Assembly (NCBI RefSeq): GCF_006970445.1
Contig: NZ_CP033877.1
Location: 1,558,750-1,622,749, forward strand
DNA from: Stenotrophomonas maltophilia
Lineage (GTDB): Bacteria; Pseudomonadota; Gammaproteobacteria; Xanthomonadales; Xanthomonadaceae
Direction: 5' to 3'
DNA length: 64,000 nucleotides
Shown: piece by piece, positions 1 through 64,000 of the stretch
Layout of the letters: each line of letters begins with the position of its first letter
Position numbering within the stretch: position 1 is the stretch's first letter
Notes under the pieces: generated by a model
Databases searched by the model: none
What the model was told of the DNA's origin: nothing
What the model saw: the letters and a program-made list of their open reading frames with translations, nothing else
Translations under genes and position numbers: made by a program

Positions 1-878
1 CGGCCGCACTGGCCGTGGCCCAGGACCGGTTGAGCGAGAAGACCCTGTTCCAGCAATTGGGCATTCCGTTGCCGGCCTTCGCCGACATTCGCAGCCGTGA
101 CGAGCTGGCGGCGAAGGCCGCCGAGTTCGGCCTGCCGTGCATCCTCAAGACCCGCCGCCTCGGCTACGACGGCAAGGGCCAGTTCCGCCTGCGCAGCGAG
201 GCCGACATCGATGCCGCCTGGGATGCGCTGGGCGCGCAGGTCGAGCGCACCGGATTGATCCTGGAAGGCTTCGTCGCCTTCCAGCGCGAGGTCAGCGTGG
301 TTGCCGTGCGTGGCCGCGATGGCAGCTTCGAAGCCTGGCCGATCACCGGCAACTGGCATGTCGACGGCGTGCTGTCGGCCAGCGTCGCACCGGCGGTGCT
401 GTCCGACGCCGAGCAGCAGGCGGCGATCGGCTATGCGCGCCGTGTCGCCGAGCACCTGCAGTACGTCGGCGTGTTCGCACTGGAGCTGTTCTGCCGCGAT
501 GGCGATCTGTTGGCCAACGAGATGGCGCCGCGCGTGCACAACTCCGGCCACTGGACCATCGAAGGCAGCGAGACCTCGCAGTTCGAGAACCACCTGCGCG
601 CCGTGCTGGGACTGCCTCTGGGCAGCACCCGCATGCTCGGCCATGCCTGCATGCTGAACTGGCTGGGCGAGATGCCCAACCCGTTGCCGGTGCTGGCCCA
701 GGCCAGCGGCCATTGGCACGACTACGGCAAGTTGCCGCGTGAGGGCCGCAAGGTCGGCCATGCCACCCTGCGCGATGATGAGGCCGCTGCGCTGGCCGAT
801 GCGCTGGACCAGGTTGGCCTGGAGCTGGATCGCCAGGCCCAGGTGGCGCCGGCGGTACACGCGCTGCGCAACCGCTGA
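1..878 (+). CDS. purK: N5-carboxyaminoimidazole ribonucleotide synthase PurK (5' partial)
   Basis: ATP-grasp enzyme of purine biosynthesis that carboxylates aminoimidazole ribonucleotide using ATP and bicarbonate in the cytosol. The frame is already open at base 3, and the GTG at 15 is only an internal valine of the usual AVAQDR stretch, so the gene starts upstream of the window. About 291 residues remain of a protein usually 355-385 long. The central ATP-grasp region (LEGFVAFQREVSV) and the signature NEMAPRVHNSGHWT are intact. The usual partner purE would be expected just upstream, outside the window. The identification is firm; only the N-terminus is missing. Confidence 0.95.
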   Translation, partial: AALAVAQDRLSEKTLFQQLGIPLPAFADIRSRDELAAKAAEFGLPCILKTRRLGYDGKGQFRLRSEADIDAAWDALGAQVERTGLILEGFVAFQREVSVVAVRGRDGSFEAWPITGNWHVDGVLSASVAPAVLSDAEQQAAIGYARRVAEHLQYVGVFALELFCRDGDLLANEMAPRVHNSGHWTIEGSETSQFENHLRAVLGLPLGSTRMLGHACMLNWLGEMPNPLPVLAQASGHWHDYGKLPREGRKVGHATLRDDEAAALADALDQVGLELDRQAQVAPAVHALRNR

Positions 879-1003
879 GCCGGGGCGTGCCGGCCAATGG
901 TCGGCACAACCCCGTGTGCCTGCAACGGTGTGGCGCGCCGGTGCAGGCATCGGCGCAACATTCCCGGTGGTAGCGTGAAGCTCCTTTCACAGGAGTCACG
1001 ACC

Positions 1004-1345
1004 ATGCTCGACTGGAATGCCTACCGCAAGGAACTGAAGGGCCGCATCGGCGAGATCGGCAAGCTTTCGCCTGACACGGTCAAGGGCTACGCCACACTGT
1101 CCAGTGCCGGCGCCCAGACCAACCACCTGGATGCCAAGACCCGCGAGCTGATCGCGTTGGCGGTGGCGGTCACGACCCGCTGTGACGGCTGCATCACCGT
1201 GCACGTGGACGCGGCGCTGAAGCATGGCGCCAGCCGCGAGGAAATCGCCGAGGCGCTGGGCGTGGCGGTGTCGCTCAACGCGGGCGCCGCGCTGGTGTAT
1301 TCGGCACGGGTGATGGACGCGGTGGCCGCACACGAGAGCGCGTGA
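1004..1345 (+). CDS. Carboxymuconolactone decarboxylase / AhpD-like protein
   Basis: A 113-residue all-helical protein of the CMD/AhpD-like superfamily. The conserved core is visible: Glu48, then Cys60-Asp-Gly-Cys63 and His67, the arrangement AhpD-type proteins use as a peroxidase/disulfide relay. The ATG follows a good ribosome site (AGGAGT, about 8 bases away). It sits alone between purK and the converging superoxide dismutase gene, so a role in oxidant defence is plausible but inferred. With the CxxC present it is more likely a redox-active AhpD-like protein than a true lactone decarboxylase. The substrate is unknown. Confidence 0.85.
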   Translation: MLDWNAYRKELKGRIGEIGKLSPDTVKGYATLSSAGAQTNHLDAKTRELIALAVAVTTRCDGCITVHVDAALKHGASREEIAEALGVAVSLNAGAALVYSARVMDAVAAHESA

Positions 1346-1364
1346 AGCCACGCTCTGCTTCCAG

Positions 1365-1439
1365 GTAGTGCCGGTCGCTGACCGGCAATTCCGGCATCCT
1401 TGTACGCCCACTGGGTTGCCGGCCAGCGGCCGGCATTAC
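1365..1439. repeat. Inverted pair of SMAG (GTAG-type) REP elements
   Basis: Two 23-base hairpin units face each other: one starting GTAGTGCCGG with loop GCT (1365-1387), and its inverted partner ending in GGCATTAC (1417-1439, a GTAA variant read on the minus strand). GTAG-headed palindromes of this kind are known in S. maltophilia as SMAG elements. The pair fills the gap between two converging genes (AhpD-like and sodB), where it may act as a bidirectional transcription stop or mRNA stabiliser. Confidence 0.8.
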
Positions 1440-1458
1440 CCGCGGCCGGGTCCCTGCC

Positions 1459-2037
1459 TCAGCGCAGCTGGTTCTCGGCGAATTCCCAGTTGACCATCTG
1501 CCAGAACGCGTCCAGGTAACGTGCGCGGTCATTCTGGTAGTCGGTGTAGTAGGCGTGCTCCCACACGTCGCAGCACAGCAGTGGGGTGCTTTCGCCGGTC
1601 AGTGGCGTGCCGGCGTTGCGGGTGGCCTGCAGGCCCAGCTGGCCGCCGGGATGCTGCACCAGCCACACCCAGCCCGAGCCGAACAGGCCCAGCGCAGTGC
1701 GGTTGAACTCCTCACGCAGGCGCTGCGCGTCACCGAACTGGCGCTTGACCAGCTCGCCCAGCCGGCCCTGCGGTTCGCCGCCGCCGCGCGGGCGCAGGCA
1801 CTGCCAGTAGAAACCGTGGTTCCAGGCCTGGGCGGCCGCATCGAACAGCGAGCCCTGGGCATGGCGCACGATCTCTTCCAGTGACGCTTCCTCCCACTCG
1901 GTACCGAGGGTGCCGGCGTTGACCGCGTCGATATAGGCGCGGTGGTGGCGACCGTGATGCAGCTCCACGGTCTGCGCGGACAGGTGGGGCTGCAGGGAGC
2001 CGGAGAGGTAGGGCAGGGCAGGCAATTCGACGGGCAT
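1459..2037 (-). CDS. sodB: Superoxide dismutase, iron type
   Basis: Cytosolic superoxide dismutase of the Fe/Mn family, 192 residues, the usual length. Metal ligands are recognisable: His27 in ELHHGRHH, the His of AWNHGFYW, and the Asp and His of CDVWEHAYY. The second-sphere Gln in AQAWNH and the NAGTPLT stretch match the iron enzyme; the manganese form has Gly at that first position. The start MPVELPALPY aligns with known SodB N-termini. It converges on the AhpD-like gene across an SMAG hairpin pair. No Fur box was identified upstream. Confidence 0.93.
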   Translation of the reverse strand: MPVELPALPYLSGSLQPHLSAQTVELHHGRHHRAYIDAVNAGTLGTEWEEASLEEIVRHAQGSLFDAAAQAWNHGFYWQCLRPRGGGEPQGRLGELVKRQFGDAQRLREEFNRTALGLFGSGWVWLVQHPGGQLGLQATRNAGTPLTGESTPLLCCDVWEHAYYTDYQNDRARYLDAFWQMVNWEFAENQLR

Positions 2038-2157
2038 GGACAGGTTCGTGGCCAGGGGACGGCGGCAGCCTGTTCCATCCGCTTACAATGGCGGCTACCT
2101 TGGGCAGTCTAGCCGACCATCACGGTCGGTTTGTCCGGCGAAGCAAGGAGTGTGGTT

Positions 2158-2478
2158 GTGGCGGTAATGCAGCAAATCCAGGCCGAGGTCGATCGTTACC
2201 CGCTCGTGCTGTTCATGAAGGGCACCCCGCAATACCCGATGTGCGGCTTTTCCAGCCGCGCCGTGCAGGCGTTGATGGCCGCCGGCGCCGTCACCCTGCG
2301 CACCGTCAACGTGCTCGAAGAGCCGGAGATCCGCGCCAACCTGCCGCGCTTCTCCAACCTGCCGACCTTCCCGCAGCTGTTCATCAACGGTGAGTTGATC
2401 GGCGGCTGCGACATCGTCATGGAACTGTTTGAATCCGGCGAGCTCAAGCGCATCGTCGAAGAGGCGACCCAGGGATGA
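2158..2478 (+). CDS. grxD: Monothiol glutaredoxin Grx4/GrxD
   Basis: CGFS-type monothiol glutaredoxin that binds and delivers [2Fe-2S] clusters, working with BolA-family proteins. I chose the GTG at 2158 because AAGGAG lies about 8 bases upstream; it gives 106 residues beginning MAVMQQIQAEV. A longer frame from TTG 2131 would lack a ribosome site. The KGT motif (glutathione contact), active-site Cys29-Gly-Phe-Ser, the TFPQLFI cis-proline region and GGCD glutathione-binding motif are all present. The stop overlaps the next gene's start (ATGA), so the two are probably translated together. Confidence 0.95.
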   Translation: MAVMQQIQAEVDRYPLVLFMKGTPQYPMCGFSSRAVQALMAAGAVTLRTVNVLEEPEIRANLPRFSNLPTFPQLFINGELIGGCDIVMELFESGELKRIVEEATQG

Positions 2479-3251
2479 GTGCCTGGCCGTCGACGTCACC
2501 GACTGACGGGGCGCTCGATGGCCGCCCGTTGCAGGACCGCGTTGTGCTGGTCGCTGGTGCCGGGGGAGGACTGGGCAGTGCCGCGGCGGTCGCCGCCGCA
2601 GCGGCCGGGGCCACCGTGGTCCTGCTGGGGCGCAAGCCGCGCCGGCTGGACCGGGTCTATGCCCAGGTCCAGGCGGTCGGCCCGGAACCCCTGCTGTACC
2701 CGCTGGACCTGGAAGGCGCCAGCCCCGATGACTATGCCGAACTGGCCCAGGCCCTGCAGCGCGAGCTGGGGCGGCTGGATGGCCTTCTGGTCTGCGCCGC
2801 GCATTTCCCCGGCCTGACCCCGTTCGAGCTGGCCGACCCTGCCAGCTTCGCCCGCGCGGTCCACGTCACCCTGACCGCCCCGGCCTGGTTGGCCCAGGCC
2901 TGCCTGCCGCTGCTTCGGCAGCGCGAGGATGCGGCCCTGGTATTCTCGGTCGATGCCCCCGAACGGGTGGGGCAGGCCTACTGGGGTGGGTACGGCGTGG
3001 CCCAGCATGGCCTGCGTGGCCTGATCGGCAGCCTCCACGATGAGCTGGGCCGCAGCCCGGTCCGGGTCAGCGGTCTGTACCCGGGGCCGCTGCGCACGGC
3101 ACTGAGGGCCCGCGCCTATTCCGTCGATCAGGATCCGGCTGCTCAAGGGCCCGAAGCGGCCGCCGCTGCGGCCGTGACCCTGTTGTCCCGCGCCGGCCAT
3201 GCCTGGCGGGGGCAGATTCTCGATGCCAGCGAGGCAGCTCCCGGCGAGTGA
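2475..3251 (+). CDS. SDR-family oxidoreductase with altered active site
   Basis: A 258-residue short-chain dehydrogenase/reductase with a good Rossmann dinucleotide motif (GAGGGLG, residues 28-34) followed by a basic residue pattern (GRKPRR) that suggests NADP(H). It resembles YciK-type proteins. The catalytic site is unusual: the serine (158) and tyrosine (173) are there, but the YxxxK lysine is replaced by glutamine (YGVAQ, Gln177), and the usual NNAG motif reads CAAH. It may therefore be a non-catalytic or altered-mechanism member. It overlaps grxD by four bases, so it is probably co-expressed. The substrate is unknown. Confidence 0.8.
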   Translation: MSAWPSTSPTDGALDGRPLQDRVVLVAGAGGGLGSAAAVAAAAAGATVVLLGRKPRRLDRVYAQVQAVGPEPLLYPLDLEGASPDDYAELAQALQRELGRLDGLLVCAAHFPGLTPFELADPASFARAVHVTLTAPAWLAQACLPLLRQREDAALVFSVDAPERVGQAYWGGYGVAQHGLRGLIGSLHDELGRSPVRVSGLYPGPLRTALRARAYSVDQDPAAQGPEAAAAAAVTLLSRAGHAWRGQILDASEAAPGE

Positions 3252-3483
3252 GTCCCGGGGAAAGACGGAGTGAAGAACCCGTCACGATTGCGTTGCGATC
3301 CGGTGCCGTTTGTCGCACAACCGTCACATTGATGGCGTAGCGTGTTAATCTAGTGTTAACCGTTATGGCTGCCTTCAGCCAAGCGGTAGGGAACCCCAGA
3401 TAACTCTCCGACCAGCCACCCGCAGGGCTGATTGGATGCGCTTTTTTTCCGCCATCGCCAACTCGCATCGAGGCTACCGAAAA

Positions 3484-6400
3484 ATGACCCACCCACTCCG
3501 GATGTCCAAGCTTACCCTTGGTCTCGTGGCTGCACTTGCTGCCGCTCCCGCCTTCGCCCAGAGCACCTCTGCCGGTGTCGGCGGCCAGGTCATGACCCGC
3601 GGCGGCCAGCCCGTCGCCGGCGCTGAAGTCACCATCACCCACACCGAGTCGGGCACGGTTTCCCGTGCTACCACCGATGCGGCCGGTCGCTACAACGCGC
3701 GCGGCCTGCGCGTGGGTGGCCCGTACAGCATCACCATCACCAAGCCGGGTGAAGGCACCAAGACCGAAGATGGCGTCTACCTGGGCGTGAACCAGACCGG
3801 CACCATCAACGCGACGCTGACCGGCGATCTGGCCGGCGCGACCAACCTGGACACCGTGCAGGTCACCGCCGTCGGCGGCGGCTCGGAAGTGTTCAGCGCC
3901 ACCAAGATGGGCTCGGGCACCAACATCAGCCAGCAGCAGATCGAAGTTGCGCCGTCCATCGGCGGCAACATCCAGGATCTGATGCGCCTGGATCCGCGCG
4001 TGACCTTCATCGATCGCGCCTCGGGCTCGATTTCGGCTGGTGGCCAGAATCCGCGCTTCAACTCGATCAACATCGACGGCGTCTCGGCCAGCGACACCTT
4101 CGGCCTGGAAGGCAACAACATGCCGACCCGCCGCCAGCCGGTCGCCATGGAAGCCATCGAAGCACTGGACATCAACCTGTCCAACTACGACGTCAGCATC
4201 GCTGCCGCCGCCGGCGCCACCGTCAACGCGGTGACCAAGTCGGGTACCAATGAATTCCACGGTTCGGTGTACGGCACCTACCGTGATGGCGACTGGTTCG
4301 GCGACAACCCGGAAGGCCAGCCGTTCAAGGGCTTCACCAAGGAAGAAACCTACGGCATGACCCTGGGCGGCCCGATCGTCAAGGACAAGCTGTTCTTCTT
4401 CGCCAACTACGAAAAGTTCAAGCAGGCCGCCCCGGGCGCCGACCTGAGCGGCACCGCGCTGGGCAAGACCAACCCGCAGTTCACCCTGGCCGACGTGACC
4501 CGCGCGCAACAGATCGCGCAGGGCTATGGCATCAACGCCGGCGGCTTGGAAAGCAACGGCGACACGGAGATGGAAGAGTACGCGCTGAAGCTGGACTGGA
4601 ACATCAGCGAGAACCACCGTGCCAACATCCGTTACAGCAAGATCGACCAGAGCAAGCTGCGCATCAACGGCATGACCACCAGCTCGGCCTCGCTGAGCTC
4701 GTACTGGTACCAGCATGACAAGACCAACGAGAGCTACGTCGCCCAGCTGTTCAGCGACTGGAGCCCGAACTTCTCGACCGAATTGAAGGCGTCGTACCGC
4801 GAGTACTCGGCGATCCGCAACGTGTCCACCGACGCGCCGAGCATTCGCATCTACTTCGGCGGCACCCAGGCTGCGCCGTCGGGTGACTCGCTGTACCTGG
4901 GTACCGAAGTCAACTCGCAGAACAACATCCTGGAAACCAAGGCGTGGAACTACTACGCCGCCGGTACCTGGACCCTGGGTGACCACGACGTCAAGTTCGG
5001 TGCGTCGTACGACACCAACGATATCTACAACTACTTCGGCGCGAACTCGTGGGGTGCCTACACCTTCTACGGTCTGGACAACTTCGCCGCTGGCCGCTGG
5101 AGCAGCTACAACTACAACCCGGAGCGCACCCCAGGCTCGATTCCGGCTGACTACAAGTTCAGCAACCTGGCCCTGTTCGTGCAGGACACCTGGTATGTCA
5201 ACAACAACCTGACCCTGACCCTGGGTGTGCGTGCCGACCGCGCTGACACCAGCCCGGCCCCGGCCTACAACGCTGCGGCGTCGACGTTCTTCGGTCGCGA
5301 CAACAGCGATGTGCTGAGCAACAAGTTCCTGATCCAGCCGCGCTTCGGCTTCAATTACACCTTCGACAGCGAGCGCCCGACCCAGCTGCGCGGTGGCGTG
5401 GGCCTGTTCCAGGGTGATGCGCCGCAGGTGTGGCTGAGCAACAGCTACTCGGCGACCGGCTTCAACAACTCGGTCTACGCCTACACGCGTAACGACCCGA
5501 CGCTGCCGTTCAACCCGAACAAGGACAGCCAGCCGGTCCCGACCACCCCGGGCTCGAACCGTCAGAACGTCAACTTCGTCGGCAGCGACTTCAACATGCC
5601 GTCGGTGTACAAGGCCAACCTGGCCTTCGACCATGAGACCCCGTGGTACGGCATCGTGGCTTCGGCCGAGCTGCTGGTCACCAAGGTCAAGGACGCGCTG
5701 TACTACAAGAACCTGAACCTGGGTCCGGTGCAGCAGCTGGGTCCGGACGGTCGTGAGCTCTACTACGCAACGGCGCGCAACGGCAACCTGTGGACCAACA
5801 GCGACGCGCGCGCCGGGCGCAATGGCGCCTACGACTCGGTGTACGAAATCGCCAACACCAACAAGGGCCGCACCTCGCAGTTCACTGTGTCGTTGAGCAA
5901 GCCGTGGTCGGAAGCCAGCGACTGGTCCTGGAACATCGGCTACACCTACACCGATGCCACCGAAGTGGGCTCGCTGACCAGCTCCACCGCCAGCTCGGGT
6001 TGGGGTTACCAGTACGCCTTCAACGCCAACAGCGAAACCGAGAACACCTCGCGCTACCAGATCCGTGACCGCCTGTCGGGCTCGCTGAACTGGAAGCACA
6101 AGTTCTTCGGTGACTACGAAACCAAGGTCGGTCTGGTGTACGAAGGCCGCAGCGGCCGTCCGTACAGCTACGTCTACGTCAACGATGCCAACGGCGACAG
6201 CCGTTCCGCAAACGACCTGTTCTACGTGCCGAACCCGGGCGAGGTTCTGTTCGGCAATCTGGTGGGCAGCAACTTCACCCCGGATGCGGCAATGGAGAAG
6301 TCGTTCTACGCATGGCTTGCCGACAACCCGCAGCTGGCCAAGTACGCGGGTAGCTACGCTCCGGCAAACCAGTTCCGCACCGGCTGGATCAACACCTTCG

Positions 6401-6690
6401 ATATCCGTATCAGCCAGCAGCTGCCGGGCTTCATGAAGGGTCACAAGTCGGAAGTGTGGCTGGACATCCAGAACGTCGGCAACATGCTCAACAAGAAGTG
6501 GGGCAACATCTACGACTACGGCTTCTTCGCCGATGCGCGTGTGGCCACCCTGCAGGGCATGAAGGACGGCAAGTACGTCTACAACTTCCGCGGCGCTGAC
6601 CTGCCGGCGGTGGCTAACAATGACGCAGACGGTTTCGACGTCGGTGTCTCGCAGTGGTCGCTGCAGCTGGGCTTCCGCTACCAGTTCTGA
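3484..6690 (+). CDS. TonB-dependent receptor, Oar-like
   Basis: Large outer-membrane transporter/adhesin-like receptor. From ATG 3484 it is 1068 residues; an upstream ATG at 3436 (1084 residues) is possible but leaves an odd extension before the signal peptide. The signal peptide ends at about residue 25 (PAFA/Q). A carboxypeptidase-regulatory-like beta-sandwich follows (GGQPVAGAEVTITHTESG, near residues 30-110), then a plug (EVAPSIGGNIQDLMRLDP), and a long beta-barrel ending in YQF, the C-terminal aromatic needed for BAM-dependent insertion. Codon use is extremely biased, suggesting high expression. The ligand is not evident; no neighbouring TonB or degradation genes indicate one. Confidence 0.9.
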   Translation: MTHPLRMSKLTLGLVAALAAAPAFAQSTSAGVGGQVMTRGGQPVAGAEVTITHTESGTVSRATTDAAGRYNARGLRVGGPYSITITKPGEGTKTEDGVYLGVNQTGTINATLTGDLAGATNLDTVQVTAVGGGSEVFSATKMGSGTNISQQQIEVAPSIGGNIQDLMRLDPRVTFIDRASGSISAGGQNPRFNSINIDGVSASDTFGLEGNNMPTRRQPVAMEAIEALDINLSNYDVSIAAAAGATVNAVTKSGTNEFHGSVYGTYRDGDWFGDNPEGQPFKGFTKEETYGMTLGGPIVKDKLFFFANYEKFKQAAPGADLSGTALGKTNPQFTLADVTRAQQIAQGYGINAGGLESNGDTEMEEYALKLDWNISENHRANIRYSKIDQSKLRINGMTTSSASLSSYWYQHDKTNESYVAQLFSDWSPNFSTELKASYREYSAIRNVSTDAPSIRIYFGGTQAAPSGDSLYLGTEVNSQNNILETKAWNYYAAGTWTLGDHDVKFGASYDTNDIYNYFGANSWGAYTFYGLDNFAAGRWSSYNYNPERTPGSIPADYKFSNLALFVQDTWYVNNNLTLTLGVRADRADTSPAPAYNAAASTFFGRDNSDVLSNKFLIQPRFGFNYTFDSERPTQLRGGVGLFQGDAPQVWLSNSYSATGFNNSVYAYTRNDPTLPFNPNKDSQPVPTTPGSNRQNVNFVGSDFNMPSVYKANLAFDHETPWYGIVASAELLVTKVKDALYYKNLNLGPVQQLGPDGRELYYATARNGNLWTNSDARAGRNGAYDSVYEIANTNKGRTSQFTVSLSKPWSEASDWSWNIGYTYTDATEVGSLTSSTASSGWGYQYAFNANSETENTSRYQIRDRLSGSLNWKHKFFGDYETKVGLVYEGRSGRPYSYVYVNDANGDSRSANDLFYVPNPGEVLFGNLVGSNFTPDAAMEKSFYAWLADNPQLAKYAGSYAPANQFRTGWINTFDIRISQQLPGFMKGHKSEVWLDIQNVGNMLNKKWGNIYDYGFFADARVATLQGMKDGKYVYNFRGADLPAVANNDADGFDVGVSQWSLQLGFRYQF

Positions 6691-6716
6691 TGCGCTGACG
6701 TAGCTCTGCTGTAAAC

Positions 6717-6746
6717 GGAAACGGCCGGGGAAACCCGGCCGTTTCC
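6717..6746 (+). terminator. Hairpin after the TonB receptor
   Basis: A perfect 13-base-pair stem (GGAAACGGCCGGG / CCCGGCCGTTTCC) with a GAAA loop begins 26 bases after the receptor stop. There is only a short T-rich stretch, but the stability and position fit transcription termination. Confidence 0.75.
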
Positions 6747-6749
6747 CGT

Positions 6750-6893
6750 TCAGGCGAAAGTCCTTGCAGGGTGTTGGGCAACGGCGTAGCATCTCGAAAT
6801 GTGCGCGGTGCCAATGCCGCACAGGCGGTCCCGGAAAGGCGAACGCGGGCAGCACACATCCAACGGTCGGGCTTCCCGGCCGTTTTGCTTTTT
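6750..6893 (+). promoter_or_regulatory. ppnN leader ending in an intrinsic terminator (candidate sRNA or attenuator)
   Basis: Between the receptor terminator and ppnN lies about 145 bases of GC-rich sequence with several short complementary stretches (for example TGTGCGC...GCACA around 6799-6820). It closes with the hairpin AACGGTCGGG-CTT-CCCGGCCGTT (6862-6884) and a T-rich tail (TTTTGCTTTTT). A terminator only about 45 bases before the ppnN start implies either a small RNA ending there or an attenuator controlling ppnN. I do not recognise the fold as a known riboswitch. Confidence 0.45.
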
Positions 6894-6937
6894 AAGGGGG
6901 CGGCAGTACAGTCGGAAACCTTGAAGGAAGCGAAAAA

Positions 6938-8332
6938 TTGGATATGACCACGAACGAAAAATCGGCCCGTGCACTGCCGGTGCAGGATGCACGGATCTAC
7001 CCGCGCGGTGGGCTGGATGTGCTGTCGCGGGCCGAGGTGGCGCGCCTGCGCGATGCCTCCGCCGGCGGCATGCATGAGCTGCTGCGCCGCTGCGCGCTGG
7101 CCGTGCTGACCAGCGGCAGCGCCTCGGACGATCCGCGCGCTGCGCGCGATCTCTACCCTGATTTCGACATCCAGGTGGCTCAGCAGGATCGCGGCGTGCG
7201 CATCGACCTGGTCAACGCACCGGCGATGGCCTTCGTCGACGGTGAGATCATCCGCGGTGTCGCCGAACTGCTGTTCGCCGTCGTGCGCGACCTGGCCTAC
7301 ATGGCCATCGAGATGGGCCCGGCCTACGCGGCCGAGCTGGAGTCGTCCGAGGGCATCACCAATGCGGTGTTCGGCCTGCTGCGCAACGCGCGCATCCTCA
7401 ACCCGGGCGATCCGAACCTGGTGGTGTGCTGGGGCGGACACTCGATCTCGCGCGACGAATACCTGTACACCAAGCAGGTCGGCTACGAGCTGGGCCTGCG
7501 CGGCCTGGACATCTGCACCGGCTGCGGCCCGGGTGCGATGAAGGGCCCGATGAAGGGTGCGACCATCGCCCATGCCAAGCAGCGCCGTACCGTGACGCGC
7601 TACATCGGCCTGACCGAGCCGGGCATCATCGCTGCCGAGTCGCCGAACCCGATCGTCAACCACCTGGTGATCATGCCGGACATCGAGAAGCGCCTTGAGG
7701 CCTTCGTCCGCATCGGCCACGGCATCATCGTGTTCGCCGGCGGCGTGGGCACCGCCGAAGAGATCCTGTACCTGCTTGGCATCCTGCTGCGCGAAGAGAA
7801 CAAGGACCTGCCGTTCCCGCTGATCCTGACCGGTCCGACCGTGGCGGCGCCGTACTTCGAGCAGATCGACCGGTTCATCCGCCTGACCCTGGGTGATGAG
7901 GCTGCCGAGCGCTACGAGATCATCATCGGTGACCCGGTCGCGGTGGCCAAGAAGATGGCCAACGGCATCAAGCGCGTGCGCGAGCACCGCCTGGCGCAGA
8001 AGGACTCGTTCTTCTTCAACTGGTCGATCGAGATTCCGTGGGAGTACCAGCAGCCGTTCGTGCCGACCCACGAGGCGATGGCCGCGCTGGACCTGCACCA
8101 CGGGCGCGCGCCGCACGCGCTGGCCGCCGACCTGCGCCGGGCGTTCTCGGGCATCGTCGCCGGCAACGTGAAGGAGGATGGCATGCGCCGCATCGAGCAG
8201 TTCGGGCCGTTCCAGATCCATGGCGACCCGGACATGATGCAGGCGCTGGACGCGCTGCTGCGCGCCTTCGTCGAGCAGCGCCGGATGAAGATCTCCGGCG
8301 AATACCAGCCCTGCTACCAGGTCCTGGCCTGA
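6938..8332 (+). CDS. ppnN: Nucleotide 5'-monophosphate nucleosidase PpnN (YgdH)
   Basis: Cytosolic enzyme that splits purine and pyrimidine nucleoside monophosphates to base and ribose 5-phosphate; in E. coli it is stimulated by (p)ppGpp. The 464-residue length and near-colinear similarity to E. coli PpnN are clear. The LOG/TIR-like Rossmann core carries CTGCGPGAMKGPMKGA and the PGGVGTxEE-equivalent FAGGVGTAEE, followed by the conserved C-terminal segment DLRRAFSGIVAGNVKE. The TTG at 6938 has an AAGGAAG site at good spacing; ATG 6944 is the alternative start. It is monocistronic, with a terminator-bearing leader upstream. Confidence 0.93.
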   Translation: MDMTTNEKSARALPVQDARIYPRGGLDVLSRAEVARLRDASAGGMHELLRRCALAVLTSGSASDDPRAARDLYPDFDIQVAQQDRGVRIDLVNAPAMAFVDGEIIRGVAELLFAVVRDLAYMAIEMGPAYAAELESSEGITNAVFGLLRNARILNPGDPNLVVCWGGHSISRDEYLYTKQVGYELGLRGLDICTGCGPGAMKGPMKGATIAHAKQRRTVTRYIGLTEPGIIAAESPNPIVNHLVIMPDIEKRLEAFVRIGHGIIVFAGGVGTAEEILYLLGILLREENKDLPFPLILTGPTVAAPYFEQIDRFIRLTLGDEAAERYEIIIGDPVAVAKKMANGIKRVREHRLAQKDSFFFNWSIEIPWEYQQPFVPTHEAMAALDLHHGRAPHALAADLRRAFSGIVAGNVKEDGMRRIEQFGPFQIHGDPDMMQALDALLRAFVEQRRMKISGEYQPCYQVLA

Positions 8333-8338
8333 GCTCGA

Positions 8339-8364
8339 GCCGGCGCGATGGGGATCGCGCCGGC
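8339..8364 (+). terminator. Hairpin after ppnN
   Basis: A perfect 11-base-pair stem (GCCGGCGCGAT / ATCGCGCCGGC) with a GGGG loop lies seven bases after the ppnN stop. No T-tract follows, so it may stabilise the mRNA end or depend on Rho. Confidence 0.55.
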
Positions 8365-8493
8365 ACTGGCAGGGGAGGGCGGGTCGTCAAGCCTTTGACG
8401 CCCGTCGCCCCGGATTGACCGTTCATCCTGCCGCCGCTTGCCGGTGGCAGGGCGATGGCCCATCGTGGCCACCAACACGCTGGGGAGCGTCCA

Positions 8494-9009
8494 ATGTCTT
8501 TGCGCCGGCAAAACGGCTTCACGCTGGTTGAACTGATGGTCACGCTGGCGGTCTTCGTGATCCTGGCGTCGATCGCCTATCCGAGCTTCCGCGGCATGAT
8601 CCGCTCGAACCGGCTGGCGACCGCCAACAATGAGCTGATCGCGCTGGCCAACCTAGCCCGCAGCGAAGGCATCCGCAACAGCAACGGTGGCGGTGTCTGT
8701 GGCAGCGCCGATGGCAAAGCCTGTGATGGCGACTGGTCCAAGGGTGTACTGGCCTGGTCGGACCTGGATGGCGACGGCCAGATGGGCAGCAATGATGTCG
8801 CGCTGCGCTTCTCGCAGGGCAATCCGCAGCTGAGTGTGGTGGGGCCGCCGGGCGCGGTCATCGCCTTCGACGGGCGCGGCCGGCGCAGGGCTGTCGCTGA
8901 CCAGACGCTGGTGCTGTCGCCGGATGCGTGCAAGGCCGGTGAATCGAAAAGCACGTTGACGATCAACCAATCCGGCCAGGTCCGGGTGACCAAGGGAACC
9001 TGCTCATGA
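8494..9009 (+). CDS. fimT: Minor pilin FimT/FimU (GspH family)
   Basis: First gene of the minor-pilin operon; product is a low-abundance type IV pilus subunit that helps prime pilus assembly in the inner membrane. From ATG 8494 it is 171 residues. A short basic leader ends in Gly before the prepilin peptidase site (G/FTLVE, with Glu at +5), followed by one hydrophobic helix and a GspH/FimT globular domain with a C-terminal cysteine pair. An upstream in-frame ATG at 8455 would lengthen the leader and has no ribosome site. Its stop overlaps pilV. FimU is an equally good name; the symbol follows family annotation. Confidence 0.85.
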   Translation: MSLRRQNGFTLVELMVTLAVFVILASIAYPSFRGMIRSNRLATANNELIALANLARSEGIRNSNGGGVCGSADGKACDGDWSKGVLAWSDLDGDGQMGSNDVALRFSQGNPQLSVVGPPGAVIAFDGRGRRRAVADQTLVLSPDACKAGESKSTLTINQSGQVRVTKGTCS

Positions 9010-9503
9010 GCCGCCGCAATCTGGCCCGCCCGCGTTCGTCGCAGGGCGGTTTCAGCCTGATCGAAGTGATGGTGGCGGTGCTGATCCTGGCGTTCGGGCT
9101 GCTGGGCTTCGCCCTGCTGCAGACCACCAACGTCCGCTTCGTGCAGAGTGCGAACTACCGCACCCAGGCCACCAACCTGGCCAACGACCTGATCGAACTG
9201 ATGCGCGCCCAGCGCACCGACACCCTGGCCGGCGGCGCCTATTCCTCGGCCTCCTTCTCGGCCGGCTCGGTGAAGCCCAGCGGAGCCTGCGCCTGGCCGA
9301 CCGGCGCCGCAGTGACGCCGAAGACGAACGTGGCGCGCTGGCAGTGCGAGGTCGCGCGCACGCTGGGCGAGAAGGCCAGCGCGCAGGTGACCTTCGTGCA
9401 GGGTACCGGACAGGTCACCGTGGCCATCAGCTGGGGTGACCAGCGCTGGGATCCGAAGGATCCCGACAGCCTTACCACCTTCGGCCTGACGACCTTCCTG
9501 TGA
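9006..9503 (+). CDS. pilV: Type IV pilus minor pilin PilV
   Basis: 165-residue minor pilin. The class III leader is followed by the processing site (GG/FSLIE), a hydrophobic helix (MVAVLILAFGLLGFALLQ) and a globular C-terminus with two cysteines (ACAWP, WQCEV) likely to form a disulfide. The position after fimT and before pilW, and the family-typical VLILAFGLLG pattern, support PilV. PilV acts with PilW, PilX and PilY1 in the complex that starts pilus polymerisation. It overlaps fimT by four bases and its stop overlaps the GTG start proposed for pilW. Confidence 0.88.
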   Translation: MSRRNLARPRSSQGGFSLIEVMVAVLILAFGLLGFALLQTTNVRFVQSANYRTQATNLANDLIELMRAQRTDTLAGGAYSSASFSAGSVKPSGACAWPTGAAVTPKTNVARWQCEVARTLGEKASAQVTFVQGTGQVTVAISWGDQRWDPKDPDSLTTFGLTTFL

Positions 9504-10669
9504 GCGCGCCCATGAGTCCAATTTCGCGAGCCCGAGGCCTGTCGCTGATCGAACTGATGATCGCCATGGTCATCGGCCTGGTCCTGATGCTGGGCGTCAC
9601 CCAGATCTTCATCGCCTCGCGTGCGGCGTCGCGCCTGTCCGAAGGCGCGGCCCGCACCCAGGAGAACGCGCGCTTCGCGCTCGATTTCCTGCAGCGCGAC
9701 CTGCGCATGGCCGGCCATTTCGGCTGCGTCAACGACCAGGCCCACGTGGTCAAGAACACCGGCGATGTCGGCTACCACCTCGGCATCAGCTCGGGCAGTG
9801 GCGACCCGCAGGATTTCTCGGTTCCGGTACAGGGGTATGAGGCGGCAGGCACGGCGCCGGGCGCCACGTTGACGCTCGGCCGTGCGTGGAGCGCGGCACA
9901 GTCGGTTCCGAAAAGCATCGCCAACCTCAAGCCGGCGCCGTTGCCGGGCAGCGACATCCTTGTGCTGCGCCTGATGAGTCCGGAAGGGGCCGTCGTCACC
10001 GGCATCTCCGTGGCCGCGGGTGCGACCACCCTGACCGTCTCCAGTGATGGCATGGCCCGACTGAAGGCCAATGCCGCAGGCACGCCGACGGTCTTCGGCG
10101 TGGCCGACTGCACCCGTGCCGACGTATTCCCCGCCACCATCAGCGGTTCGACCGTGAAGGTGGACAAGGTCGACCTGAGCAACTACTCGATCAACAACGC
10201 GATGACCATGCTGTATCGCGCCGATGGCATGGCGTACTACATCGCGACCAATCCCAATGGCGAGCCGGCGCTTTACCGGGCACGCGCCAATGGCGCCGGC
10301 GGCTATGCCGATGGCGAGGAGTTGGTGGAAGGCATCGAGAACATGCAGTTCCTGTATGGCCTGGATGCCACCACGAACATCACCCTGCCCACGCCGCCGA
10401 CCGGTCGCATCGTCGACCAGCGCGTGGCCAGTGCGGTGAGTACCGGCACCGATGCCACCGCCGCAGGGCAGTGGCGCCGCGTGGGCATGGTGCAGGTTGG
10501 CCTGCTGGCGCGCAGTCCGCAGCGTGCGTCGGCAGAAGCGCCGGGCAGTGCGGCCACTTATCCGGCCATCCTCGGGGTGGGCTTTACCCCGGCCGATCCT
10601 TACGACCAGCGCCATCGTGGCGCCTATGAAGCGTCCGTTGCGCTGCGCAACCGCTTGTTCGGGAACTGA
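9500..10669 (+). CDS. pilW: Type IV pilus minor pilin PilW
   Basis: 389-residue (from GTG 9500) minor pilin with the prepilin site G/LSLIE and helix ELMIAMVIGLVLMLGVTQIF. The following segment, ARTQENARFALDFLQRDLRMAGHFGC, is diagnostic of PilW. The large C-terminal domain is the usual PilW extension. Start choice is uncertain: GTG 9500 overlaps the pilV stop (GTGA), while ATG 9512 would give a protein four residues shorter. It is needed with PilV and PilX to bring PilY1 into the pilus-priming complex. Confidence 0.88.
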   Translation: MSAPMSPISRARGLSLIELMIAMVIGLVLMLGVTQIFIASRAASRLSEGAARTQENARFALDFLQRDLRMAGHFGCVNDQAHVVKNTGDVGYHLGISSGSGDPQDFSVPVQGYEAAGTAPGATLTLGRAWSAAQSVPKSIANLKPAPLPGSDILVLRLMSPEGAVVTGISVAAGATTLTVSSDGMARLKANAAGTPTVFGVADCTRADVFPATISGSTVKVDKVDLSNYSINNAMTMLYRADGMAYYIATNPNGEPALYRARANGAGGYADGEELVEGIENMQFLYGLDATTNITLPTPPTGRIVDQRVASAVSTGTDATAAGQWRRVGMVQVGLLARSPQRASAEAPGSAATYPAILGVGFTPADPYDQRHRGAYEASVALRNRLFGN

Positions 10670-10674
10670 CGACC

Positions 10675-11196
10675 ATGCGCACTCCTCCTTCCTCCAGGCG
10701 CCGTCCCTTCGTTGCCCAGGCACGACAGCAGGGTGCCGTTCTCTATGTCGCGCTGATCATGCTGGTGCTGCTGGCCCTGCTGGGCGTGATCGGCATGCAG
10801 GTGGCCGGCATGCAGGAGCGCATGGCGGCCGGCTACCGGGCGACCAACATGGCGTTCCAGAACGCCGAAGGCGCGGCACGCAGCGCCGAGAACGCGGTGG
10901 AGAACATCGCCAACCGCAGGGATGCCGGTACCAATCCGGCCGTGGTGTCTTCCGACATCAACCAGCAGTGCGATGACGGCTTCGATCCTTCGGGGTGGGT
11001 CGCGAAAACCAAGCTGGGCAGCAAGCCGGCCATCTATGTCCGTGAGATCCAGGGCTGCATCCAGGGGGAGGGGGCGCTGGACATGGGCAAGTCGGTGGAG
11101 AAGCCAACCCCGGTCTACCAGATCACGACCTACGCCGGTGATACCACCAGTGATGCGACGTCGCGTGCGGCGATCGATACCGTATTCAAGCTGTGA
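10675..11196 (+). CDS. pilX: Type IV pilus assembly protein PilX
   Basis: 173-residue inner-membrane minor pilin-like protein. A basic N-terminus is followed by QQGAVLYVALIMLVLLALLG and then the family motif GMQERMAAGYRATNMAFQ (M-x-E-R region linking helix to globular head). The prepilin site is the atypical G/AVLYVA lacking Glu at +5, as is usual in PilX. Two C-terminal cysteines (QQCDDG, QGCIQG) may form a disulfide. Five bases separate it from pilW. It partners PilW and PilY1. Confidence 0.85.
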   Translation: MRTPPSSRRRPFVAQARQQGAVLYVALIMLVLLALLGVIGMQVAGMQERMAAGYRATNMAFQNAEGAARSAENAVENIANRRDAGTNPAVVSSDINQQCDDGFDPSGWVAKTKLGSKPAIYVREIQGCIQGEGALDMGKSVEKPTPVYQITTYAGDTTSDATSRAAIDTVFKL

Positions 11197-11209
11197 GGCT
11201 GGGGAGCCC

Positions 11210-14200
11210 ATGAACACTCGCAACCGCAGGATCCTGGCAGGCGTTGGCCTTGCCGTCTTGGCCGCTGGCGGCTATCTGGCACATACCCTGTTTGCTGCAC
11301 AGGCGCAGGGCGTGCTTGCGCAGGAGCCGATGAACGTGCAGACGCGCGCGACGCCGGCCTTCATCATGGCGGTGGATGATTCGGGTTCGATGAACTTCGA
11401 ACGCATGTTCCCCGGTGGTGACGGGCGCATGCGCTGGAACAGCAACACCAACAGCTTCTTCAACAACGATGGAAGCTTCTTCAGCGTGGGCTCGGCGTGC
11501 GCCAACAACTCGGTGGACTGCTACCTCTACCTGTACCCGCATGCGGATTTCAACAAGGAGTATTCGCCGGGGCGCGCCATTCCGCCGCTGGACATCTACG
11601 GCTTCGCGCGTTCGCATGTCTACAACGCCAGTTACTTCAACCCGGCAGTGACCTACCGGCCGTGGACCAATGCCGACGGCACGCTGTGGGCGAATGCCTC
11701 GATCACCCAGACCCGCGCCGATCCACGGTCCGATCAGCGCGGCTACAAAGCCGTGTACAACATGACCGTCAATCGGGCCGACACCTCTGAGAAGTTCCAG
11801 TTCGTCAACGGCATGCGGATTCCCGACCTTTCCGGCACCGGCAATGAATACTATGTCGACAGCTGGTGGGATGGCGGGTGGAAGACCGCCGCGATCAGCA
11901 ACACCGGCAACACCACGTACTCCATCAGCTACTTCCCGGCGACCTTCTACCTGCCGGCCGCAGCGCCTGCACCGGACGGATACAAGACCGACGACACCAG
12001 TCGCCCGGTGATCACCGGTGCCTGTGGCCCGGGCTGCAACCTGCGCCGCTACCAGATCAAGTCGGGCAACTACTCGAGCCCGGCCGCCTACAACGCCGCG
12101 ATCCAGAATTTCTCCAACTGGTTCCAGTATCACCGCAACCGCGTGCTGGCCATCGTCGGTTCGTCGACCGCCGCCCTGGTGAGCGTGGATACGATGCGAG
12201 TGGGCTACTTCACCATCAACAAGCTCAGCAACGCGACCATGTATGACATGGTCACCAACCGAGCTGACCTCTACAAGCAGATTTATGCGCTGACGGCCAA
12301 CGGCGGCACGCCCAACCGTCGCGCGGTGGAGTATCTGGTCGACCAGTTCCGTCGTACCGACGCCGATGCCCCCGTGCAGCTGGCCTGCCAGCGTAATGGC
12401 GGCATGCTGTTCACCGACGGCTACACCAACTCCGGCAATGCACCGAGCGGGTCCTTCGGTGACGCCGACTCGGTGAACTCGACCCACCTGCCGTCCATTC
12501 CGTTCTCCGACGGCTACAGCAATACCATCGCCGACATCGCCGCGGCGGCTTATGCAGGTGCCCGCACCCCCCTGCGCACCGGGACCAGCTTCCCGGCGGG
12601 GCAGGTGCCGGTCAGTGACAAGTGCAGTTCCCTGGACAAGAGCAGCCCGGACTGGAAGCGCCTGGACTGCCAGACCGACCTGCACATGAACTTCTACGGC
12701 GTGACCCCGGGCGCGCAGGGCAAGATCTACGGTGTCAACCAGGCCGCAACCGCCGATCCGTACAAGACGGCGCCGAACTGGGCCGGCAATGGCAATCCGC
12801 TGGATGTCGATGACGGTACCGTCATCGATGAGCTGTGGCATGCGGCCGTCAACAGCCGTGGCGAGTTCATCAACGCGCAGACCCCGGCGGACGTCACCGA
12901 GGCGATGCGCCGGGTACTGTCTTCGATCAGCGGTGGCGCATCGCCTTCAGGCACGATTGGTATCAGTGGTGCGCGCATCGGCACCGGCTCACTGGCGGTC
13001 ACTCCGCGCTATGACATCACCAACAGCGGCACCGACTGGTCGAGCAAGCTGACTGCGGCCAGCGTCAAGGTCAACGCCGACCAGGTCGCGGAGCTCACCG
13101 AGGTGTGGGAAGCCTCCAGCCGCCTGACGTCGTCCGGCCGCCGGATCGTGGCCAACAAGCTGGGCTCGCCGGTGGACTTCAACAGTGCCCGCATCAGCCT
13201 GCAGGATCTGTGCAGCAAACCCAGCGGCAAGTACGCGTCGATGCTGGTCTGCTCCACCGACAAGCTGACGACGATCAAGGCCGACCTGGCCAGTGCCATC
13301 AACTATCTCAGTGCCGACAGCTCGACCGAGGTCCGCAACGGCGGCAAGTACCGTGACCGGACCACGCCGCTGGGTGACATCGTCAATTCGGCGCCGGTGG
13401 TCAGCTCGCCGCTGGACGATTACGGTTACCGCCAGCTCGGCGGCACCTATGCCAAGAGCTACACCGACTACCTGGCCACCAAGGCCAAGTCGCAGCGGTA
13501 CATGGTCTATGTCGGTGCCAATGACGGCATGCTGCACGCCTTCGATGGCGGCATGAAGGCTGATGCCAAGCAGGACGGTACCGGCGGCACCGAGAGCTTT
13601 GCCTACATCCCGGCCACCGCGCTGGGCCACATGGCCAACCTGCTGTTCCCGTACAAATCCGATACGGCCGACCAGACCTTCCGCCACCGCTATTACGTCG
13701 ATGGCCCGGTTGCCGTGTCCGATACCTACAACGGCACCGCGTGGCAGACCAGCCTGGTCGGCACCACGGGTGCAGGTGGCCGTTCGGTGTTCGCGCTGGA
13801 TGTCACTGCACCTGGCAGCTTCGGCACTGGCAACGTGCTGTGGGAAATCAGCGACATCAACTCGTCGCTGAGGGACGAGGTGCGCAACAACATCGGTTTC
13901 GTGCTGGGCAAGCCGGTGATCGTGCCGGTGAAGAGTGGTACCGGCGTAGCCTGGAAGGCGATCTTCGGCAACGGCTACGGCAGTGCCAACGGCAAGGCGG
14001 TGCTGTTCGTGGTCGACATGGCCAGCGGCGATATCCGGATGATCGAAGCGGTCGAGGGCACCTCGGGTGCCGGCATCTCCGGAGACAATGGCTTGGGCAA
14101 TGTGGTCGTCGTCGATCGCTGGACCGGCACCAGCCAGGATGCGCGCGGCCGTGATGGGCTGGCCGACACCGTCTATGCCGCCGATCAGCGTGGTGCCGTG

Positions 14201-14977
14201 TGGAAGTTCGACCTGACCAGCAGTGCGAACACCACGCTGACCGTGCCGATGTTCACCAGCCAGGTCGCCCAGGACTCCTCGAACAAGACCTATCGCCAGC
14301 CGATCACCGGTGGCATGACCGCTGCCACCGGTCCTTCGGGCGGCGTGATGCTCTATTTCGGCACTGGCAGCTTCTCCTTCACCAGCGACAAGGATGACAA
14401 GGCGCAGCAGGCGCTGTACGCCGTGAACGATCTGTCTGGCAAGACGGTGACCTCGACGGTGACCGCTGCCAACCTCGTTCCGTACACGGCCGCGGCCGCC
14501 ACTGCGGGCGTCGATGAACGCAAGATCACGGCGGGGGCGGCCCCTGCAAATGCGCGAGGCTGGATGATCCAGCTGCCTGCCGGCAATGGCGAGCGTGCGG
14601 TGGGCAACCCGACCCTGGTCAGTGGCATCGTCTTCATGCCGACCTACGTGCCCAACATGCAGTCGGTAGGCTGTTCGACCAGCGGTTCGAACTGGCTGTT
14701 CGGGTTGTCGTCGATCAGTGGCTTGCCGATGTTGGAGAACGTGCGCTATGGCTCGCCGGCTGGCAGCCGGCCCGGGGCAGGGACCGCGGCCATTGCGCTG
14801 AAGACCGGAGGAACCGCGCCGGTGCGTGACGTCTCGCTGTCGGTGCTGCCGCGTCCGACGGATAACAAGGCGCCGCCCGGAGGCAGCACCTGCTGGATGG
14901 CAGTGGGTGCTGCGGGCAGCCAGTCGCTGTATCTGCCTTACCCGTGCGGTCGCCAGTCCTGGCGCCAGCTCCAGTAA
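11210..14977 (+). CDS. pilY1: Type IV pilus tip adhesin/assembly protein PilY1
   Basis: Large (1255-residue) exported protein of the pilus tip. ATG 11210 follows a GGGGAG site; its N-terminus is a signal anchor ([20 protein letters not shown]). A von Willebrand A-like domain starts with the MIDAS motif Asp56-Asp-Ser58-Gly-Ser60 and spans roughly residues 50-560. The C-terminal half (about 680-1200) is the PilY1 beta-propeller, seen in [13 protein letters not shown] and [16 protein letters not shown]. The calcium-loop region before that blade ([10 protein letters not shown]) keeps only part of the acidic ligand pattern. It acts in pilus extension, surface sensing and adhesion, and is followed 23 bases later by pilE. 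Confidence 0.92.
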
Positions 14978-15000
14978 CCCAAGTGCGAGGATCCACGCTC

Positions 15001-15408
15001 ATGTTGCACACTCCCATGCCTCGCCGCGCGGCTGGCTTCACGCTGATCGAATTGATGATCGTGGTGATCGTCATCGGCATCCTGGCGGCGATCGCCATTC
15101 CGTCCTACCAGGAGTACGTGCGCCGATCGCATCGTGCCGTGGTGAAGGCGGACCTGGCCGAGTACGCGCAGCGCGCAGAGCGCTACCACACCAGCAATAA
15201 TTCCTACACCGGCTATGCACTGCCGACCAAGGTGTCGCCGCGTGATGGCGGCACCGCGCGCTACAACCTGGACTACAAGGGGGATGGCACCAGCTTCACC
15301 ATCACTGCCACCCCGCAGGGCACGCAGGCAAAGGACAGCTGCGGCACGATGAGCGTGGACCAGGCCAACCGCAAGACGGCCGACGGTGGCGTTGCCAGCT
15401 GCTGGTGA
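15001..15408 (+). CDS. pilE: Type IV pilin PilE
   Basis: 135-residue pilin that ends the minor-pilin operon. The leader [12 protein letters not shown] is cut before FTLIE, followed by the classic hydrophobic assembly helix and [11 protein letters not shown]. The C-terminal D-region carries a cysteine pair (DSCGTM ... ASCW). ATG 15001 has GCGAGG about 10 bases upstream; ATG 15016 is an alternative. Its place after pilY1 matches the minor pilin PilE of Pseudomonas/Xanthomonas rather than the major PilA. Confidence 0.88.
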
Positions 15409-15416
15409 AACAGGTG

Positions 15417-15445
15417 TTGATCTTCCTGTAATCGACCAGTACAAT
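15417..15445 (+). promoter_or_regulatory. Promoter of tRNA-Asn
   Basis: TTGATC (15417-15422) and TACAAT (15440-15445) are separated by 17 bases, 11 bases before the mature tRNA-Asn 5' end. This is a good sigma-70 type promoter. Confidence 0.75.
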
Positions 15446-15455
15446 GCGCCTCCCC

Positions 15456-15532
15456 GCCCGAATAGCTCAGCCGGTTAGAGCACTTGACTGTTAATCAGGG
15501 GGTCGTTGGTTCGAGTCCAACTTCGGGCGCCA
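15456..15532 (+). tRNA. tRNA-Asn (GTT)
   Basis: A 77-base cloverleaf with the acceptor pair GCCCGAA/TTCGGGC, anticodon loop CTGTTAA (anticodon GTT), T-arm GGTTCGAGTCC and an encoded CCA end. It lies just after the pilus operon with its own promoter. Confidence 0.97.
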
Positions 15533-15538
15533 GATACT

Positions 15539-15568
15539 GCAAAAGCCGCGAGAAATCGCGGCTTTTGC
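15539..15568 (+). terminator. Terminator of tRNA-Asn
   Basis: A 12-base-pair stem GCAAAAGCCGCG / CGCGGCTTTTGC with a six-base loop, followed by a T-rich stretch, starts six bases after the tRNA CCA end. The symmetrical A and T tracts would let it also stop the minus-strand pseudopilin transcript. Confidence 0.85.
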
Positions 15569-15584
15569 TTTTCTGCGCAGACGT

Positions 15585-16130
15585 TCAGCAGGGTGCATCG
15601 CGATCCACGCGCTCGCTTCGGGTGCGGCCGCCATTGTTGACGATCAACGCGCCATGCAGCCGGTTGCCCGCGCAGATGCGCAGGGTCAGGTTGGCCCCGG
15701 GGCTGCGTCCATCTGCCTGGAAGAACAGCTGGGGACGTCCGCTGCTGGCCAGGGCCAGGATTGATACGTCCGAGCGCCCGGTGTTGTGGATCAGGATCGC
15801 CTCCGGCGACGCCGGCTCCCCGCGCTGGTCGCCACTGCGGTAGATGATCCAGCCGGCGCTCCAGTCGTCGCTGCAGCGCAGGCCGTCGACACTGGCGCAG
15901 AGGCCGATCAGCTCGCGCCTGCGCAATGCTTCGCTGCGCGCGCCGGACAGGCTCGCGTGCAGGGTCAGCTGCAGTGCATCGGCGCGTTGCCGCAGCAGCA
16001 GGGGCTGCAGCGCCGGCCAGGACGCGGCCAGCAGCACCGCCAGCACGGCGATGACCACCAGCAGTTCAGTCAGGTGCACGCCCCGCGCTGAGCGGGGGCC
16101 GAGGGGGCAGGGGGCATGGGTCGAGTACAT
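15585..16130 (-). CDS. GspH/FimT-family pseudopilin
   Basis: 181-residue single prepilin-like protein opposite to the pilus operon. The start at 16130 is preferred because GGAGG lies about eight bases upstream; an earlier in-frame ATG at 16166 lacks this. The leader [17 protein letters not shown] precedes VHLTE (Glu at +5), then a hydrophobic helix and a GspH-type domain with paired cysteines ([11 protein letters not shown]). It is probably a second FimT/FimU-like minor pilin, or a type II secretion pseudopilin; the lone location does not decide. Its promoter region abuts uvrB, transcribed divergently. Confidence 0.8.
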
Positions 16131-16258
16131 GTATCCAGCCTCCGCGCCGGGCTGTGCGGCCGCCATCGGGAATCCCCGTGGCGGACTGCCCGGCGAACCC
16201 TCAGCCAGCCGTCACCCCTCGCCCCGTATACTCATCATTCCCGGGAACTGGCAACACC

Positions 16259-18283
16259 ATGAGCGACAGTTTTGAACTTGTCTCGCCGTATTCGCCGGCG
16301 GGCGACCAGCCCGATGCCATCGCGAAGCTGACCAGCAACTTCGAGGCCGGCATCGCCAAGCAGACCCTGCTGGGTGTGACCGGCTCGGGCAAGACCTACA
16401 CCATCGCCAACGTCATCCAGAACGTGCAGAAGCCGACGCTGATCATGGCGCCGAACAAGACGTTGGCGGCGCAGCTGTATGGCGAGTTCAAGGCGTTCTT
16501 CCCGCACAACGCGGTGGAGTACTTCGTCAGCTATTACGACTACTACCAGCCCGAAGCCTACGTGCCGTCGTCGGATACCTTCATCGAGAAGGACAGTTCG
16601 ATCAACGAGCACATCGAGCAGATGCGGCTGGCCGCGACCAAGACCCTGCTGTCGCGCCCGGATGCGATCGTGGTGGCGACGGTCTCGGCGATCTACGGCC
16701 TGGGTGCGCCGGAAGACTACCTGTCACTGCGCCTGATCCTGTCCAGGGGCGAGCGCATCGACCAGCGCGACCTGATCAATCACCTGACCCAGCTGCAGTA
16801 CACACGCAATGAGTACGAGCTGCAGCGCGGTACCTTCCGCGTGCGCGGCGAAGTGATCGACGTGTTCCCGGCCGAGTCGGACAGCGAAGCACTGCGCCTC
16901 GAACTGTTCGATGGCGAGGTCGAGAAGATCACCATGTTCGATCCGCTCACCGGCGAGACGCTGCGCAACATGCAGCGCTTCACCGTGTATCCGAAGACCC
17001 ACTATGCGACCACGCGCGAACGCGTGCTGGCGGCGATCGAGACGATCAAGGTGGAGCTGAAGGAGCGGCTGGAGCAGCTGTACGCGCAGAACAAGCTGGT
17101 GGAGGCGCAGCGCCTCGCCCAGCGCACCCAGTTCGACCTGGAGATGATGGCCGAGGTCGGTTACTGCAACGGCATCGAGAACTACTCCCGGCACCTGACC
17201 GGCAAGGCCGCCGGCGAGCCGCCACCGACCCTGTTCGACTACCTGCCGGCCGATGCGCTGCTGGTCATCGACGAATCGCATGTGACCATTCCGCAGATCG
17301 GCGCCATGTTCAAGGGTGACCGCTCGCGCAAGGAAACCCTGGTCGAGTTCGGTTTCCGCCTGCCGTCGGCGCTGGACAACCGTCCGCTGCGTTTCGAGGA
17401 ATGGGAGGAGCGCTGCCCACGCAGTATCTACGTGTCGGCCACGCCGGGCCCGTATGAGTACCGCGAGGCCGGTGACGAGATCACCGAGCTGGTGGTGCGC
17501 CCGACCGGCCTGATCGACCCGGTGGTGGAGATCCGCCCGGTAGGTACCCAGGTCGACGACCTGATGAGCGAGGCCAACGAGCGCATCAAGGCGGGCGACC
17601 GCGTGCTGGTCACCACGCTGACCAAGCGCATGGCCGAGAACCTCACCGAATACCTGACCGAGCATGGCATCCGCGTGCGCTACCTGCACTCGGACGTGGA
17701 CACGGTCGAGCGCGTGGAGATCATCCGCGACCTGCGCCTGGGCAAGTTCGACGTGCTGGTTGGCATCAACCTGTTGCGCGAAGGCCTGGACATGCCCGAG
17801 GTATCGCTGGTGGCGATCCTGGATGCCGACAAGGAAGGCTTCCTGCGTTCCACCGGCTCGCTGATCCAGACCATCGGCCGCGCTGCCCGCAACGTGCGTG
17901 GCAAGGCGATCCTGTATGCCGACAGGATCACCCGTTCGATGCAGGCAGCGATCGATGAAACCGACCGCCGCCGCGCCAAGCAGGTCGAGTACAACGAAGA
18001 ACATGGCATCGTGCCGCGCTCGGTGGCGCGCCCGATCGTCGATGTCCTCGAAGGCGCGCGTTCGGATGCCGCGGAGAAGGAGGCGAAGAAGGGCAAGGGC
18101 AAGGGACGGGCTGGCGTGGCCGAAGAGGCCGCTGACTATCGTTCGCTGTCGCCGGCGCAGCTGGGCGTCCGTCTCAAGGCACTGGAACAGCAGATGTACC
18201 AGCACGCCAAGGACCTGGAATTCGAGGATGCCGCGCGCGTGCGTGACCAGATCCGGCAGCTGAAGGAAGCCAGCCTGGGCTGA
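16259..18283 (+). CDS. uvrB: Excinuclease ABC subunit UvrB
   Basis: 674-residue DNA damage-verifying helicase of nucleotide excision repair. The start ATG 16259 gives [18 protein letters not shown], matching family N-termini. Visible are Walker A GVTGSGKT, the beta-hairpin region [12 protein letters not shown], the DEAD-like Walker B VIDESH, helicase motif VI (QTIGRAARN), and the C-terminal UVR motif ([24 protein letters not shown]) that contacts UvrC. UvrC is encoded further along (31799-33643); UvrA is not in the window. I saw no clear LexA box in the short gap to the divergent pseudopilin gene. Confidence 0.97.
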
Positions 18284-18316
18284 ACGCGGCAGTGCAGCAT
18301 CATCTTCACAAAAGTG

Positions 18317-18345
18317 TTGCGCTTCCCTGCCGGCATCCGTAATAT
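18317..18345 (+). promoter_or_regulatory. Promoter of the tRNA-Val pair
   Basis: TTGCGC (18317-18322) and TAATAT (18340-18345) are spaced by 17 bases, about 45 bases upstream of the first tRNA-Val. Confidence 0.7.
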
Positions 18346-18389
18346 ACGCGGCCTGCACCGACGCAATCGCGGAAATGCAGAAGCAAAAC

Positions 18390-18464
18390 GGGCGGTTAGC
18401 TCAGCGGTAGAGCACTACCTTGACATGGTAGGGGTCACAGGTTCGAACCCTGTACCGCCCACCA
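18390..18464 (+). tRNA. tRNA-Val (GAC), copy 1
   Basis: A 75-base cloverleaf with acceptor GGGCGGT/ACCGCCC, anticodon loop TTGACAT (GAC) and encoded CCA. It is identical to the copy 98 bases downstream and probably shares its transcript. Confidence 0.97.
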
Positions 18465-18562
18465 CGAAGTCCTCGGAAGAGGGCTGTCGTGAACTGCAAA
18501 GCCCGGCCCTGGCGCCGGGTTTTTACGTAACAAGGCCAGCCTTCGGGCGGCAAGAACAAGAT

Positions 18563-18637
18563 GGGCGGTTAGCTCAGCGGTAGAGCACTACCTTGACATG
18601 GTAGGGGTCACAGGTTCGAACCCTGTACCGCCCACCA
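18563..18637 (+). tRNA. tRNA-Val (GAC), copy 2
   Basis: Identical in all 75 positions to the first tRNA-Val, with encoded CCA. The 98-base spacer has a short GC-rich hairpin but no separate promoter that I can see. Confidence 0.97.
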
Positions 18638-18676
18638 CCTGCTCCCGGCGTTGCCGGTGAAGCGGTGGAAACGATG

Positions 18677-18703
18677 AAAGCCGGCCCCGGGGCCGGCTTT
18701 TTT
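18677..18703 (+). terminator. Terminator of the tRNA-Val operon
   Basis: Stem AAAGCCGGCC / GGCCGGCTTT with a CCGG loop followed by a run of six Ts (18698-18703), 40 bases after the second tRNA-Val. It is a classic intrinsic terminator. Confidence 0.9.
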
Positions 18704-18770
18704 CGTTCTGGAAGAAGTGGTGCCCGTCTTGCCCGTGAAACCACATCCCTGCCGGTTCAGTGGCGTGAAA

Positions 18771-19073
18771 TCAGCGGGTGATGCTGATCGAGCGCTGGAT
18801 CTGCCAGTGGCCATCGACGCGTTCCCACAACTGCGCCACACGTACCCGGGCCAGCACAACGTGCGGGCTGCCGCCAGGGGCGTCTGCCGGTTGCTGGCTG
18901 CCCAGCCGCAGCACGCGGTCCTGGCGCAGGTGATAGAGCTGCAGGGGCAGCGCTTCATGCGCGTCCTGCGGCCCCTCGGTGCGCAGGATCTGGCTGCGCA
19001 GGGCATCCTCGGTGGGCCCGCTGCCGTTGCCGAACAGGCTGGAGAACAGCAGGATCAGGGCAAGCATCGGCAT
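18771..19073 (-). CDS. Small exported protein of unknown function
   Basis: A 100-residue protein starting MPMLALILLFSSLFG at ATG 19073, which has GGAG about nine bases upstream. The hydrophobic N-terminus followed by GNGSGPTEDALRSQIL suggests an uncleaved anchor or signal sequence. The rest contains LQLYHLRQDRVLRLGSQQ and ends VDGHWQIQRSISITR, a pattern like small NTF2/SnoaL-like folds (the WxI-R-x-I ending), but this is only a guess. It lies between the tRNA-Val terminator and a divergently read small membrane protein. I do not recognise a specific function. Confidence 0.6.
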   Translation of the reverse strand: MPMLALILLFSSLFGNGSGPTEDALRSQILRTEGPQDAHEALPLQLYHLRQDRVLRLGSQQPADAPGGSPHVVLARVRVAQLWERVDGHWQIQRSISITR

Positions 19074-19255
19074 GGCACGGTGCTCCAGCGGGAAAGTGCG
19101 TGCAGGCTGGCATGGCCGGCCGGGCACCGCAGCCGGCCTGCGACGAAGGCGGGAATTGCGCCGCCAAAGGCAGGCAGGTGGCGATGAATCCGGGCCGCGC
19201 AGGCGTAGACTCGGCGCTACCGCGCAACCGCGCCATCACTGCAAGGAGCTGCCGC

Positions 19256-19396
19256 ATGAGCGATCACGTCCCGGTATCCAGGCCCAATCCGTTCCTGGAA
19301 CGCCTGTTCGGCGGCAACATGCTGGAAGGCACGTTCAAGGCAGTGATCTGGGTTGCGATCCTGTGCGCGCTGCTGGCGTGGACCACGCTGCGCTGA
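19256..19396 (+). CDS. 46-residue single-helix membrane protein
   Basis: Short gene with a strong ribosome site (AAGGAG, seven bases before ATG 19256). The product begins MSDHVPVSRPNPFLERLFGG and ends with one membrane helix (AVIWVAILCALLAWTTL) and an arginine. Basic and polar residues before the helix suggest an N-in, C-out orientation. Codon use is coding-like. A GC-rich hairpin (19413-19434) follows and may stop transcription before the converging gene. The function is unknown. Confidence 0.65.
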   Translation: MSDHVPVSRPNPFLERLFGGNMLEGTFKAVIWVAILCALLAWTTLR

Positions 19397-19497
19397 GCGA
19401 CGCTGCCGCGCCGGGCCTGCCTGGTTGCAGGCCCTGCTGACGCGATGAATCCCGCTGCCGCCGCAAGGGCGCGGCAGCAGGGTCCGTTCGCGTGCCG

Positions 19498-19782
19498 TCA
19501 GGCGCTGAAGGCCTGGCGCAGGCTGCGCAGGGTTGCCTGGCGATGTTCCCTGGCCGTCGGCTCGCCCATCTCCAGTTCCTGCAGGCGCAGTCCAACCAGG
19601 GTCATCGACAGCGCATAGCCGCGTGCCGCGTCGGCAACGCGTGACAGGCCCACTGCACGGCGGGCCAGTGCATTCACATGTTCAAGGTCGGGCATCAGCC
19701 CCAGATAGGCGCGCTCGGCACTGTCCAGGTCTGGTGCACGCAAAATCGCGTGGGCTTCGGCGGTGGGGGAGACGGAGGCCAT
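19498..19782 (-). CDS. Hypothetical helical protein, 94 residues
   Basis: From ATG 19782 (AAGGA site upstream) the product is MASVSPTAEAHAILRAPD onward, 94 residues, mostly predicted helical, acidic in the middle and basic at the end (REHRQATLRSLRQAFSA). It has no signal peptide or membrane segment and no motif I recognise. It lies 32 bases downstream of mipA on the same strand and could be read through from it. Further upstream in-frame codons lack ribosome sites. Confidence 0.6.
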   Translation of the reverse strand: MASVSPTAEAHAILRAPDLDSAERAYLGLMPDLEHVNALARRAVGLSRVADAARGYALSMTLVGLRLQELEMGEPTAREHRQATLRSLRQAFSA

Positions 19783-19814
19783 GGGGGGGGTCCTTGTCCG
19801 TAGGGGGCGCTCGC

Positions 19815-20582
19815 TCAGAACGAGCGCATCAGGGAAATGAAGGCCGACGTCTGCGTGCCGCGCCGTGCCATCGGGCTGTCCTTCACTGCATCGCCGAACC
19901 ACTGGTTGGCCACCACGCCGGTCGCGCGCCATTTCGTACCCAGCGGCGTGCTGACCGCGATCTGCAGGCTCGGTGACGTGGTACTGCCGGGGCGATAGGC
20001 GTCAAGTCCCGAGCGCAGTGCTTCTTCGTCACTGATGCCGTAGTAGTAGTCGAGCAGCCGTGCACTGGAATGCACGACACCCGCCCGCGGCACCCAGGTG
20101 AAGCGGCCCGCCTGGATCGGATAGCTGTAATGCAGTCGCGACTCGAAACCACCGCCATGGCCGGTGACTTCACGCATCACGCTGGCCTCGACCATGCCCC
20201 AGTCGGCACTGTACTCACCGTTGATGCCCGCCATGGCTGACATCTGCCGGCTGTGCAGGCGGCGCAGCTGTGCATCGTTCACGTCGTCGGTCTTGAAGCG
20301 CAACGTGTAGGGCGTGACCGCCGCCGACAGCCGCAAGCCCTGATCCTTGTAAAGGTACATGCCCAGCGAGCCGGGACTGGCGAAGAAGCGCTTGCCCTGC
20401 CAGGCAATGGCCGGGACCACCAGCGGTTTGACGTCATAGTGCGCGTACGCACCGGAGGTCGCGCCAGCGCTGATGCCGGCCTGCACGCCCGGGTTCTGCT
20501 CGGCAGCGTGGGCGAGCAACGGCACGCCGAGGGTAGTGGTGAGCAGCAGCGGGCGCAGCAGGGTCGGGGACAGCGACGGCAT
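19815..20582 (-). CDS. MipA/OmpV-family outer-membrane protein
   Basis: 255-residue outer-membrane beta-barrel of the MipA/OmpV family, whose members serve as MltA-interacting scaffolds or envelope-stress porins. A signal peptide ends LLAHA/AEQ. Barrel-type strands follow, including the family segments GKRFFASPGSLGMYLY and TPYTLRFKTDD, and it ends SLMRSF with a C-terminal phenylalanine for BAM recognition. It is divergent from a two-component system (20728-22744), and an 11-base-period direct repeat sits in between, so regulation by that pair is likely. Naming it mipA proper would need functional evidence. Confidence 0.85.
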   Translation of the reverse strand: MPSLSPTLLRPLLLTTTLGVPLLAHAAEQNPGVQAGISAGATSGAYAHYDVKPLVVPAIAWQGKRFFASPGSLGMYLYKDQGLRLSAAVTPYTLRFKTDDVNDAQLRRLHSRQMSAMAGINGEYSADWGMVEASVMREVTGHGGGFESRLHYSYPIQAGRFTWVPRAGVVHSSARLLDYYYGISDEEALRSGLDAYRPGSTTSPSLQIAVSTPLGTKWRATGVVANQWFGDAVKDSPMARRGTQTSAFISLMRSF

Positions 20583-20626
20583 CGATCAGCCACTTTGCGG
20601 GGGATGGCTGCGCATGGTGACGGGGT

Positions 20627-20674
20627 AACATTGTCAGAACATTGCGCCCGCGTGATCGGCACGCATGGGCGCAA
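20627..20674. promoter_or_regulatory. Candidate response-regulator site between the MipA gene and its two-component system
   Basis: On the minus strand ATGTT occurs twice with an 11-base period (AACAT at 20627-20631 and 20638-20642 on the plus strand), the helical-turn spacing typical of OmpR/PhoP-type tandem binding. Directly beside it lies an imperfect inverted repeat with arms TTGCGCCC and GGGCGCAA (20642-20674). Both lie upstream of the MipA-family gene and of a TATGAT -10-like element (20693-20698) for the regulator. Confidence 0.45.
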
Positions 20675-20727
20675 AACCAGGGCGCCAGGCACTATGATCG
20701 GCAGCGTTTCCGGTAGACGAGTTCCTG

Positions 20728-21399
20728 ATGCGCATCCTCCTGGTCGAAGACGATCCTGATCTGTCCCGCGCCCTGCAATCGGGCCTGGAGCGGCAGGGTG
20801 TGGTCGCCGACGTGGTCGGCAGCCTGGCCGAGGCCGCGCTCGCGTTGCGCGAACCGGTGCACCAGCTGCTGCTGCTTGACCGCCAGCTGCCCGATGGCGA
20901 TGGCGCCGGATTCGTCGCGACGGCGCGTGCGCTTCGGCCGAACCTGGCAGTGATCATGCTGACCGCCAAGGGCACGCTGTCGGACAAGGTCGAAGGCCTG
21001 GACGTCGGTGCCGATGACTATCTGGTCAAGCCGGTGGCGATCGAGGAACTGATGGCGCGCATCCGCGCCGTATCGCGCAGGCCTTCGGCGATGGTGACGC
21101 CGAGCCTGCGGCTGGGGCGGCTCGAGTTCGATTTCGAATCGCTGCAGGCACAGGTGGAAGGCCAGCCATTGGCCCTGCCTCGGCGGCAGGTGCTGGTGCT
21201 GCAGGCGCTGGCGATGCGGCAGGGTCGTACGGTTACCCGTAGTGCGCTGGAGGCTGCGGTGTACGGGTTCGACGATGAGATCCAGTCCAATGCACTCGAT
21301 GCGCATATCTCCAAGCTGCGCAAGGCGCTGCAGCAGGCCGGGGCCGGCGTGGAGATCCACGTGATCCGCGGCGTCGGCTACCTGCTGGCGGAGGCCTGA
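20728..21399 (+). CDS. OmpR/PhoB-type response regulator
   Basis: 223-residue regulator with an N-terminal receiver and C-terminal winged helix. The acidic pocket (VEDDPD), phosphorylation site Asp51 (LLLLDRQLPDG), the switch Thr (MLTAKG) and the conserved Lys (YLVKP) are present. The winged-helix half shows LTRRE-equivalent residues followed by VYGFDDEIQSNALDAHISKLRKAL and VIRGVGYLL. The following kinase starts one base after its stop. The divergent neighbour encoding a MipA-family protein is the likeliest target. It resembles PmrA/QseB-like regulators, but the ligand cannot be named. Confidence 0.93.
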   Translation: MRILLVEDDPDLSRALQSGLERQGVVADVVGSLAEAALALREPVHQLLLLDRQLPDGDGAGFVATARALRPNLAVIMLTAKGTLSDKVEGLDVGADDYLVKPVAIEELMARIRAVSRRPSAMVTPSLRLGRLEFDFESLQAQVEGQPLALPRRQVLVLQALAMRQGRTVTRSALEAAVYGFDDEIQSNALDAHISKLRKALQQAGAGVEIHVIRGVGYLLAEA

Positions 21400-21400
21400 G

Positions 21401-22744
21401 ATGGCCCGTCCGATCCGTTCGATCACCCTTGGCCTGGCCTGGCGCCTGTTCCTGGCGCAGGCCTTCACCGTGCTGTTCGCGGTGGTCGCGCTGATCCTGA
21501 CCTGGGGTGACAAGGACTCCTGGGGCATGGACATGTTCGTTGCCGAGGCGGTGGCCAAGGCGGTGCACAGCGAAGGCGGCCGCCTGGTGCTGGACCAGGC
21601 GCGCTGGGACAAGCTCGATGCCAACGCCGGGGGAAATCTCTGGTTCGCCGCGGTGGACGACAGGGGCATGTGGCTGGAGCGCGGTACCATTCCTGCGATC
21701 CACGCGCCGCTGCTTGCGCGCCTGCCGACCGTGGGCGCCACTGAACTGGGTTCGCTGGTCCCACCCTACCTGGACGTGGCGCGGGTGATGATCCGCAACG
21801 AGGAGGGGCGCCGCATCACTGTGATGGCCGGTGGCGCGCCGAAGGGCGGGCTGCTTGATGGCGCGCTGATGGTGTTGCGCCTGATCGGCCTGTGGTTCTT
21901 CCTGCCGCTGATCGTGGTCACCCTGCTGGTGATGCCGACGGTGATCCACCGTGCGATGCGGGGCGTGCGCCGTTCTGCGCAGCAGGCCAAGGAGCTGGAC
22001 ATCGGCCAGCCCGGTGCGCGCCTGGATGCGCAGCTGGTTTCCACGGAAGTGGCGCCGCTGGTGGAAGCATTCAACGATGCCATCGACAAGGTGCAGCAGG
22101 GCTACGCGGCGCGCGACAAGTTCCTCGCCGACGCGGCGCACGAGCTGCGCGTACCGATCGCCGTGGTGCAGGCGCGCCTGTCTCAGCTGCCGCAGGGCGA
22201 GCTGAAATCGCAGCTGCTGACCGACGTGGCGCGGCTGGGCAATGTTGCCGAGCACCTGCTCGACCTGCAGCGGCTTGACCGCAATGTCGGCGCATTGCAG
22301 CGGCTGGACCTGGCCCTGCTGGTGCGAGAGGCTGCCGCGGACCTGGCGCCGCTGGTGGTGGGGGCCGGTTACGGATTCGAAGTGGACGCGCCGGAGGCGC
22401 CGGTGTGGATCCACGGCGACAGCCTGGCGCTGGGGCGGGTGATTGCCAATCTGGTACACAACGCGATCGTGCATGGCGGTGGCCGAGGCACCATCTGCGT
22501 GCGGTTGGACACACGCGGGTTGCTGGAAGTCAGCGACCAGGGCGCGGGCATTCCGGTGGGCGACCGCGAGGCGATCTTCGAGCCGTTCCATCGCCTGCGC
22601 GCGGCGGGCAGCGGTAGTGGTCTCGGTCTGCACCTGGTGAAGGAAATCGTGCAGCACCACGGTGGCTCGGTCAGTGTCGGCGAGGCTTCGGGCGGCGGCG
22701 CGAGCTTCCGGGTCAATTTCCATCGCGGCAGCGTCCGGCGCTGA
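21401..22744 (+). CDS. Sensor histidine kinase
   Basis: 447-residue inner-membrane kinase paired with the preceding response regulator. Two membrane segments (near residues 15-35 and 160-185) flank a periplasmic sensor of about 130 residues, then a HAMP-like linker, the dimerisation box DAAHELRVPI with phosphorylated His247, and an ATPase domain with N box (NLVHNAIVHGG), G1 (DQGAGIP), F box and G2 (GSGLGLHLVKEI). The H box has HELRVP rather than the common HELRTP. The periplasmic sensor shows no domain I recognise; envelope stress or cationic peptides would fit the MipA neighbour. Confidence 0.92.
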   Translation: MARPIRSITLGLAWRLFLAQAFTVLFAVVALILTWGDKDSWGMDMFVAEAVAKAVHSEGGRLVLDQARWDKLDANAGGNLWFAAVDDRGMWLERGTIPAIHAPLLARLPTVGATELGSLVPPYLDVARVMIRNEEGRRITVMAGGAPKGGLLDGALMVLRLIGLWFFLPLIVVTLLVMPTVIHRAMRGVRRSAQQAKELDIGQPGARLDAQLVSTEVAPLVEAFNDAIDKVQQGYAARDKFLADAAHELRVPIAVVQARLSQLPQGELKSQLLTDVARLGNVAEHLLDLQRLDRNVGALQRLDLALLVREAAADLAPLVVGAGYGFEVDAPEAPVWIHGDSLALGRVIANLVHNAIVHGGGRGTICVRLDTRGLLEVSDQGAGIPVGDREAIFEPFHRLRAAGSGSGLGLHLVKEIVQHHGGSVSVGEASGGGASFRVNFHRGSVRR

Positions 22745-22803
22745 CGCGTTTGCGGGGCAAGTCCCGATAGGCAACCTGCCGCAGGCAACGTCAGGCTGGC
22801 CTC

Positions 22804-25203
22804 ATGGCCGTCGAGCGTTCCCCGTCTCCCTTGCTGGGCAGTGGCGCTGCTGTGGCGCTGACACTGGGGGCGTTGGCCTGCGTGCAGCTTCCGCAGCTGC
22901 CGCCGCTGTGGGTCTGCAGGGTGATGATCGTGCTTGGCATCGCAGGGTGGGGCCTGCGTTGGCGGGGGCGCCTGCCGGCGGTCGTGCTGTTTGGTGCCGG
23001 ATGGACGGCGCTGCACGGGCACTGGGCATTGCAGGACCAGCTTCCACCGGGCCAGCCAGCACGGGATGTGGTAGTCAGTGGCCGGGTCATCGATCTGCCA
23101 GATCATGGGACCACGCACACCCGCTTCCTGCTGCAGGTCAGCGAGAGCAGCGAACTGCCATGGTTGCGCGGCAAGCGGCTGCAGGTCACCTGGAACGATG
23201 CCTGGCGTGCCGCCGATGCCACCGTTGCAGGGCGTGGGCGCCATCAGGTCCTGGCCGGTGCGCAGTGGCATCTGGCCCTGCGCGTGCGGGCGCCGCGATC
23301 GCGGATCAATCCCGGTGGTTTCGACAGTGAACGCCATGCGCTGCTGCGCGGCGTGTCCGGCAACGGCACGGTGCGGGAGCCGGCCAGCGCGCGTGAGCTG
23401 CAGGCCGCGCATGGCCTGCCGGCATGGCGTGAACGCACCAGCGCCGCCATCGCCGCGCAGGTGGCCCATCCAGCGGCGCGCTTCGTGCAGGCGCTTGCGC
23501 TGGGTGATACGCGCGGCCTGTCCGACACCGATTGGGATCAGTTGCGGGCGCTGGGCCTGACCCATCTGGTGGCCATTTCCGGGTTCCATGTCGGAGTGGT
23601 CGCGGGGCTGGGGGCGTTGCTGTGTCGGGGGCTGTGGTGGCTGTGCCCCCTGCTGGCCCGCCATTGGCCGCGTCCGCTGGCGGCGGCCTGCGCTGCAGCC
23701 CTGGCCGCAGCAGGCTACGCGGTGCTGGCCGGCGGTGAATTGCCGACCGTGCGCACTGCGCTCATGATCGGGCTGGTCGCACTGGCGCGCAGCGGGCGAC
23801 GCCCGCTCGGTCTCATGCAGGGGCTTGCGCTGGCGGCGCTGGCGCTGCTGCTGCCGGCGCCCCTGGCGGTGCTGTCGGCGGGCTTCTGGCTCAGTTTCGG
23901 TGGCGTGTTGTGGCTGGTGTGGTGCTTGCCGCCGGGACGTCCGCGCGGGGTGGCCGCCTACCTGCGCGGGTTCCTGGCCGCACAAGGGGTGGCCAGCGTC
24001 GGCCTGTTGCCGCTGGGCATCGCCTTGTTCGGGGGCACTGCCTGGCTGGGGCCGCTGGTGAACCTGCCGGTCATCCCGTGGTGGACATTGCTGGTGGTGC
24101 CCCTGTCGCTGCTGGGCACCGCGCTGCAGGTGCTGCATGACGGGGCCGGGCGCTGGGCGTGGTGCGCTGCGGCGTGGTTGTTCGAGATCAGCTGGCAGGC
24201 GCTGCAGCCGTTGGCGGCGCATCCTCGGGCGATGTGGTGGTTGGCCGAGGCGCCGGCCTGGGCCGTGCCGGCGGCGCTGCTGGGCGTGTTCTGGTGGCTG
24301 CTGCCGCGTGGTGCCGGGGGCGGGCTGGCCGGCCTGCTGCTGTGCCTGCCGCTGCTGTGGCCGCAACGTGAGCGACCGGCGGAGGGCGAACTGGAGCTGC
24401 TGGTGCACGATGTCGGCCAGGGCACGGCGGTGTTGCTGCGTACCGCGCGGCATGCGCTCTGGTACGACGTCGGGCCGCCGAACGGGGGCGAGGGCAGCGA
24501 GCGGGTCCTGGTTCCGTCATTGCGGGCGCTGGGGCAGGCTCCGCCTGACCGGGTGATGATCAGTCACGACGATCTCGACCATGCCGGCAACCTGCCGAGC
24601 CTGCGTCTTCAGCTGCCAGAGCTGCCATTGCAGGCGCCGCCGGGCAGTACGATCGCCGGGGCCGGGCGTTGCCAGCGCGGCCTGCGCTGGCACTGGGACG
24701 GCGTCGATTTCCAGGTGCTGCACCCGGATGCCGGCAGCCAGCGGGCCGAAAACGAGGACAGCTGCGTGCTGCGCGTGACCAGCGCTCAGGGCGTGGTCCT
24801 GTTGCCCGGGGACATCGGTCGTCCGGCCGAACAGGTGCTGCTGCGGGCGTCTCCGGTGGCGCTGAAGGCGGACGTGGTGCTGGTGCCGCACCATGGCAGC
24901 GGCGGCAGCTCCAGTGCGCCTTGGGTGGCGGCGGTGTCACCCCGGCTGGCGCTGGTCTCGGCCGGGCACCAGAACCGCTTTGGCCACCCGCGCCGGGACG
25001 TGGTCCGGCGCTGGCAGGCGCAGGGAGCCGAGGTGGTGTCCACCGCAGAGTCCGGGGCGATCCGCGTATGGCTTGGCGCACAAGGGCTGCAGCTGCGTGA
25101 ACAGCGTATCCATGCATCCCGGTGGTGGGATGCCGCTGGGCGGGCGCGGTCGGCTGCTATCCTATCGCCGATCGAACAAGCGGCCGTTGGGCCGGAGGGT
25201 TGA
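22804..25203 (+). CDS. comEC: DNA internalisation-related competence protein ComEC/Rec2
   Basis: 799-residue polytopic inner-membrane channel for uptake of single-stranded DNA in natural transformation. An N-terminal soluble region (about 60-180) precedes the competence domain with many membrane helices (about 210-490; signature FVQALALGDTRGL and HLVAISGFHVGV). A C-terminal metallo-beta-lactamase-like domain follows (VHDVGQGTAVLLRT, SHDDLDHAGN, LLPGDI, VPHHGSGGSSS). All motifs are intact. Only 60 bases separate it from the kinase gene and three bases from exbB. With the pilus genes it supports a transformable lifestyle. Confidence 0.95.
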   Translation: MAVERSPSPLLGSGAAVALTLGALACVQLPQLPPLWVCRVMIVLGIAGWGLRWRGRLPAVVLFGAGWTALHGHWALQDQLPPGQPARDVVVSGRVIDLPDHGTTHTRFLLQVSESSELPWLRGKRLQVTWNDAWRAADATVAGRGRHQVLAGAQWHLALRVRAPRSRINPGGFDSERHALLRGVSGNGTVREPASARELQAAHGLPAWRERTSAAIAAQVAHPAARFVQALALGDTRGLSDTDWDQLRALGLTHLVAISGFHVGVVAGLGALLCRGLWWLCPLLARHWPRPLAAACAAALAAAGYAVLAGGELPTVRTALMIGLVALARSGRRPLGLMQGLALAALALLLPAPLAVLSAGFWLSFGGVLWLVWCLPPGRPRGVAAYLRGFLAAQGVASVGLLPLGIALFGGTAWLGPLVNLPVIPWWTLLVVPLSLLGTALQVLHDGAGRWAWCAAAWLFEISWQALQPLAAHPRAMWWLAEAPAWAVPAALLGVFWWLLPRGAGGGLAGLLLCLPLLWPQRERPAEGELELLVHDVGQGTAVLLRTARHALWYDVGPPNGGEGSERVLVPSLRALGQAPPDRVMISHDDLDHAGNLPSLRLQLPELPLQAPPGSTIAGAGRCQRGLRWHWDGVDFQVLHPDAGSQRAENEDSCVLRVTSAQGVVLLPGDIGRPAEQVLLRASPVALKADVVLVPHHGSGGSSSAPWVAAVSPRLALVSAGHQNRFGHPRRDVVRRWQAQGAEVVSTAESGAIRVWLGAQGLQLREQRIHASRWWDAAGRARSAAILSPIEQAAVGPEG

Positions 25204-25206
25204 AAC

Positions 25207-25869
25207 GTGTGGGAACTGGTCAAGGCCGGTGGCTGGCCGATGGTGCCGCTGCTGCTGTTGGGCGTACTGGCTTTGGCGATCATCCTGGAGCGTTTCTGGT
25301 CCCTGCGGCGAACGGAGGTGCTGCCGCCCGGCCTCGGCCAGGAAGTGCGCAACTGGGCCGCACGCGGCAAGCTTGACCCGGCGCACCTGCAGACCCTGCG
25401 CGCCAACTCGCCGCTGGGCGCATTGCTGGCGGCCGCACTGGAAGCCCGCAACCGCCCGCGTGACCAGATCCGCGAGCGCATCGAAGACACCGGCCGCCAC
25501 CTGGTGCATCGCATGGAGCGTTTCCTCAACGCGCTGGGCACCATTGCGTCGGCCGGTCCGCTGCTGGGCCTGCTGGGCACGGTGATCGGCATGATCCAGA
25601 TGTTCCTGGGCATCCTCGACCATGGCGTGGGCGACGTGAACCAGCTGGCCGGCGGCATCGGCAAGGCCCTGGTGTGCACCGCCACCGGCATGATCGTGGC
25701 TATCCCGGCATTGATGTTCCATCGCTACTTCAAGGGCCGCATCCACGGCTACGTGGTGGAAATGGAGCAGGAAGCCAGCGCCCTGCTGGACACGCTGGAT
25801 GGCCGCCCCGGGGTGATGACCCCGTCGCCGTCCGCGCGCCCGGCCAACGCCGCCACGGCGAAGGCCTGA
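25207..25869 (+). CDS. MotA/TolQ/ExbB proton channel family protein
   Basis: 220-residue inner-membrane proton-channel subunit of the TolQ/ExbB type. GTG 25207 starts three bases after comEC. Three membrane helices are visible: MVPLLLLGVLALAIILERFW near the N-terminus and two around GPLLGLLGTVIGMIQMF and ALVCTATGMIVAIPALMFHRYF, carrying the conserved TGMIVAIPA motif. It pairs with the ExbD-like gene that follows. Its place ahead of msbA/lpxK, conserved in this family, suggests it energises an envelope process tied to LPS rather than iron uptake, but that is inference. Confidence 0.9.
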   Translation: MWELVKAGGWPMVPLLLLGVLALAIILERFWSLRRTEVLPPGLGQEVRNWAARGKLDPAHLQTLRANSPLGALLAAALEARNRPRDQIRERIEDTGRHLVHRMERFLNALGTIASAGPLLGLLGTVIGMIQMFLGILDHGVGDVNQLAGGIGKALVCTATGMIVAIPALMFHRYFKGRIHGYVVEMEQEASALLDTLDGRPGVMTPSPSARPANAATAKA

Positions 25870-25872
25870 TCG

Positions 25873-26295
25873 ATGCGTATCGGCAATGACCGATCCCAGG
25901 ATGAGCCGCATATCGATCTGGTCCCGCTGATCGACGTCATCCTGGTGCTGATCATCTTCTTCGTGGTCACCACCACCTTCGATGCGCGCTCGACGCTGCA
26001 GGTGCAGCTGCCCACCGCCAGCCAGCAGCCCAACAACGAGCCGCCGCGTTCGCTCAGCGTGCTGATCAACGCCGAAGGCCGTTATTTCATCAATGACCAG
26101 GAAGTGCTGCGCAGCGACGTCGAGTCGGTCAAGCAGACCATCGCGTCTGTCGCCGGCAGTGACCGCAGCCAGCCCGTGCTGCTGCGTGCCGACGCACGCA
26201 CCCCCTACCAGGCCGTGGTGACTGCGCAGGACGCGCTCGGTCAGCTCGGTTTCCGTCGTATCGCCATTGCAACTGCGCCAGAGGTGCGTCCATGA
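25873..26295 (+). CDS. ExbD/TolR family biopolymer transport protein
   Basis: 140-residue partner of the preceding channel. One N-terminal helix (LVPLIDVILVLIIFFVVTT) carries the conserved proton-path aspartate, with the family pattern IDLVPLIDV. A periplasmic TolR/ExbD domain follows (LNVLI-type SLSVLINAEGRYFINDQEV, ending FRRIAIATAPE). Three bases separate it from exbB and its stop overlaps the msbA start (ATGA), so it belongs to the same translational block. Confidence 0.92.
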   Translation: MRIGNDRSQDEPHIDLVPLIDVILVLIIFFVVTTTFDARSTLQVQLPTASQQPNNEPPRSLSVLINAEGRYFINDQEVLRSDVESVKQTIASVAGSDRSQPVLLRADARTPYQAVVTAQDALGQLGFRRIAIATAPEVRP

Positions 26296-28040
26296 GTTCC
26301 CATCACGCGCCGGTGTGGCCGATCTACAAACGTCTGCTGGGCTACACCCGCACCTACTGGGTGTTCATGGTGGGCGCGGTCATCGCCATGGTGGTCGAAG
26401 CCCTGGCCGGCTACCACTTCACCAAGCTGATGGAGCCGCTGGTCAACGAAGGTTTCGTCGACCCGCAGCCGCGCGCGGCCGTGGTGCTGCCGCTGACCAT
26501 CCTCGGCCTGTTCCTGATGCGCAGCCTGGCCACCTGGGTCAGTGACTACACGCTGGCCAAGACCGGCCGCAGCGTGGTCCGCGACCTGCGTGAGCAGGTG
26601 CTGCAGAAGTACCTGCACCTGCCGTCGTCGCACTTCGATACCGAAGCGACGCCGGTGATGGTCAGCCGCCTGAACTTCGATACCGAGCAGGTCACCCAGG
26701 CCAGTGCCGACGCGCTGAAGACCGTGGTGGCCGATACCCTCACCATCATCGCGATGCTGGCGGTGATGCTGCAGATGAGCGTCAAGGTCACCCTGGCGAT
26801 GCTGGTGGTGGTGCCGCTGATCGGCGTGATCGTGTCCTACGTCGGCAAGCGCTACCGGCGCATCAGCCGCGGCATCCAGGACGGCATGGGCACCATGGCC
26901 CAGACTGCCGAGCAGTCACTGGCCGCGCAGCAGGAAGTGAAGGTGCATGGCACCCAGCAGCACGAGATCTCGCGCTACTCGCGCCTGGCCAACCGCATGC
27001 TGGCGCTGAACATGAAGGTCGAGGTCACCCGTGCCGCCGCCTCCAGCGTGGTGCAGTTCCTGGCCGCACTGGCGCTGGCGGTGATCGTGTGGGTGTCGAC
27101 CCGCGAAGCCCTGGCAGGCCGCCTCAATGCCGGCCAGTTCATGGGCCTGATGACCTCGATGATGGCGATCATTCCCTCGCTGCGCCGCCTGACCAGCGTA
27201 CAGACGTCCATCTCGCGCGGTGTTTCCGCCGCTGAGCGCCTGTTCGGCATCATCGACATGCAGGTGGAGCGCGACGAGGGCCAGCACCGCGTGCAGCGCG
27301 TGCGGGGTGAACTGGCGTTCGACCACGTCATGCTGCGCTACCGCGAGGACAGCGGCATCGCCCTGGACGACATCAGCTTCGTTGCCAGGCCGGGCACGGT
27401 GACGGCCATCGTTGGCCGTTCCGGCAGCGGCAAGACCAGCCTGATCCGGCTGGTGCCGCGCTTCTACGAGCCCAGTGGCGGTGTCATCACCCTCGACGGC
27501 GTGGCCCTGGACGACTACCCGCTGGCCGACCTGCGCCGGCAGGTGGCGATGGTCGGGCAGAAGGTCATGCTGTTCGATGACACCATCGCTGCCAACATCG
27601 CCTATGGCATGGAAGCGACCGACGAGCAGATCCGCGCAGCGGCCGAAGCCGCCAACGCGTGGGAGTTCATCGCACGCATGCCGCAGCAGCTGCAGACCCC
27701 GGTGGGCGAGAATGGCGCGCTGCTGTCCGGTGGCCAGCGCCAGCGCCTGGCGATTGCCCGCGCGATCCTGCGCGACGCTCCGATCCTGATCCTCGACGAA
27801 GCCACTGCGGCGCTGGACAACGAATCCGAGCGCCTGGTGCAGGATGCACTGCAGCGCCTGATGCCCGAACGCACCACGCTGGTCATCGCGCACCGCCTGT
27901 CGACCATTGAGCATGCCGACCAGGTGCTGGTGATGGATCATGGCCGCATCGTTGAACGTGGTACCCACAAGGAGCTGCTCGAACTGGGCGGCCTGTACCA
28001 GCATCTGCACAGCATGCAGTTCCGCGAAAGGCAGGACTGA
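26292..28040 (+). CDS. msbA: Lipid A flippase MsbA
   Basis: 582-residue ABC half-transporter that flips lipid A core across the inner membrane. Six membrane helices occupy the first 320 residues ([16 protein letters not shown] is typical of MsbA). The ATPase half has Walker [10 protein letters not shown], signature LLSGGQRQR, Walker [13 protein letters not shown] and switch His in VIAHRLS. The gene overlaps exbD upstream and lpxK downstream by one to four bases, the standard lipid A arrangement. Confidence 0.96.
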
Positions 28041-29059
28041 TGGCCGGCAAGGGTACCCAGACCCCGCCGTACTGGTACGACGGCACCCCGGTTCCGTGGA
28101 CGATGCGCCTGCTGGCGCCGCTGTACGCAGGTGTCACGGCGCTGCGCCGGCGCGCCTATCGGCGTGGCTGGCGCAAGCGCCATTCGTTGCCGGTGCCGGT
28201 CATCGTGGTCGGCAACATCACCGCCGGCGGTACCGGCAAGACGCCGCTGACCATTGCCCTGGTCGAACGCCTGCGCGCGGCCGGCTGGAGGCCGGGCGTG
28301 GCCAGCCGTGGCTATGGTCGCGAAGACGCCGACAAGCCGCTGTGGGTGCAGGCTGATACGCCGACCGCCAAGGGCGGGGACGAACCGGTGCTGATCGCCT
28401 GGAAGACCGGCGTGCCGGTGCGCGTGGATCGCGACCGTGTCGCCGCCGGCAAGGCGCTGATCGAGGCCGGTTGCGATGTGATCGTCTGTGACGACGGCCT
28501 GCAGCACTACCGGCTGGCGCGCGACATCGAGATTGAAGTGGTTGATGCGCAGCGTCGCTACGGCAATGGCCGGATGATTCCGGCCGGGCCGCTGCGCGAG
28601 CCGGTCAGCCGCGCCAGCGAATGCGATTTCCGCGTGGTCAATCTCGGCCAGGCCGATGAGGAGACTGCGGCACAGGCCTGTGGCTTCGGCCAGTGGCCAA
28701 TGGCCCTGCACATCGACAGTGCGCAGCCGCTGGCCGGTGGCCGCGCGCGCCCGCTGGCCTACTTCAAGGGACAGCGCGTGCATGCGGTGGCCGGCATCGC
28801 CCATCCGCAGCGCTTCTTCGACATGTTGCGCGCGCGCGGGATCGGCGTGGTGCCGCATGCGTTTGCCGACCACCAGGCCTACCAGCCGCAGGACCTGTCC
28901 TTCGGCAGCCAGCTGCCGGTACTGATGACCGAGAAGGATGCGGTGAAATGCCGGGCGTTCGGCAACGACTGGCACTACGCGGTTCCGCTGCGCGCGGAGT
29001 TGCCCGCGGCGTTCTGGGTGGCGTTGACCGATCGCCTGGACAAGCTGCGACCGAACTGA
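28040..29059 (+). CDS. lpxK: Tetraacyldisaccharide 4'-kinase LpxK
   Basis: 339-residue membrane-associated kinase that adds the 4'-phosphate to the lipid A precursor. The N-terminus is amphipathic ([24 protein letters not shown]). The Walker [20 protein letters not shown], and the catalytic [15 protein letters not shown] segment are present. Length is normal. The start overlaps the msbA stop by one base, and kdsB follows, so three consecutive LPS steps are clustered. Confidence 0.96.
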
Positions 29060-29134
29060 GTGGCGCGGTGGCGCTTGCATTCACGCGCCGCTGGCCGCAT
29101 TCCCGTTGTAACGAGCCTGCCGAGTACCGCCCGC

Positions 29135-29908
29135 ATGACCGAATTCGTCGTCGCCATTCCGGCCCGCTATGCCGCCTCGCGGCTGCCTGGCAAGCCGCTG
29201 CGCCCGCTGGGCGGCGAGCCGCTGGTGCTGCACGTGGCACGCCGCGCGCTGCAGGCCGGCGCCACTGAGGTATGGGTCGCTACCGACGATCAGCGCATTG
29301 CCGACGCGTTGTCCGGCCTGGCCGAAGTGAAGGTGGCGATGACCGCGACCACGCACGCCTCCGGCACCGATCGCCTGGCCGAATGCGCGCGCATTGCCGG
29401 CTGGGCCGATGACACGGTGGTGGTCAACCTGCAGGGTGACGAGCCGTTCGCACCGGCGGCGGGCATCCGCGCGGTGGCCGATGCGCTGGTCGCTGGCAAT
29501 GCGCCGATGTCGACCCTCGCCACGACCGTCGAGGACGCGCACACCCTGTTCGACCCGAACGTGGTGAAGCTGGTGCGCAACGTGCGCAACGAGGCGATGT
29601 ACTTCAGTCGCGCGCCGATCGCCTGGCACCGCGACGGCTTCGCACGCAGCCGCGACACGCTGCCGGACGGCCATGCCTGGCTGCGCCACATCGGCATCTA
29701 CGGCTATCGCGCCGGCTTCCTGCAGCAGTTCGCGGCGATGCCGCCGGGCCAGCTGGAGCAGGTCGAGTCGCTGGAGCAGCTGCGCGTGCTGGAAGCCGGC
29801 TACCCGATCAGCGTGGCGATCTCGCCCGAGCCGTTCCCGCCGGGCATCGACACGCCCGAGGACCTGGAGCGCGCCGAGCGGCTGCTGCAGGCGATGGCAG
29901 CGCGATGA
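29135..29908 (+). CDS. kdsB: 3-deoxy-manno-octulosonate cytidylyltransferase KdsB
   Basis: 257-residue cytosolic enzyme that activates KDO with CTP for LPS inner-core synthesis. I chose ATG 29135 because [20 protein letters not shown] aligns with family N-termini; the open frame upstream is not conserved-looking. The nucleotidyltransferase motifs [32 protein letters not shown] and [12 protein letters not shown] are intact. Its stop overlaps the next gene's start. Confidence 0.96.
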
Positions 29909-30393
29909 GGCTGCTGGTCGTCTGCCTCGGCAACATCTGCCGTTCGCCGATGGCCGAAGGGGCGTTGCGCGCACGGCTGGACGCCTCGCCGCTGGCCGGG
30001 CGGGTGCAGGTTGATTCGGCCGGCACCGGCGACTGGCACGTGGGCGAGCCGCCGGACCGCCGCGCGATCGCCTGCGCGGCCGGGCACGGCGTGGACATCG
30101 GCGGCCTGCGCGCACGCCAGCTGCAGGCCGTGGATTTCGACCGTTTCGACTGGATCCTGTGTGCCGACGAGGCCAACCTGCGTGATGCCGGGCGTCTGGC
30201 GTCGGCCGGCCAGCGCGAACGCCTGGCGCTGTACCTGCCCTGGTCGGGCGGGCAGGGGCGGGTAGCGATCCCCGATCCCTACACCGGCGGCAGCGATCAT
30301 TTCGAACAGGTCTGGTCGCTGGTCGACGATGCTGCAAAACGTGCGGTGGCACGACTGTTGCATGACGCCGACTCCGGCATAATCGGGTCATGA
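29905..30393 (+). CDS. Low molecular weight protein-tyrosine phosphatase
   Basis: 162-residue cytosolic phosphatase. The P-loop CLGNICRSP (Cys-x5-Arg) begins at residue 7, and the general-acid loop DPYTGG is present near the C-terminus. It overlaps kdsB by four bases and the following NHL protein by four. Such enzymes often dephosphorylate polysaccharide co-polymerase kinases (Wzb-like), and the LPS neighbourhood makes an envelope role plausible, but no kinase partner lies in the window. Confidence 0.92.
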
Positions 30394-31802
30394 ACGTCCA
30401 GCCCGTCCCGGACCTGCCCGAGTTCGCCACCTGGCTCAATGCCACCCCCTGCACCCTGACCGAACTGCGCGGTCGGCCGGTCGCACTGCTGTTCGTCAAT
30501 GCGGCCTCCGCCTGGAGTGCGCAACGCCTGGCCGAGTTCGGCCAATGGCTGTCGCGCCACCCGGGCAAGCTGCAGCCGCTGGTGCTGCAGGTGCCGCGCT
30601 TCGATTTCGAGCGCGACGCCAGTGCCGCACTGAAGCTGCTGCGCCGGCAGGGCCTGACCATGCCCGTGCTGCTCGATGCCGACTGGGATGGCTGGCGCCG
30701 CTTCGGCGTTACCGCCTGGCCGACCATGGTGCTGCTGGACGCGCAGGGCCGCGAACAGCAACGGCTGGTCGGGCAGGGCGCACCCGGTGAACTGGAGCGC
30801 GCCTTGAACGCGTTGTGCCAGGGCGCGCCTTCGGCACCGCCGCGCGGCGGCAGCGAACTGCATCCGGAACCGCGCCAGTCCCTGCGCTTCCCGCAGGGAC
30901 TGGCGGTCAGCACCGAACGCCTGTACATCGCCGACAGCGGCCATCACCGCATCCTCGAATGCAGCCATGGCGGTCGCATCCTGCGCCAGTTCGGCCTCGG
31001 CACCGCCGATTTCATGGACGGCAACCTCGCCGAAGCGGCGTTCCACCGCCCGCAGGCGCTGGTGCTGGAGCGCGATTCGCTGTACGTCGCCGACACAGGC
31101 AACCACGCGGTGCGCCGTATCAACCTGCTGACCGGCATCGTCGACACGCTGTGTGGCAACGGGCGTCCCGGTGCGCCGGTGGAAGGTCCGGTCGCGCAGG
31201 CGCGGCAGGTCTCGCTGGACCATCCGGTCGGCCTGGCCATCGCCGACAACCAGCTGCACATCGCGATGGCCGGCGACAACCGTATCTGGAGCTACCACCT
31301 GGGCCAGCGCAGCCTGCAATGGCGCGCCGGCAGTGGTTCCATCGACGAGCGGGATGGCAGCGGCCATCTGGCTGCCTTTGCCCAACCGACCGCGCTGGCC
31401 GTGGTGCAGCAGGTGCTGTACGTCGCCGATGCGTTGGGATCCTCGATCCGTGCACTGCAGCTGCGCGGCGACCTGGTGCAGACGCTGGTCGGGCAGGGGC
31501 CGTGGCGCTTCGGCAGTGAAGACGGCCCGCGCGCGCAGGCCAGCCTGCAGTTCCCGCAGGCGATCGCCTTGAGCGCGGACGCCCCGCTGCTGTGGATTGC
31601 CGATACCGGCAACGGTCGCCTGCGCACGCTGCGCCTGGGCGGCGGCGAACTGACCACCCAGCCGCTGCCGCGCCGCCTGCATGGCCCGGCTGGACTGGCG
31701 GTGGGCGCAGGTGCGGTGTGGATCGCCGAGACCGACGCCCACGCCGTGCTGCGATTCGATCCCGACAGCGGCGTGCTCAGCGAAGTGCCGATCAGCGAAT
31801 GA
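30390..31802 (+). CDS. NHL-repeat protein with degenerate thioredoxin-like domain
   Basis: 470-residue protein. The N-terminal 145 residues look thioredoxin-like (RGRPVALLFVNAASAWSAQR ... GVTAWPTMVLLDAQG, with the cis-proline region TAWPT), but the CxxC site is replaced by AASAWS, so disulfide chemistry is unlikely. From about residue 165 there are repeated NHL units (FPQGLAVSTERLYIADSGHHRI; LYVADTGNHAVRRI; LWIADTGNGRLRTL) that form a beta-propeller. No signal peptide is evident. The architecture resembles NHLRC2. It overlaps both neighbours by four bases; the function is unknown. Confidence 0.8.
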   Translation: MNVQPVPDLPEFATWLNATPCTLTELRGRPVALLFVNAASAWSAQRLAEFGQWLSRHPGKLQPLVLQVPRFDFERDASAALKLLRRQGLTMPVLLDADWDGWRRFGVTAWPTMVLLDAQGREQQRLVGQGAPGELERALNALCQGAPSAPPRGGSELHPEPRQSLRFPQGLAVSTERLYIADSGHHRILECSHGGRILRQFGLGTADFMDGNLAEAAFHRPQALVLERDSLYVADTGNHAVRRINLLTGIVDTLCGNGRPGAPVEGPVAQARQVSLDHPVGLAIADNQLHIAMAGDNRIWSYHLGQRSLQWRAGSGSIDERDGSGHLAAFAQPTALAVVQQVLYVADALGSSIRALQLRGDLVQTLVGQGPWRFGSEDGPRAQASLQFPQAIALSADAPLLWIADTGNGRLRTLRLGGGELTTQPLPRRLHGPAGLAVGAGAVWIAETDAHAVLRFDPDSGVLSEVPISE

Positions 31803-33643
31803 CCGACGTTCCCGCTCCGGTCTTCGACGGCAAGGCCTTCGCGGCCCAGCTCAGCACCGCCCCCGGCGTGTACCGCATGTACGCGGCCGACGACACCCTG
31901 CTGTACGTGGGCAAGGCGCGTGCGCTGCGCAACCGCGTCGGCAGCTATTTCAACGGCAGCCCGAAGAACGCGCGGATCATGTCGATGATCTCGCAGATCA
32001 CGCGCATGGACGTGACCGTGACGCGCTCGGAAGCCGAGGCGTTGCTGCTGGAAAACCAGCTGATCAAGTCGCTGTCGCCGCGTTACAACGTCTCGCTGCG
32101 CGATGACAAGACTTACCCGCATGTGCTGCTGACCCGCGAGGACTGGCCGCGCATTGCACTGCATCGCGGCCCGCGTGCCATTCCCGGCCGCTACTTCGGG
32201 CCGTATCCCGGCGTGACCGCGGTGCGCGAAACGCTGAACCTGATGCACAAGCTGTTCAAGCTGCGCAGCTGTGAGGACAGCGTGTTCCGCAACCGCTCGC
32301 GGCCCTGCCTGCAGTACCAGATCGGCCGTTGCAGCGCGCCCTGCGTGGAGCTGGTGCCGGCGCCGGACTACGCCGAGTCGGTGCGCCGCGCTGCGCTGTT
32401 CCTGGAAGGCAAGAGCGACGAACTGACCCGTGAGCTGGGCGAGCAGATGCAGGCCGCCAGCGAGGCGCTGGAGTTCGAGCAGGCCGCGCGCCTGCGCGAC
32501 CTGATCTCCTCGCTGCGCAGCATGCAGACCCGTCAGTACGTGGACGGTCGCGCCGCCGACCTGGACGTACTGGCGGTGGCCATGCAGGGCTCGCAGGCCT
32601 GCGTGCTGCTGCTGGCCTTCCGTGATGGCCGCAACCTCGGCACCCGCCCGTTCTTCCCGCGTACCAATGGCGAGGAGAGCCCGGAGGAAGTGCTGGCCGC
32701 GTTCGTCTCGCAGTACTACATCGAATTCGAGCCGCCGCGCGAGATCCTGCTGGACCGCGAGATTCCCGACGCCGACCTGCTGGTCGCCGCACTGTCGGCC
32801 TCGGCCGAGCGCAAGGTGCAGCTGAAGTGGAACGTGCGCGGCGAGCGCGCCGGCTACGTGGAACTGGCCAGCCGCAACGCGCAGCTGACCCTGGCCACCG
32901 AACTCAACAGCCGCGACGCGCAGCACGCGCGCAGCGATGCACTGCGCGACATGCTGGGCCTGGCCGAGCCGGTCAAGCGTGTCGAGTGTTTCGATATCAG
33001 CCACACCATGGGTGAGGCCACAGTGGCCTCATGCGTGGTGTTCGACGCTGCCGGTCCGGTGCGCGCGCAGTACCGCCGCTTCAACATCAGCGGCATCGAG
33101 CCGGGCGACGACTATGCCGCCATGCGCCAGGCCATCGACCGCCGCTTCCGCCGTGCCGTGGAAGAGCAGGGCGTGCTGCCGGACGTGCTGCTGATCGACG
33201 GCGGCGCCGGCCAGCTGGCGCAGGCGCAGGCCGCACTGGCCGACCTGGGTGTGGAAGGCGTGCTGCTGGTGGGCGTGGCCAAGGGTGTGGAGCGCCGCGC
33301 CGGCCATGAAGCGCTGGTGATGCCCGACGGCCGCGAGCTGCGCCCCGGCGCGGCCAACCCGGCGCTGCAGTTCATCCAGCAGGTGCGCGACGAGGCGCAC
33401 CGCTTCGCCATCACCGGCCACCGCGGCCGCCGCCAGAAGGCGCGGATGACCAGCAAGCTGGAGGACATCCCCGGTATCGGGCCGCGTCGCCGCGCCAGCC
33501 TGCTCAAGCATTTTGGTGGCCTGGTCGGCCTGAAAGCCGCTGGCGAAGCGGAAATCGCCAAGGTGGAAGGCATCAATGACGCCCTCGCGGCACGTATCTA
33601 CGCTAACCTGCACGGGTTGGCCACGCCTGATGCGGCCGAGTAG
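31799..33643 (+). CDS. uvrC: Excinuclease ABC subunit UvrC
   Basis: 614-residue dual-incision nuclease of nucleotide excision repair. ATG 31799 overlaps the previous stop (ATGA). The N-terminal GIY-YIG domain is seen as PGVYRMYAADDTLLYVGKAR, the central UVR motif near LEFEQAARLRDLI contacts UvrB, and the RNase H-like nuclease has the conserved Asp in FDISHTMGE and LIDGGAGQL. Tandem helix-hairpin-helix motifs end the protein (IPGIGPRRRASLLKHF). The uvrC-pgsA order is conserved in many gammaproteobacteria. Confidence 0.97.
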   Translation: MTDVPAPVFDGKAFAAQLSTAPGVYRMYAADDTLLYVGKARALRNRVGSYFNGSPKNARIMSMISQITRMDVTVTRSEAEALLLENQLIKSLSPRYNVSLRDDKTYPHVLLTREDWPRIALHRGPRAIPGRYFGPYPGVTAVRETLNLMHKLFKLRSCEDSVFRNRSRPCLQYQIGRCSAPCVELVPAPDYAESVRRAALFLEGKSDELTRELGEQMQAASEALEFEQAARLRDLISSLRSMQTRQYVDGRAADLDVLAVAMQGSQACVLLLAFRDGRNLGTRPFFPRTNGEESPEEVLAAFVSQYYIEFEPPREILLDREIPDADLLVAALSASAERKVQLKWNVRGERAGYVELASRNAQLTLATELNSRDAQHARSDALRDMLGLAEPVKRVECFDISHTMGEATVASCVVFDAAGPVRAQYRRFNISGIEPGDDYAAMRQAIDRRFRRAVEEQGVLPDVLLIDGGAGQLAQAQAALADLGVEGVLLVGVAKGVERRAGHEALVMPDGRELRPGAANPALQFIQQVRDEAHRFAITGHRGRRQKARMTSKLEDIPGIGPRRRASLLKHFGGLVGLKAAGEAEIAKVEGINDALAARIYANLHGLATPDAAE

Positions 33644-33661
33644 AGAGAGAAGCACGCAAGC

Positions 33662-34288
33662 ATGAAGTTGACCCTGCCCACCTGGCTGACGTTGTTGCGG
33701 ATCGTGATGATCCCGGTGCTGGTGCTGGTGTTCTACCTGCCCTACACCTGGACCAACTTCGCTTCGGCGGCGATCTTCGGCCTGGCCGCGATCACCGACT
33801 GGCTCGACGGCTGGATTGCTCGCCGTTACCAGCTGGAGTCGGCCTTCGGTGCCTTCCTCGACCCGGTCGCGGACAAGCTGATGGTGGCAGTGGCACTGTT
33901 CCTGATCGTGCAGGGCCACCCGACGCCGTGGATGGCGTTCTGGGCGGCGGTCATCGTCGGACGTGAGATCGCGGTGTCGGCGCTGCGCGAGTGGATGGCC
34001 GAGCTGGGCCAGCGTGCCAAGGTGCGTGTAGCGATGATCGGCAAGGTCAAGACCACCGCGCAGATGGTTGCGCTGCTGTGCCTGCTGTATTCGGTGGCCC
34101 CGAACGTGCCGGTGGAAGACATCTGGATGGGCTGGCCGGTGTTCCACATCGGCGATTGGACCCTGGCGATTGCCGCCGTGCTGACCCTGTGGTCGGGCCT
34201 GCAGTACCTGCACGCCGCCTGGCCGAGCCTGCGCGATGACGAGCGCGCGGCACGCGAGCGTGCGCGGCAGAAGAAGCTGGGCAACTGA
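33662..34288 (+). CDS. pgsA: CDP-diacylglycerol-glycerol-3-phosphate 3-phosphatidyltransferase PgsA
   Basis: 208-residue inner-membrane enzyme committing CDP-diacylglycerol to phosphatidylglycerol. The CDP-alcohol phosphotransferase signature D-x2-D-G-x2-A-R-x8-G-x3-D-x3-D is complete (DWLDGWIARR ... GAFLDPVADK). Several membrane helices are present. It starts 18 bases after uvrC and ends the long same-strand run; a repeated hairpin and SMAG pair follow. Confidence 0.96.
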   Translation: MKLTLPTWLTLLRIVMIPVLVLVFYLPYTWTNFASAAIFGLAAITDWLDGWIARRYQLESAFGAFLDPVADKLMVAVALFLIVQGHPTPWMAFWAAVIVGREIAVSALREWMAELGQRAKVRVAMIGKVKTTAQMVALLCLLYSVAPNVPVEDIWMGWPVFHIGDWTLAIAAVLTLWSGLQYLHAAWPSLRDDERAARERARQKKLGN

Positions 34289-34293
34289 GCCCC

Positions 34294-34332
34294 GGGGTCG
34301 GATCCCTTTCCGAAGGAAAGGGCTCTGACCCC
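34294..34332. repeat. Hairpin repeat after pgsA
   Basis: An interrupted inverted repeat: GGGGTC...CCCTTTCC paired with GGAAAGGG...GACCCC around a short loop. Repeats of this form (GGGTCGGATCCCTTTCC) are recalled from Stenotrophomonas intergenic regions. Here it directly follows the pgsA stop and could terminate the run. Confidence 0.6.
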
Positions 34333-34344
34333 ATCGATGCGCCC

Positions 34345-34445
34345 ATCCACGCATGGCGTGGATCTACTGGAAATTTTGCATCCACAGATGATGCGGATCC
34401 ATCGGTTTGCGGGGATGCTGTAGTAGATCCACGCCATGCGTGGAT
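34345..34445. repeat. Inverted pair of SMAG (GTAG-type) REP elements
   Basis: Two 23-base units in inverted orientation: one ending in GATCTAC (34345-34367, read on the minus strand as GTAGATCCACGCCATGCG) and one starting GTAGATCCACGCC (34423-34445). Both have the stem ATCCACGC/GCGTGGAT. This belongs to a different stem subfamily from the pair at 1365-1439. Confidence 0.85.
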
Positions 34446-34484
34446 ACGCGGTGCAAGTCGCTCCGCAGACCCTGAAAAAAGCAC

Positions 34485-34512
34485 TTGACGCCATTCCCAG
34501 AATAGGTAGAAT
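34485..34512 (+). promoter_or_regulatory. Promoter of tRNA-Gly copy 1
   Basis: TTGACG (34485-34490) and TAGAAT (34507-34512) are separated by 16 bases and lie 12 bases before the mature tRNA 5' end, a strong sigma-70 match. Confidence 0.8.
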
Positions 34513-34524
34513 TTCGCCTCCCAA

Positions 34525-34600
<76 letters not shown>

Positions 34601-34608
34601 GATTCAAG

Positions 34609-34636
34609 AAAAACGCTCCCTGAAGGGAGCGTTTTT
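34609..34636 (+). terminator. Terminator of tRNA-Gly copy 1
   Basis: Stem AAAAACGCTCCC / GGGAGCGTTTTT with a TGAA loop, eight bases after the tRNA end; the T-tract is part of the stem, so it also serves the converging Rrf2 gene. Confidence 0.9.
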
Positions 34637-34663
34637 CGTTATGCGCGGCCGTGTCCACGCGGA

Positions 34664-35224
34664 TCAATCATCATCCTGTGTCGACGCACGCGCACGCATG
34701 CCGGTGATGCGTGCTTCCTCGCGTGCCACCTGACGGTCGGCAAACCACTCCTGCACATCTCCCGCGAAACTCGCCGGTCGCCCCTTGCCCTGCACGCCCT
34801 CGGCGATCGAGGCCAGGCTGGAACGCGCGAGCTCCTCGCGCATGGCTTTCTGTGCATTGATCATCACCGCGTGGATGCCGCACACGCCACGGTTGGCCCA
34901 TCGGGGTGGGGCACCATCAAACAGCGCGCAGCGCCCACGGATTTCCTGGCAGTCGAACAGTGCCTTCTGTCCCTCAACGGCATCGACCACATCCAGCACG
35001 CTGATGTCTTCGGGCGCACGCGCCAACTGGTAGCCGCCACGGATACCACCCGTGGACTCGACGATGCCGGCCTTCTCCAGCTTGGGGAAGATCTTTGCCA
35101 TGAAGGCCGCAGGCACGCCCTGAAGCTCGGCCAGGTCGCGGCTGCTTGGCCGCTGCTCCAGCGGCGGGACCAGCCAGAGCAGGCAGTGCAGGGCGTACTC
35201 GACGCCCGTTCCGATGTGGGCCAT
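34664..35224 (-). CDS. Rrf2-family transcriptional regulator with Fe-S cysteines
   Basis: 186-residue winged-helix regulator of the Rrf2 family (IscR/NsrR relatives). The N-terminus MAHIGTGVEYALHCLLWL and the recognition region (SSRDLAELQGVPAAFMAKIFPKL) followed by the wing GIRGGYQLAR are typical. Three cysteines in the pattern FDCQEIRGRC ... GVCGIHAVM could hold an Fe-S cluster. It extends about 30 residues beyond the core with a charged tail. It is divergent from an NDH-2-like flavoprotein gene, and the sequence ATAACGCGGACT occurs before both genes, indicating self- and neighbour control. It probably senses redox or nitrosative stress. Confidence 0.92.
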   Translation of the reverse strand: MAHIGTGVEYALHCLLWLVPPLEQRPSSRDLAELQGVPAAFMAKIFPKLEKAGIVESTGGIRGGYQLARAPEDISVLDVVDAVEGQKALFDCQEIRGRCALFDGAPPRWANRGVCGIHAVMINAQKAMREELARSSLASIAEGVQGKGRPASFAGDVQEWFADRQVAREEARITGMRARASTQDDD

Positions 35225-35242
35225 GGGACCGGTCCATAAAAA

Positions 35243-35260
35243 ATATAACGCGGACTATAG
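35243..35260. promoter_or_regulatory. Candidate Rrf2 half-site before the Rrf2 gene
   Basis: ATATAACGCGGACTATAG matches one arm of the long palindrome at 35387-35429 in the core TAACGCGGACT and lies 20-36 bases upstream of the Rrf2 start, a position suited to autorepression. Confidence 0.6.
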
Positions 35261-35384
35261 GGGCCTGAGTTACCCGCCGCAACCCTGCGGAACTTCATGC
35301 AGATCTTTGATTTCATTGGCGTTGTGGCGGGGAAAAGGAATAGGGCAGGGAGGCGCTGGCCTGAACCGCGCCGCCGTCAGGCGC

Positions 35385-35429
35385 TTGCACCACATAACGC
35401 GGACTCATATGATCCGCGTTATGTGGTGC
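35385..35429. promoter_or_regulatory. Long palindromic operator with embedded promoter of the NDH-2-like gene
   Basis: Perfect 17-base inverted arms (35387-35403 and 35413-35429; core CATAACGCGGA / TCCGCGTTATG) flank a nine-base centre. A plus-strand promoter lies exactly inside: TTGCAC (35385-35390), 17-base spacer, TATGAT (35408-35413). A dimeric repressor on the arms would cover both promoter boxes. The transcript would have a leader of about 90 bases before ATG/GTG 35510. The neighbouring Rrf2 protein is the obvious candidate binder. Confidence 0.7.
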
Positions 35430-35509
35430 GCCGCTGCAGCACATCGCCCGCGCCCGTGCCGTCCGGGCACCCGGGCGCCTGAACCCCCATTCCCTGAAGG
35501 ATTTCCTCC

Positions 35510-36721
35510 GTGTCCCAACGCATTCTTGTCATCGGCGCCGGCTTTGCCGGCATGTGGAGCGCGCTCGCCGCCGCCCGTCTTCTCGACCAGGTCGCGCGTC
35601 GTGATGTGGAGATCGTGCTGGTGGCGCCGTCGCCGGAACTGCATGTGCGCCCGCGCCTCTACGAAAAGGGACCGGAGCGCATGAAAGCGCCGCTGCAGGC
35701 GATCTTCGATGCCGTTGGCGTGCGCTACCTTGCCGGCCGCGTTGAACACATCGACGCTGCCAACCAGCAGGTGCAGGTGGTGGACACGGGTGCCGATGCC
35801 GCAACGCAGAAATTGCGCTACGACCGCCTGGTGCTGGCCGCCGGTAGTCGTCTGAACTGCCCGCCCATTCCCGGCTTGCAGCAGCACGCCTTCAACGTCG
35901 ACCAGATTGCCGATGCAGCCCGCCTGCAGGCACATGTGGAAGGCCTCGCCGCTCGCCCGCAGAGCGCGGCGCGAAATACGGTGGTGATCGCGGGCGCGGG
36001 CTTCACCGGTATCGAAACCGCGGCAGAAATGCCGACGCGCCTGCGCGAAGTTCTCGGTGCCGATGCTGCAGTAGACGTCATCATGGTCGAGCGCGCCGAT
36101 GCGGTGGGCCCGGACCTGGGCGAAGGCCCGCGCCCTGTCATCACGCAGGCGCTCAAGGAATTGGGTGTGTCCTGGCGGCTGGGCTCGGGCGTCGCTCGCG
36201 TGGATGCGGAGGGCGTGACGCTGGAAAACGGAGAACGCATCGACGCCGCCACCGTTGTCTGGACGGCCGGTGCACGTGCCAGTGCGTTGACTGCTCAGAT
36301 TCCCGGCCAGCACGATGCGGTGGGTCGCCTGCACGTGGACCGCACGCTGAAGGCGAACGGTGTCCACGCGGTGTTTGCTACCGGCGACTGCGCGCATGCC
36401 GCCACCGATGACGAGGGCAACGTGGCGATGATGTCCTGCCAGCACGCGATGAACCTGGGGCGCTCCGCCGGACACAACGCCGCGGCTGACCTGATCGGGG
36501 AAGCGATGATTCCGTATGCGCAGCCCAAGTACGTGACCTGCCTGGACCTGGGGCCGTGGGGTGCGGTCTACACCGAGGGCTGGGATCGCCAGGTGGTGCT
36601 GGCCGGTGCCGAAGCCAAGGCGCTGAAGACCCGCATCAACACCGAATGGATCTATCCACCCAGTGGCGCGCGCGCGGAGATCCTGGCGTCTGCAGATCCG
36701 CTGCGGATCGTTGTGGCCTGA
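35510..36721 (+). CDS. NAD(P)/FAD-dependent oxidoreductase, type II NADH dehydrogenase-like
   Basis: 403-residue flavoprotein of the NDH-2 family. The start GTG 35510 follows AAGGA. An FAD-binding GxGxxG (VIGAGFAGMWSA) opens the protein, a second Rossmann motif for NAD(P)H (VVIAGAGFTGIETAAE) is near residue 162, and the FAD-contact motif GVHAVFATGDCAH is near residue 285. The C-terminal QHAMNLGR and LDLGPWGAVYTEGWDR regions fit NDH-2/SQR relatives. It would pass electrons from NADH to quinone without pumping protons. Control by the divergent Rrf2 gene through the embedded palindrome is likely. A rho-independent hairpin follows. Confidence 0.88.
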   Translation: MSQRILVIGAGFAGMWSALAAARLLDQVARRDVEIVLVAPSPELHVRPRLYEKGPERMKAPLQAIFDAVGVRYLAGRVEHIDAANQQVQVVDTGADAATQKLRYDRLVLAAGSRLNCPPIPGLQQHAFNVDQIADAARLQAHVEGLAARPQSAARNTVVIAGAGFTGIETAAEMPTRLREVLGADAAVDVIMVERADAVGPDLGEGPRPVITQALKELGVSWRLGSGVARVDAEGVTLENGERIDAATVVWTAGARASALTAQIPGQHDAVGRLHVDRTLKANGVHAVFATGDCAHAATDDEGNVAMMSCQHAMNLGRSAGHNAAADLIGEAMIPYAQPKYVTCLDLGPWGAVYTEGWDRQVVLAGAEAKALKTRINTEWIYPPSGARAEILASADPLRIVVA

Positions 36722-36742
36722 CGGCGCAGAAACGTTCTGCGA

Positions 36743-36768
36743 GCAACGCTCCCGAAAGGGAGCGTTGC
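36743..36768 (+). terminator. Terminator of the NDH-2-like gene
   Basis: Stem GCAACGCTCCC / GGGAGCGTTGC with a GAAA loop, 21 bases after the stop. A long T-tract is absent, but the hairpin is very stable. Confidence 0.75.
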
Positions 36769-36854
36769 GCTTCATCCCCACTTCACCGCCACTCCTTCGC
36801 CTCACCACGCGGCAGTTCGAAGCTGCATCTCCGTTCCTCCAGGGCGATGCAGCC

Positions 36855-37961
36855 ATGTCCCACACTCCCTCCGCCTACGACCACGACGTGGTCATCGTCG
36901 GCGCCAGTTTCGCCGGTGCCGCCTGCGCGCTGGCCGCTGCCCAATACGGCCTGCGCGTCTGCGTGCTTGAACGCAAGGCCGACCCCGGCGAGCGCCTGCA
37001 CACCACCGGCATCGTGGTGAAGGAGGCGATGGAGCAGACATGGCTGGGGCGCATGCCCGAACATCTGGTGCAGCACGTCGCGAACGTGCGCCTGTATGCG
37101 CCCAATCTGCGCAGCGTGTTGCTGGCCGCACCGGGCTACTACTTCCTCACTACTGATACACCGAACCTGATGCGCTGGCTGGCCAGCGAATTGCGCGCGA
37201 ACGGTGTCGACCTGCGCCTGCAGCAGTCCTTCACCGACGCCCGTCGCTGTGGTGACGGCTGGCAGGTGGAAGGGGCAGGCCGCTGCGCCTATCTGGTCGG
37301 CGCCGACGGTGCACGCTCACGTGTTGCCCAGCACACCGGCCTCGGCCAGGTGCGTGACACCCTCTACGGCGTCGAACGTGAGTTCGCTGGCCTGCAACTG
37401 CCGCAGGGCGATGCACTGCATTGCTTCGTCAGCAAGCGCTACGCGCCGGGCTACATCGGCTGGGTCGCGCAGAATCCGACCGGCGTGCAGGTGGGGTTGG
37501 CGCTGCGTCACGATCCACAACGGGTGACGCCGCCGGACATCGAGGGTTTCCTCGACCACGTGCGCGATGTGGTCGGCATTCCGCCTTCGGTGCGTCCTTC
37601 GGCCACGCGTGCCGGCCTGGTGCCCTGCGGCCGGCCGGTTGGGCCGATCACCGGCCAACGCGTGATCCTGACCGGCGACGCTGCGGGCATCGTCTCGCCG
37701 CTCTCAGCCGGGGGCATCCACTCCTCGTGGCGGCACGCCTGGGCGGTCGGTGATGCCATCGGCCGCCACCTGCGTGGCACCGGTCCACAGCCGGAGCGGG
37801 TGGCGCGCCAGGTGGCGCCGGCATTCCCTGGCAAGCGCCTGCTGCGCTGGGCGATGGATCATCTGCAGGCCGATTGGCCGCTCGATACGCTGCTGCATAC
37901 AGCTGCCACGCGCCGCATCGCCGAGCAGGTCTACTTCCATCGCCGTGGCCTGCGCACGTGA
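36855..37961 (+). CDS. FAD-dependent oxidoreductase, geranylgeranyl-reductase-like
   Basis: 368-residue flavoprotein of the PHBH-fold family. It begins DHDVVIVGASFAGAACALAAA (GxGxxG variant GASFAG) and has the DG motif YLVGADGARSRV and the second FAD motif RVILTGDAAGIVSPLSAGGIH. These match geranylgeranyl-reductase/FixC-like enzymes that act on isoprenoid or related lipids. No partner genes give the substrate; it stands alone between two terminators, before a tRNA-Gly gene. ATG 36855 was chosen because the upstream extension overlaps the previous gene in another frame and has no ribosome site; no clear one precedes 36855 either. Confidence 0.85.
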   Translation: MSHTPSAYDHDVVIVGASFAGAACALAAAQYGLRVCVLERKADPGERLHTTGIVVKEAMEQTWLGRMPEHLVQHVANVRLYAPNLRSVLLAAPGYYFLTTDTPNLMRWLASELRANGVDLRLQQSFTDARRCGDGWQVEGAGRCAYLVGADGARSRVAQHTGLGQVRDTLYGVEREFAGLQLPQGDALHCFVSKRYAPGYIGWVAQNPTGVQVGLALRHDPQRVTPPDIEGFLDHVRDVVGIPPSVRPSATRAGLVPCGRPVGPITGQRVILTGDAAGIVSPLSAGGIHSSWRHAWAVGDAIGRHLRGTGPQPERVARQVAPAFPGKRLLRWAMDHLQADWPLDTLLHTAATRRIAEQVYFHRRGLRT

Positions 37962-38016
37962 AGGGGGCAGGCAGCGGCGCCTGAACGCCGTCCTTCAGTT
38001 CACGTGAAAATTCCTG

Positions 38017-38045
38017 TTGACGCCGTGCAGCAATATCGACACAAT
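38017..38045 (+). promoter_or_regulatory. Promoter of tRNA-Gly copy 2
   Basis: TTGACG (38017-38022), 17-base spacer, CACAAT (38040-38045). The stretch from this -10 box to the tRNA is nearly identical to the one before copy 3. Confidence 0.75.
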
Positions 38046-38077
38046 AGCGCTCCTTCGACGCAGGTCGAACGAAATCT

Positions 38078-38153
<76 letters not shown>

Positions 38154-38164
38154 GATTCAAGAAG

Positions 38165-38190
38165 AACGCTCCCGCAAGGGGGCGTTTTTC
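38165..38190 (+). terminator. Terminator of tRNA-Gly copy 2
   Basis: Stem AACGCTCCC / GGGGGCGTT (one G-T type mismatch) with a GCAA loop, followed by TTTTTCG. It resembles the terminator of copy 1. Confidence 0.85.
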
Positions 38191-38220
38191 GTTTGTCACA
38201 CCGGTTGCACCACCGCCGCG

Positions 38221-38568
38221 CTAGCGTGCCTTGCCGGGCAGTGCGCTGCACCAGGTCCGGACATCCTGCTGGTCGAAACCGGGGCAGCGGTTGTCCTCCC
38301 GGATGTAGACGTAGGGGACGTCATCTTCGTAGGTGAAGTGGTAGTAGTAGTTCCGGTCCTTTCCGTACAACCAGTAGTTCGACGAGCCGTCGTTGATCGC
38401 ATACGGTTCGAAGGTGAGGATCGAGGATTCGGCAGGAATGAAGTTGCTGCGCTCCATCAGGAGCAGCAGGGCGTTCGAGGCCAGTGGGGTGGCCAGCGCG
38501 ACAACGAGCGCAGCGACAATCAATGTCGTGATCGAGGCAGTCAACAGCCAGCGGCGGGGACGTTTCAC
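38221..38568 (-). CDS. Small membrane-anchored or secreted protein of unknown function
   Basis: 115 residues from GTG 38568 (VKRPRRWLLTASITTL). A basic start is followed by one long hydrophobic helix (about residues 8-38), then a soluble part rich in aromatic residues (NYWLYGKDRNYYYHFTYED, VPYVYIRED) with two cysteines (NRCPGF, TWCSAL) likely paired outside the membrane. Amino-acid content and codon use are coding-like, but the start is uncertain because no good ribosome site is evident and the frame stays open upstream. No family is recognised. Confidence 0.55.
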   Translation of the reverse strand: MKRPRRWLLTASITTLIVAALVVALATPLASNALLLLMERSNFIPAESSILTFEPYAINDGSSNYWLYGKDRNYYYHFTYEDDVPYVYIREDNRCPGFDQQDVRTWCSALPGKAR

Positions 38569-38758
38569 AGGCAGGCAGCATCGAAGCAAGACAGTGCCGC
38601 AATGTGCAATACGCAGTGAAAGGCGTCCAGTGTTCCGCGCGGGGAACGCATTGAAAGCGTAGTGAAAGGCTGGGTCAGCGTTGCCTGAACCGCACGCGTG
38701 TTGTGACCTTTTTCGGACCAATTCTCCATGTTCGCTCCACAATCGCACGGTAGCCTTC

Positions 38759-40222
38759 ATGCTCCTTCTACACGTTGGCGGGCTGGTGGTCAGGCGTATC
38801 ACTTCAGTGGCAGTGCCCAGGACCGGGCGCGGACTCTCCCTGCAGGCAGTGCTGCGCCCCGGCGCGCTGTTCGCAAGCCTGGCCTTGGCTGGCTGCATGT
38901 CGGTGCCGGTTCCGGACCTGCCTGATCGCACGCCCAGCACCTGGACCCAGGTGCCGCAGGGCCAGGGCGTGGCGGTGGACGCCAGGCAGTGGTGGAAAGT
39001 GCTGTCCGACCCGACGCTGGACGGTCTGGTCAACCAGGCCATCGCCGGCAATCTCGACCTGCAGCAGGCCACGCTGCGGCTGCAGGCGGTACGGATCGTC
39101 GCGGGCACGTCCGACTCGCGGTTCCTGCCGGAGATCTCGGCCAGCGCCAAGCAGGTGCAGGATGCTGCCGCGGTCGATACCTACTTCCATGCGGGCATTG
39201 AAGCGATCTGGGACCTGGGCCTGTTCGGCGCCGCCGAAAGCGCGCAGTTGAGCGCGCAGGCTTCGGCCGGCAATGCCGAGGCGCTGCGCAATGCCGCGCA
39301 GGTGGCGGTGATCGCCGACGTGGTGCGCAGCTATCTGGATCTGACCGTGGCGCAGGCCCAGCAGGATCTGCTGGCCCGACAGCAGGCCGTGGATGACCGC
39401 GGCGAACAACTGGCGCGGGTCCGCCAGCGCCTGCGCCTTGATGAGCCCGGCGAACTTGATCGCCTGCGTGCACGCCAGGCCGCCACCCGCGCGGCTACGG
39501 CCCAGGCCCGCGAGAATGCGGACAACGCGGCCCGCGCGCTGGCGCTGCTGCTCGGCCGCGATGGACCGGATCCGGCCTGGCGCGCATACCGCACGCCGCC
39601 GAAACTCGGCGCATTTTCGCTGCAACAGGTCCCGGCGGACCTGCTGCGGCATCGGCCGCAGATCCTGCTGGCCGAATCAGAGGTGATGCAGGCTGCCGCC
39701 AGCAAGGGCTCGGCGCGCGCGGCGATGTATCCGCGGGTCAGCCTCGGCGGCTCCATCCTGTATGCCTACAACCTCACCCAGAACGCCCGTTCCAATTCCG
39801 ATTCCAGCCCGTCGATCGGCCCATACATCGATATTCCGCTGTGGGACTGGGGCCAGCGTCGTGCGCGCTTCCATGCCGATGAAAAGCAGCTGGATGCCGC
39901 GTTGCTCGGCTACCGCAAGGCCGTGCTGGAAGGCGTGAGCGAAGTGGAAGGCGCGCTCGGCAGCCTGGCACGCCAGGACAGCAGCATCCAGTCGCTGCGT
40001 GCGGCCGATGATGCCGCCGGCCAGCAGGTCAAGCGCCAGGCGCGGCAGGTGCAGCTTGGCCTGTCCAGCGAATTCGATGGGCTCGACACGCAGCGTGCCG
40101 CACTGGCCTCGCAGGCCGATCTGATCGGTGCGCAGGGCGCGCGCGTGCTGGCTTTTGCTTCGCTGTACCGCGCCCTCGGCGGTGCCCCGCTGCCCGCCGA
40201 GGGTGAGGGCGAATCGCAATGA
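38759..40222 (+). CDS. Outer-membrane efflux lipoprotein (OprM/NodT-like TolC family)
   Basis: 487 residues from ATG 38759 (later GTG starts at about 38792 are possible). A lipobox LALAGC near residue 45 implies lipidation at the outer membrane, and two OEP repeats follow (WWKVLSDPTLDGLVNQAI ... RVRQRLRLDEPGELDRLRARQ; RPQILLAESEVMQAAASKGSARA). It is the exit duct of a tripartite exporter with the permease, ATPase and adaptor encoded directly downstream; its stop overlaps the permease start by four bases. Confidence 0.88.
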   Translation: MLLLHVGGLVVRRITSVAVPRTGRGLSLQAVLRPGALFASLALAGCMSVPVPDLPDRTPSTWTQVPQGQGVAVDARQWWKVLSDPTLDGLVNQAIAGNLDLQQATLRLQAVRIVAGTSDSRFLPEISASAKQVQDAAAVDTYFHAGIEAIWDLGLFGAAESAQLSAQASAGNAEALRNAAQVAVIADVVRSYLDLTVAQAQQDLLARQQAVDDRGEQLARVRQRLRLDEPGELDRLRARQAATRAATAQARENADNAARALALLLGRDGPDPAWRAYRTPPKLGAFSLQQVPADLLRHRPQILLAESEVMQAAASKGSARAAMYPRVSLGGSILYAYNLTQNARSNSDSSPSIGPYIDIPLWDWGQRRARFHADEKQLDAALLGYRKAVLEGVSEVEGALGSLARQDSSIQSLRAADDAAGQQVKRQARQVQLGLSSEFDGLDTQRAALASQADLIGAQGARVLAFASLYRALGGAPLPAEGEGESQ

Positions 40223-41358
40223 TCGCGCTGGCCCGCAAGACCCTGGCCTATGAGTGGCGCCGGTTCCTGCCGGTGGTGCTGGCGATGTGCTTCGCCGGCG
40301 TGCTGTTGATCGTGCAGGCGGCGCTGGTGCTGGGCATCTTTGGTACCGCCGCGATCTACGTGAAGGCATCCTCGGCCGACATCTGGGCCGGTTTCCCCGG
40401 CACCCAGAGCGTCAACTACGGGCATGCGATCAGCGCGGATGTTGAAAGCCACCTGCGCATGGACCCGGATGTCACCCGCGTCGAACCCTACGAGTGGGTT
40501 GATGGCGAATGGCGCTCCAGCGCGCAGGGCACCGGCAACGTGTCGGTGTACCTGTCCGGCATCTCCACCCAGGACGACGCGATGATGTTCGCGCGCATCC
40601 TGCCTGCCGGCCTGCGCGCGCAGCTGCGTGAGCCGGGTGCGGTGATCGTCGACAGCGCCGATCTGGATACGCTGGGCGTGGACCTGCAGAACAACCGTGC
40701 GTGGATCAATGGCAAGGCGGTGCGCGTGGTCGCCGCGCAACCGGGCCTGCGTGGCCTCGGTGGCGTCAACGTGCTGGCGTCGCTGGATACCGCGCGCGCC
40801 ATCGCCGGTACCGACCCGCATGAAGGCAGTACCTATTTCGTGGCCGGCCTGCGCTCGCCGGACCTGGCCGATCGCGTGCGTGATCGCTTGGCGGCGTCAA
40901 TGGGCCAGGCCACGCCGGTCGAGTTCTGGACCGCACCGGAGTTCGCCAGCCGCTCGCAGCAGTATTGGCTGTTCGATACCGGCGCAGGTATCGCCGTGTT
41001 GTTCATGGCCGTCATCGTCTGCTTCGTCGGTGCGGTGATCACCAACCAGTCGTTCGCCTCGGTGGTGGCTGGTTCGGTGCGTGAGTACGCCACGCTCAAC
41101 GCACTCGGTGCGGGCCGCTATGCGCTGGCGCGGGTGGTGTTCGAGCAGGCGTTGCTGATCGGCGGCGTGGGCATGTTGCTGGCGGCGGGGTTCAGTACGG
41201 TGGTGCTGTTGATCGCGCAGACCCAGCGCGTACCGGTGCAGTTGACGCCGATGGTCATCATCGGCTGCGTAGCGCTGGTCGCGGTGATGGCCATGCTCTC
41301 CAGCATCATGGCGGTACGCAGTGTCGTCCGCTCCGATCCTTCGTTGCTGCTGCGTTGA
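40219..41358 (+). CDS. ABC transporter permease, FtsX/MacB-like
   Basis: 379-residue permease with the MacB/FtsX layout: one N-terminal helix (FLPVVLAMCFAGVLLIVQAALVLG), a periplasmic domain of about 220 residues, and three C-terminal helices in an FtsX-like domain (GIAVLFMAVIVCFVGAVITNQSF onward, ending VRSDPSLLLR). It overlaps the upstream outer-membrane factor. It resembles DevC-type permeases that work by mechanotransmission with an adaptor rather than by moving substrate through the membrane itself. Confidence 0.87.
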   Translation: MIALARKTLAYEWRRFLPVVLAMCFAGVLLIVQAALVLGIFGTAAIYVKASSADIWAGFPGTQSVNYGHAISADVESHLRMDPDVTRVEPYEWVDGEWRSSAQGTGNVSVYLSGISTQDDAMMFARILPAGLRAQLREPGAVIVDSADLDTLGVDLQNNRAWINGKAVRVVAAQPGLRGLGGVNVLASLDTARAIAGTDPHEGSTYFVAGLRSPDLADRVRDRLAASMGQATPVEFWTAPEFASRSQQYWLFDTGAGIAVLFMAVIVCFVGAVITNQSFASVVAGSVREYATLNALGAGRYALARVVFEQALLIGGVGMLLAAGFSTVVLLIAQTQRVPVQLTPMVIIGCVALVAVMAMLSSIMAVRSVVRSDPSLLLR

Positions 41359-41368
41359 GGGCCGGCCA

Positions 41369-42097
41369 ATGACATCTACACGCGCCGTCGCCCCGACCCT
41401 GCAGGCCGACGCACTGGAAAAAGGTTTCATGTCCGGCGATGTACAGGTGCCGGTGCTGCGTGGCCTGTCACTGGACATCTATCCCGGTGAACTGACCCTC
41501 GTATCTGGCCCGTCCGGCTGTGGCAAGAGCACGCTGTTGTCGTTGCTGTCCGGCCTGTCCGCGCCCGATGGTGGCCGCGTGCACGCACTCGGCCAGGACG
41601 TGGGGCACATGAGCCGCAGCGAGGTGGAACGCTTCCGCCTGCACCATGTCGGCTTTGTGTTCCAGGGCTTCAACCTGTTCCCGGCGTTGACCGCGCTGGA
41701 GCAGGTGCAGTTGCCGCTGGGCTACCGCGGCATGAGCAATCGCGAAAGCGAACCGCTGGCCCGCAGGGCGCTGGAAGAGGTGGGCCTCAGCCACCGCAGC
41801 CACATGCGCCCGGCGCAGCTGTCCGGCGGCGAGAAGCAGCGCGTGGCGGTGGCCCGCGCCTTCGCCAAGTCGCCGACACTGATCTTCGCCGACGAACCCA
41901 CCAGCGCGCTGGACGCCGAGAATGGCCAGCGCGTGATCGACATCCTGCATCGCTATGCACGCGCGCATGGCGCCACCGTGCTGTGCGTGAGCCACGATCC
42001 GCGCCTGATCCGGCATGCCGATCGGGTGATCGCCATGGAAGACGGCATGGTCCGTGATGACCGCCGCCAGAACGAAACTGTAGAGTCCGCCCCATGA
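41369..42097 (+). CDS. ABC transporter ATP-binding protein, LolD/MacB-like
   Basis: 242-residue ATPase partner of the permease. Start ATG 41369 is 10 bases past the permease stop, after GAGG. Walker A GPSGCGKST, Q-loop GFVFQGFNLFP, signature LSGGEKQR, Walker B LIFADEPTSALD and switch His CVSHD are intact. The sequence class is that of LolD/MacB/DevA ATPases. Its stop overlaps the adaptor gene. Confidence 0.92.
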   Translation: MTSTRAVAPTLQADALEKGFMSGDVQVPVLRGLSLDIYPGELTLVSGPSGCGKSTLLSLLSGLSAPDGGRVHALGQDVGHMSRSEVERFRLHHVGFVFQGFNLFPALTALEQVQLPLGYRGMSNRESEPLARRALEEVGLSHRSHMRPAQLSGGEKQRVAVARAFAKSPTLIFADEPTSALDAENGQRVIDILHRYARAHGATVLCVSHDPRLIRHADRVIAMEDGMVRDDRRQNETVESAP

Positions 42098-43011
42098 CCA
42101 AGACGTCGCACCTGCTTCCCCTCAGCCTGGCCCTGTCCGCGGCACTGCTGCTTGGCGCCTGTTCAAAGGACGTGCCCGCGTCTGCACCGGCGCCTTCAGG
42201 CAAGGCCGATGCCGCCGCCGGCAAGGTCGCGGTCGCGCGCGGCATCATCGACGTCGAGGGCGGGCTGATCGCATTGGCGCCGCCGGTGGATGGCTCGATC
42301 ACTGCCGCGCCGGTGAAGGAGGGCGCCACGGTGAAGAAGGGACAGTTGCTGCTGTCGCTGGATGGCGCCCTGCTGCAGCAGGAGGTGGCAATGGCCACCG
42401 CCGACCTGGCCCTGGCCAATGACCGCCTGAAGGGCAGCCAGGCGCAGCTGCGCGAACTGGAGCGCAACGCCACCCGCCTGTCCACGGGCGCCAGCGAAGG
42501 CGTGTCGTCCAACCAGCAGGCCGATGCGGCCAAGCAGCAGCTGGCCGGCGTACGTGCCGATGTCGACGTGGCCGGTGCGCAGGTCGACATGGCCCAGCAC
42601 AAGCTGGAACACGCAAAACTGAAACTGCAGCAGATGTCGCTGAGCGCGCCGGAGGCCGGCACCGTGGTCGGCCAGGTGCCGGGGCTCGGCGCCTTCGTGC
42701 AGGCCGGCAAGCCGGCCATCTCGCTGCTGCCGGCGCGTCCGCTGCAGGTACGTGCCGAACTCAGCGCGGCCTACGCCGATGCCGTGCAGGTGGGCATGAA
42801 GGCTACCGTGGTGCCGGATAGCGACGGTGCCGAGAACACCGGCACGCTGCCGTCCGCACGCGTGGTGCGCATCAGCCCGGTATTCGCGCAGGCACGCCTG
42901 CCTGAAGACGCGGGACGTGGCGTGGCCAAGGTGGTGGAGTGTGTGCTGGAGTTCGATGGCGAGGCCAAGGCGCGCTTCGGCCAGCATGTGCGGGTGGAGT
43001 TCCGGAAGTAG
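42094..43011 (+). CDS. Periplasmic adaptor (membrane fusion) lipoprotein, HlyD-like
   Basis: 305-residue adaptor linking the ABC permease to the outer-membrane duct. The signal peptide ends in a lipobox LLGACSK. A half-lipoyl motif (APPVDGSITAAPVKEGATVKKGQLLLSLDG) is followed by a coiled-coil hairpin (about residues 90-190) and a second lipoyl/beta-barrel region (LSAPEAGTVVGQVPGLGAFVQAG). It completes an outer-membrane factor-permease-ATPase-adaptor operon. The substrate is unknown; drugs, peptides or lipids are all possible. Confidence 0.87.
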   Translation: MTKTSHLLPLSLALSAALLLGACSKDVPASAPAPSGKADAAAGKVAVARGIIDVEGGLIALAPPVDGSITAAPVKEGATVKKGQLLLSLDGALLQQEVAMATADLALANDRLKGSQAQLRELERNATRLSTGASEGVSSNQQADAAKQQLAGVRADVDVAGAQVDMAQHKLEHAKLKLQQMSLSAPEAGTVVGQVPGLGAFVQAGKPAISLLPARPLQVRAELSAAYADAVQVGMKATVVPDSDGAENTGTLPSARVVRISPVFAQARLPEDAGRGVAKVVECVLEFDGEAKARFGQHVRVEFRK

Positions 43012-43013
43012 GC

Positions 43014-43463
43014 CTAGCGTTGCAGCGGGGGCGTCTCCGCGCGCCCTCGACGCCTGAGCGCCCGCCACGCACTCACCGCCGACACCACGCACAGCGCCAG
43101 CAGCAGGCCCACGTCCAGCAGCAGCAACCACAGCAGGTGCATGCCGTGCACCGGCGGCTGATGCATGGCCGACAGCATCCACGGCACCGACCATGCCAGC
43201 AGCAGGACGAAGCCGATCAGCAGGCGCAGCCACAGTCGCTCCAGTTTCCAGGGGCGCACGATCAGGGCGGCCACCACCAGCTCGACGGTGCCCAGCAACG
43301 CGAACACGATGACGGTGCTGGTCGGGTAGGGCAGCTCGGCGCCTTCCAGGTGATGCAGCAGCCAGTAGTCCGGGGTGAAGCCAGCATTGACCAGCGCAGC
43401 GATCAGCGCGAACCAGGTCAATGCGACCAGCAGCCAGAAGAAGCGGACGTAGCGCTCAGGCAT
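43014..43463 (-). CDS. Four-helix membrane protein of unknown function
   Basis: 149 residues from ATG 43463, which lies 8 bases inside the end of the upstream gene. Four hydrophobic segments are clear (FFWLLVALTWFALIAALV; TSTVIVFALLGTVELVVAALI; LLIGFVLLLAWSVPWML; LLWLLLLDVGLLLALCVVSAV), with a His/Pro-rich loop (HQPPVHGMH). It ends two bases from the converging adaptor gene. No family is recognised; it probably works with the overlapping upstream membrane protein. Confidence 0.65.
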   Translation of the reverse strand: MPERYVRFFWLLVALTWFALIAALVNAGFTPDYWLLHHLEGAELPYPTSTVIVFALLGTVELVVAALIVRPWKLERLWLRLLIGFVLLLAWSVPWMLSAMHQPPVHGMHLLWLLLLDVGLLLALCVVSAVSAWRALRRRGRAETPPLQR

Positions 43464-43857
43464 GGGCGGTGTCCATGGTGGCGGGCAGGCGGTTGCGTGA
43501 TGCATACCATGCGGAGATGACGATTGCGGCCAGTGCCAGCAGGCCGGGCCCGAGGGTGAAGTACAGCAGGCGCAGCGGGTGGTTGTGCATCAGCGTCCAG
43601 CTGGCGAATGCCAAGGGAATGGCCAGCACCAGCAGCTTGGCGAAGAGCGGCCGCAGCACCGCGATCAGCGGCTGTGCAACGAGGAACATCCAGAACAGAT
43701 AGAACTGGGCGATGCCCAGGCCGATGTCGCGATGGGAGGTGAAGCCGAAATGGTCGCGATACCAGTTCATTCCCAGCGGAATCAGTGCCCAGTACAGCAG
43801 CGCCACCACCAGATGCAGCAGCAGGGCGATCAACAGGGGCTTACCGCGAAGGAACAT
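43456..43857 (-). CDS. Membrane protein of unknown function
   Basis: 133 residues starting MFLRGKPLLIALLLHLVVALL, with four predicted helices. The two genes on this strand overlap and both encode small polytopic proteins, suggesting a membrane complex. Its upstream region (43858-43987) is shared with the divergent tRNA-Gly copy 3 promoter. I cannot assign a family. Confidence 0.65.
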   Translation of the reverse strand: MFLRGKPLLIALLLHLVVALLYWALIPLGMNWYRDHFGFTSHRDIGLGIAQFYLFWMFLVAQPLIAVLRPLFAKLLVLAIPLAFASWTLMHNHPLRLLYFTLGPGLLALAAIVISAWYASRNRLPATMDTAHA

Positions 43858-43926
43858 GAGCGTACGGGGCTGGGCGGGGCAGCGTACCCCAGTGCGGACG
43901 CCCGTGACCGCATGATGTGAAGACTG

Positions 43927-43955
43927 TTGACGGCGTGAAGGAATTTGGACACAAT
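43927..43955 (+). promoter_or_regulatory. Promoter of the tRNA-Gly/Gly/Cys cluster
   Basis: TTGACG (43927-43932), 17-base spacer, CACAAT (43950-43955). The sequence from -10 to the tRNA duplicates the leader of copy 2 almost base for base. Confidence 0.75.
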
Positions 43956-43987
43956 AGCGCTCCTTCGACGCAGGTCGAACGGAATCT

Positions 43988-44063
<76 letters not shown>

Positions 44064-44205
44064 GATTCTACAGGGCCCCGGTAGGGGCCTTGTTTTTCTC
44101 CCGCCACGGCAAGGCGGGGCACGTTGGGCCACAAGGCTTTACGCGCAGTCAGAAAGGTGAAATCGCTGGTGTGTGTCCCGGATTTCCGGTACCATGTCGG
44201 CTTAC

Positions 44206-44281
<76 letters not shown>

Positions 44282-44347
44282 TGTTCCGACAGGCCCCATC
44301 ATGGGGTTTTGTCTTGTCAGGGCCCTGTTCCTGGCGCGCAGTACGTT

Positions 44348-44421
44348 GGCCTCATGGCAGAGTGGCTATGCACCGGATTGCAAATCCGTTTACAGCGGTT
44401 CGATTCCGCTTGAGGCCTCCA
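44348..44421 (+). tRNA. tRNA-Cys (GCA)
   Basis: A 74-base cloverleaf with acceptor GGCCTCA/TGAGGCC, anticodon loop TTGCAAA (GCA), T-arm GCGGTTCGATTCCGC and encoded CCA. The accessory island starts just beyond its terminator, consistent with use of this tRNA as an integration site; no second copy of its 3' end was found in the window. Confidence 0.97.
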
Positions 44422-44426
44422 AATTG

Positions 44427-44455
44427 AAAAGCCCTGACTCTGGTCAGGGCTTTTT
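44427..44455 (+). terminator. Terminator of the tRNA-Gly/Gly/Cys array
   Basis: Stem AAAAGCCCTGAC / GTCAGGGCTTTT with a TCTG loop and following Ts, six bases after tRNA-Cys. Confidence 0.9.
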
Positions 44456-45038
44456 CTTTGCCTGCCGTTCGGCGGCGTCAGCCAGGATTCCTTGATTCGC
44501 GTCTGAAATCATGGGTCTGCCATCCGTTTTCGGGTGGCAAGCTGGCGTTAACACGTGCCGCGTGCGTTTGCGTGAGTTCGAGCGGGGATGGCAACCGAGC
44601 GACGCTGGGGTGACTACTGGCAGTACACGATCAAGCGGGCGGGGCTGCTGCCCCAGCCGGCCTGCCTGGGCTTGGTGTCCGAAGCCGAGGGGGGACGAGT
44701 CTGTACGTCATCTAGGGGCGCTGCTTGATCGTGGCGTGGTGCCTGAGGAGCTAGCGAGCACCACGGCGGCGGCGAAGGATCTGTGCAGCCAGGCGCCTGA
44801 GTTATGACCCCGCCTTGGTGACCGGCGAGACTCTGGGGAAAGGAGCTGCCTGCAAGGTGCGTAAAGCTGGCGAGCAAGGACAGCTCTACGCCCGGCAAGT
44901 GAGCAGCCTTCTGATCAACGTCGCCGCAGCAAGGTGCTCAGCGAGGACCCAACGTTCTGAGCGATCGCGGTGAGCGGGCAGCCGTGGATCTAGCTGCACC
45001 GCTTTTCCCGGAGCCGCTGAAGGCAGGGGGGGGGCATC
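44456..45038. other. Island edge without a supported gene
   Basis: About 580 bases downstream of tRNA-Cys show no convincing gene. Short open frames exist on both strands but lack ribosome sites and protein-like composition. Around 44576-44680 the plus strand seems to hold one decayed reading frame: REFERGWQPSDAG in one frame continues as GDYWQYTIKRAGLLPQPACL in another, as if a base had been lost near 44610. It may be a remnant of a mobile-element gene that I cannot identify. Confidence 0.5.
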
Positions 45039-45188
45039 ATGCCTTTGGATCTGGTGGAGCCTGTTGCATCCGAGGGCGGCTGGCACGGGCAATGCGAGTC
45101 TTTGCTCATCGAGGTTGTGATCGAACAGCAGGCCGTCGTGATTGAACAGGTCGCTACTCTGGAAAGGCACTGCACCGATGCGGACTGA
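45039..45188 (+). CDS. Small phage-like open frame, 49 residues
   Basis: Begins ATG 45039 just after a run of ten Gs and encodes MPLDLVEPVASEGGWHGQC, then a valine-rich helix (LLIEVVIEQQAVVIEQVATL) and ends RHCTDAD. Its stop overlaps the next start (ATGCGGACTGA), the compact style of phage genes. Support is limited to this overlap and composition, and it may be a remnant. Confidence 0.35.
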   Translation: MPLDLVEPVASEGGWHGQCESLLIEVVIEQQAVVIEQVATLERHCTDAD

Positions 45189-45411
45189 CCTCTGGGATCA
45201 ATTCGGCGAACTCGTGACCAGTAGCCCCCGATTGCTGGCGACCGTCAGTGTGCAGAGCAGTGACGGAACCAGCACGATGACCACTTACGACGAAGTGCAG
45301 ATGCGGGTCTTTGGTCAGCTCAAATTGCCCATCCCACACGACGTTTGGGTTCGGTCTGGGCATTTGGTAGAGGCCCCGTCCTACCTGCCGCTCATCGAAG
45401 CGACCATCTAG
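45178..45411 (+). CDS. Small phage-like beta-strand protein, 77 residues
   Basis: Starts ATG 45178 (MRTDLWDQFGELVTSSPR). The rest alternates beta-type segments (LLATVSVQSSDGTSTMTTYD; VQMRVFGQLKLP; DVWVRSGHLVEAPSYLPLIE). Short OB-fold-like proteins with this plan, ending xVFVRxGxIEGxAPxLPxxEIxI, are familiar from tailed-phage genomes, so I read it as phage derived. The match is from memory and not tested. It overlaps the preceding small frame by 11 bases. Confidence 0.45.
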   Translation: MRTDLWDQFGELVTSSPRLLATVSVQSSDGTSTMTTYDEVQMRVFGQLKLPIPHDVWVRSGHLVEAPSYLPLIEATI

Positions 45412-45558
45412 CAAGACAAGGCGCCGCCCGGGTGTCAGCAAGCATCCGAGCGGCAGCGCAGTACAAGCGATCTCAGTACCTGGCATTGGCCGCGGCCCCG
45501 TCGCCCTCGCGAGAGCCGCCGGATTGTCGGCTTCACCTATCGCAGATACCTGGAAATC

Positions 45559-45783
45559 ATGGCAAAACCGATCATTTCCTGGCCAGGCGGCAGGCGACGG
45601 CTGCTGAAGCACCTCTATCCGGACCTCCCGGCCCACGATTGCTATGTCGAGGTGTTTGCCAGGGGTGACGCCCCTCTGATGATTGAGCTTGACAAGGTGG
45701 GTTTGGATTATTCAACTGGCGGCGCAAGTGTAATTGGCGTGGCTGGATTCATGGATTGCGCTGGGTCGTCGCCCATGAATTAA
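45559..45783 (+). pseudogene. N-terminal fragment of a D12-class (Dam-like) adenine methyltransferase
   Basis: The frame opens MAKPIISWPGGRRRLLKHLYP and continues PAHDCYVEVFARGDAPLM, matching the N-terminus of phage/plasmid Dam-like methylases (WPGGK-RLL ... YVEVFAGGAALLF). After about 40 residues the similarity ends, the FAGG motif of the SAM site is altered to FARGD, and a stop comes at residue 75; the catalytic DPPY motif is missing. It is therefore a broken remnant, consistent with decayed phage DNA. Confidence 0.65.
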
Positions 45784-45848
45784 GTAAGCGGATGTGCTTG
45801 CTGTTGCTATCAAATGGATGTCTTTGGGTTGTATTCAAGGAGACGATT

Positions 45849-46625
45849 ATGAAACGGATGTTATGGTCATGTGCTTTGTTTGCAGGCTTGGTGCTCCCTT
45901 TGTGTGCGAAGGCGGAATGGGTTTGTCGCACACAGTCAGGCGAGGTGTCTGTTGGTGGCGGAGACGCTCATCAGGAACCTGATATTCAGATATGCGAGTG
46001 GGTCGGTGGCGGAACGCCACCAGGGGGCGGGACAGGCGGTGGAACAGGGGGTCAGTACTGTCCAGTGCTTTTGATGTCAAAGCCGTCCGGCTGCACGTCA
46101 GAGATTCCAGTTCAGGGTGCGGATTATGCTGCTGACAAGTTCATGTTGGGGTCTGGTCTCGCTACTGCTCTATCCAATCTTTCGAATGGAAATATTTCGT
46201 CTCAGGCTCGGGATCAAATTTTCTCCGCTCTAGCTAAGCATACGGCGGATTACTCTGACATTCGAAAGTCGGTCAATGATAATAATGTTGCGCTGATTGA
46301 TGGAATGGTGCAGGCGTGCGATTATCAGAGGCAATTCGATCTCGCGAATCCACCAATGTCTCCCCATCCGGGTGGAGTTTCACCAGGCCTCAAGGCTTGC
46401 CTCGGGACGGTGGAGCGCCTTAATGCTGAGGCAAATTTGTCTTTCACATCATTCTTTCAGGCTTGGCTTAATCGGACAGGGATTGTTCTCACTGATTTGG
46501 GGATCCCTCAGACGGTGATTAATTGGTTTGCTCCTGAGAATTCGCTTTCGGCGAAGATCGAGGCGGCAAATGAGCAGAACGCGTGCAATCTTTGGTTTGG
46601 TGAGGTGCGACGAAATGGATGCTAA
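45849..46625 (+). CDS. Low-GC secreted protein with glycine-rich linker
   Basis: 258 residues from ATG 45849, with a strong site (AAGGAGA). A signal peptide (MKRMLWSCALFAGLVLPLCAKA) is followed by a short cysteine-bearing domain (EWVCRTQSG ... IQICEW), a linker of PPGGGTGGGTGG, and a roughly 190-residue domain with several cysteines (QYCPVL, SGCTSE, QACDYQ, KACLGT, NACNLW, NGC) that is mostly helical. GC content and codon use (AATATT, GATAATAATGTT) are much more AT-rich than the surroundings. It overlaps the lipoprotein gene that follows. No family is recognised; a secreted effector, toxin or phage-borne surface factor is possible. Confidence 0.75.
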   Translation: MKRMLWSCALFAGLVLPLCAKAEWVCRTQSGEVSVGGGDAHQEPDIQICEWVGGGTPPGGGTGGGTGGQYCPVLLMSKPSGCTSEIPVQGADYAADKFMLGSGLATALSNLSNGNISSQARDQIFSALAKHTADYSDIRKSVNDNNVALIDGMVQACDYQRQFDLANPPMSPHPGGVSPGLKACLGTVERLNAEANLSFTSFFQAWLNRTGIVLTDLGIPQTVINWFAPENSLSAKIEAANEQNACNLWFGEVRRNGC

Positions 46626-47331
46626 TATTAGGTTTGTGTCGGCGATTTTCATTGCCTTAATGGCTATGGCGAATCTGGTTGGATGCAGGGATTCTCAGGA
46701 TGCTGGTGTTGACCGTCCTGCTACGGACGCTGCAGCGAAAGTCGACGATGATCGGCAGAGGCCAGAGGTAGGGTTGAGTGGATCAAGGGGGATCGCCGGC
46801 CTGCCTCCAAGCGCACTCCAACAATATTATGCATGTGGCGCAGATGAAGGGTCATGCAACAGAGATCCGCTGGTTGCGGCAAGCCCTGAGGAGGCGCAGT
46901 GGTTGCAGGCTAGGGGATATCCAGCGCCGGATCAGATCAAGAGTTCTCTTGCGGCTAGCACTGAATCTTTGAGGCTTGCTGCAGAAGAATCTGGGTCACT
47001 TGTTGACAAAAGTCTATATGGGCAGGCTTTGTTGAGGGATGGCAAGTACAGGGATGTGGTGGGGTCGATGGTTGATAGCTTCGTGCGCGATGGAAATATT
47101 TATGGTCTGTATCTAACTTCAGATGCCTATATGCAATCGGAGGAGTTAATGAATCCTCCTCTGGCAATGGCATATTTGCGATTAGCCTATCTCGCTGGGG
47201 ATTCAAAGGCAGGTGGTGTTCTTGAGGCGAAGTTCGGCCAGATGACTCCTCCCGAACGTGCTTTCGCTGATCGCAGGGCTGCAGATTTGAAGAGGAACAT
47301 GGCGCCGGACGGATCTTGGCCGAGGCCGTAG
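46615..47331 (+). CDS. Low-GC lipoprotein, partner of the preceding gene
   Basis: 238 residues from ATG 46615, inside the end of the upstream gene (11-base overlap). The signal peptide ends in a lipobox (MANLVGCRDSQ). Asp at +3 rather than +2 after the lipidated Cys suggests outer-membrane sorting. A spacer rich in Asp/Arg precedes a helical C-terminal region (about 110-225) with a repeat-like rhythm (DKSLYGQALLRDGKYRDVV; NPPLAMAYLRLAYLAGDS) reminiscent of Sel1/TPR repeats. Base composition is low like its partner. Such secreted-protein/lipoprotein pairs can be effector and immunity, but this is inference. Confidence 0.75.
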   Translation: MDANIRFVSAIFIALMAMANLVGCRDSQDAGVDRPATDAAAKVDDDRQRPEVGLSGSRGIAGLPPSALQQYYACGADEGSCNRDPLVAASPEEAQWLQARGYPAPDQIKSSLAASTESLRLAAEESGSLVDKSLYGQALLRDGKYRDVVGSMVDSFVRDGNIYGLYLTSDAYMQSEELMNPPLAMAYLRLAYLAGDSKAGGVLEAKFGQMTPPERAFADRRAADLKRNMAPDGSWPRP

Positions 47332-47347
47332 ATTGGATGGTTGCGTT

Positions 47348-47375
47348 ACCATCGGGCAGTTTTCTGCCCGATGGT
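47348..47375. terminator. Hairpin after the low-GC gene pair
   Basis: A perfect 12-base-pair stem ACCATCGGGCAG / CTGCCCGATGGT with a TTTT loop, 16 bases after the lipoprotein stop. It probably terminates the pair. Confidence 0.7.
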
Positions 47376-47484
47376 TATGATGTGCGGGTTAGAATATTTT
47401 GGTGACCCCGCCGCGGGTGATAGAGTTGCTTGAGGGAAATCGCGTTGGTAAGGAGTAAGCTCTGCTCCACTTCTTCAGTGACCT

Positions 47485-48148
47485 GTGAATCCGAACGATT
47501 CGAGATGGCGGTTTGAATCGCCCTCGGGCATGTCGTATCGCGAAGCGTTGGATTTACAGGAGCTGGGTCTTCTAGGGGATTCTGCAGCGACGACGCAGTT
47601 CTTGCTTGGAGTGACGTGTGCGGATCACGGGCTTGCCATCAGAGTTCGGTCAGGCACCGTGTCTGGCTATCACTCCCTGTCAAAGCACCTGAGCGAGATG
47701 GGCCTGATGCCCGGCCTGCCGGCCTGAGCGATACAGCTCGCCCCGATGTTGAGCGGAACGGCCACCATCGTCTTCAGCCATGCGCTGCTGGGATCGGGGC
47801 GTCGATTCGCGCTCGCTGCATTGACGTCCACGTTGTTCGGCGTGGCGATGTTCAGCAACGGCGCCTTCACCACCAGCAGCCCGCTGCACGGCATGTATGC
47901 AATCGGCATCTTTTCGATCCTGACGCTGCTGCTGCGCCAGGTAGCGCTGGGCGCCGACGTGTCCCCCGCGCATGGCATGGGTGGCCCCGGCCACATCGCT
48001 GCTGGGGATGGTCTACCTGTGGTCGGTGATGTCCGGCTTCGATCCGCCGCCGTACCGTGGCCTGACCCAGCGCATCGCGCTGCTGCCGGCGTTCGGCGGG
48101 TGCACCTTCGCTGCGCTGGAGTTGCGTCAGCGGCACATCCGCCACTGA
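47485..48148 (+). pseudogene. Broken DUF998-like membrane protein gene
   Basis: The readable protein runs across two lesions. The first part contains SGYHSLSKHLSEMGLMPGLPA, like the DUF998 signature (GYDPxSxHxSE), then a TGA at 47725-47727 where Trp (TGG) would fit; the same frame continues AIQLAPMLSGTATIVFSHALLG and NGAFTTSSPLHGMYAIGIFSIL. Near 47965-47985 the frame shifts, and the tail SLLGMVYLWSVMSGFDPPPY ... RQRHIRH follows in the next frame to the stop at 48146. The first 40 codons look foreign and low-GC, so the gene's true 5' end may have been replaced by the island. Confidence 0.65.
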
Positions 48149-48199
48149 GGCGGGGCTGTTACGCTGGCCTCTGCGCATGAACGGCTGCAGGCACCTGAC

Positions 48200-48697
48200 A
48201 TGACCCTCCGGCCATTGACCGGCGACGACGCGGACATCCTCTGGGCTGCGCGATTGCGGGCACTTCGTGACTCTCCCGCGGCATTCCTGTCCACGCTTGC
48301 CGAGGCGGAGAAAGACACCTCGGACGTGATGCGTGCGCAGTTGGCCGACCCTCAGACGCGCTACTTCGGTGCGTTCGTTGATGGCGCCCTTGTCGGCTTC
48401 CTGCGCTACGTGCGTCCGGTTCGCATCGCGCGGCGACATACCGCGGAGGTGCACAGTGTCCATGTGGATGCCGGCCACCGCGGCCAGGGGATCGCGCGGC
48501 AGCTGTTTCTCGCGGCATTCGCGGATGCGCACGCGGAAGGTATTGAATCGCTCACCCTTACGGTGCTGGCGGACAATGCTGCCGCTTGCAGGGTGTACGA
48601 ATCACTGGGTTTCACCGCGTTCGGAAGGGAGCCGCAGGCGGTGAAGCGTGCGGGTGCGTACACGGATCTGGTCGCCTACCAGGTATCCCTGCACTGA
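48200..48697 (+). CDS. GNAT-family N-acetyltransferase
   Basis: 165-residue acetyltransferase. The GNAT fold is clear: start MTLRPLTGDDADILWAARL, strand VHSVHVDAGHRGQGIARQLF with the acetyl-CoA pyrophosphate-binding Q/RxxGxG/A (RGQGIA), and the late motif LTVLADNAAACRVYESLGF. The substrate is unknown. It lies directly after the broken DUF998-like gene and marks a return to normal chromosomal codon use. Confidence 0.9.
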   Translation: MTLRPLTGDDADILWAARLRALRDSPAAFLSTLAEAEKDTSDVMRAQLADPQTRYFGAFVDGALVGFLRYVRPVRIARRHTAEVHSVHVDAGHRGQGIARQLFLAAFADAHAEGIESLTLTVLADNAAACRVYESLGFTAFGREPQAVKRAGAYTDLVAYQVSLH

Positions 48698-48782
48698 GGG
48701 CGGCCTGCTGTCATACGGCACGGGCAGGGGCGAGGTTCCATGGCACGATGGTGTAAGCCCCTCACTGCATGAAGCACGGGCA

Positions 48783-49292
48783 ATGCACGTACAGGTATCG
48801 AGCTGGGATGAGGTTGTACCCGCGCAGCGTCGCCAGGCGGTGGAGCTGGTGCGGAGCGCTTTCCCGGACATGCAGGGAGACGGCTACGCCACCCCGGGGC
48901 CGGTCGCTCTGGCCCTGGCCCTGGAAGGCGATCAAGTGGTCGCCCACCTCGCACTGTACGAACGTAGCGTCCTGCTGGACGACGACGCGGAACGGATCGG
49001 CCTGATCGGCGGTGTCGTGGTGCGTACAGATGCCCGCGGAAATCGCGTCGCGTCACGCTTGATCGAAGCTGCGCATGCCGAGCTGCGTCATCGTGGGATC
49101 GATTTCGCGGTGCTGTTCGCCCTCGATCATCGGCACTACGCCTCGGCTGGATATGCGCCGATGCAGAACGAAACCTGCTTCATCGAAGACGGCCAAGCGC
49201 GTCGGTTCGTCTATCGAGGCGGCATGGTCGCCGCTTTGGGTGCGCGGCGATGGACCATCGCGGTCCTCGATCTGCAGGGTGAAACGGTCTAG
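48783..49292 (+). CDS. GNAT-family acyltransferase, NodA-like
   Basis: 169 residues from ATG 48783. It begins MHVQVSSWDEVVPAQRRQAV and has the acyl-CoA motif VVVRTDARGNRVASRLIEAA (R-G-N-R-V-A in place of the usual Q/R-x-x-G-x-G/A) and the segment FAVLFALDHRHYASAGYAPM, the pattern FCxxxxxxFYxxxGW of GNAT enzymes. The opening resembles NodA-type acyltransferases. No neighbour hints at the substrate. The frame is open upstream to 48648, but this ATG is the best start. Confidence 0.8.
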   Translation: MHVQVSSWDEVVPAQRRQAVELVRSAFPDMQGDGYATPGPVALALALEGDQVVAHLALYERSVLLDDDAERIGLIGGVVVRTDARGNRVASRLIEAAHAELRHRGIDFAVLFALDHRHYASAGYAPMQNETCFIEDGQARRFVYRGGMVAALGARRWTIAVLDLQGETV

Positions 49293-49368
49293 ACGGCGCC
49301 TGCGTGCAGTTGCGACCAAACCCCAGTATCGTGGCGATTGTCCAATGCGAACCAGGGAGCGGTGCGGG

Positions 49369-49914
49369 ATGGCACGATATCTGCTGATGGCGATGCTTCT
49401 GCTGGGATGTGCCCCGCTGGCATCGGCCCAGGTCTACAAATGCAAGGGCGCATCCGGAGAAACGGTATACAGCCAGAATCCGTGCGCTGCCGGTGCCGAA
49501 CCCATGAAGCTGCGTTCCAGTCGTTCCTCCACCGAGTCGGCGGGAGAGGCTGCGAACCGTGCGGCCGTGTACCAGAACACTGAACTGGCCGACGCCGGTA
49601 TCGAGGAACGCAACTGCGTACAGGGCGAGCGCGCGCGGATCTATGGTCCGCTGGAATCACGAAGCCAGGAGGTGGGGCGCCAGATCGCCGAATTGAATCG
49701 ACAACTGGCCACGACCAACGGCACGCTGGCCGGGGCAACCCAGGATTCGGGCATCCGCGCACAGGTCGCCAGCATGCAGCAATCGCTGAGTGCAGAGCGG
49801 GTCGCGGCCGATACGCAGATGGCGAACGCACGCGAGCAGTGTGCTTCGACCCGCCGTGACCGTGAGCGCTCGGTGCGCGACAAGTTCAGCAACGCACCGG
49901 CAATCACGCGCTGA
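49369..49914 (+). CDS. DUF4124 domain-containing periplasmic protein
   Basis: 181 residues from ATG 49369 (upstream ATG 49345 is an alternative). A signal peptide ends PLASA/QVYKC. The DUF4124 core follows (VYKCKGASGETVYSQNPC), with two cysteines likely paired. The rest is a long charged coiled coil (about residues 75-165) with two more cysteines (RNCVQGE, EQCAST). DUF4124 proteins are common exported proteins of unknown role in this family. Confidence 0.8.
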   Translation: MARYLLMAMLLLGCAPLASAQVYKCKGASGETVYSQNPCAAGAEPMKLRSSRSSTESAGEAANRAAVYQNTELADAGIEERNCVQGERARIYGPLESRSQEVGRQIAELNRQLATTNGTLAGATQDSGIRAQVASMQQSLSAERVAADTQMANAREQCASTRRDRERSVRDKFSNAPAITR

Positions 49915-49924
49915 AACGTCGTCA

Positions 49925-50572
49925 TCAGGTGGGAGCGCGCGTCGGAAGTGCCGTTTCCGCGCGGAAGTTGCGTCCCACCGGTTCGCTCACGCCCAGGTAG
50001 TGGCGGAACAGGTAGATCAGCGGCTTCCAGCGGGCGACGTCGATGTGCTGGGTACCGGTCACGGTGATCGCTTCGTGCGCATGCACGCAACGGATGCGTC
50101 CCTCGACGATCACGAAGCCCTGGCCGTCATCCTCGCCGGGCGGGTGCATCGCCATCACGCTGACTTCCACCTGCAGCGGGCACTCGGCAATCGCCACCGG
50201 CGCGACGTGGGTCGAGTCGATCGCACTGAAGCCTCCCAGTGCGAACTTGTCGCGGACGTGCACGTAGCCCATCGCCTGTTTGGCGGCCGGTACCGGCTGG
50301 CAGCCGGTTGCCCGTGCGATCGCCTCGACCTGTGTGGCCTGCGCGGAGGAGGGGAAGTTCAGCACGCACTCGTTGCGCAGCTGCAGGTTGCGATAGCCCT
50401 GGCCCTGTACGCCGAGGCCGAGCACCACCCGGTTGCCCAGGGCCCAGAACGAAGACAGCGGACTGATGTTGCTGCTGCCGTCGTCGTTCAGCGTGGTCAT
50501 CAGCAGCACCGGCGTGCCCGGGTACAGGACCGAAGGAGTGATGCGGCGGCGGGGGATCGGAGCGGTTTTCAC
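49925..50572 (-). CDS. Flavin reductase-like (FMN-binding split-barrel) protein
   Basis: 215 residues from GTG 50572 (VKTAPIPRRRITPSVLYPGT). The sequence has the split beta-barrel pattern of flavin reductases (PVLLMTTLNDDGSSNISPLSSFWALG, RNLQLRNECVLNFPSS, KFALGGFSA) and ends RHYLGVSEPVGRNF. It is divergent from an ArsR-type regulator across 105 bases, a usual arrangement for regulator and target. It may reduce FMN or bind it to detoxify a small molecule. The frame stays open far upstream but only as the shadow of the regulator. Confidence 0.8.
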   Translation of the reverse strand: MKTAPIPRRRITPSVLYPGTPVLLMTTLNDDGSSNISPLSSFWALGNRVVLGLGVQGQGYRNLQLRNECVLNFPSSAQATQVEAIARATGCQPVPAAKQAMGYVHVRDKFALGGFSAIDSTHVAPVAIAECPLQVEVSVMAMHPPGEDDGQGFVIVEGRIRCVHAHEAITVTGTQHIDVARWKPLIYLFRHYLGVSEPVGRNFRAETALPTRAPT

Positions 50573-50677
50573 GGCAGGCCTTGCGCTATCGGGGTGGCCA
50601 CTGTGCCTTGGCAGACGGTGCCGACGCTTCGGCCTGCATCGAACTGTCGGCCCGCAACGGCGTGCCACAATGCGGGC

Positions 50678-51391
50678 ATGGTCCACACCTCCGGTTCCCT
50701 TGTCAGTGTCGGTGCCCTGGTCGGTGACCAGGCGCGCGCGGCCATGCTGCTGCAGCTGATGGATGGGCGTGCCTACACCGCGATGGAGCTGGCCCGCGTG
50801 GCCGGGGTGACACCGCAGACGGCGAGTACGCATCTGCGCAGGCTGGTCGAGGGCGATCTGCTGGTCGCGGTCGCGCAGGGGCGACACCGCTACCACCGGC
50901 TGGCCTCGCACGAGGTTGCCGACATGCTGGAAGGCATCCTGCGCGTTGCCGATCGCACGCCGTCCTGCACGGCTTCCGCATCGCGCAGCATGCCGGCGTT
51001 GCGCCAGGCGCGTTCCTGCTACCGGCATCTGGCCGGCGTGCACGCGGTGGCGATCACTGACCATCTGCTGCGCGCAGGGCATGTACGCATGCAGGCGGCG
51101 CACTGGGACGTGACCGATGCCGGTGCGGTGTTCCTGCGGCAGATCGGGCAGCCGTTGGCCGATCTGCTGCAGCAGCCGAGGGCGGCCAAGCCTGCGCGGC
51201 ACTGCCGGGGCTGCCTGGACTGCACCGAGCGACGACCGCACCTGGCCGGTCTGGTCGGTGAAGCCATGCTGGACAGTTTTCTGCACAACGATTGGTTGCG
51301 AAGGGTGGAGAACCGGCGCGAGCTGCGGATCACCCCGGCAGGGCAGGCCGCCTTTGCACGCCTGTTTTCGATCCACAGCTTCGGCGGCTGA
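50678..51391 (+). CDS. ArsR-family transcriptional regulator with extended C-terminus
   Basis: 237-residue winged-helix repressor. The DNA-binding region is ELARVAGVTPQTASTHLRRL with the wing QGRHRYHRLAS (residues about 35-75), typical of ArsR/SmtB. A longer C-terminal domain has the cysteine group RHCRGCLDCTERR, which could bind a metal or sense thiol oxidation, and ends RELRITPAGQAAFARLF. Divergent from the flavin reductase gene, which it probably controls. Confidence 0.88.
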   Translation: MVHTSGSLVSVGALVGDQARAAMLLQLMDGRAYTAMELARVAGVTPQTASTHLRRLVEGDLLVAVAQGRHRYHRLASHEVADMLEGILRVADRTPSCTASASRSMPALRQARSCYRHLAGVHAVAITDHLLRAGHVRMQAAHWDVTDAGAVFLRQIGQPLADLLQQPRAAKPARHCRGCLDCTERRPHLAGLVGEAMLDSFLHNDWLRRVENRRELRITPAGQAAFARLFSIHSFGG

Positions 51392-51484
51392 CGGGCGCGA
51401 CATTCGGCACCCGCTTGCGCGCGCTGATAATCTGCGATTCCTCGTGACGCAGGCCAACCTTCATTTCCACAACGGCGGTTGCGT

Positions 51485-52228
51485 TCATACCCGGCCGATC
51501 CGCATGTTGATCGGCCAGCGGATCGCACGGCGCTGTTGCGGATCGCCCCAGTGTGCGGCCAGTTCGTCTGCGTAGTCCTGCAGCAGTGCCTGCTGGCCGG
51601 CTTCGCGTGCGCGCCGCACCGCCGACCAGGTGCTGAAGTAGCCCAGCGTCTCGACCAGGTTCCAGTCGCGCTCGATCGCCAGTGTGGGATAGGCGAACTC
51701 GTCGAACGGGAACGCCAGGTCGGCATAGCCGCTGTCGACCAGGCGGCGCTCGGCCGGCCAGTAGCGGCCCATGTCAGTGCCGTAGAAGCGGGAGAAGCGT
51801 GGTTGCAGGTCGGCCTCCAACTGCGGTGTGCCGTAGCTGACCAGCGCCAGCACGGCACCGGGCGCGGCAACGCGGCGCACTTCGGCGTAGAACGCTGGCA
51901 GATCGAACCAGTGCGCGGCCTGGGCGACGGCAATCAGATCGGCACTGGCATCCGCCAATGGCAGTTGTTCGGCCGAGGCCTGCTGGTAGCTGACGCCTGC
52001 CGCAGGCGCTGCGTTGGCGATCTGGTCGGCGCTCGGGTCCATGCCCAGCACTGCATCGAAGTGCGGTGCGAGCAGGCGGGTGAGCTGGCCGTTGCCACAC
52101 CCCACATCGATCGCCAGTGCGTGCGTGCTGCACGACGACGCGAGGAAGTCCGCCAATGCAGCGGGATAGTCGGGACGGTGTGCGGCGTAGTTGCGGCCGC
52201 CCTGGTCGAACCAGTTCTGTGGGCTCAT
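51485..52228 (-). CDS. Class I SAM-dependent methyltransferase
   Basis: 247-residue cytosolic methyltransferase. Motif I is DVGCGNGQLT, the acidic residue of motif II is MDPSADQI, and the later motif is ADLIAVAQAAHWFD, placing it in the methyltransferase type 11/UbiE-like group. Its start overlaps the MarR-type gene stop by four bases, so it is probably co-regulated with it. The acceptor is unknown. Confidence 0.88.
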   Translation of the reverse strand: MSPQNWFDQGGRNYAAHRPDYPAALADFLASSCSTHALAIDVGCGNGQLTRLLAPHFDAVLGMDPSADQIANAAPAAGVSYQQASAEQLPLADASADLIAVAQAAHWFDLPAFYAEVRRVAAPGAVLALVSYGTPQLEADLQPRFSRFYGTDMGRYWPAERRLVDSGYADLAFPFDEFAYPTLAIERDWNLVETLGYFSTWSAVRRAREAGQQALLQDYADELAAHWGDPQQRRAIRWPINMRIGRV

Positions 52229-52692
52229 CGATGCAGTCCTCGTACCTCGGTCAGGCGTTGTGCGAAGCCGCGCTGTTCCAGCGCGCGTGCGGTAGCTTCG
52301 AGGACATCGAGCAGCGGATGGCCGATCTCGGCTTCCAGCGTGCCGATGGCTTCGAAGATCAGTGACCAGTGCGGCTCCAGGCGGCGCAGCAGGGCCTGGC
52401 CCTCGGCGGTGAGGGTCAACGCGCTCTTGCGCGCGTCTGCGGCCATCGGTTGCCGCCGCAGCAGCCCCTGGTCGATCATCAGGCCCACCGTCTGGCTGAT
52501 TGCGCCCTGGGTGAGGCGGCTGGCGTCGGTGATTTCGCCCACGGTGCGCGCGCCACCGGCGAGGGCGCGCATCACGGGGGTGTAGCGCGCGCGGTAATCC
52601 AGGCCCATGTCCCGATAGACCTGTTCGGCCCCCTGGTCAACGAGTTCGGCGGTGTAGCGAAGCAGTTCGCCCAGTCCAGCAGTGTGTCTCAT
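52225..52692 (-). CDS. MarR-family transcriptional regulator
   Basis: 155 residues from ATG 52692 (an upstream TTG at 52701 is less likely). The winged helix is ITDASRLTQGAISQTVGLMI followed by the wing RQPMAADARKSALTLTAEGQ. A perfect 14-base palindrome lies 13 bases before the start, fitting autoregulation. It shares a transcript with the downstream methyltransferase gene. Confidence 0.9.
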   Translation of the reverse strand: MRHTAGLGELLRYTAELVDQGAEQVYRDMGLDYRARYTPVMRALAGGARTVGEITDASRLTQGAISQTVGLMIDQGLLRRQPMAADARKSALTLTAEGQALLRRLEPHWSLIFEAIGTLEAEIGHPLLDVLEATARALEQRGFAQRLTEVRGLHR

Positions 52693-52705
52693 GGCTGGCA
52701 ATATG

Positions 52706-52719
52706 CATTAGGCCTAATG
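52706..52719. promoter_or_regulatory. MarR operator palindrome
   Basis: CATTAGGCCTAATG is a perfect 14-base palindrome placed 14-27 bases upstream of the MarR-family start, where it would overlap the ribosome-binding/transcription start region. Confidence 0.7.
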
Positions 52720-52846
52720 GAGTTTCAAGGGCCAGTCTCAGCCGCCTGCGACATGGGAAGGCGCTATGGTCGAGTTCCGAGTCTTAGGGAGCTGGAATGG
52801 CGAGCAAGGACATGAACGATCGCGGCACGCTGGCGGTACGTCGGCA

Positions 52847-53116
52847 ATGAGCAAATCTTCTGTGGAAGTACGTTGGCTGACGTTCCGGCTGATGAACGGC
52901 CAGTCGATCGGACCGGATCGACTGAAGGATGGATGGGTGATTGCTTCGGAGACCCGCCACTGCGGGGTGCGCCGCGAGTCCATCGAAGGCGCGGGCGTGG
53001 TCTACGCGCTGTATGCACCGGCCAACCTGGCCTCCCCACGGCGCGCGGAGATGCGCATGCGCGAATTCCTGATGAGCTCCGGCTACACCTTCACCATGGG
53101 CACGCTGGGCGGCTGA
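52847..53116 (+). CDS. Hypothetical protein, 89 residues
   Basis: From ATG 52847 the product reads MSKSSVEVRWLTFRLMNGQS onward; an alpha/beta composition without signal peptide or membrane segment. It contains GPDRLKDGWVIASETRHCG and RAEMRMREFLMSSGYTFTMG. The frame is open to 52766 but this start overlaps a short upstream peptide stop (ATGA). It converges on a thioesterase gene. I recognise no family. Confidence 0.6.
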   Translation: MSKSSVEVRWLTFRLMNGQSIGPDRLKDGWVIASETRHCGVRRESIEGAGVVYALYAPANLASPRRAEMRMREFLMSSGYTFTMGTLGG

Positions 53117-53132
53117 CGCCGCCCTTTGGGGA

Positions 53133-53897
53133 TTACGGGCGCACGGTCAGTGCCTGGCCGAGCATGCCGATCGGACCGCGTGCATCGTGCAGCACCGTGC
53201 TGGTCAGGCCCAGGCCTTGGTGGCCGAACGATACGGACGTGTCGAAGCCCAGCCACTCGCCCTCGGGCATGCCGAACAGGTGCGCGGTCAGATCGAGGTT
53301 GGGAAAGGCAACCTCCTTCGGATCGGCACGCACGGCCATGCCATTGGACAGGTCGAACAGGGTGGCCGCACGCGCCAGCGCACTGACCGGCTCGTCGTCC
53401 AGCAGCGCGTGCTTCGCGCGCGCCCAGTAGGTGGCCCGTCCAGGCCCCTGGTCGTGCCGGCGGATCTCCACGCTCTTGATGAATCCACCTGGCCACACCG
53501 TACCCGGATCCCACGCGGGCATCGAATCCGGTGGCGCGATGGCGGCGATCGGCGTGCCGGCGATGGCCCCGGTATCGTTCGGGCGCATCAGCCACGCACG
53601 GACACGCAGCGCCGGGCGATCGTCATGGCGCAGCGTGGCTTCGACCAGTTCAATGGTGCGGCCACCGCGCAGCACCTGCACATCGGCCTCCATTGCTTCG
53701 ATCGGGATGGTGCCGAGGATGTCGTAGGACAGGCGCGCGATCAGGAAGCCATGGCCACGCGCGGCGGCGTCACGTTCCAGGTGGTGGGCCAGCAACCCGA
53801 TCGCCGGTGCGATGTGCTGCTCGCGGATGTTCCAGGCGCCGCCGGTATGTTCAGTCGGCAGGTAGCGGGTGTCATTCAGTCGTTCGAAGAAGGCCAT
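53133..53897 (-). CDS. Acyl-CoA thioesterase-like (TesB/PaaI double hotdog) protein
   Basis: 254 residues from ATG 53897 (MAFFERLNDTRYLPTEHTGG). The region AWNIREQHIAPAIGLLAHHLE and later YDILGTIPIEAMEADVQVLRGGRTIELVEATL follow the TesB-like thioesterase plan with two hotdog domains; the second includes GLGLTSTVLHDARGPIGMLGQ. It probably hydrolyses medium or long acyl-CoA. A 25-residue longer start exists but its composition is not coding-like. A 22-base palindrome lies upstream. Confidence 0.8.
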   Translation of the reverse strand: MAFFERLNDTRYLPTEHTGGAWNIREQHIAPAIGLLAHHLERDAAARGHGFLIARLSYDILGTIPIEAMEADVQVLRGGRTIELVEATLRHDDRPALRVRAWLMRPNDTGAIAGTPIAAIAPPDSMPAWDPGTVWPGGFIKSVEIRRHDQGPGRATYWARAKHALLDDEPVSALARAATLFDLSNGMAVRADPKEVAFPNLDLTAHLFGMPEGEWLGFDTSVSFGHQGLGLTSTVLHDARGPIGMLGQALTVRP

Positions 53898-53982
53898 CGT
53901 GTGCGTTGCTTCAGCAGGGAGGAAGGTGGGAGGTGCTGCACCGGTCCCTGCATCGTAAGCGTTTGGCAGCATCGCAGGCTGA

Positions 53983-54004
53983 GCCGGCTCCTGCAGGAGC
54001 CGGC
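53983..54004. terminator. Palindrome between the Cys-rich gene and the thioesterase gene
   Basis: A perfect 22-base palindrome, GCCGGCTCCTG and its exact complement around a CTGCAG centre, lies 11 bases after the stop of the Cys-rich gene (minus strand). It probably folds as a terminator-like stem, although no T-tract follows. Confidence 0.5.
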
Positions 54005-54014
54005 CGGATGCCGG

Positions 54015-54215
54015 TCAGGGAGACGGGCAGTCCATTTCGCGACACAGCTTGTACTCGGCCAGACACTGCTCGGAGGTCTTGCCCAGCGGTCCCTGTGATG
54101 TACGCAGGCACTGCTCGTACTTCAGCGTGCAGAACTCGCAGGTTCCTGCGGCGAAGGCCAGGCCGGTCACGGCCATGCCAAGGAGCATCACGGTCTTCAA
54201 GGTCGTCTTGATCAT
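54015..54215 (-). CDS. Small exported cysteine-rich protein
   Basis: 66 residues from ATG 54215. A clear signal peptide (LKTVMLLGMAVTGLAFA/AG) precedes a mature peptide of about 42 residues with six cysteines in three spaced pairs (GTCEFC, EQCLRT, EQCLAE, KLCREMDC), which should form a compact disulfide fold. No family is recognised. It may be a small periplasmic metal-binding or toxin-like peptide. Confidence 0.65.
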   Translation of the reverse strand: MIKTTLKTVMLLGMAVTGLAFAAGTCEFCTLKYEQCLRTSQGPLGKTSEQCLAEYKLCREMDCPSP

Positions 54216-54305
54216 CACGTCAGTCCTTTGTGTGCCCGTCACTGGGCCCGGCCACCATAGCAGCCCTTCCGGCATGCACTTGATGCGTTGCGGCACGCGA
54301 TGGAC

Positions 54306-55382
54306 TCAGCGTTGCACGGCCTTCAAGGCGTCGACCAGCTGTGCACCAGAAAAACCACAGTGTCCTTCGCCCACTGGCGGCAACACGCGTGGCAGCGGGC
54401 GTGCGCCCGCCCGTGCGGCCAGTTGCGGATACACCGTCTGCATGTGCGGCACGATGGTCGGGTCGTTGTGATTGAACTGGATCACCAGTGGTCGCTTCAT
54501 TGCGCCGGCCATTGCCAGCGTGTCGCGGACATGCGCCTGTGCCGCAGGCACGGGATCGATGCGCTGCACGCCGGCATTGAACGCGGCATCATCACCGAAT
54601 CCGCTGAAGACCACGCCGATGTTGCCGACCGGCATGCCGCCGCTGCGCGTGGCCAGTTCATGCAGGACCAGCGCATGCAGGCTGATGGTGCCGGCCAGTG
54701 CATCAGGGGAGACCTGCAGCCGCCGCGCCAGTACTGTGGCGTGCGACGGATCGCGCTGCAGGGCATTGGCGATGCCCTGGTACAACTCGCCCTGCGGCAA
54801 TGCGGCGGCTTCGCGCGATACCAGGCCGGTTGGCGGCAGCCCATCGGCCTTGGGGAAGAAATAATCGAATGCGACCAGCGTGGTCAGCAGATCGGTCGCG
54901 ATCTGTTCGCCACTGAGATTGGCGCCGCACAGCGACACGCCACCGGCGTAGTGTTGCGGGAAACGCTCCAGGCTGCCGATGGTCACGGCGCCACCCATCG
55001 AGAATCCCAGCATCCAAGTGTGGCGCAGATGCGTGAGTTCCTCCACTGCATGCTGGCGCAGGCGTTCCGTATCGGTGATCGCATCGGCCACTGCCCAGCC
55101 CTGGCTGGCATAGGCGCTCTGCGCGACGGCGTAACCTGCGGCCAGTAGCGGCGCAGTGCTGTCATTGGCCGCCATGGGTACGGTGCGCGGCACGCCGACC
55201 GGTTCGTAGCCATGGGCCAGCATCACCAGGTCGCCGTTCCAGTCGGCCGGCACATCCAGTCGCCATGGTGCGCCCTGCAGCTCGCCGCTGAGCGTGCGTG
55301 CCGCCGTGGGCGGTGCCGCCAGCAGGACCGTCGATGGCAACAGCAGGCCGAGGGCGAGGGCACATCGAAGCAAGGGGCGCAT
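54306..55382 (-). CDS. Secreted alpha/beta hydrolase
   Basis: 358 residues with a signal peptide (LLPSTVLLAA/PP). The alpha/beta-hydrolase elements are the oxyanion strand VMLAHGYEP, nucleophile elbow GFSMGG, the acid in FNHNDPTIVP and the catalytic His in GEGHCGFSG near the C-terminus. It is probably a periplasmic or extracellular esterase or peptidase; the family (DUF6351-like or S33-like) is not certain. Confidence 0.8.
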   Translation of the reverse strand: MRPLLRCALALGLLLPSTVLLAAPPTAARTLSGELQGAPWRLDVPADWNGDLVMLAHGYEPVGVPRTVPMAANDSTAPLLAAGYAVAQSAYASQGWAVADAITDTERLRQHAVEELTHLRHTWMLGFSMGGAVTIGSLERFPQHYAGGVSLCGANLSGEQIATDLLTTLVAFDYFFPKADGLPPTGLVSREAAALPQGELYQGIANALQRDPSHATVLARRLQVSPDALAGTISLHALVLHELATRSGGMPVGNIGVVFSGFGDDAAFNAGVQRIDPVPAAQAHVRDTLAMAGAMKRPLVIQFNHNDPTIVPHMQTVYPQLAARAGARPLPRVLPPVGEGHCGFSGAQLVDALKAVQR

Positions 55383-55643
55383 CGGGGTCGTTCCATGCAG
55401 GAATGGCGCCGAGCATAGATGCCAGCGAAACGTTGCGCGCGCTGCACTGCCGCAGGGGATTGTGGGTCGACCGTGCTGCGCTCTACGCTGGCCGCATGGT
55501 CCTGCACGTCATCGCGTCGATTATCCGGATTCCCCAGGGGAAGGCGGGATAGCGCGCGGTCGTCACGGCCAGGCAACCCGCCCGGGCAGGCGGGCTGCAC
55601 ATGGCGCTCTCCCGGGCACTGGAATCCACCGAGGAGAACGCAG

Positions 55644-56162
55644 ATGCAACCTCTTTCATCGACCGACGAAGCCCCGACCCTGCACCTGCTGTGCGGCAAG
55701 ATCGGTGCAGGCAAATCGACCCTGTCGCAGCAACTGGCGGCGAAGCCGCGCCACGTCCTGATCAGCGAAGACGCATGGCTGGCCACGCTGCATCCGGGCG
55801 ACATCCACTCCATCGCCGATTACCTGCAGCGTGCAGCCACGCTGCGCAGTGTGCTGACCGATCATCTGCGTGCATTGTTGCGCGTGGGCGTCTCGGTGGT
55901 GCTCGATTTCCCCTTCAACACGCCGGCCGCACGGGCATGGGCGCGCGAGGTGTTCGAGCCGGTGGATGCTGCGCACCGGCTGCATTTTCTCGACGTTGCC
56001 GACGAGGTCTGCAAGGCGCGGCTGCATGCGCGCAATGCGCGCGGCGAGCACCCCTTCCAGGCCAACGATGAGGCCTTCGACCAGATCACCCGCCACTTCG
56101 TGGCACCGGCGGCGGAGGAGGGCTTCGTGGTGATGCGCTACACCGAGGCCGGCCCGGTATAG
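55644..56162 (+). CDS. AAA_33-type P-loop ATP-binding protein (small-molecule kinase-like)
   Basis: 172 residues from ATG 55644 after a GAGGAGA site. The P-loop is LLCGKIGAGKSTL; a DxD-like acidic pair lies in LISEDAWLA and VLDFPFN, and the LID-like arginines are in KARLHARNARG. This is the zeta-toxin/chloramphenicol phosphotransferase-like kinase class (AAA_33). The substrate is unknown. The 261-base gap upstream contains a short GC hairpin (CCCGCC/GGCGGG) but nothing else I recognise. Confidence 0.83.
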   Translation: MQPLSSTDEAPTLHLLCGKIGAGKSTLSQQLAAKPRHVLISEDAWLATLHPGDIHSIADYLQRAATLRSVLTDHLRALLRVGVSVVLDFPFNTPAARAWAREVFEPVDAAHRLHFLDVADEVCKARLHARNARGEHPFQANDEAFDQITRHFVAPAAEEGFVVMRYTEAGPV

Positions 56163-56172
56163 CGCGGTCGGT

Positions 56173-57090
56173 TCAGTCGACGAAGGCCGGCTTGCCCTCG
56201 GTGGCGGTCTGCACCAGCGTTCTGCGGAAGGTCTCGACCAGGGGACGCAGGTTGATGCGGTGCCAGGCCGCCCACAGCGGCGTGCGGTAACTGAACCACG
56301 GCAGCTCGCGCAGCACCACGCCCGCCGGTGCCTGGTGGTCCAGGCTGCGCTGGATCGTGGTCTGGCCCAGCCCGGCGGCGACCAGGCCGAGCGCGGCCAG
56401 CGGCTCGGTCGCTTCCATGGCGATGGTCGGGGTGAAACCGGCCTTCGCACAGGCAGCGATGAAGGTGTCATGGCGCAGCGCGCTTTCCTTGTGCATCACG
56501 CCGATCCATTGCTGGCTGGCCAGATCCTCGGGCGTGATGGTCTCTGCGCTGGCCAGTGGGTGGCCGGCCGGCAGCGCCAGCAGCATCGGGTCGTTCAGTA
56601 CCTGCGTGGCTTCCAGGTCCGGATCGTCGAATGCGGGTGGTTCGCAGACCAGGGCGATGTCCAGGCTGCGTTGCCGCAGGCCTTCCAGCTGCACGTCCGA
56701 CTGCTGGTTGTACAGCGCGATGTGTACGGCAGGACGGTCGCCGCGCAGTTCGCGCAGGGCGGTGGGCAGTACGCCGGAGTGCATCGCGTACTCCAGATAG
56801 CCGATGCACAGGCCGCCTTCGTCGCCGCGGCCGAGCCGGCGTGCCAGCGATTCCAGCCGGTTGGCGTGGGTCAGCAGGGCGCGCGCCTCGGCCAGGAAGG
56901 TGCGGCCGTCGGCGGTCAGGCGGATGCGCTGCTGCGAGCGTTCGAACAGCTGCAGTTCCAGCCGTTCCTCCAGCTGGGCGATCTGCCGGCTGAGTGGGGA
57001 CTGGGAAATGTGAAGGCGCTCGGCGGCGCGGCCGACGTGTTCATCTTCGGCGACGGCCACGAAGTAGCGCAGTTGGCGGAGATCGAGCAT
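56173..57090 (-). CDS. LysR-family transcriptional regulator
   Basis: 305-residue LTTR. The N-terminal winged helix is MLDLRQLRYFVAVAEDEHVG ... LHISQSPLSRQIAQLEERL, followed by a two-lobed periplasmic-binding-like sensor. It is divergent from the aldo-keto reductase/SRPBCC operon across 103 bases and is the likely regulator of that operon; such regulators bind T-N11-A sites, and TTGTGTCTTGGACA in the gap (near 57119-57132) is a candidate. Confidence 0.92.
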   Translation of the reverse strand: MLDLRQLRYFVAVAEDEHVGRAAERLHISQSPLSRQIAQLEERLELQLFERSQQRIRLTADGRTFLAEARALLTHANRLESLARRLGRGDEGGLCIGYLEYAMHSGVLPTALRELRGDRPAVHIALYNQQSDVQLEGLRQRSLDIALVCEPPAFDDPDLEATQVLNDPMLLALPAGHPLASAETITPEDLASQQWIGVMHKESALRHDTFIAACAKAGFTPTIAMEATEPLAALGLVAAGLGQTTIQRSLDHQAPAGVVLRELPWFSYRTPLWAAWHRINLRPLVETFRRTLVQTATEGKPAFVD

Positions 57091-57193
57091 AAGACCTTCC
57101 GGGACTCAAGATGGATAAATTGTGTCTTGGACAGTCTGATTGGGCAAGCCTAGCCTATGCCTCAACCTCAACAACCTCCCCAAGGGGAACTCC

Positions 57194-58213
57194 ATGAGCA
57201 TCAACACTCTGTTGGCTGGCAAGACCCTCGGCTTCGGTACCGCGCCGCTGGGCAACATGTTCCGTGACATCCCGGAAGCCGAGGCCCAGGCCACGGTGGA
57301 CGCGGCCTGGGAACAGGGCACCCGCTACTTCGATACCGCCCCGTTCTACGGCGCCGGCCTGGCCGAGATCCGGCTCGGCGACGCGCTGGCCAAGCGCAAC
57401 CGCGACGACTTCGTGCTCAGCACCAAGGTCGGCCGCCTGATCCTGGATGAAGTGGAAGACACCAGCGCCCGCGACCTTGGCGAGAAGGGCGGCCTGTTCG
57501 TCGCCGGCCGCCCCAACAAGCTGGTCAACGACTATTCGGCCGATGCCACCCTGCGCTCGATCGATGACAGCCTCAAGCGCCTGAAGACCGATCGCCTGGA
57601 TATCGTCTGGGTGCATGACATCGCCCAGGACTTCTACGGCGATGAGTGGCTGTCCTACTTCGAGACTGCACGCCGCGGCGCCTTCAAGGTGCTGACCCGG
57701 CTGCGCGAGGACGGCGTGATCAAGGCCTGGGGCCTGGGCGTCAACCGTGTCGAGCCGATCGAGCTGACCCTGGACCTGGACGAAGCCCGTCCGGATGGCT
57801 TCCTGCTGGCCGGCCGCTACTCGCTGCTCGACCACGAGCGTGCGCTGCAGCGGGTGATGCCCAAGGCGGCCGAACGCAACACCGGGATCGTGGTCGGCGG
57901 TCCGTACAGCTCCGGCGTGCTGGCCGGTGGCAACCACTTCGAGTACCAGAAGGCGTCGCCGGAGATCCTGGCCAAGGTCGAGCGCATCAAGGCCATTGCG
58001 GCCGAGTACGGCATCAGCATCAAGGCGGCCGCCCTGCAGTTCTCGCTGGCCAACCCGGCGGTGGCTGCGGTGATCCCGGGCGCCAGCCGTCCCGAACGCA
58101 TCGCCGAAGACTATGCCGCACTGAAGGAAATCATCCCGGCCGGGTTCTGGCAGGAACTGCGTGCGCAGGGCCTCGTTGCGGCCAACGCCCCGCTGCCGAT
58201 CGACAACATCTGA
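57194..58213 (+). CDS. Aldo/keto reductase
   Basis: 339-residue NADP(H)-dependent TIM-barrel reductase. The catalytic tetrad is recognisable: Asp in YFDTAPFYG with Tyr, Lys in VLSTKVGR, and His in VWVHDI. The C-terminal NADP motif is PGASRPERIAEDY. It belongs to the D-threo-aldose 1-dehydrogenase/pyridoxal dehydrogenase-like group. ATG 57194 follows AAGGGG. The SRPBCC gene follows 20 bases later. The substrate is unknown, probably an aldehyde or sugar; the LysR neighbour is the likely regulator. Confidence 0.9.
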   Translation: MSINTLLAGKTLGFGTAPLGNMFRDIPEAEAQATVDAAWEQGTRYFDTAPFYGAGLAEIRLGDALAKRNRDDFVLSTKVGRLILDEVEDTSARDLGEKGGLFVAGRPNKLVNDYSADATLRSIDDSLKRLKTDRLDIVWVHDIAQDFYGDEWLSYFETARRGAFKVLTRLREDGVIKAWGLGVNRVEPIELTLDLDEARPDGFLLAGRYSLLDHERALQRVMPKAAERNTGIVVGGPYSSGVLAGGNHFEYQKASPEILAKVERIKAIAAEYGISIKAAALQFSLANPAVAAVIPGASRPERIAEDYAALKEIIPAGFWQELRAQGLVAANAPLPIDNI

Positions 58214-58233
58214 GTCCCCAAGGAGACCTTCCC

Positions 58234-58644
58234 ATGGCAACTGCATCTGTATCCATCACCGTGCCGACCCCGGCCGACCAGGTCTGGAACCTCATCGGCG
58301 GCTTCGATTCGCTGCCCGACTGGCTTCCGTACATTCCCCAGAGCACGCTCAGCGAAGGCGGTCGCGTGCGCCATCTGGCCAATCCCGATGGCGATGCCAT
58401 CGTCGAGCGCCTGGAAGCCTTCGACCAGGCTGATCGCAGCTACACCTACTCGATCCTGCAGGCGTCGTTCCCGGTCACCGGCTACCGTTCCACCCTGCGC
58501 GTTGTCGAGCAGGGCAGTGGTTCCAGGATCGACTGGTCCGGTGAGTTCACCCCGGTGGGTGTCAGCGGCGAAGAAGCGTCCGCGCTGTTCGAGGGCATCT
58601 ATCGCGATGGCCTGAAGGCACTGGAAACCACGCTGGCCGGGTGA
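58234..58644 (+). CDS. SRPBCC-family (polyketide cyclase/START-like) protein
   Basis: 136 residues from ATG 58234 after AAGGAGA. The fold shows the lipid/aromatic-binding START-like pattern: SVSITVPTPADQVWNLIGGF at the N-terminus and ending EGIYRDGLKALETTLAG. It would bind a hydrophobic ligand. It is transcribed with the aldo/keto reductase, suggesting a shared small-molecule pathway. Confidence 0.85.
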   Translation: MATASVSITVPTPADQVWNLIGGFDSLPDWLPYIPQSTLSEGGRVRHLANPDGDAIVERLEAFDQADRSYTYSILQASFPVTGYRSTLRVVEQGSGSRIDWSGEFTPVGVSGEEASALFEGIYRDGLKALETTLAG

Positions 58645-58702
58645 ATGCCCGTGCGGTGTTGACCGCATGCAGACGTTCCGGCCGGTCCGGGGCGTTTGTA
58701 TT

Positions 58703-59197
58703 TCAGTGGGTGGGTGATGGCCCACCACAGGCAACGCGGTGCATCGGGAAGTCCATTGCCTGTTTCGGATTGTCCTGCGCGATCTCGATGCGCGCATGCG
58801 CGCGCTGTTCGTCGAGGCGCCTGTAGCGGATGCGCTGCGGGAAGTCATTGGCCGGGTTCTCGAATACCGCCTCGTTGGCATCGACCCGGGTGGCATTGAA
58901 CTCGGTCGCGTTCTGGCCGGAGGGTAGGGCGGTCAGCACCAGGCGGCCGTCGTCATGCTGGCGCAGCTGCATGAACTCGAAACCCACGGTGTGGCCGTCA
59001 CGCAGGCTGCGGCTGCTGCCGAACAGTGTGTTGCCAGCCAGGGTGGACCACTGCTCGCCGGCACCGGCGGGCTGACCATCAAGCTGCCAGCAACCGGCCA
59101 GCCAGGCCAGGTGTTCGATCTTCGACGGTGGAGCGGCCTGTGCGTGCGCGGCCGCGAGCAGCAGCGGCAACAGGGCCAGGGCGATGCGGAGCGACAT
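58703..59197 (-). CDS. DUF6265-like exported protein
   Basis: 164 residues from ATG 59197 with GGAGG four bases upstream. A signal peptide (LALLPLLLAAAHAQA/AP) is followed by EHLAWLAGCWQLDGQPAGAGEQW, the lipocalin-like start seen in DUF6265 proteins, and later NATRVDANEAVFENPANDFPQRI. It is probably a periplasmic beta-barrel binding protein. It is divergent from an AraC-type regulator. Confidence 0.75.
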   Translation of the reverse strand: MSLRIALALLPLLLAAAHAQAAPPSKIEHLAWLAGCWQLDGQPAGAGEQWSTLAGNTLFGSSRSLRDGHTVGFEFMQLRQHDDGRLVLTALPSGQNATEFNATRVDANEAVFENPANDFPQRIRYRRLDEQRAHARIEIAQDNPKQAMDFPMHRVACGGPSPTH

Positions 59198-59331
59198 CGG
59201 TGCCTCCATGCGCGGGGATGTGTGGCCTGTATAGCGTTCGGGGGACGAGGCGGCCAGTGCCGTCCTTTCCATTGTTGATTCCGATACGATCTGTCGCATC
59301 AGGCTCACACTGCTTAACCTGGGGTCCCGCC

Positions 59332-60165
59332 ATGGTCGACCGTCTCGCCATTCTGCTGGAACGCTTCGCGGTCACCGCCTCGGTGTTCCATGCCGGCGCG
59401 CTGTGCGGCATCAACACGCTGGAGGGTGAGGATGAGGCCGGGCAGCTGCACCTGGTGCGACGTGGCCCGCTGCAGGTCAGCCACGGCCATCAGACCCTCC
59501 AGGTCGACGTCCCCAGCCTGCTGCTGTACCCGCGGCCGATGCCGCACCGGTTCAGCACCGATCCGCAGCAGGGCGCCGACATGGCCTGCGCCAACCTGCA
59601 TTTCGAGGGTGGCCGGCTCAACCCGATCAGCGCCGCGTTGCCCGATTTCATCTGCATGCCGCTGGCGGATCTCTACGGCGGCAGCGCAGCACTGGAGCTG
59701 CTGTTCGAAGAGGCCTTCGAACAGCGCTGCGGGCGTGCGGCGATGGTCAACCGGCTGTTCGAGGTGGTGATGATCCAGGTGCTGCGCCAATTGATGGAAG
59801 GCGGCGAGATGCGTGGCGGCCTGTTCGCAGGGCTCGGCCATCCGCGGCTGCGGCTGGCATTGGTGGCGATGCATGAAGCGCCCGCACAGTCCTGGACCCT
59901 GGAAGACCTGGCCGAGGTCGCCGGCATGTCACGCAGCGTGTTTGCCGCCAGTTTCCGTGAGGCGATGGGCACCACGCCCGGTCAGTACCTGCAGGGCTGG
60001 CGGGTGGGCCTGGCGCAGCAGGCGCTGCGTCAGGGGCGCCCATTGAAGCGGATCGCTGACGACGTCGGCTATGGCAGCGAAGCCGCGCTGTCGCGTGCGT
60101 TCAAGGCGCACACCGGGCAGTCGCCGCGCGAGTGGCGCGGACAGGCCCGCGCCAGCGTGGCCTGA
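59332..60165 (+). CDS. AraC-family transcriptional regulator
   Basis: 277 residues from ATG 59332. The N-terminal cupin-like effector domain (about 1-180, cupin_6/AraC_N type) contains LHLVRRGPLQVSHGHQTLQV. The C-terminal AraC DNA-binding domain has two HTH motifs: LEDLAEVAGMSRSVFAASFR and LKRIADDVGYGSEAALSRAFK followed by GQSPREWR. It may control the divergent DUF6265-like gene. The ligand is unknown. Confidence 0.9.
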   Translation: MVDRLAILLERFAVTASVFHAGALCGINTLEGEDEAGQLHLVRRGPLQVSHGHQTLQVDVPSLLLYPRPMPHRFSTDPQQGADMACANLHFEGGRLNPISAALPDFICMPLADLYGGSAALELLFEEAFEQRCGRAAMVNRLFEVVMIQVLRQLMEGGEMRGGLFAGLGHPRLRLALVAMHEAPAQSWTLEDLAEVAGMSRSVFAASFREAMGTTPGQYLQGWRVGLAQQALRQGRPLKRIADDVGYGSEAALSRAFKAHTGQSPREWRGQARASVA

Positions 60166-60168
60166 GCC

Positions 60169-60561
60169 TCAGGCCAGTACCAGCCGGGCCAGTTTCATGC
60201 CACCGAACAGGCCGACCAGGCCCAGTGCCACCGAACCGCCGGCGTACAGCGCTGCCAGGCCATGCTGGCCGCGCTGCAGCAGCAGACCGATTTCCAGCGC
60301 ATAGGTGGAGAACGTGGTGTAGCCGCCGAGGATGCCGGTGGCCAGCAGCAGTCGCAGCTGCGGCGAGGCACCATTGCGCAGGGCGAAGGCCTCGACCAGC
60401 ACGCCCATCAGCAGCGCACCGGTGATGTTGATCAGGAAGGTCGACCATGGCCACGGGCTGCCGACCGCCACCCGCGCACCGATCAGGTTGCAGGCATGGC
60501 GAAGGCACGCGCCGAGCCCGCCACCGATGAAGACCAGCAAGTAGTTGTTCAATGCGTGCAT
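60169..60561 (-). CDS. crcB: Fluoride channel CrcB (Fluc)
   Basis: 130-residue dual-topology fluoride exporter. Four membrane helices carry the family motifs GGGLGACLRH, TFLINITGALLMG and GGYTTFSTYALE, with the pore phenylalanine/threonine region intact. ATG 60561 (MHALNNYLLVFIGGG) is the best start. A fluoride riboswitch lies 84 bases upstream, so induction by fluoride is well supported. Confidence 0.95.
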   Translation of the reverse strand: MHALNNYLLVFIGGGLGACLRHACNLIGARVAVGSPWPWSTFLINITGALLMGVLVEAFALRNGASPQLRLLLATGILGGYTTFSTYALEIGLLLQRGQHGLAALYAGGSVALGLVGLFGGMKLARLVLA

Positions 60562-60644
60562 CACGTGCCTCGGATACGGGTTCGCTGATTCGAGGGCGAA
60601 CGCCGAGGGCAGGCACGGCCTGCCATCGACGAACACCGGTTCGT

Positions 60645-60702
60645 CCTGGCAGGAGCCATCAGCCCTTTCAGGCGGTTATCGGGGGAGCCCCATCCCCATC
60701 GA
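60645..60702 (-). promoter_or_regulatory. Fluoride riboswitch (crcB motif)
   Basis: Read on the minus strand the sequence contains GGGGATGGGGCTCCCCC, then GATAACCGCCTG, then GGGCTGATGGCTCCTGCC, the three conserved blocks of the crcB RNA motif (GGxGATGG-xxTCCxCC-xxAACCGCC-GGGCTGATGxCTCCTxC). The GATGG and pseudoknot-forming parts are in the right order. It precedes crcB by 84 bases. Between them lies a GGCAGGC/GCCTGCC hairpin that could act as the expression platform. The exact boundary is uncertain by a few bases. Confidence 0.88.
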
Positions 60703-60728
60703 GGAACATGCTACCAGCGCCAGCGCGC

Positions 60729-61163
60729 TTACGTCATCGAGGTCGTCAGCACCCGGATGACCTTGCTGCGGCTGAAGCCGTCCATCAGCAGTTCGAAGGC
60801 CAGCAGGTCCAATGCCGCGTGGCGACGATGGTCGATCTCCAGCCCCTTCTCCTCCACCAGGTGGCTGACCAGTTCGTAGGCGTCCTGCCAGACATCCAGG
60901 TGGGCCTGGCTGGGGATATAGGTATTGCCCCGCTCACCGACGCCAAGCCCGTTCACGCCGTACAGCAGTTCGCGCGCGTCCAGCTTGGCCGCATCGGCGA
61001 TGCGGAACAGCTGTTCGGCCTTCACATGGGCGGGGCTGACATGGTCGTTGAGCCAGTTGCTGATGGTTGCCGTCGTCGAATCGGCGGCGCGGGCCAGATC
61101 GGCCGGGCGAGGGTGCCCGGCTTTCTTCATGGCAATGGCGAGTCGTTGGCCGAGAGTATTCAT
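60729..61163 (-). CDS. Helix-turn-helix repressor, CI-like, without peptidase domain
   Basis: 144 residues. The N-terminal XRE-type helix-turn-helix is LARAADSTTATISNWLNDHV (about residues 23-42). The C-terminal part (about 85-144) is helical (LDVWQDAYELVSHLVEEKGLE ...) and has no LexA/CI serine-lysine peptidase motif, so RecA-triggered self-cleavage is not expected. It is divergent from a small Cro-like gene across 78 bases. This is the layout of a phage-type bistable switch, but no phage structural genes adjoin it. Confidence 0.8.
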   Translation of the reverse strand: MNTLGQRLAIAMKKAGHPRPADLARAADSTTATISNWLNDHVSPAHVKAEQLFRIADAAKLDARELLYGVNGLGVGERGNTYIPSQAHLDVWQDAYELVSHLVEEKGLEIDHRRHAALDLLAFELLMDGFSRSKVIRVLTTSMT

Positions 61164-61241
61164 CTATGCAAGCCAGCTTAACGCGTAGATCGCAAAGATC
61201 CCTTGTTCCAAGAATAAGTCTGGTTAACAGAAGGACCGACC

Positions 61242-61445
61242 GTGACCGATTTCTGGAGCAAGGGGCAGGTGCGCGCCCGGCTGGGCTTCCGGACCGATGC
61301 CGAACTGGCGCGGTTCTTTGGCATAAGCCGATCTGCAGTGTCGCAATGGCCCAAGGACTTCCCGATTCCTGCGCTGCGCCAATACATCCTGCATCAGCGC
61401 TACCCCAACCTGTTCCCGGCGACTGAGGCCGCGGAGGCCGAATAA
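61242..61445 (+). CDS. Cro-like small DNA-binding protein
   Basis: 67 residues from GTG 61242 after AAGGA. The helix-turn-helix TDAELARFFGISRSAVSQWP followed by FPIPALRQYILHQRYP resembles P22-type Cro and YdaS-like proteins. It is divergent from the CI-like repressor. The two may repress each other. A strong palindrome occurs 47 bases after its stop. Confidence 0.75.
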   Translation: MTDFWSKGQVRARLGFRTDAELARFFGISRSAVSQWPKDFPIPALRQYILHQRYPNLFPATEAAEAE

Positions 61446-61804
61446 GCCCGGATGGCGCCGCCTTTTGTCGCATATAGCACTCTAAGCGCTGTTTGCTAAG
61501 TATGCTTAGCAAAATAGGAAACTTCGATGGAACGGGGCTTGGCCATCGGTGGTGCCTACTGGAACAGGGGGAACGGGGATCAGGTACTGTGTCGGGTCCG
61601 ACCCATCCGTGGACCCCGTCTCCCCGTATGTGGTTTCGTGAACGATTAATAATTTCGATCACGAAAGTCGCGGCATGTAATTGACCTGTCGTGAAATCTA
61701 TGACTAATTGGCATCAACCGGGCGTGAAGCCTGGGAGTCTTTCAGTAGCTCGCAAGTGAGTCGGTAGACCGTCAACGATGCAGAACAAGTCCAACGGAGG
61801 TCGT
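61446..61804. other. Non-coding region with two inverted repeats
   Basis: About 360 bases of lower GC without a supported gene. It holds a perfect inverted repeat TTTGCTAAG-N4-CTTAGCAAA (61492-61513), preceded by a related CTAAGC-bearing stretch (around 61481-61486), and a second inverted repeat TTTCGTGA-N17-TCACGAAA (61634-61666) followed by a direct TCGTGAAA (61689-61696). These look like operator clusters for regulators such as the adjacent CI/Cro-like proteins. A small RNA cannot be excluded. A usable ribosome site (GGAGG) appears only at 61796 for the next gene. Confidence 0.5.
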
Positions 61805-62041
61805 ATGGAATACGGCATGCATGGCTTGGCTGAACGGGTACGCCGCGAACTGGAAGCCAGTTATCACAAACACGGATGCGGTCCGGCGTTCTGGGATACC
61901 TACCAGCAGGTGCTGGACCGCCTGGTCCCGCAGGGGACCGAGCGTACCGAAGTCACCAATGAAATGGCGCTGATCATCGAACAGCTCGGCATCGTCCGAC
62001 GTGCGCAGCTGGTACCGCCGCACGCCAACGGGCCGCGTTGA
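61805..62041 (+). CDS. Hypothetical protein, 78 residues
   Basis: ATG 61805 lies four bases after GGAGG (61796-61800), which decides the start over ATG 61778. The product begins MEYGMHGLAERVRRELEASY and is mostly helical with a His/Cys stretch (HKHGCGPAFWD) and a second helical region (LDRLVPQGTERTEVTNEMALI). It converges on the CcoG-like gene 9 bases away. No family is recognised; its upstream palindromes suggest tight regulation. Confidence 0.6.
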   Translation: MEYGMHGLAERVRRELEASYHKHGCGPAFWDTYQQVLDRLVPQGTERTEVTNEMALIIEQLGIVRRAQLVPPHANGPR

Positions 62042-62050
62042 TCCGTTGAT

Positions 62051-63100
62051 TCAAAGCAGGCGCCAGGCGCCACAGGCCAACAGCGCCAGCAGCATCGACA
62101 GCAGTGCCAGGGTCCGCGGTCGCCACCATTGCCGCGGTTGCCCGGCCATGGCCTGCGGACTGCAGTAGCGCACCAGGCTCGGGCCGAAACCGGCCTGGTG
62201 CTGCTGCCGCGCGCAGGCGTCCAGACAGGCGCCGCAGGCCAGGCAATCGGCCTGCGGTCCCTGGCGGATATCCAGTTGCATCGGGCAGGCGCTGACACAG
62301 GCGGCGCAATCGGTGCAGTCGCCCAGGCGGTCGGCGCTGAAGGTGGGCATCGGTCCGGCCAGCAGCGGATGTGCGGCACGGAATACGTAGTCCTGCGCGG
62401 TAGTCGGGTCGAGCAGGCCGCGGTTGCGGCCGAGCACGCCACCGTGGCCCGGCGGGCGCATGCCGCGCGGTTCACCGCGGCGCGCGTCGTACAACATGCG
62501 TGGCGTATGCGGATCGGTCAGCAGTGGCTGCATGCGCGCGAACGGGCACAGCGAACGGCATACCTGCTCGCGCAGGAAACCGGCATTACCCCAGGTGGCG
62601 GCGGCATAGAACAGCACCCAGAACGTTTCCCAGCCGCTCCAGCCGGCATGCGGGGCGGCGGCCAGCAGTCCAGCGATCGGGCTGAACAGGCCGACGAAGG
62701 TGATGCCGGTCCACAGCGACAGCAGTCCCCACGCAACCTGGGTGGCAGGGCGCACGGCCGGCACGGGCAAGACCTTGGCCATGCCGCGCGCAATCCAGTC
62801 GAAGGCACGACGCCACAGCGTCTGCGGGCAGGCGTGGCCGCACCAGATGCGGCCGGCGAGGTGGGTGAGCAGCGCAAGGCCGACCGCCAGTACCGCCAGC
62901 AACCCGATCAGCACGCCGACATCGCCGGGCCACAACGTCCAGCCAAGCAGGTCGAAGCGCCGTGCATTGATGTCCAGCAGCAGGGCCTGGTGCCCGTTCC
63001 AGCGCAGCCATGGCAGTGCATAGAACAGGGCCAGCAGGAGTACGCTGAGCGCGCCGCGCCAACGCCAGGGGCGTGGGATTCCGGTACAGGGCGTACTCAT
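62051..63100 (-). CDS. CcoG/RdxA-like 4Fe-4S ferredoxin-type membrane protein (short form)
   Basis: 349-residue inner-membrane iron-sulfur protein. Helices occupy the N-terminal half, with the conserved GRIWCGHACPQTLW and CRSLCPFARMQ segments of CcoG/FixG, followed by two 4Fe-4S motifs (CTDCAACVSACPMQLDI; CLACGACLDACARQ). It lacks the C-terminal periplasmic Ig-like domain of full-length CcoG (about 460-480 residues). CcoG helps copper reduction for cbb3 oxidase assembly; the shorter form here may be a general membrane redox relay. It overlaps the upstream small membrane protein by four bases and lies under an FNR-type site. Confidence 0.85.
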   Translation of the reverse strand: MSTPCTGIPRPWRWRGALSVLLLALFYALPWLRWNGHQALLLDINARRFDLLGWTLWPGDVGVLIGLLAVLAVGLALLTHLAGRIWCGHACPQTLWRRAFDWIARGMAKVLPVPAVRPATQVAWGLLSLWTGITFVGLFSPIAGLLAAAPHAGWSGWETFWVLFYAAATWGNAGFLREQVCRSLCPFARMQPLLTDPHTPRMLYDARRGEPRGMRPPGHGGVLGRNRGLLDPTTAQDYVFRAAHPLLAGPMPTFSADRLGDCTDCAACVSACPMQLDIRQGPQADCLACGACLDACARQQHQAGFGPSLVRYCSPQAMAGQPRQWWRPRTLALLSMLLALLACGAWRLL

Positions 63101-63384
63101 CCCAGCGGCAGCTCGTCGTCGTCATCGCTCGGCATCGGCCGCTGCAGGTACCAGGTGACCGCGCTGGACAGTGCCGTCACCGACCAGAACATGAAAAACC
63201 CTGCCGTATAGCCCAGTTCGCGGCTGATCGTCGTGCCCGGGAAGCTGATCGCCTGCAACCGCAGCGGGTCGACGAAGGCGAAGAACACCACGCTGGCCAG
63301 GCCCGCAGCGATGAAGCTGGGCCAGAGGATGGCACCCCAGTGCTGGATCAGCTGCTGGCGGCGGCTGGGAGAGGGTCTGTTCAT
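63097..63384 (-). CDS. Two-helix membrane protein upstream of the CcoG-like gene
   Basis: 95 residues from ATG 63384 (MNRPSPSRRQQLIQHWGAIL). Two membrane helices (PSFIAAGLASVVFFAFVDP; AGFFMFWSVTALSSAVTWYL) with an acidic tail (PSDDDDELPLG). It shares an ATGA overlap with the CcoG-like gene and is the first gene on its strand after the FNR box. Small proteins like this accompany CcoG-type genes in gammaproteobacteria. The function is unknown. Confidence 0.75.
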   Translation of the reverse strand: MNRPSPSRRQQLIQHWGAILWPSFIAAGLASVVFFAFVDPLRLQAISFPGTTISRELGYTAGFFMFWSVTALSSAVTWYLQRPMPSDDDDELPLG

Positions 63385-63498
63385 GCTGTCCCGGATCGGA
63401 ATGAGGGCGGCGCGTATACTCCGCCGAGGCTGGCGCAGCATCCGCAGGGCATGCTTCCTGCAAGCGTGCCAGCCTAGGTGCAGCGAACTGCGCCGACA

Positions 63499-63512
63499 TT
63501 GATCTGGATCAA
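63499..63512. promoter_or_regulatory. FNR/ANR box
   Basis: TTGATCTGGATCAA matches the FNR/ANR consensus TTGAT-N4-ATCAA in every position. It lies between the divergent CcoG-like and truncated-haemoglobin operons, 52 bases before the haemoglobin start, close to the class II activation distance (-41.5) for that gene. A separate inverted repeat (AGGCTGGC/GCCAGCCT, 63427-63475) lies on the CcoG side. Confidence 0.85.
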
Positions 63513-63564
63513 CGGTGGTGCTGGCCGGCTGCGGCACACTTGCCGGCAAGCTTTGGGTGCCCTG

Positions 63565-64000
63565 ATGAACGCAACACCGCCGCCTGTCCTTCCTGTCGCT
63601 TCCCCCGGGTTGTGCACCGAGCAGGAAGTGACCCGCCTGGTCCACGACTTCTATGCGCGCGTGCGCGAAGAGGAGCGGCTGGGGCCAGTGTTCGAGGCGC
63701 ACGTCCATGACTGGCCGGAACACCTGGCGCAGCTGGTCGATTTCTGGTCGGCGATGCTGCGCGGTACACGCCGCTTCAAGGGCTCGCCGATGTCCAAGCA
63801 CATGGCCATCGAGCTGGACAAGGACCTGTTCGACCGCTGGCTGGTGCTGTTCCGGATCACCACCGCCGAGTGCGGCAACCCGCCCATGCAGGAGCTGGCC
63901 AACGACGTGGCCGCGCGCATCGGTGACACCTTCTGGAAGCGCTACCAGATGCTGCGCTGGCCGCAGGTTGGCCTGCCGGTGCTGGGAATCTCCACCCGGG
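63565..64000 (+). CDS. Group III truncated haemoglobin (3' partial)
   Basis: ATG 63565 opens a frame that runs off the window end (145 codons visible). The sequence has the group III globin plan: VTRLVHDFYARVREEERLGP, then DWPEHLAQLVDFWSAMLRGT with the helix-E/distal Trp-Ser region, PMSKHMAIELDKDLFDRWLVLF containing the proximal-type His, and CGNPPMQEL. Such globins act in nitric oxide or oxygen chemistry under low oxygen, which agrees with the FNR box directly upstream. Because the family is often mislabelled TatC, that label should be avoided. Confidence 0.88.
   Translation, partial: MNATPPPVLPVASPGLCTEQEVTRLVHDFYARVREEERLGPVFEAHVHDWPEHLAQLVDFWSAMLRGTRRFKGSPMSKHMAIELDKDLFDRWLVLFRITTAECGNPPMQELANDVAARIGDTFWKRYQMLRWPQVGLPVLGISTR

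Follow-up and report, generated by a model that had tools for sequence, protein, structure and literature searches.

A 25-bp palindrome lying over a promoter in the Stenotrophomonas maltophilia DNA analysed here (a stretch of 64,000 nucleotides, referred to as the window) is very probably bound by an RsrR-like iron-sulphur redox sensor. The sensor would be the product of the adjacent rrf2 gene (186 residues, 34664..35224, minus strand), which forms a divergent pair with the gene for an NDH-2-like FAD/NAD(P)H flavoprotein (403 residues, GTG start, 35510..36721, plus strand). With a probability of roughly 60%, we favour the reading in which the palindrome is the operator of this RsrR-like repressor, which would govern its own gene and that of the flavoprotein as an NAD(P)H feedback valve. 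The genes, the conservation of the ligands, the operator, the register of the promoters and the co-occurrence of the components are all read from the sequence.

A 17-base inverted repeat with a 9-base centre had been reported in a preliminary description of this DNA, and the arms are indeed exact, occupying 35387-35403 and 35413-35429, 17 nt each and 100% complementary on either side of a 9-nt centre. The whole 17-9-17 repeat (35387..35429) is the longest perfect inverted repeat in the window with a loop of up to 20 nt, the runners-up being 14 bp, and from the composition of the window about 0.0004 repeats of 17 bp would be expected by chance. From comparison of the sequences the conserved operator is the 25-bp site within it, O1 (AACGCGGAC-TCATATG-ATCCGCGTT, 35396..35420), and the outer 9 bp of each arm, which are lineage-specific, are not part of it. 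The full 17-bp arm was considered as the operator and rejected, since full pairing of the outer 9 bp is confined to some Stenotrophomonas. Pairing is complete in the window, L006, L007 and L088 (L085 and L086 have the same palindrome letters as L006 and L007), extends over 8 bp in L075 and is reduced to 2-3 bp in L008, L089, L090 and L091. Across the Stenotrophomonas copies whose outer arms differ, the 25-bp site varies at just 0-2 positions. On a motif trained without Stenotrophomonas O1 scores 31.0 bits and is the top-scoring position of the window, followed by a degenerate 25-bp site before rrf2, O2 (35247..35271, 19.35 bits), with the third position at 4.4. Because it is the second-best position of this held-out scan, O2 is taken to be a full, degenerate operator. 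A half-site had earlier been proposed here; the shared sequence is present, a 12-nt stretch, ATAACGCGGACT, being found at both 35245-35256 and 35394-35405, but it belongs to a complete 25-bp site rather than to half of one. The centres of O1 and O2 are 149 bp apart.

The palindrome was expected to be conserved beside homologues of the two genes, and this is seen in the loci of relatives. Seventy-nine loci (L006-L084, mostly proteobacterial, from the best 80 of 398 candidates) were fetched with an alignment of 30 Rrf2 proteins, and a palindromic motif was trained on the sequence preceding rrf2 (200 nt at most) from 74 of the 75 loci outside Stenotrophomonas, the upstream region of the remaining locus being left out as a near-duplicate. 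This de novo search yields a 25-bp motif, AACgCgGACtataataGTCcGcGTT, that is the same as the site in the window, with a log-likelihood of 1080 against 54-63 for five shuffles (150 seeds per width in the real run and 60 in the shuffle runs). Widths of 21, 23 and 25 converged on the operator site and widths of 26-31 did not. When the motif was trained on 37 of the upstream regions, 35 of the 37 others scored higher than any of 740 shuffled ones. Within 200 nt of rrf2, 76 of the 79 loci have a site that exceeds 10.3 bits, a figure that is in-sample for 74 of them because the motif was trained on those very upstream regions; the exceptions are L016, L018 and L020, with L018 having a site at -395 and L020 at -412. 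Local shuffles of the 79 loci, which preserve single-letter composition only, gave 6 matches in 2,444,480 positions, or about 1 per pass.

Out of sample are the window and the Stenotrophomonas copies, the split half, 20 sites outside the training stretches, 12 further loci and two plasmid loci. The 20 sites, all above 10.3 bits and beyond the 200-nt stretches of the 79 loci, comprise six beside NDH-2-like genes, six pairs (twelve sites) preceding NmrA-like genes, and one each before a MocR gene and another rrf2. In the 12 further loci, which came from a search of the phylum with the window's own genome set aside, the best position is at most 235 nt upstream of rrf2 in 12/12 and exceeds 10.3 bits in 10; 10 of the 12 carry an NDH-2-like gene, divergently oriented in 8. 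In the two plasmid loci the site lies directly before the annotated rrf2 start. A second operator is found 31-43 nt from the first in 22 loci (for example L036, L051, L061 and L076; counted by hand), which suggests paired binding. Six Azospirillum loci (L033, L037, L050, L053, L054 and L068) have two sites about 40 nt apart before an NmrA-like gene, upstream of rrf2. Second rrf2 copies occur in L015 and L177, each with its own site directly upstream. In the gammaproteobacterial loci L148-L154 the operator drifts to forms like AACTACGAC-N7-GTCGTAGTT and the divergent flavoprotein is retained.

O1 and O2 overlie the spacer and -10 box of their predicted promoters in identical register. That of the flavoprotein gene (35385..35413, plus strand) consists of TTGCAC (35385-35390), a 17-nt spacer and TATGAT (35408-35413), and that of rrf2 (35254..35282, minus strand) consists of TTGCGG (35282-35277), 17 nt and TATAGT (35259-35254). 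The first pair of boxes is present as originally described, but their placement exactly in the arms of the repeat is a loose statement, as the first 2 nt of the -35 box precede the left arm and all of the -10 box but its last base lies in the centre. To call this a textbook promoter was also too strong. TTGCAC has 3/6 letters equal to TTGACA (counted by hand) and a consensus promoter scan called 0 promoters for the TTGCAC/TATGAT boxes, so that the reality of the promoter rests on comparison with the relatives. In these, 56 of 76 loci have a TTG starting 11 nt ahead of the site, where the background is 1.2% per position, a number that rises to 68 of 76 if distances of 10-12 nt are allowed, and positions 13-18 of the site read TANNNT in 60 of 76. 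The operator, from this register, covers the larger part of the spacer together with the -10 box, and both promoters of the window stand in the register of the relatives. In 48 of the 76 loci only 0-2 nt separate the operator from the start codon of rrf2, which is ATG in 48/48, and in 16 of these 48 no in-frame ATG, GTG or TTG precedes the rrf2 ATG after the last stop. Since 7 nt lie between the -10 box and the ATG, transcription would be expected to start at the ATG itself and a leaderless rrf2 mRNA is predicted for the abutting loci. The prediction does not extend to the window, where 22 nt separate the operator and the rrf2 start.

The product of rrf2 was correctly recognised from the outset as an Rrf2 regulator, the Rrf2 domain (PF02082, Pfam) scoring 109.4 bits against a cut-off of 30; the model of the monomer is fair, with a pLDDT of 80.4 and a pTM of 0.72. 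Among solved chains the nearest is that of S. venezuelae RsrR (6hsd, E 1.8e-20), which binds a [2Fe-2S] cluster via E8, H12, C90 and C110 and in which W9 is the switch (PMC9218516; the ligand types are also given in PMC11138216). The predicted ligands Glu9, His13, Cys92 and Cys115 align with Glu8, His12, Cys90 and Cys110 of RsrR and are conserved in 91, 91, 91 and 90 of 91 relatives, respectively. The single exception at Cys115 is L075, where the length of the match is not divisible by 3 and a frameshift is probable. An extra cysteine, Cys99, is found where RsrR has a glycine and is retained in 85 of the 91 relatives. Cys99 is absent from five of the seven Rrf2 proteins of L148-L154 and from that of L145. 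The tryptophan of RsrR is not found at the switch position, which is occupied by tyrosine in the window protein (Tyr10) and in 91/91 relatives. The protein is for this reason filed as RsrR-like rather than as RsrR, and its redox output could differ or reverse; IscR is of the opposite sign to RsrR (PMC12594620).

The published RsrR sites, AACTCGGAT-N7-GTCCGAGAT and TACTCGGAT-N7-GTCCGAGTC (PMC5015018, Table 3), equal the consensus at 14/18 and 13/18 arm positions in the same frame, 13/18 being reached by 5 of 100,000 shuffles of one RsrR site. Their scores on the trained motif are low, at 4.9 and 4.8 bits, with 99.9% of shuffled probes staying under 5.3, and the RsrR sites and the consensus are therefore related but not identical. 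Common to both systems are the aligned E/H/C/C ligands, a 25-bp operator with the core CGGAY-N7-GTCCG, the sharing of the operator by the regulator and a divergent gene, and NAD(P)H-related neighbours. The gene for RsrR is divergent from an NmrA-domain gene and is linked to NAD(P)H metabolism (PMC5015018). In the window the partner is NDH-2-like instead, although NmrA-like genes are the ones with paired sites in the 6 Azospirillum loci. The present group differs further in the tyrosine, in Cys99 and in the reach of the regulator. ChIP-seq gave 14 class 1 and 103 class 2 targets for RsrR (PMC5015018), whereas here strict sites are seen only at the regulator's own locus in the 30 genomes searched, and the operator often abuts the ATG. 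Judged by its ligands, operator and neighbours, the window Rrf2 very probably belongs to an RsrR-like branch. The idea of a new Rrf2 subfamily, raised in the preliminary description, is not supported, since both the ligands of the cluster and the core of the operator agree with those published for RsrR of Streptomyces venezuelae.

The flavoprotein (PF07992) has the two-domain FAD/NAD(P)H fold, and its nearest solved relatives are NDH-2-type enzymes, in agreement with its initial assignment. The similarity extends over the whole length for 4nwz (residues 5-388, E 2e-34), 5na1 and YjlD (9pxk), with E values from 2e-34 to 3e-23. These three carry the letters AQxAxQ, which we take to be the quinone motif of NDH-2, whereas the corresponding stretch is CQHAxx in 24/24 aligned flavoproteins and the second Gln is kept in 0/24. 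Two cysteines, Cys310 and Cys344 (window 36437-36541), are invariant in the 24, and one of them replaces the Ala of the motif. The name NDH-2-like is used here for an enzyme type assigned by sequence. Neighbour counts were taken from tblastn, as the ORF-based listing includes wrong-frame ORFs. The fetched DNA includes an NDH-2-like gene in 42 of the 79 loci, 29 times downstream on the same strand, 10 times divergent, twice upstream on the same strand and once convergent. Further neighbours are CMD, cupin and response regulator genes (12 loci each), NmrA-like and epimerase-like genes (10 each), MocR (6) and a flavodoxin-fold reductase (4).

The oxidised form of RsrR binds DNA tightly and the reduced form weakly (PMC5015018). 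By analogy, a [2Fe-2S] cluster would be held between two subunits, one contributing Cys92 and Cys115 and its partner Glu9 and His13, and the oxidised dimer would bind the 25-bp site, with its 9-bp arms and 7-nt centre, as RsrR does. The bound repressor would shut RNA polymerase out of the rrf2 and flavoprotein promoters, the polymerase being kept off both genes because each site covers the spacer and -10 box of one divergent promoter. In an over-reduced cell the cluster would gain an electron and the dimer would leave the DNA; the NDH-2-like enzyme would then be made and, by oxidising NAD(P)H, would reset the sensor. The cluster, the redox direction and the repression are here carried over from RsrR, and the reaction of the enzyme would follow from its homology. 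The notion of a redox valve, already put forward in the preliminary description, is consistent with the logic of RsrR. Counting against the favoured reading as a whole are the tyrosine at the switch, the low scores of the RsrR sites, the altered quinone motif and the presence of the NDH-2-like gene in little more than half of the loci.

It is possible, if rather unlikely, that the same regulator and operator respond to a quinone, an electrophile or a redox-cycling compound acting on the cluster or on Cys99, and that the flavoprotein is a protective reductase and no overflow valve for NADH. The assortment of other neighbours (CMD, cupin, NmrA-like, epimerase-like, MocR and flavodoxin-fold reductase) would fit such a role, as would the retention of Cys99 in most relatives and a flavoprotein in which the NDH-2 motif is missing its second Gln and Cys310 and Cys344 are invariant. 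The four cluster ligands are, however, conserved more strictly than Cys99. SifR provides a precedent in being an Rrf2 repressor with redox-related targets that senses quinones, but it is described as having a single conserved Cys, no cluster and a different operator, TGTAA-N9-TTACA (PMC9218516).

That the protein senses Fe-S demand, NO or iron in the manner of IscR, NsrR or RirA would seem improbable. These Fe-S regulators share the Rrf2 fold and the superfamily with the window protein, which also has three Cys in its connector region, but its scores on their NCBIfam models are far under the cut-offs, at 46 bits against 207.55 for IscR, 47.9 against 193 for RirA and 34.9 against 182 for NsrR; it is far under those of the CymR and HypR models as well. 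The ligand patterns also differ (PMC9218516). The spacing C92-X6-C99-X15-C115 departs from the Cys-X5-Cys-X5-Cys-X2-His of IscR (PMC9218516), and NsrR uses Asp8, C93, C99 and C105 (PMC9338935) where the window protein has Glu and another Cys spacing, with Cys99 missing in 6/91 relatives. Nothing found here speaks specifically for the sensing of NO or iron. As a hairpin, a terminator or a dispersed repeat that serves no regulator the palindrome is scarcely credible, since, for all its perfect long arms and an outer pairing that survives changes in L088 and L075, it is present as a single copy in its own genome at up to 3 mismatches, an Rfam search finds tRNA only and it is the 25-bp site over the promoter that different species have in common.

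The reach of the RsrR-like repressor was assessed with full operator sites only. A strict pattern gave 24 matches in 22 of 30 genomes and none in the other 8, with 1 control match; 23/24 lie inside the fetched locus and the remaining one before a second rrf2, and 24/24 are at an rrf2 of this group. No wider regulon emerged in the window's own genome, where a less strict pattern, at up to 3 mismatches, has 5 places, 2 of them the known sites, and the reversed pattern has 9. With this less strict pattern at up to 2 mismatches 33 of 398 genomes of the phylum match, but most of these matches look like chance because the reversed control matches widely too, and matches directly before rrf2 were seen only in the window's own genome, G241 and G535.

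To our knowledge, the chemistry of RsrR is known from one Streptomyces. The loci described here tie its ligand set and a matching operator to a recurrent NADH-handling flavoprotein in alpha-, beta- and gammaproteobacteria. A 2025 paper describes the signals that regulate RsrR in vivo as less known (PMC12594620). As the sensor, the site and the NADH-handling neighbours recur in many Proteobacteria, the natural role of the sensor becomes testable, and the concentration of nearly all of a genome's strict operators at a single locus points to a small system with one sensor, the signal of which should be measurable. The 25-bp signature could be used to find further such systems, and the predicted leaderless start beside the operator offers an additional point for experiment. 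A search covering the titles and abstract starts of open-access papers, with subscription papers outside its scope, returned no description of this proteobacterial group or of a leaderless Rrf2 gene. There is about an even chance that a widespread proteobacterial RsrR-like branch, with Tyr for the Trp of the switch and mostly the extra Cys, operates an NAD(P)H valve at a single locus by means of a fused control element of ~36 bp, in which the -35 box, the operator over spacer and -10 box, and the start codon follow one another without gaps, the mRNA of the repressor being leaderless and starting inside its own operator in most members.

Conservation across Stenotrophomonas and Xanthomonas, to which the preliminary description had looked, is sparse. 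With the window's own genome counted in each case, 9 of 91 Stenotrophomonas genomes have the Rrf2 protein, as does 1 of 149 sampled genomes of the family (E 1e-20). Elsewhere there are 1572 related proteins at E 1e-15, 120 of them listed, and 46 plasmid records carry relatives. In two Stenotrophomonas genomes rrf2 appears broken, with two pieces in G180 and the probable frameshift mentioned above in L075. Sixteen Stenotrophomonas loci were fetched around pgsA, and 12 of these are without the rrf2/flavoprotein pair at this place. Nine of the 12 (L098, L099, L100, L101, L102, L104, L107, L108 and L109) match the window as far as 34644-34645 and then, within about 10 nt, match again at 36767-36768; L105 has about 0.8 kb of other DNA at this position, and L103 and L110 run into another copy of tRNA-Gly. 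The clean junctions in the nine indicate that rrf2, the two operators and the flavoprotein gene are gained or lost together, as a block (34646..36766) that follows a tRNA-Gly. Copies of tRNA-Gly(GCC) at 34525-34600 and 38078-38153 flank the block together with the next gene, for a FAD-oxidoreductase, and the content between them varies in relatives. Between pgsA and tRNA-Gly, 34345-34368 and 34422-34445 are inverted 24-nt copies of a short palindromic repeat around GATCCACGCCATGCGTGGAT, and this repeat (34345-34445) is presumably REP-like.
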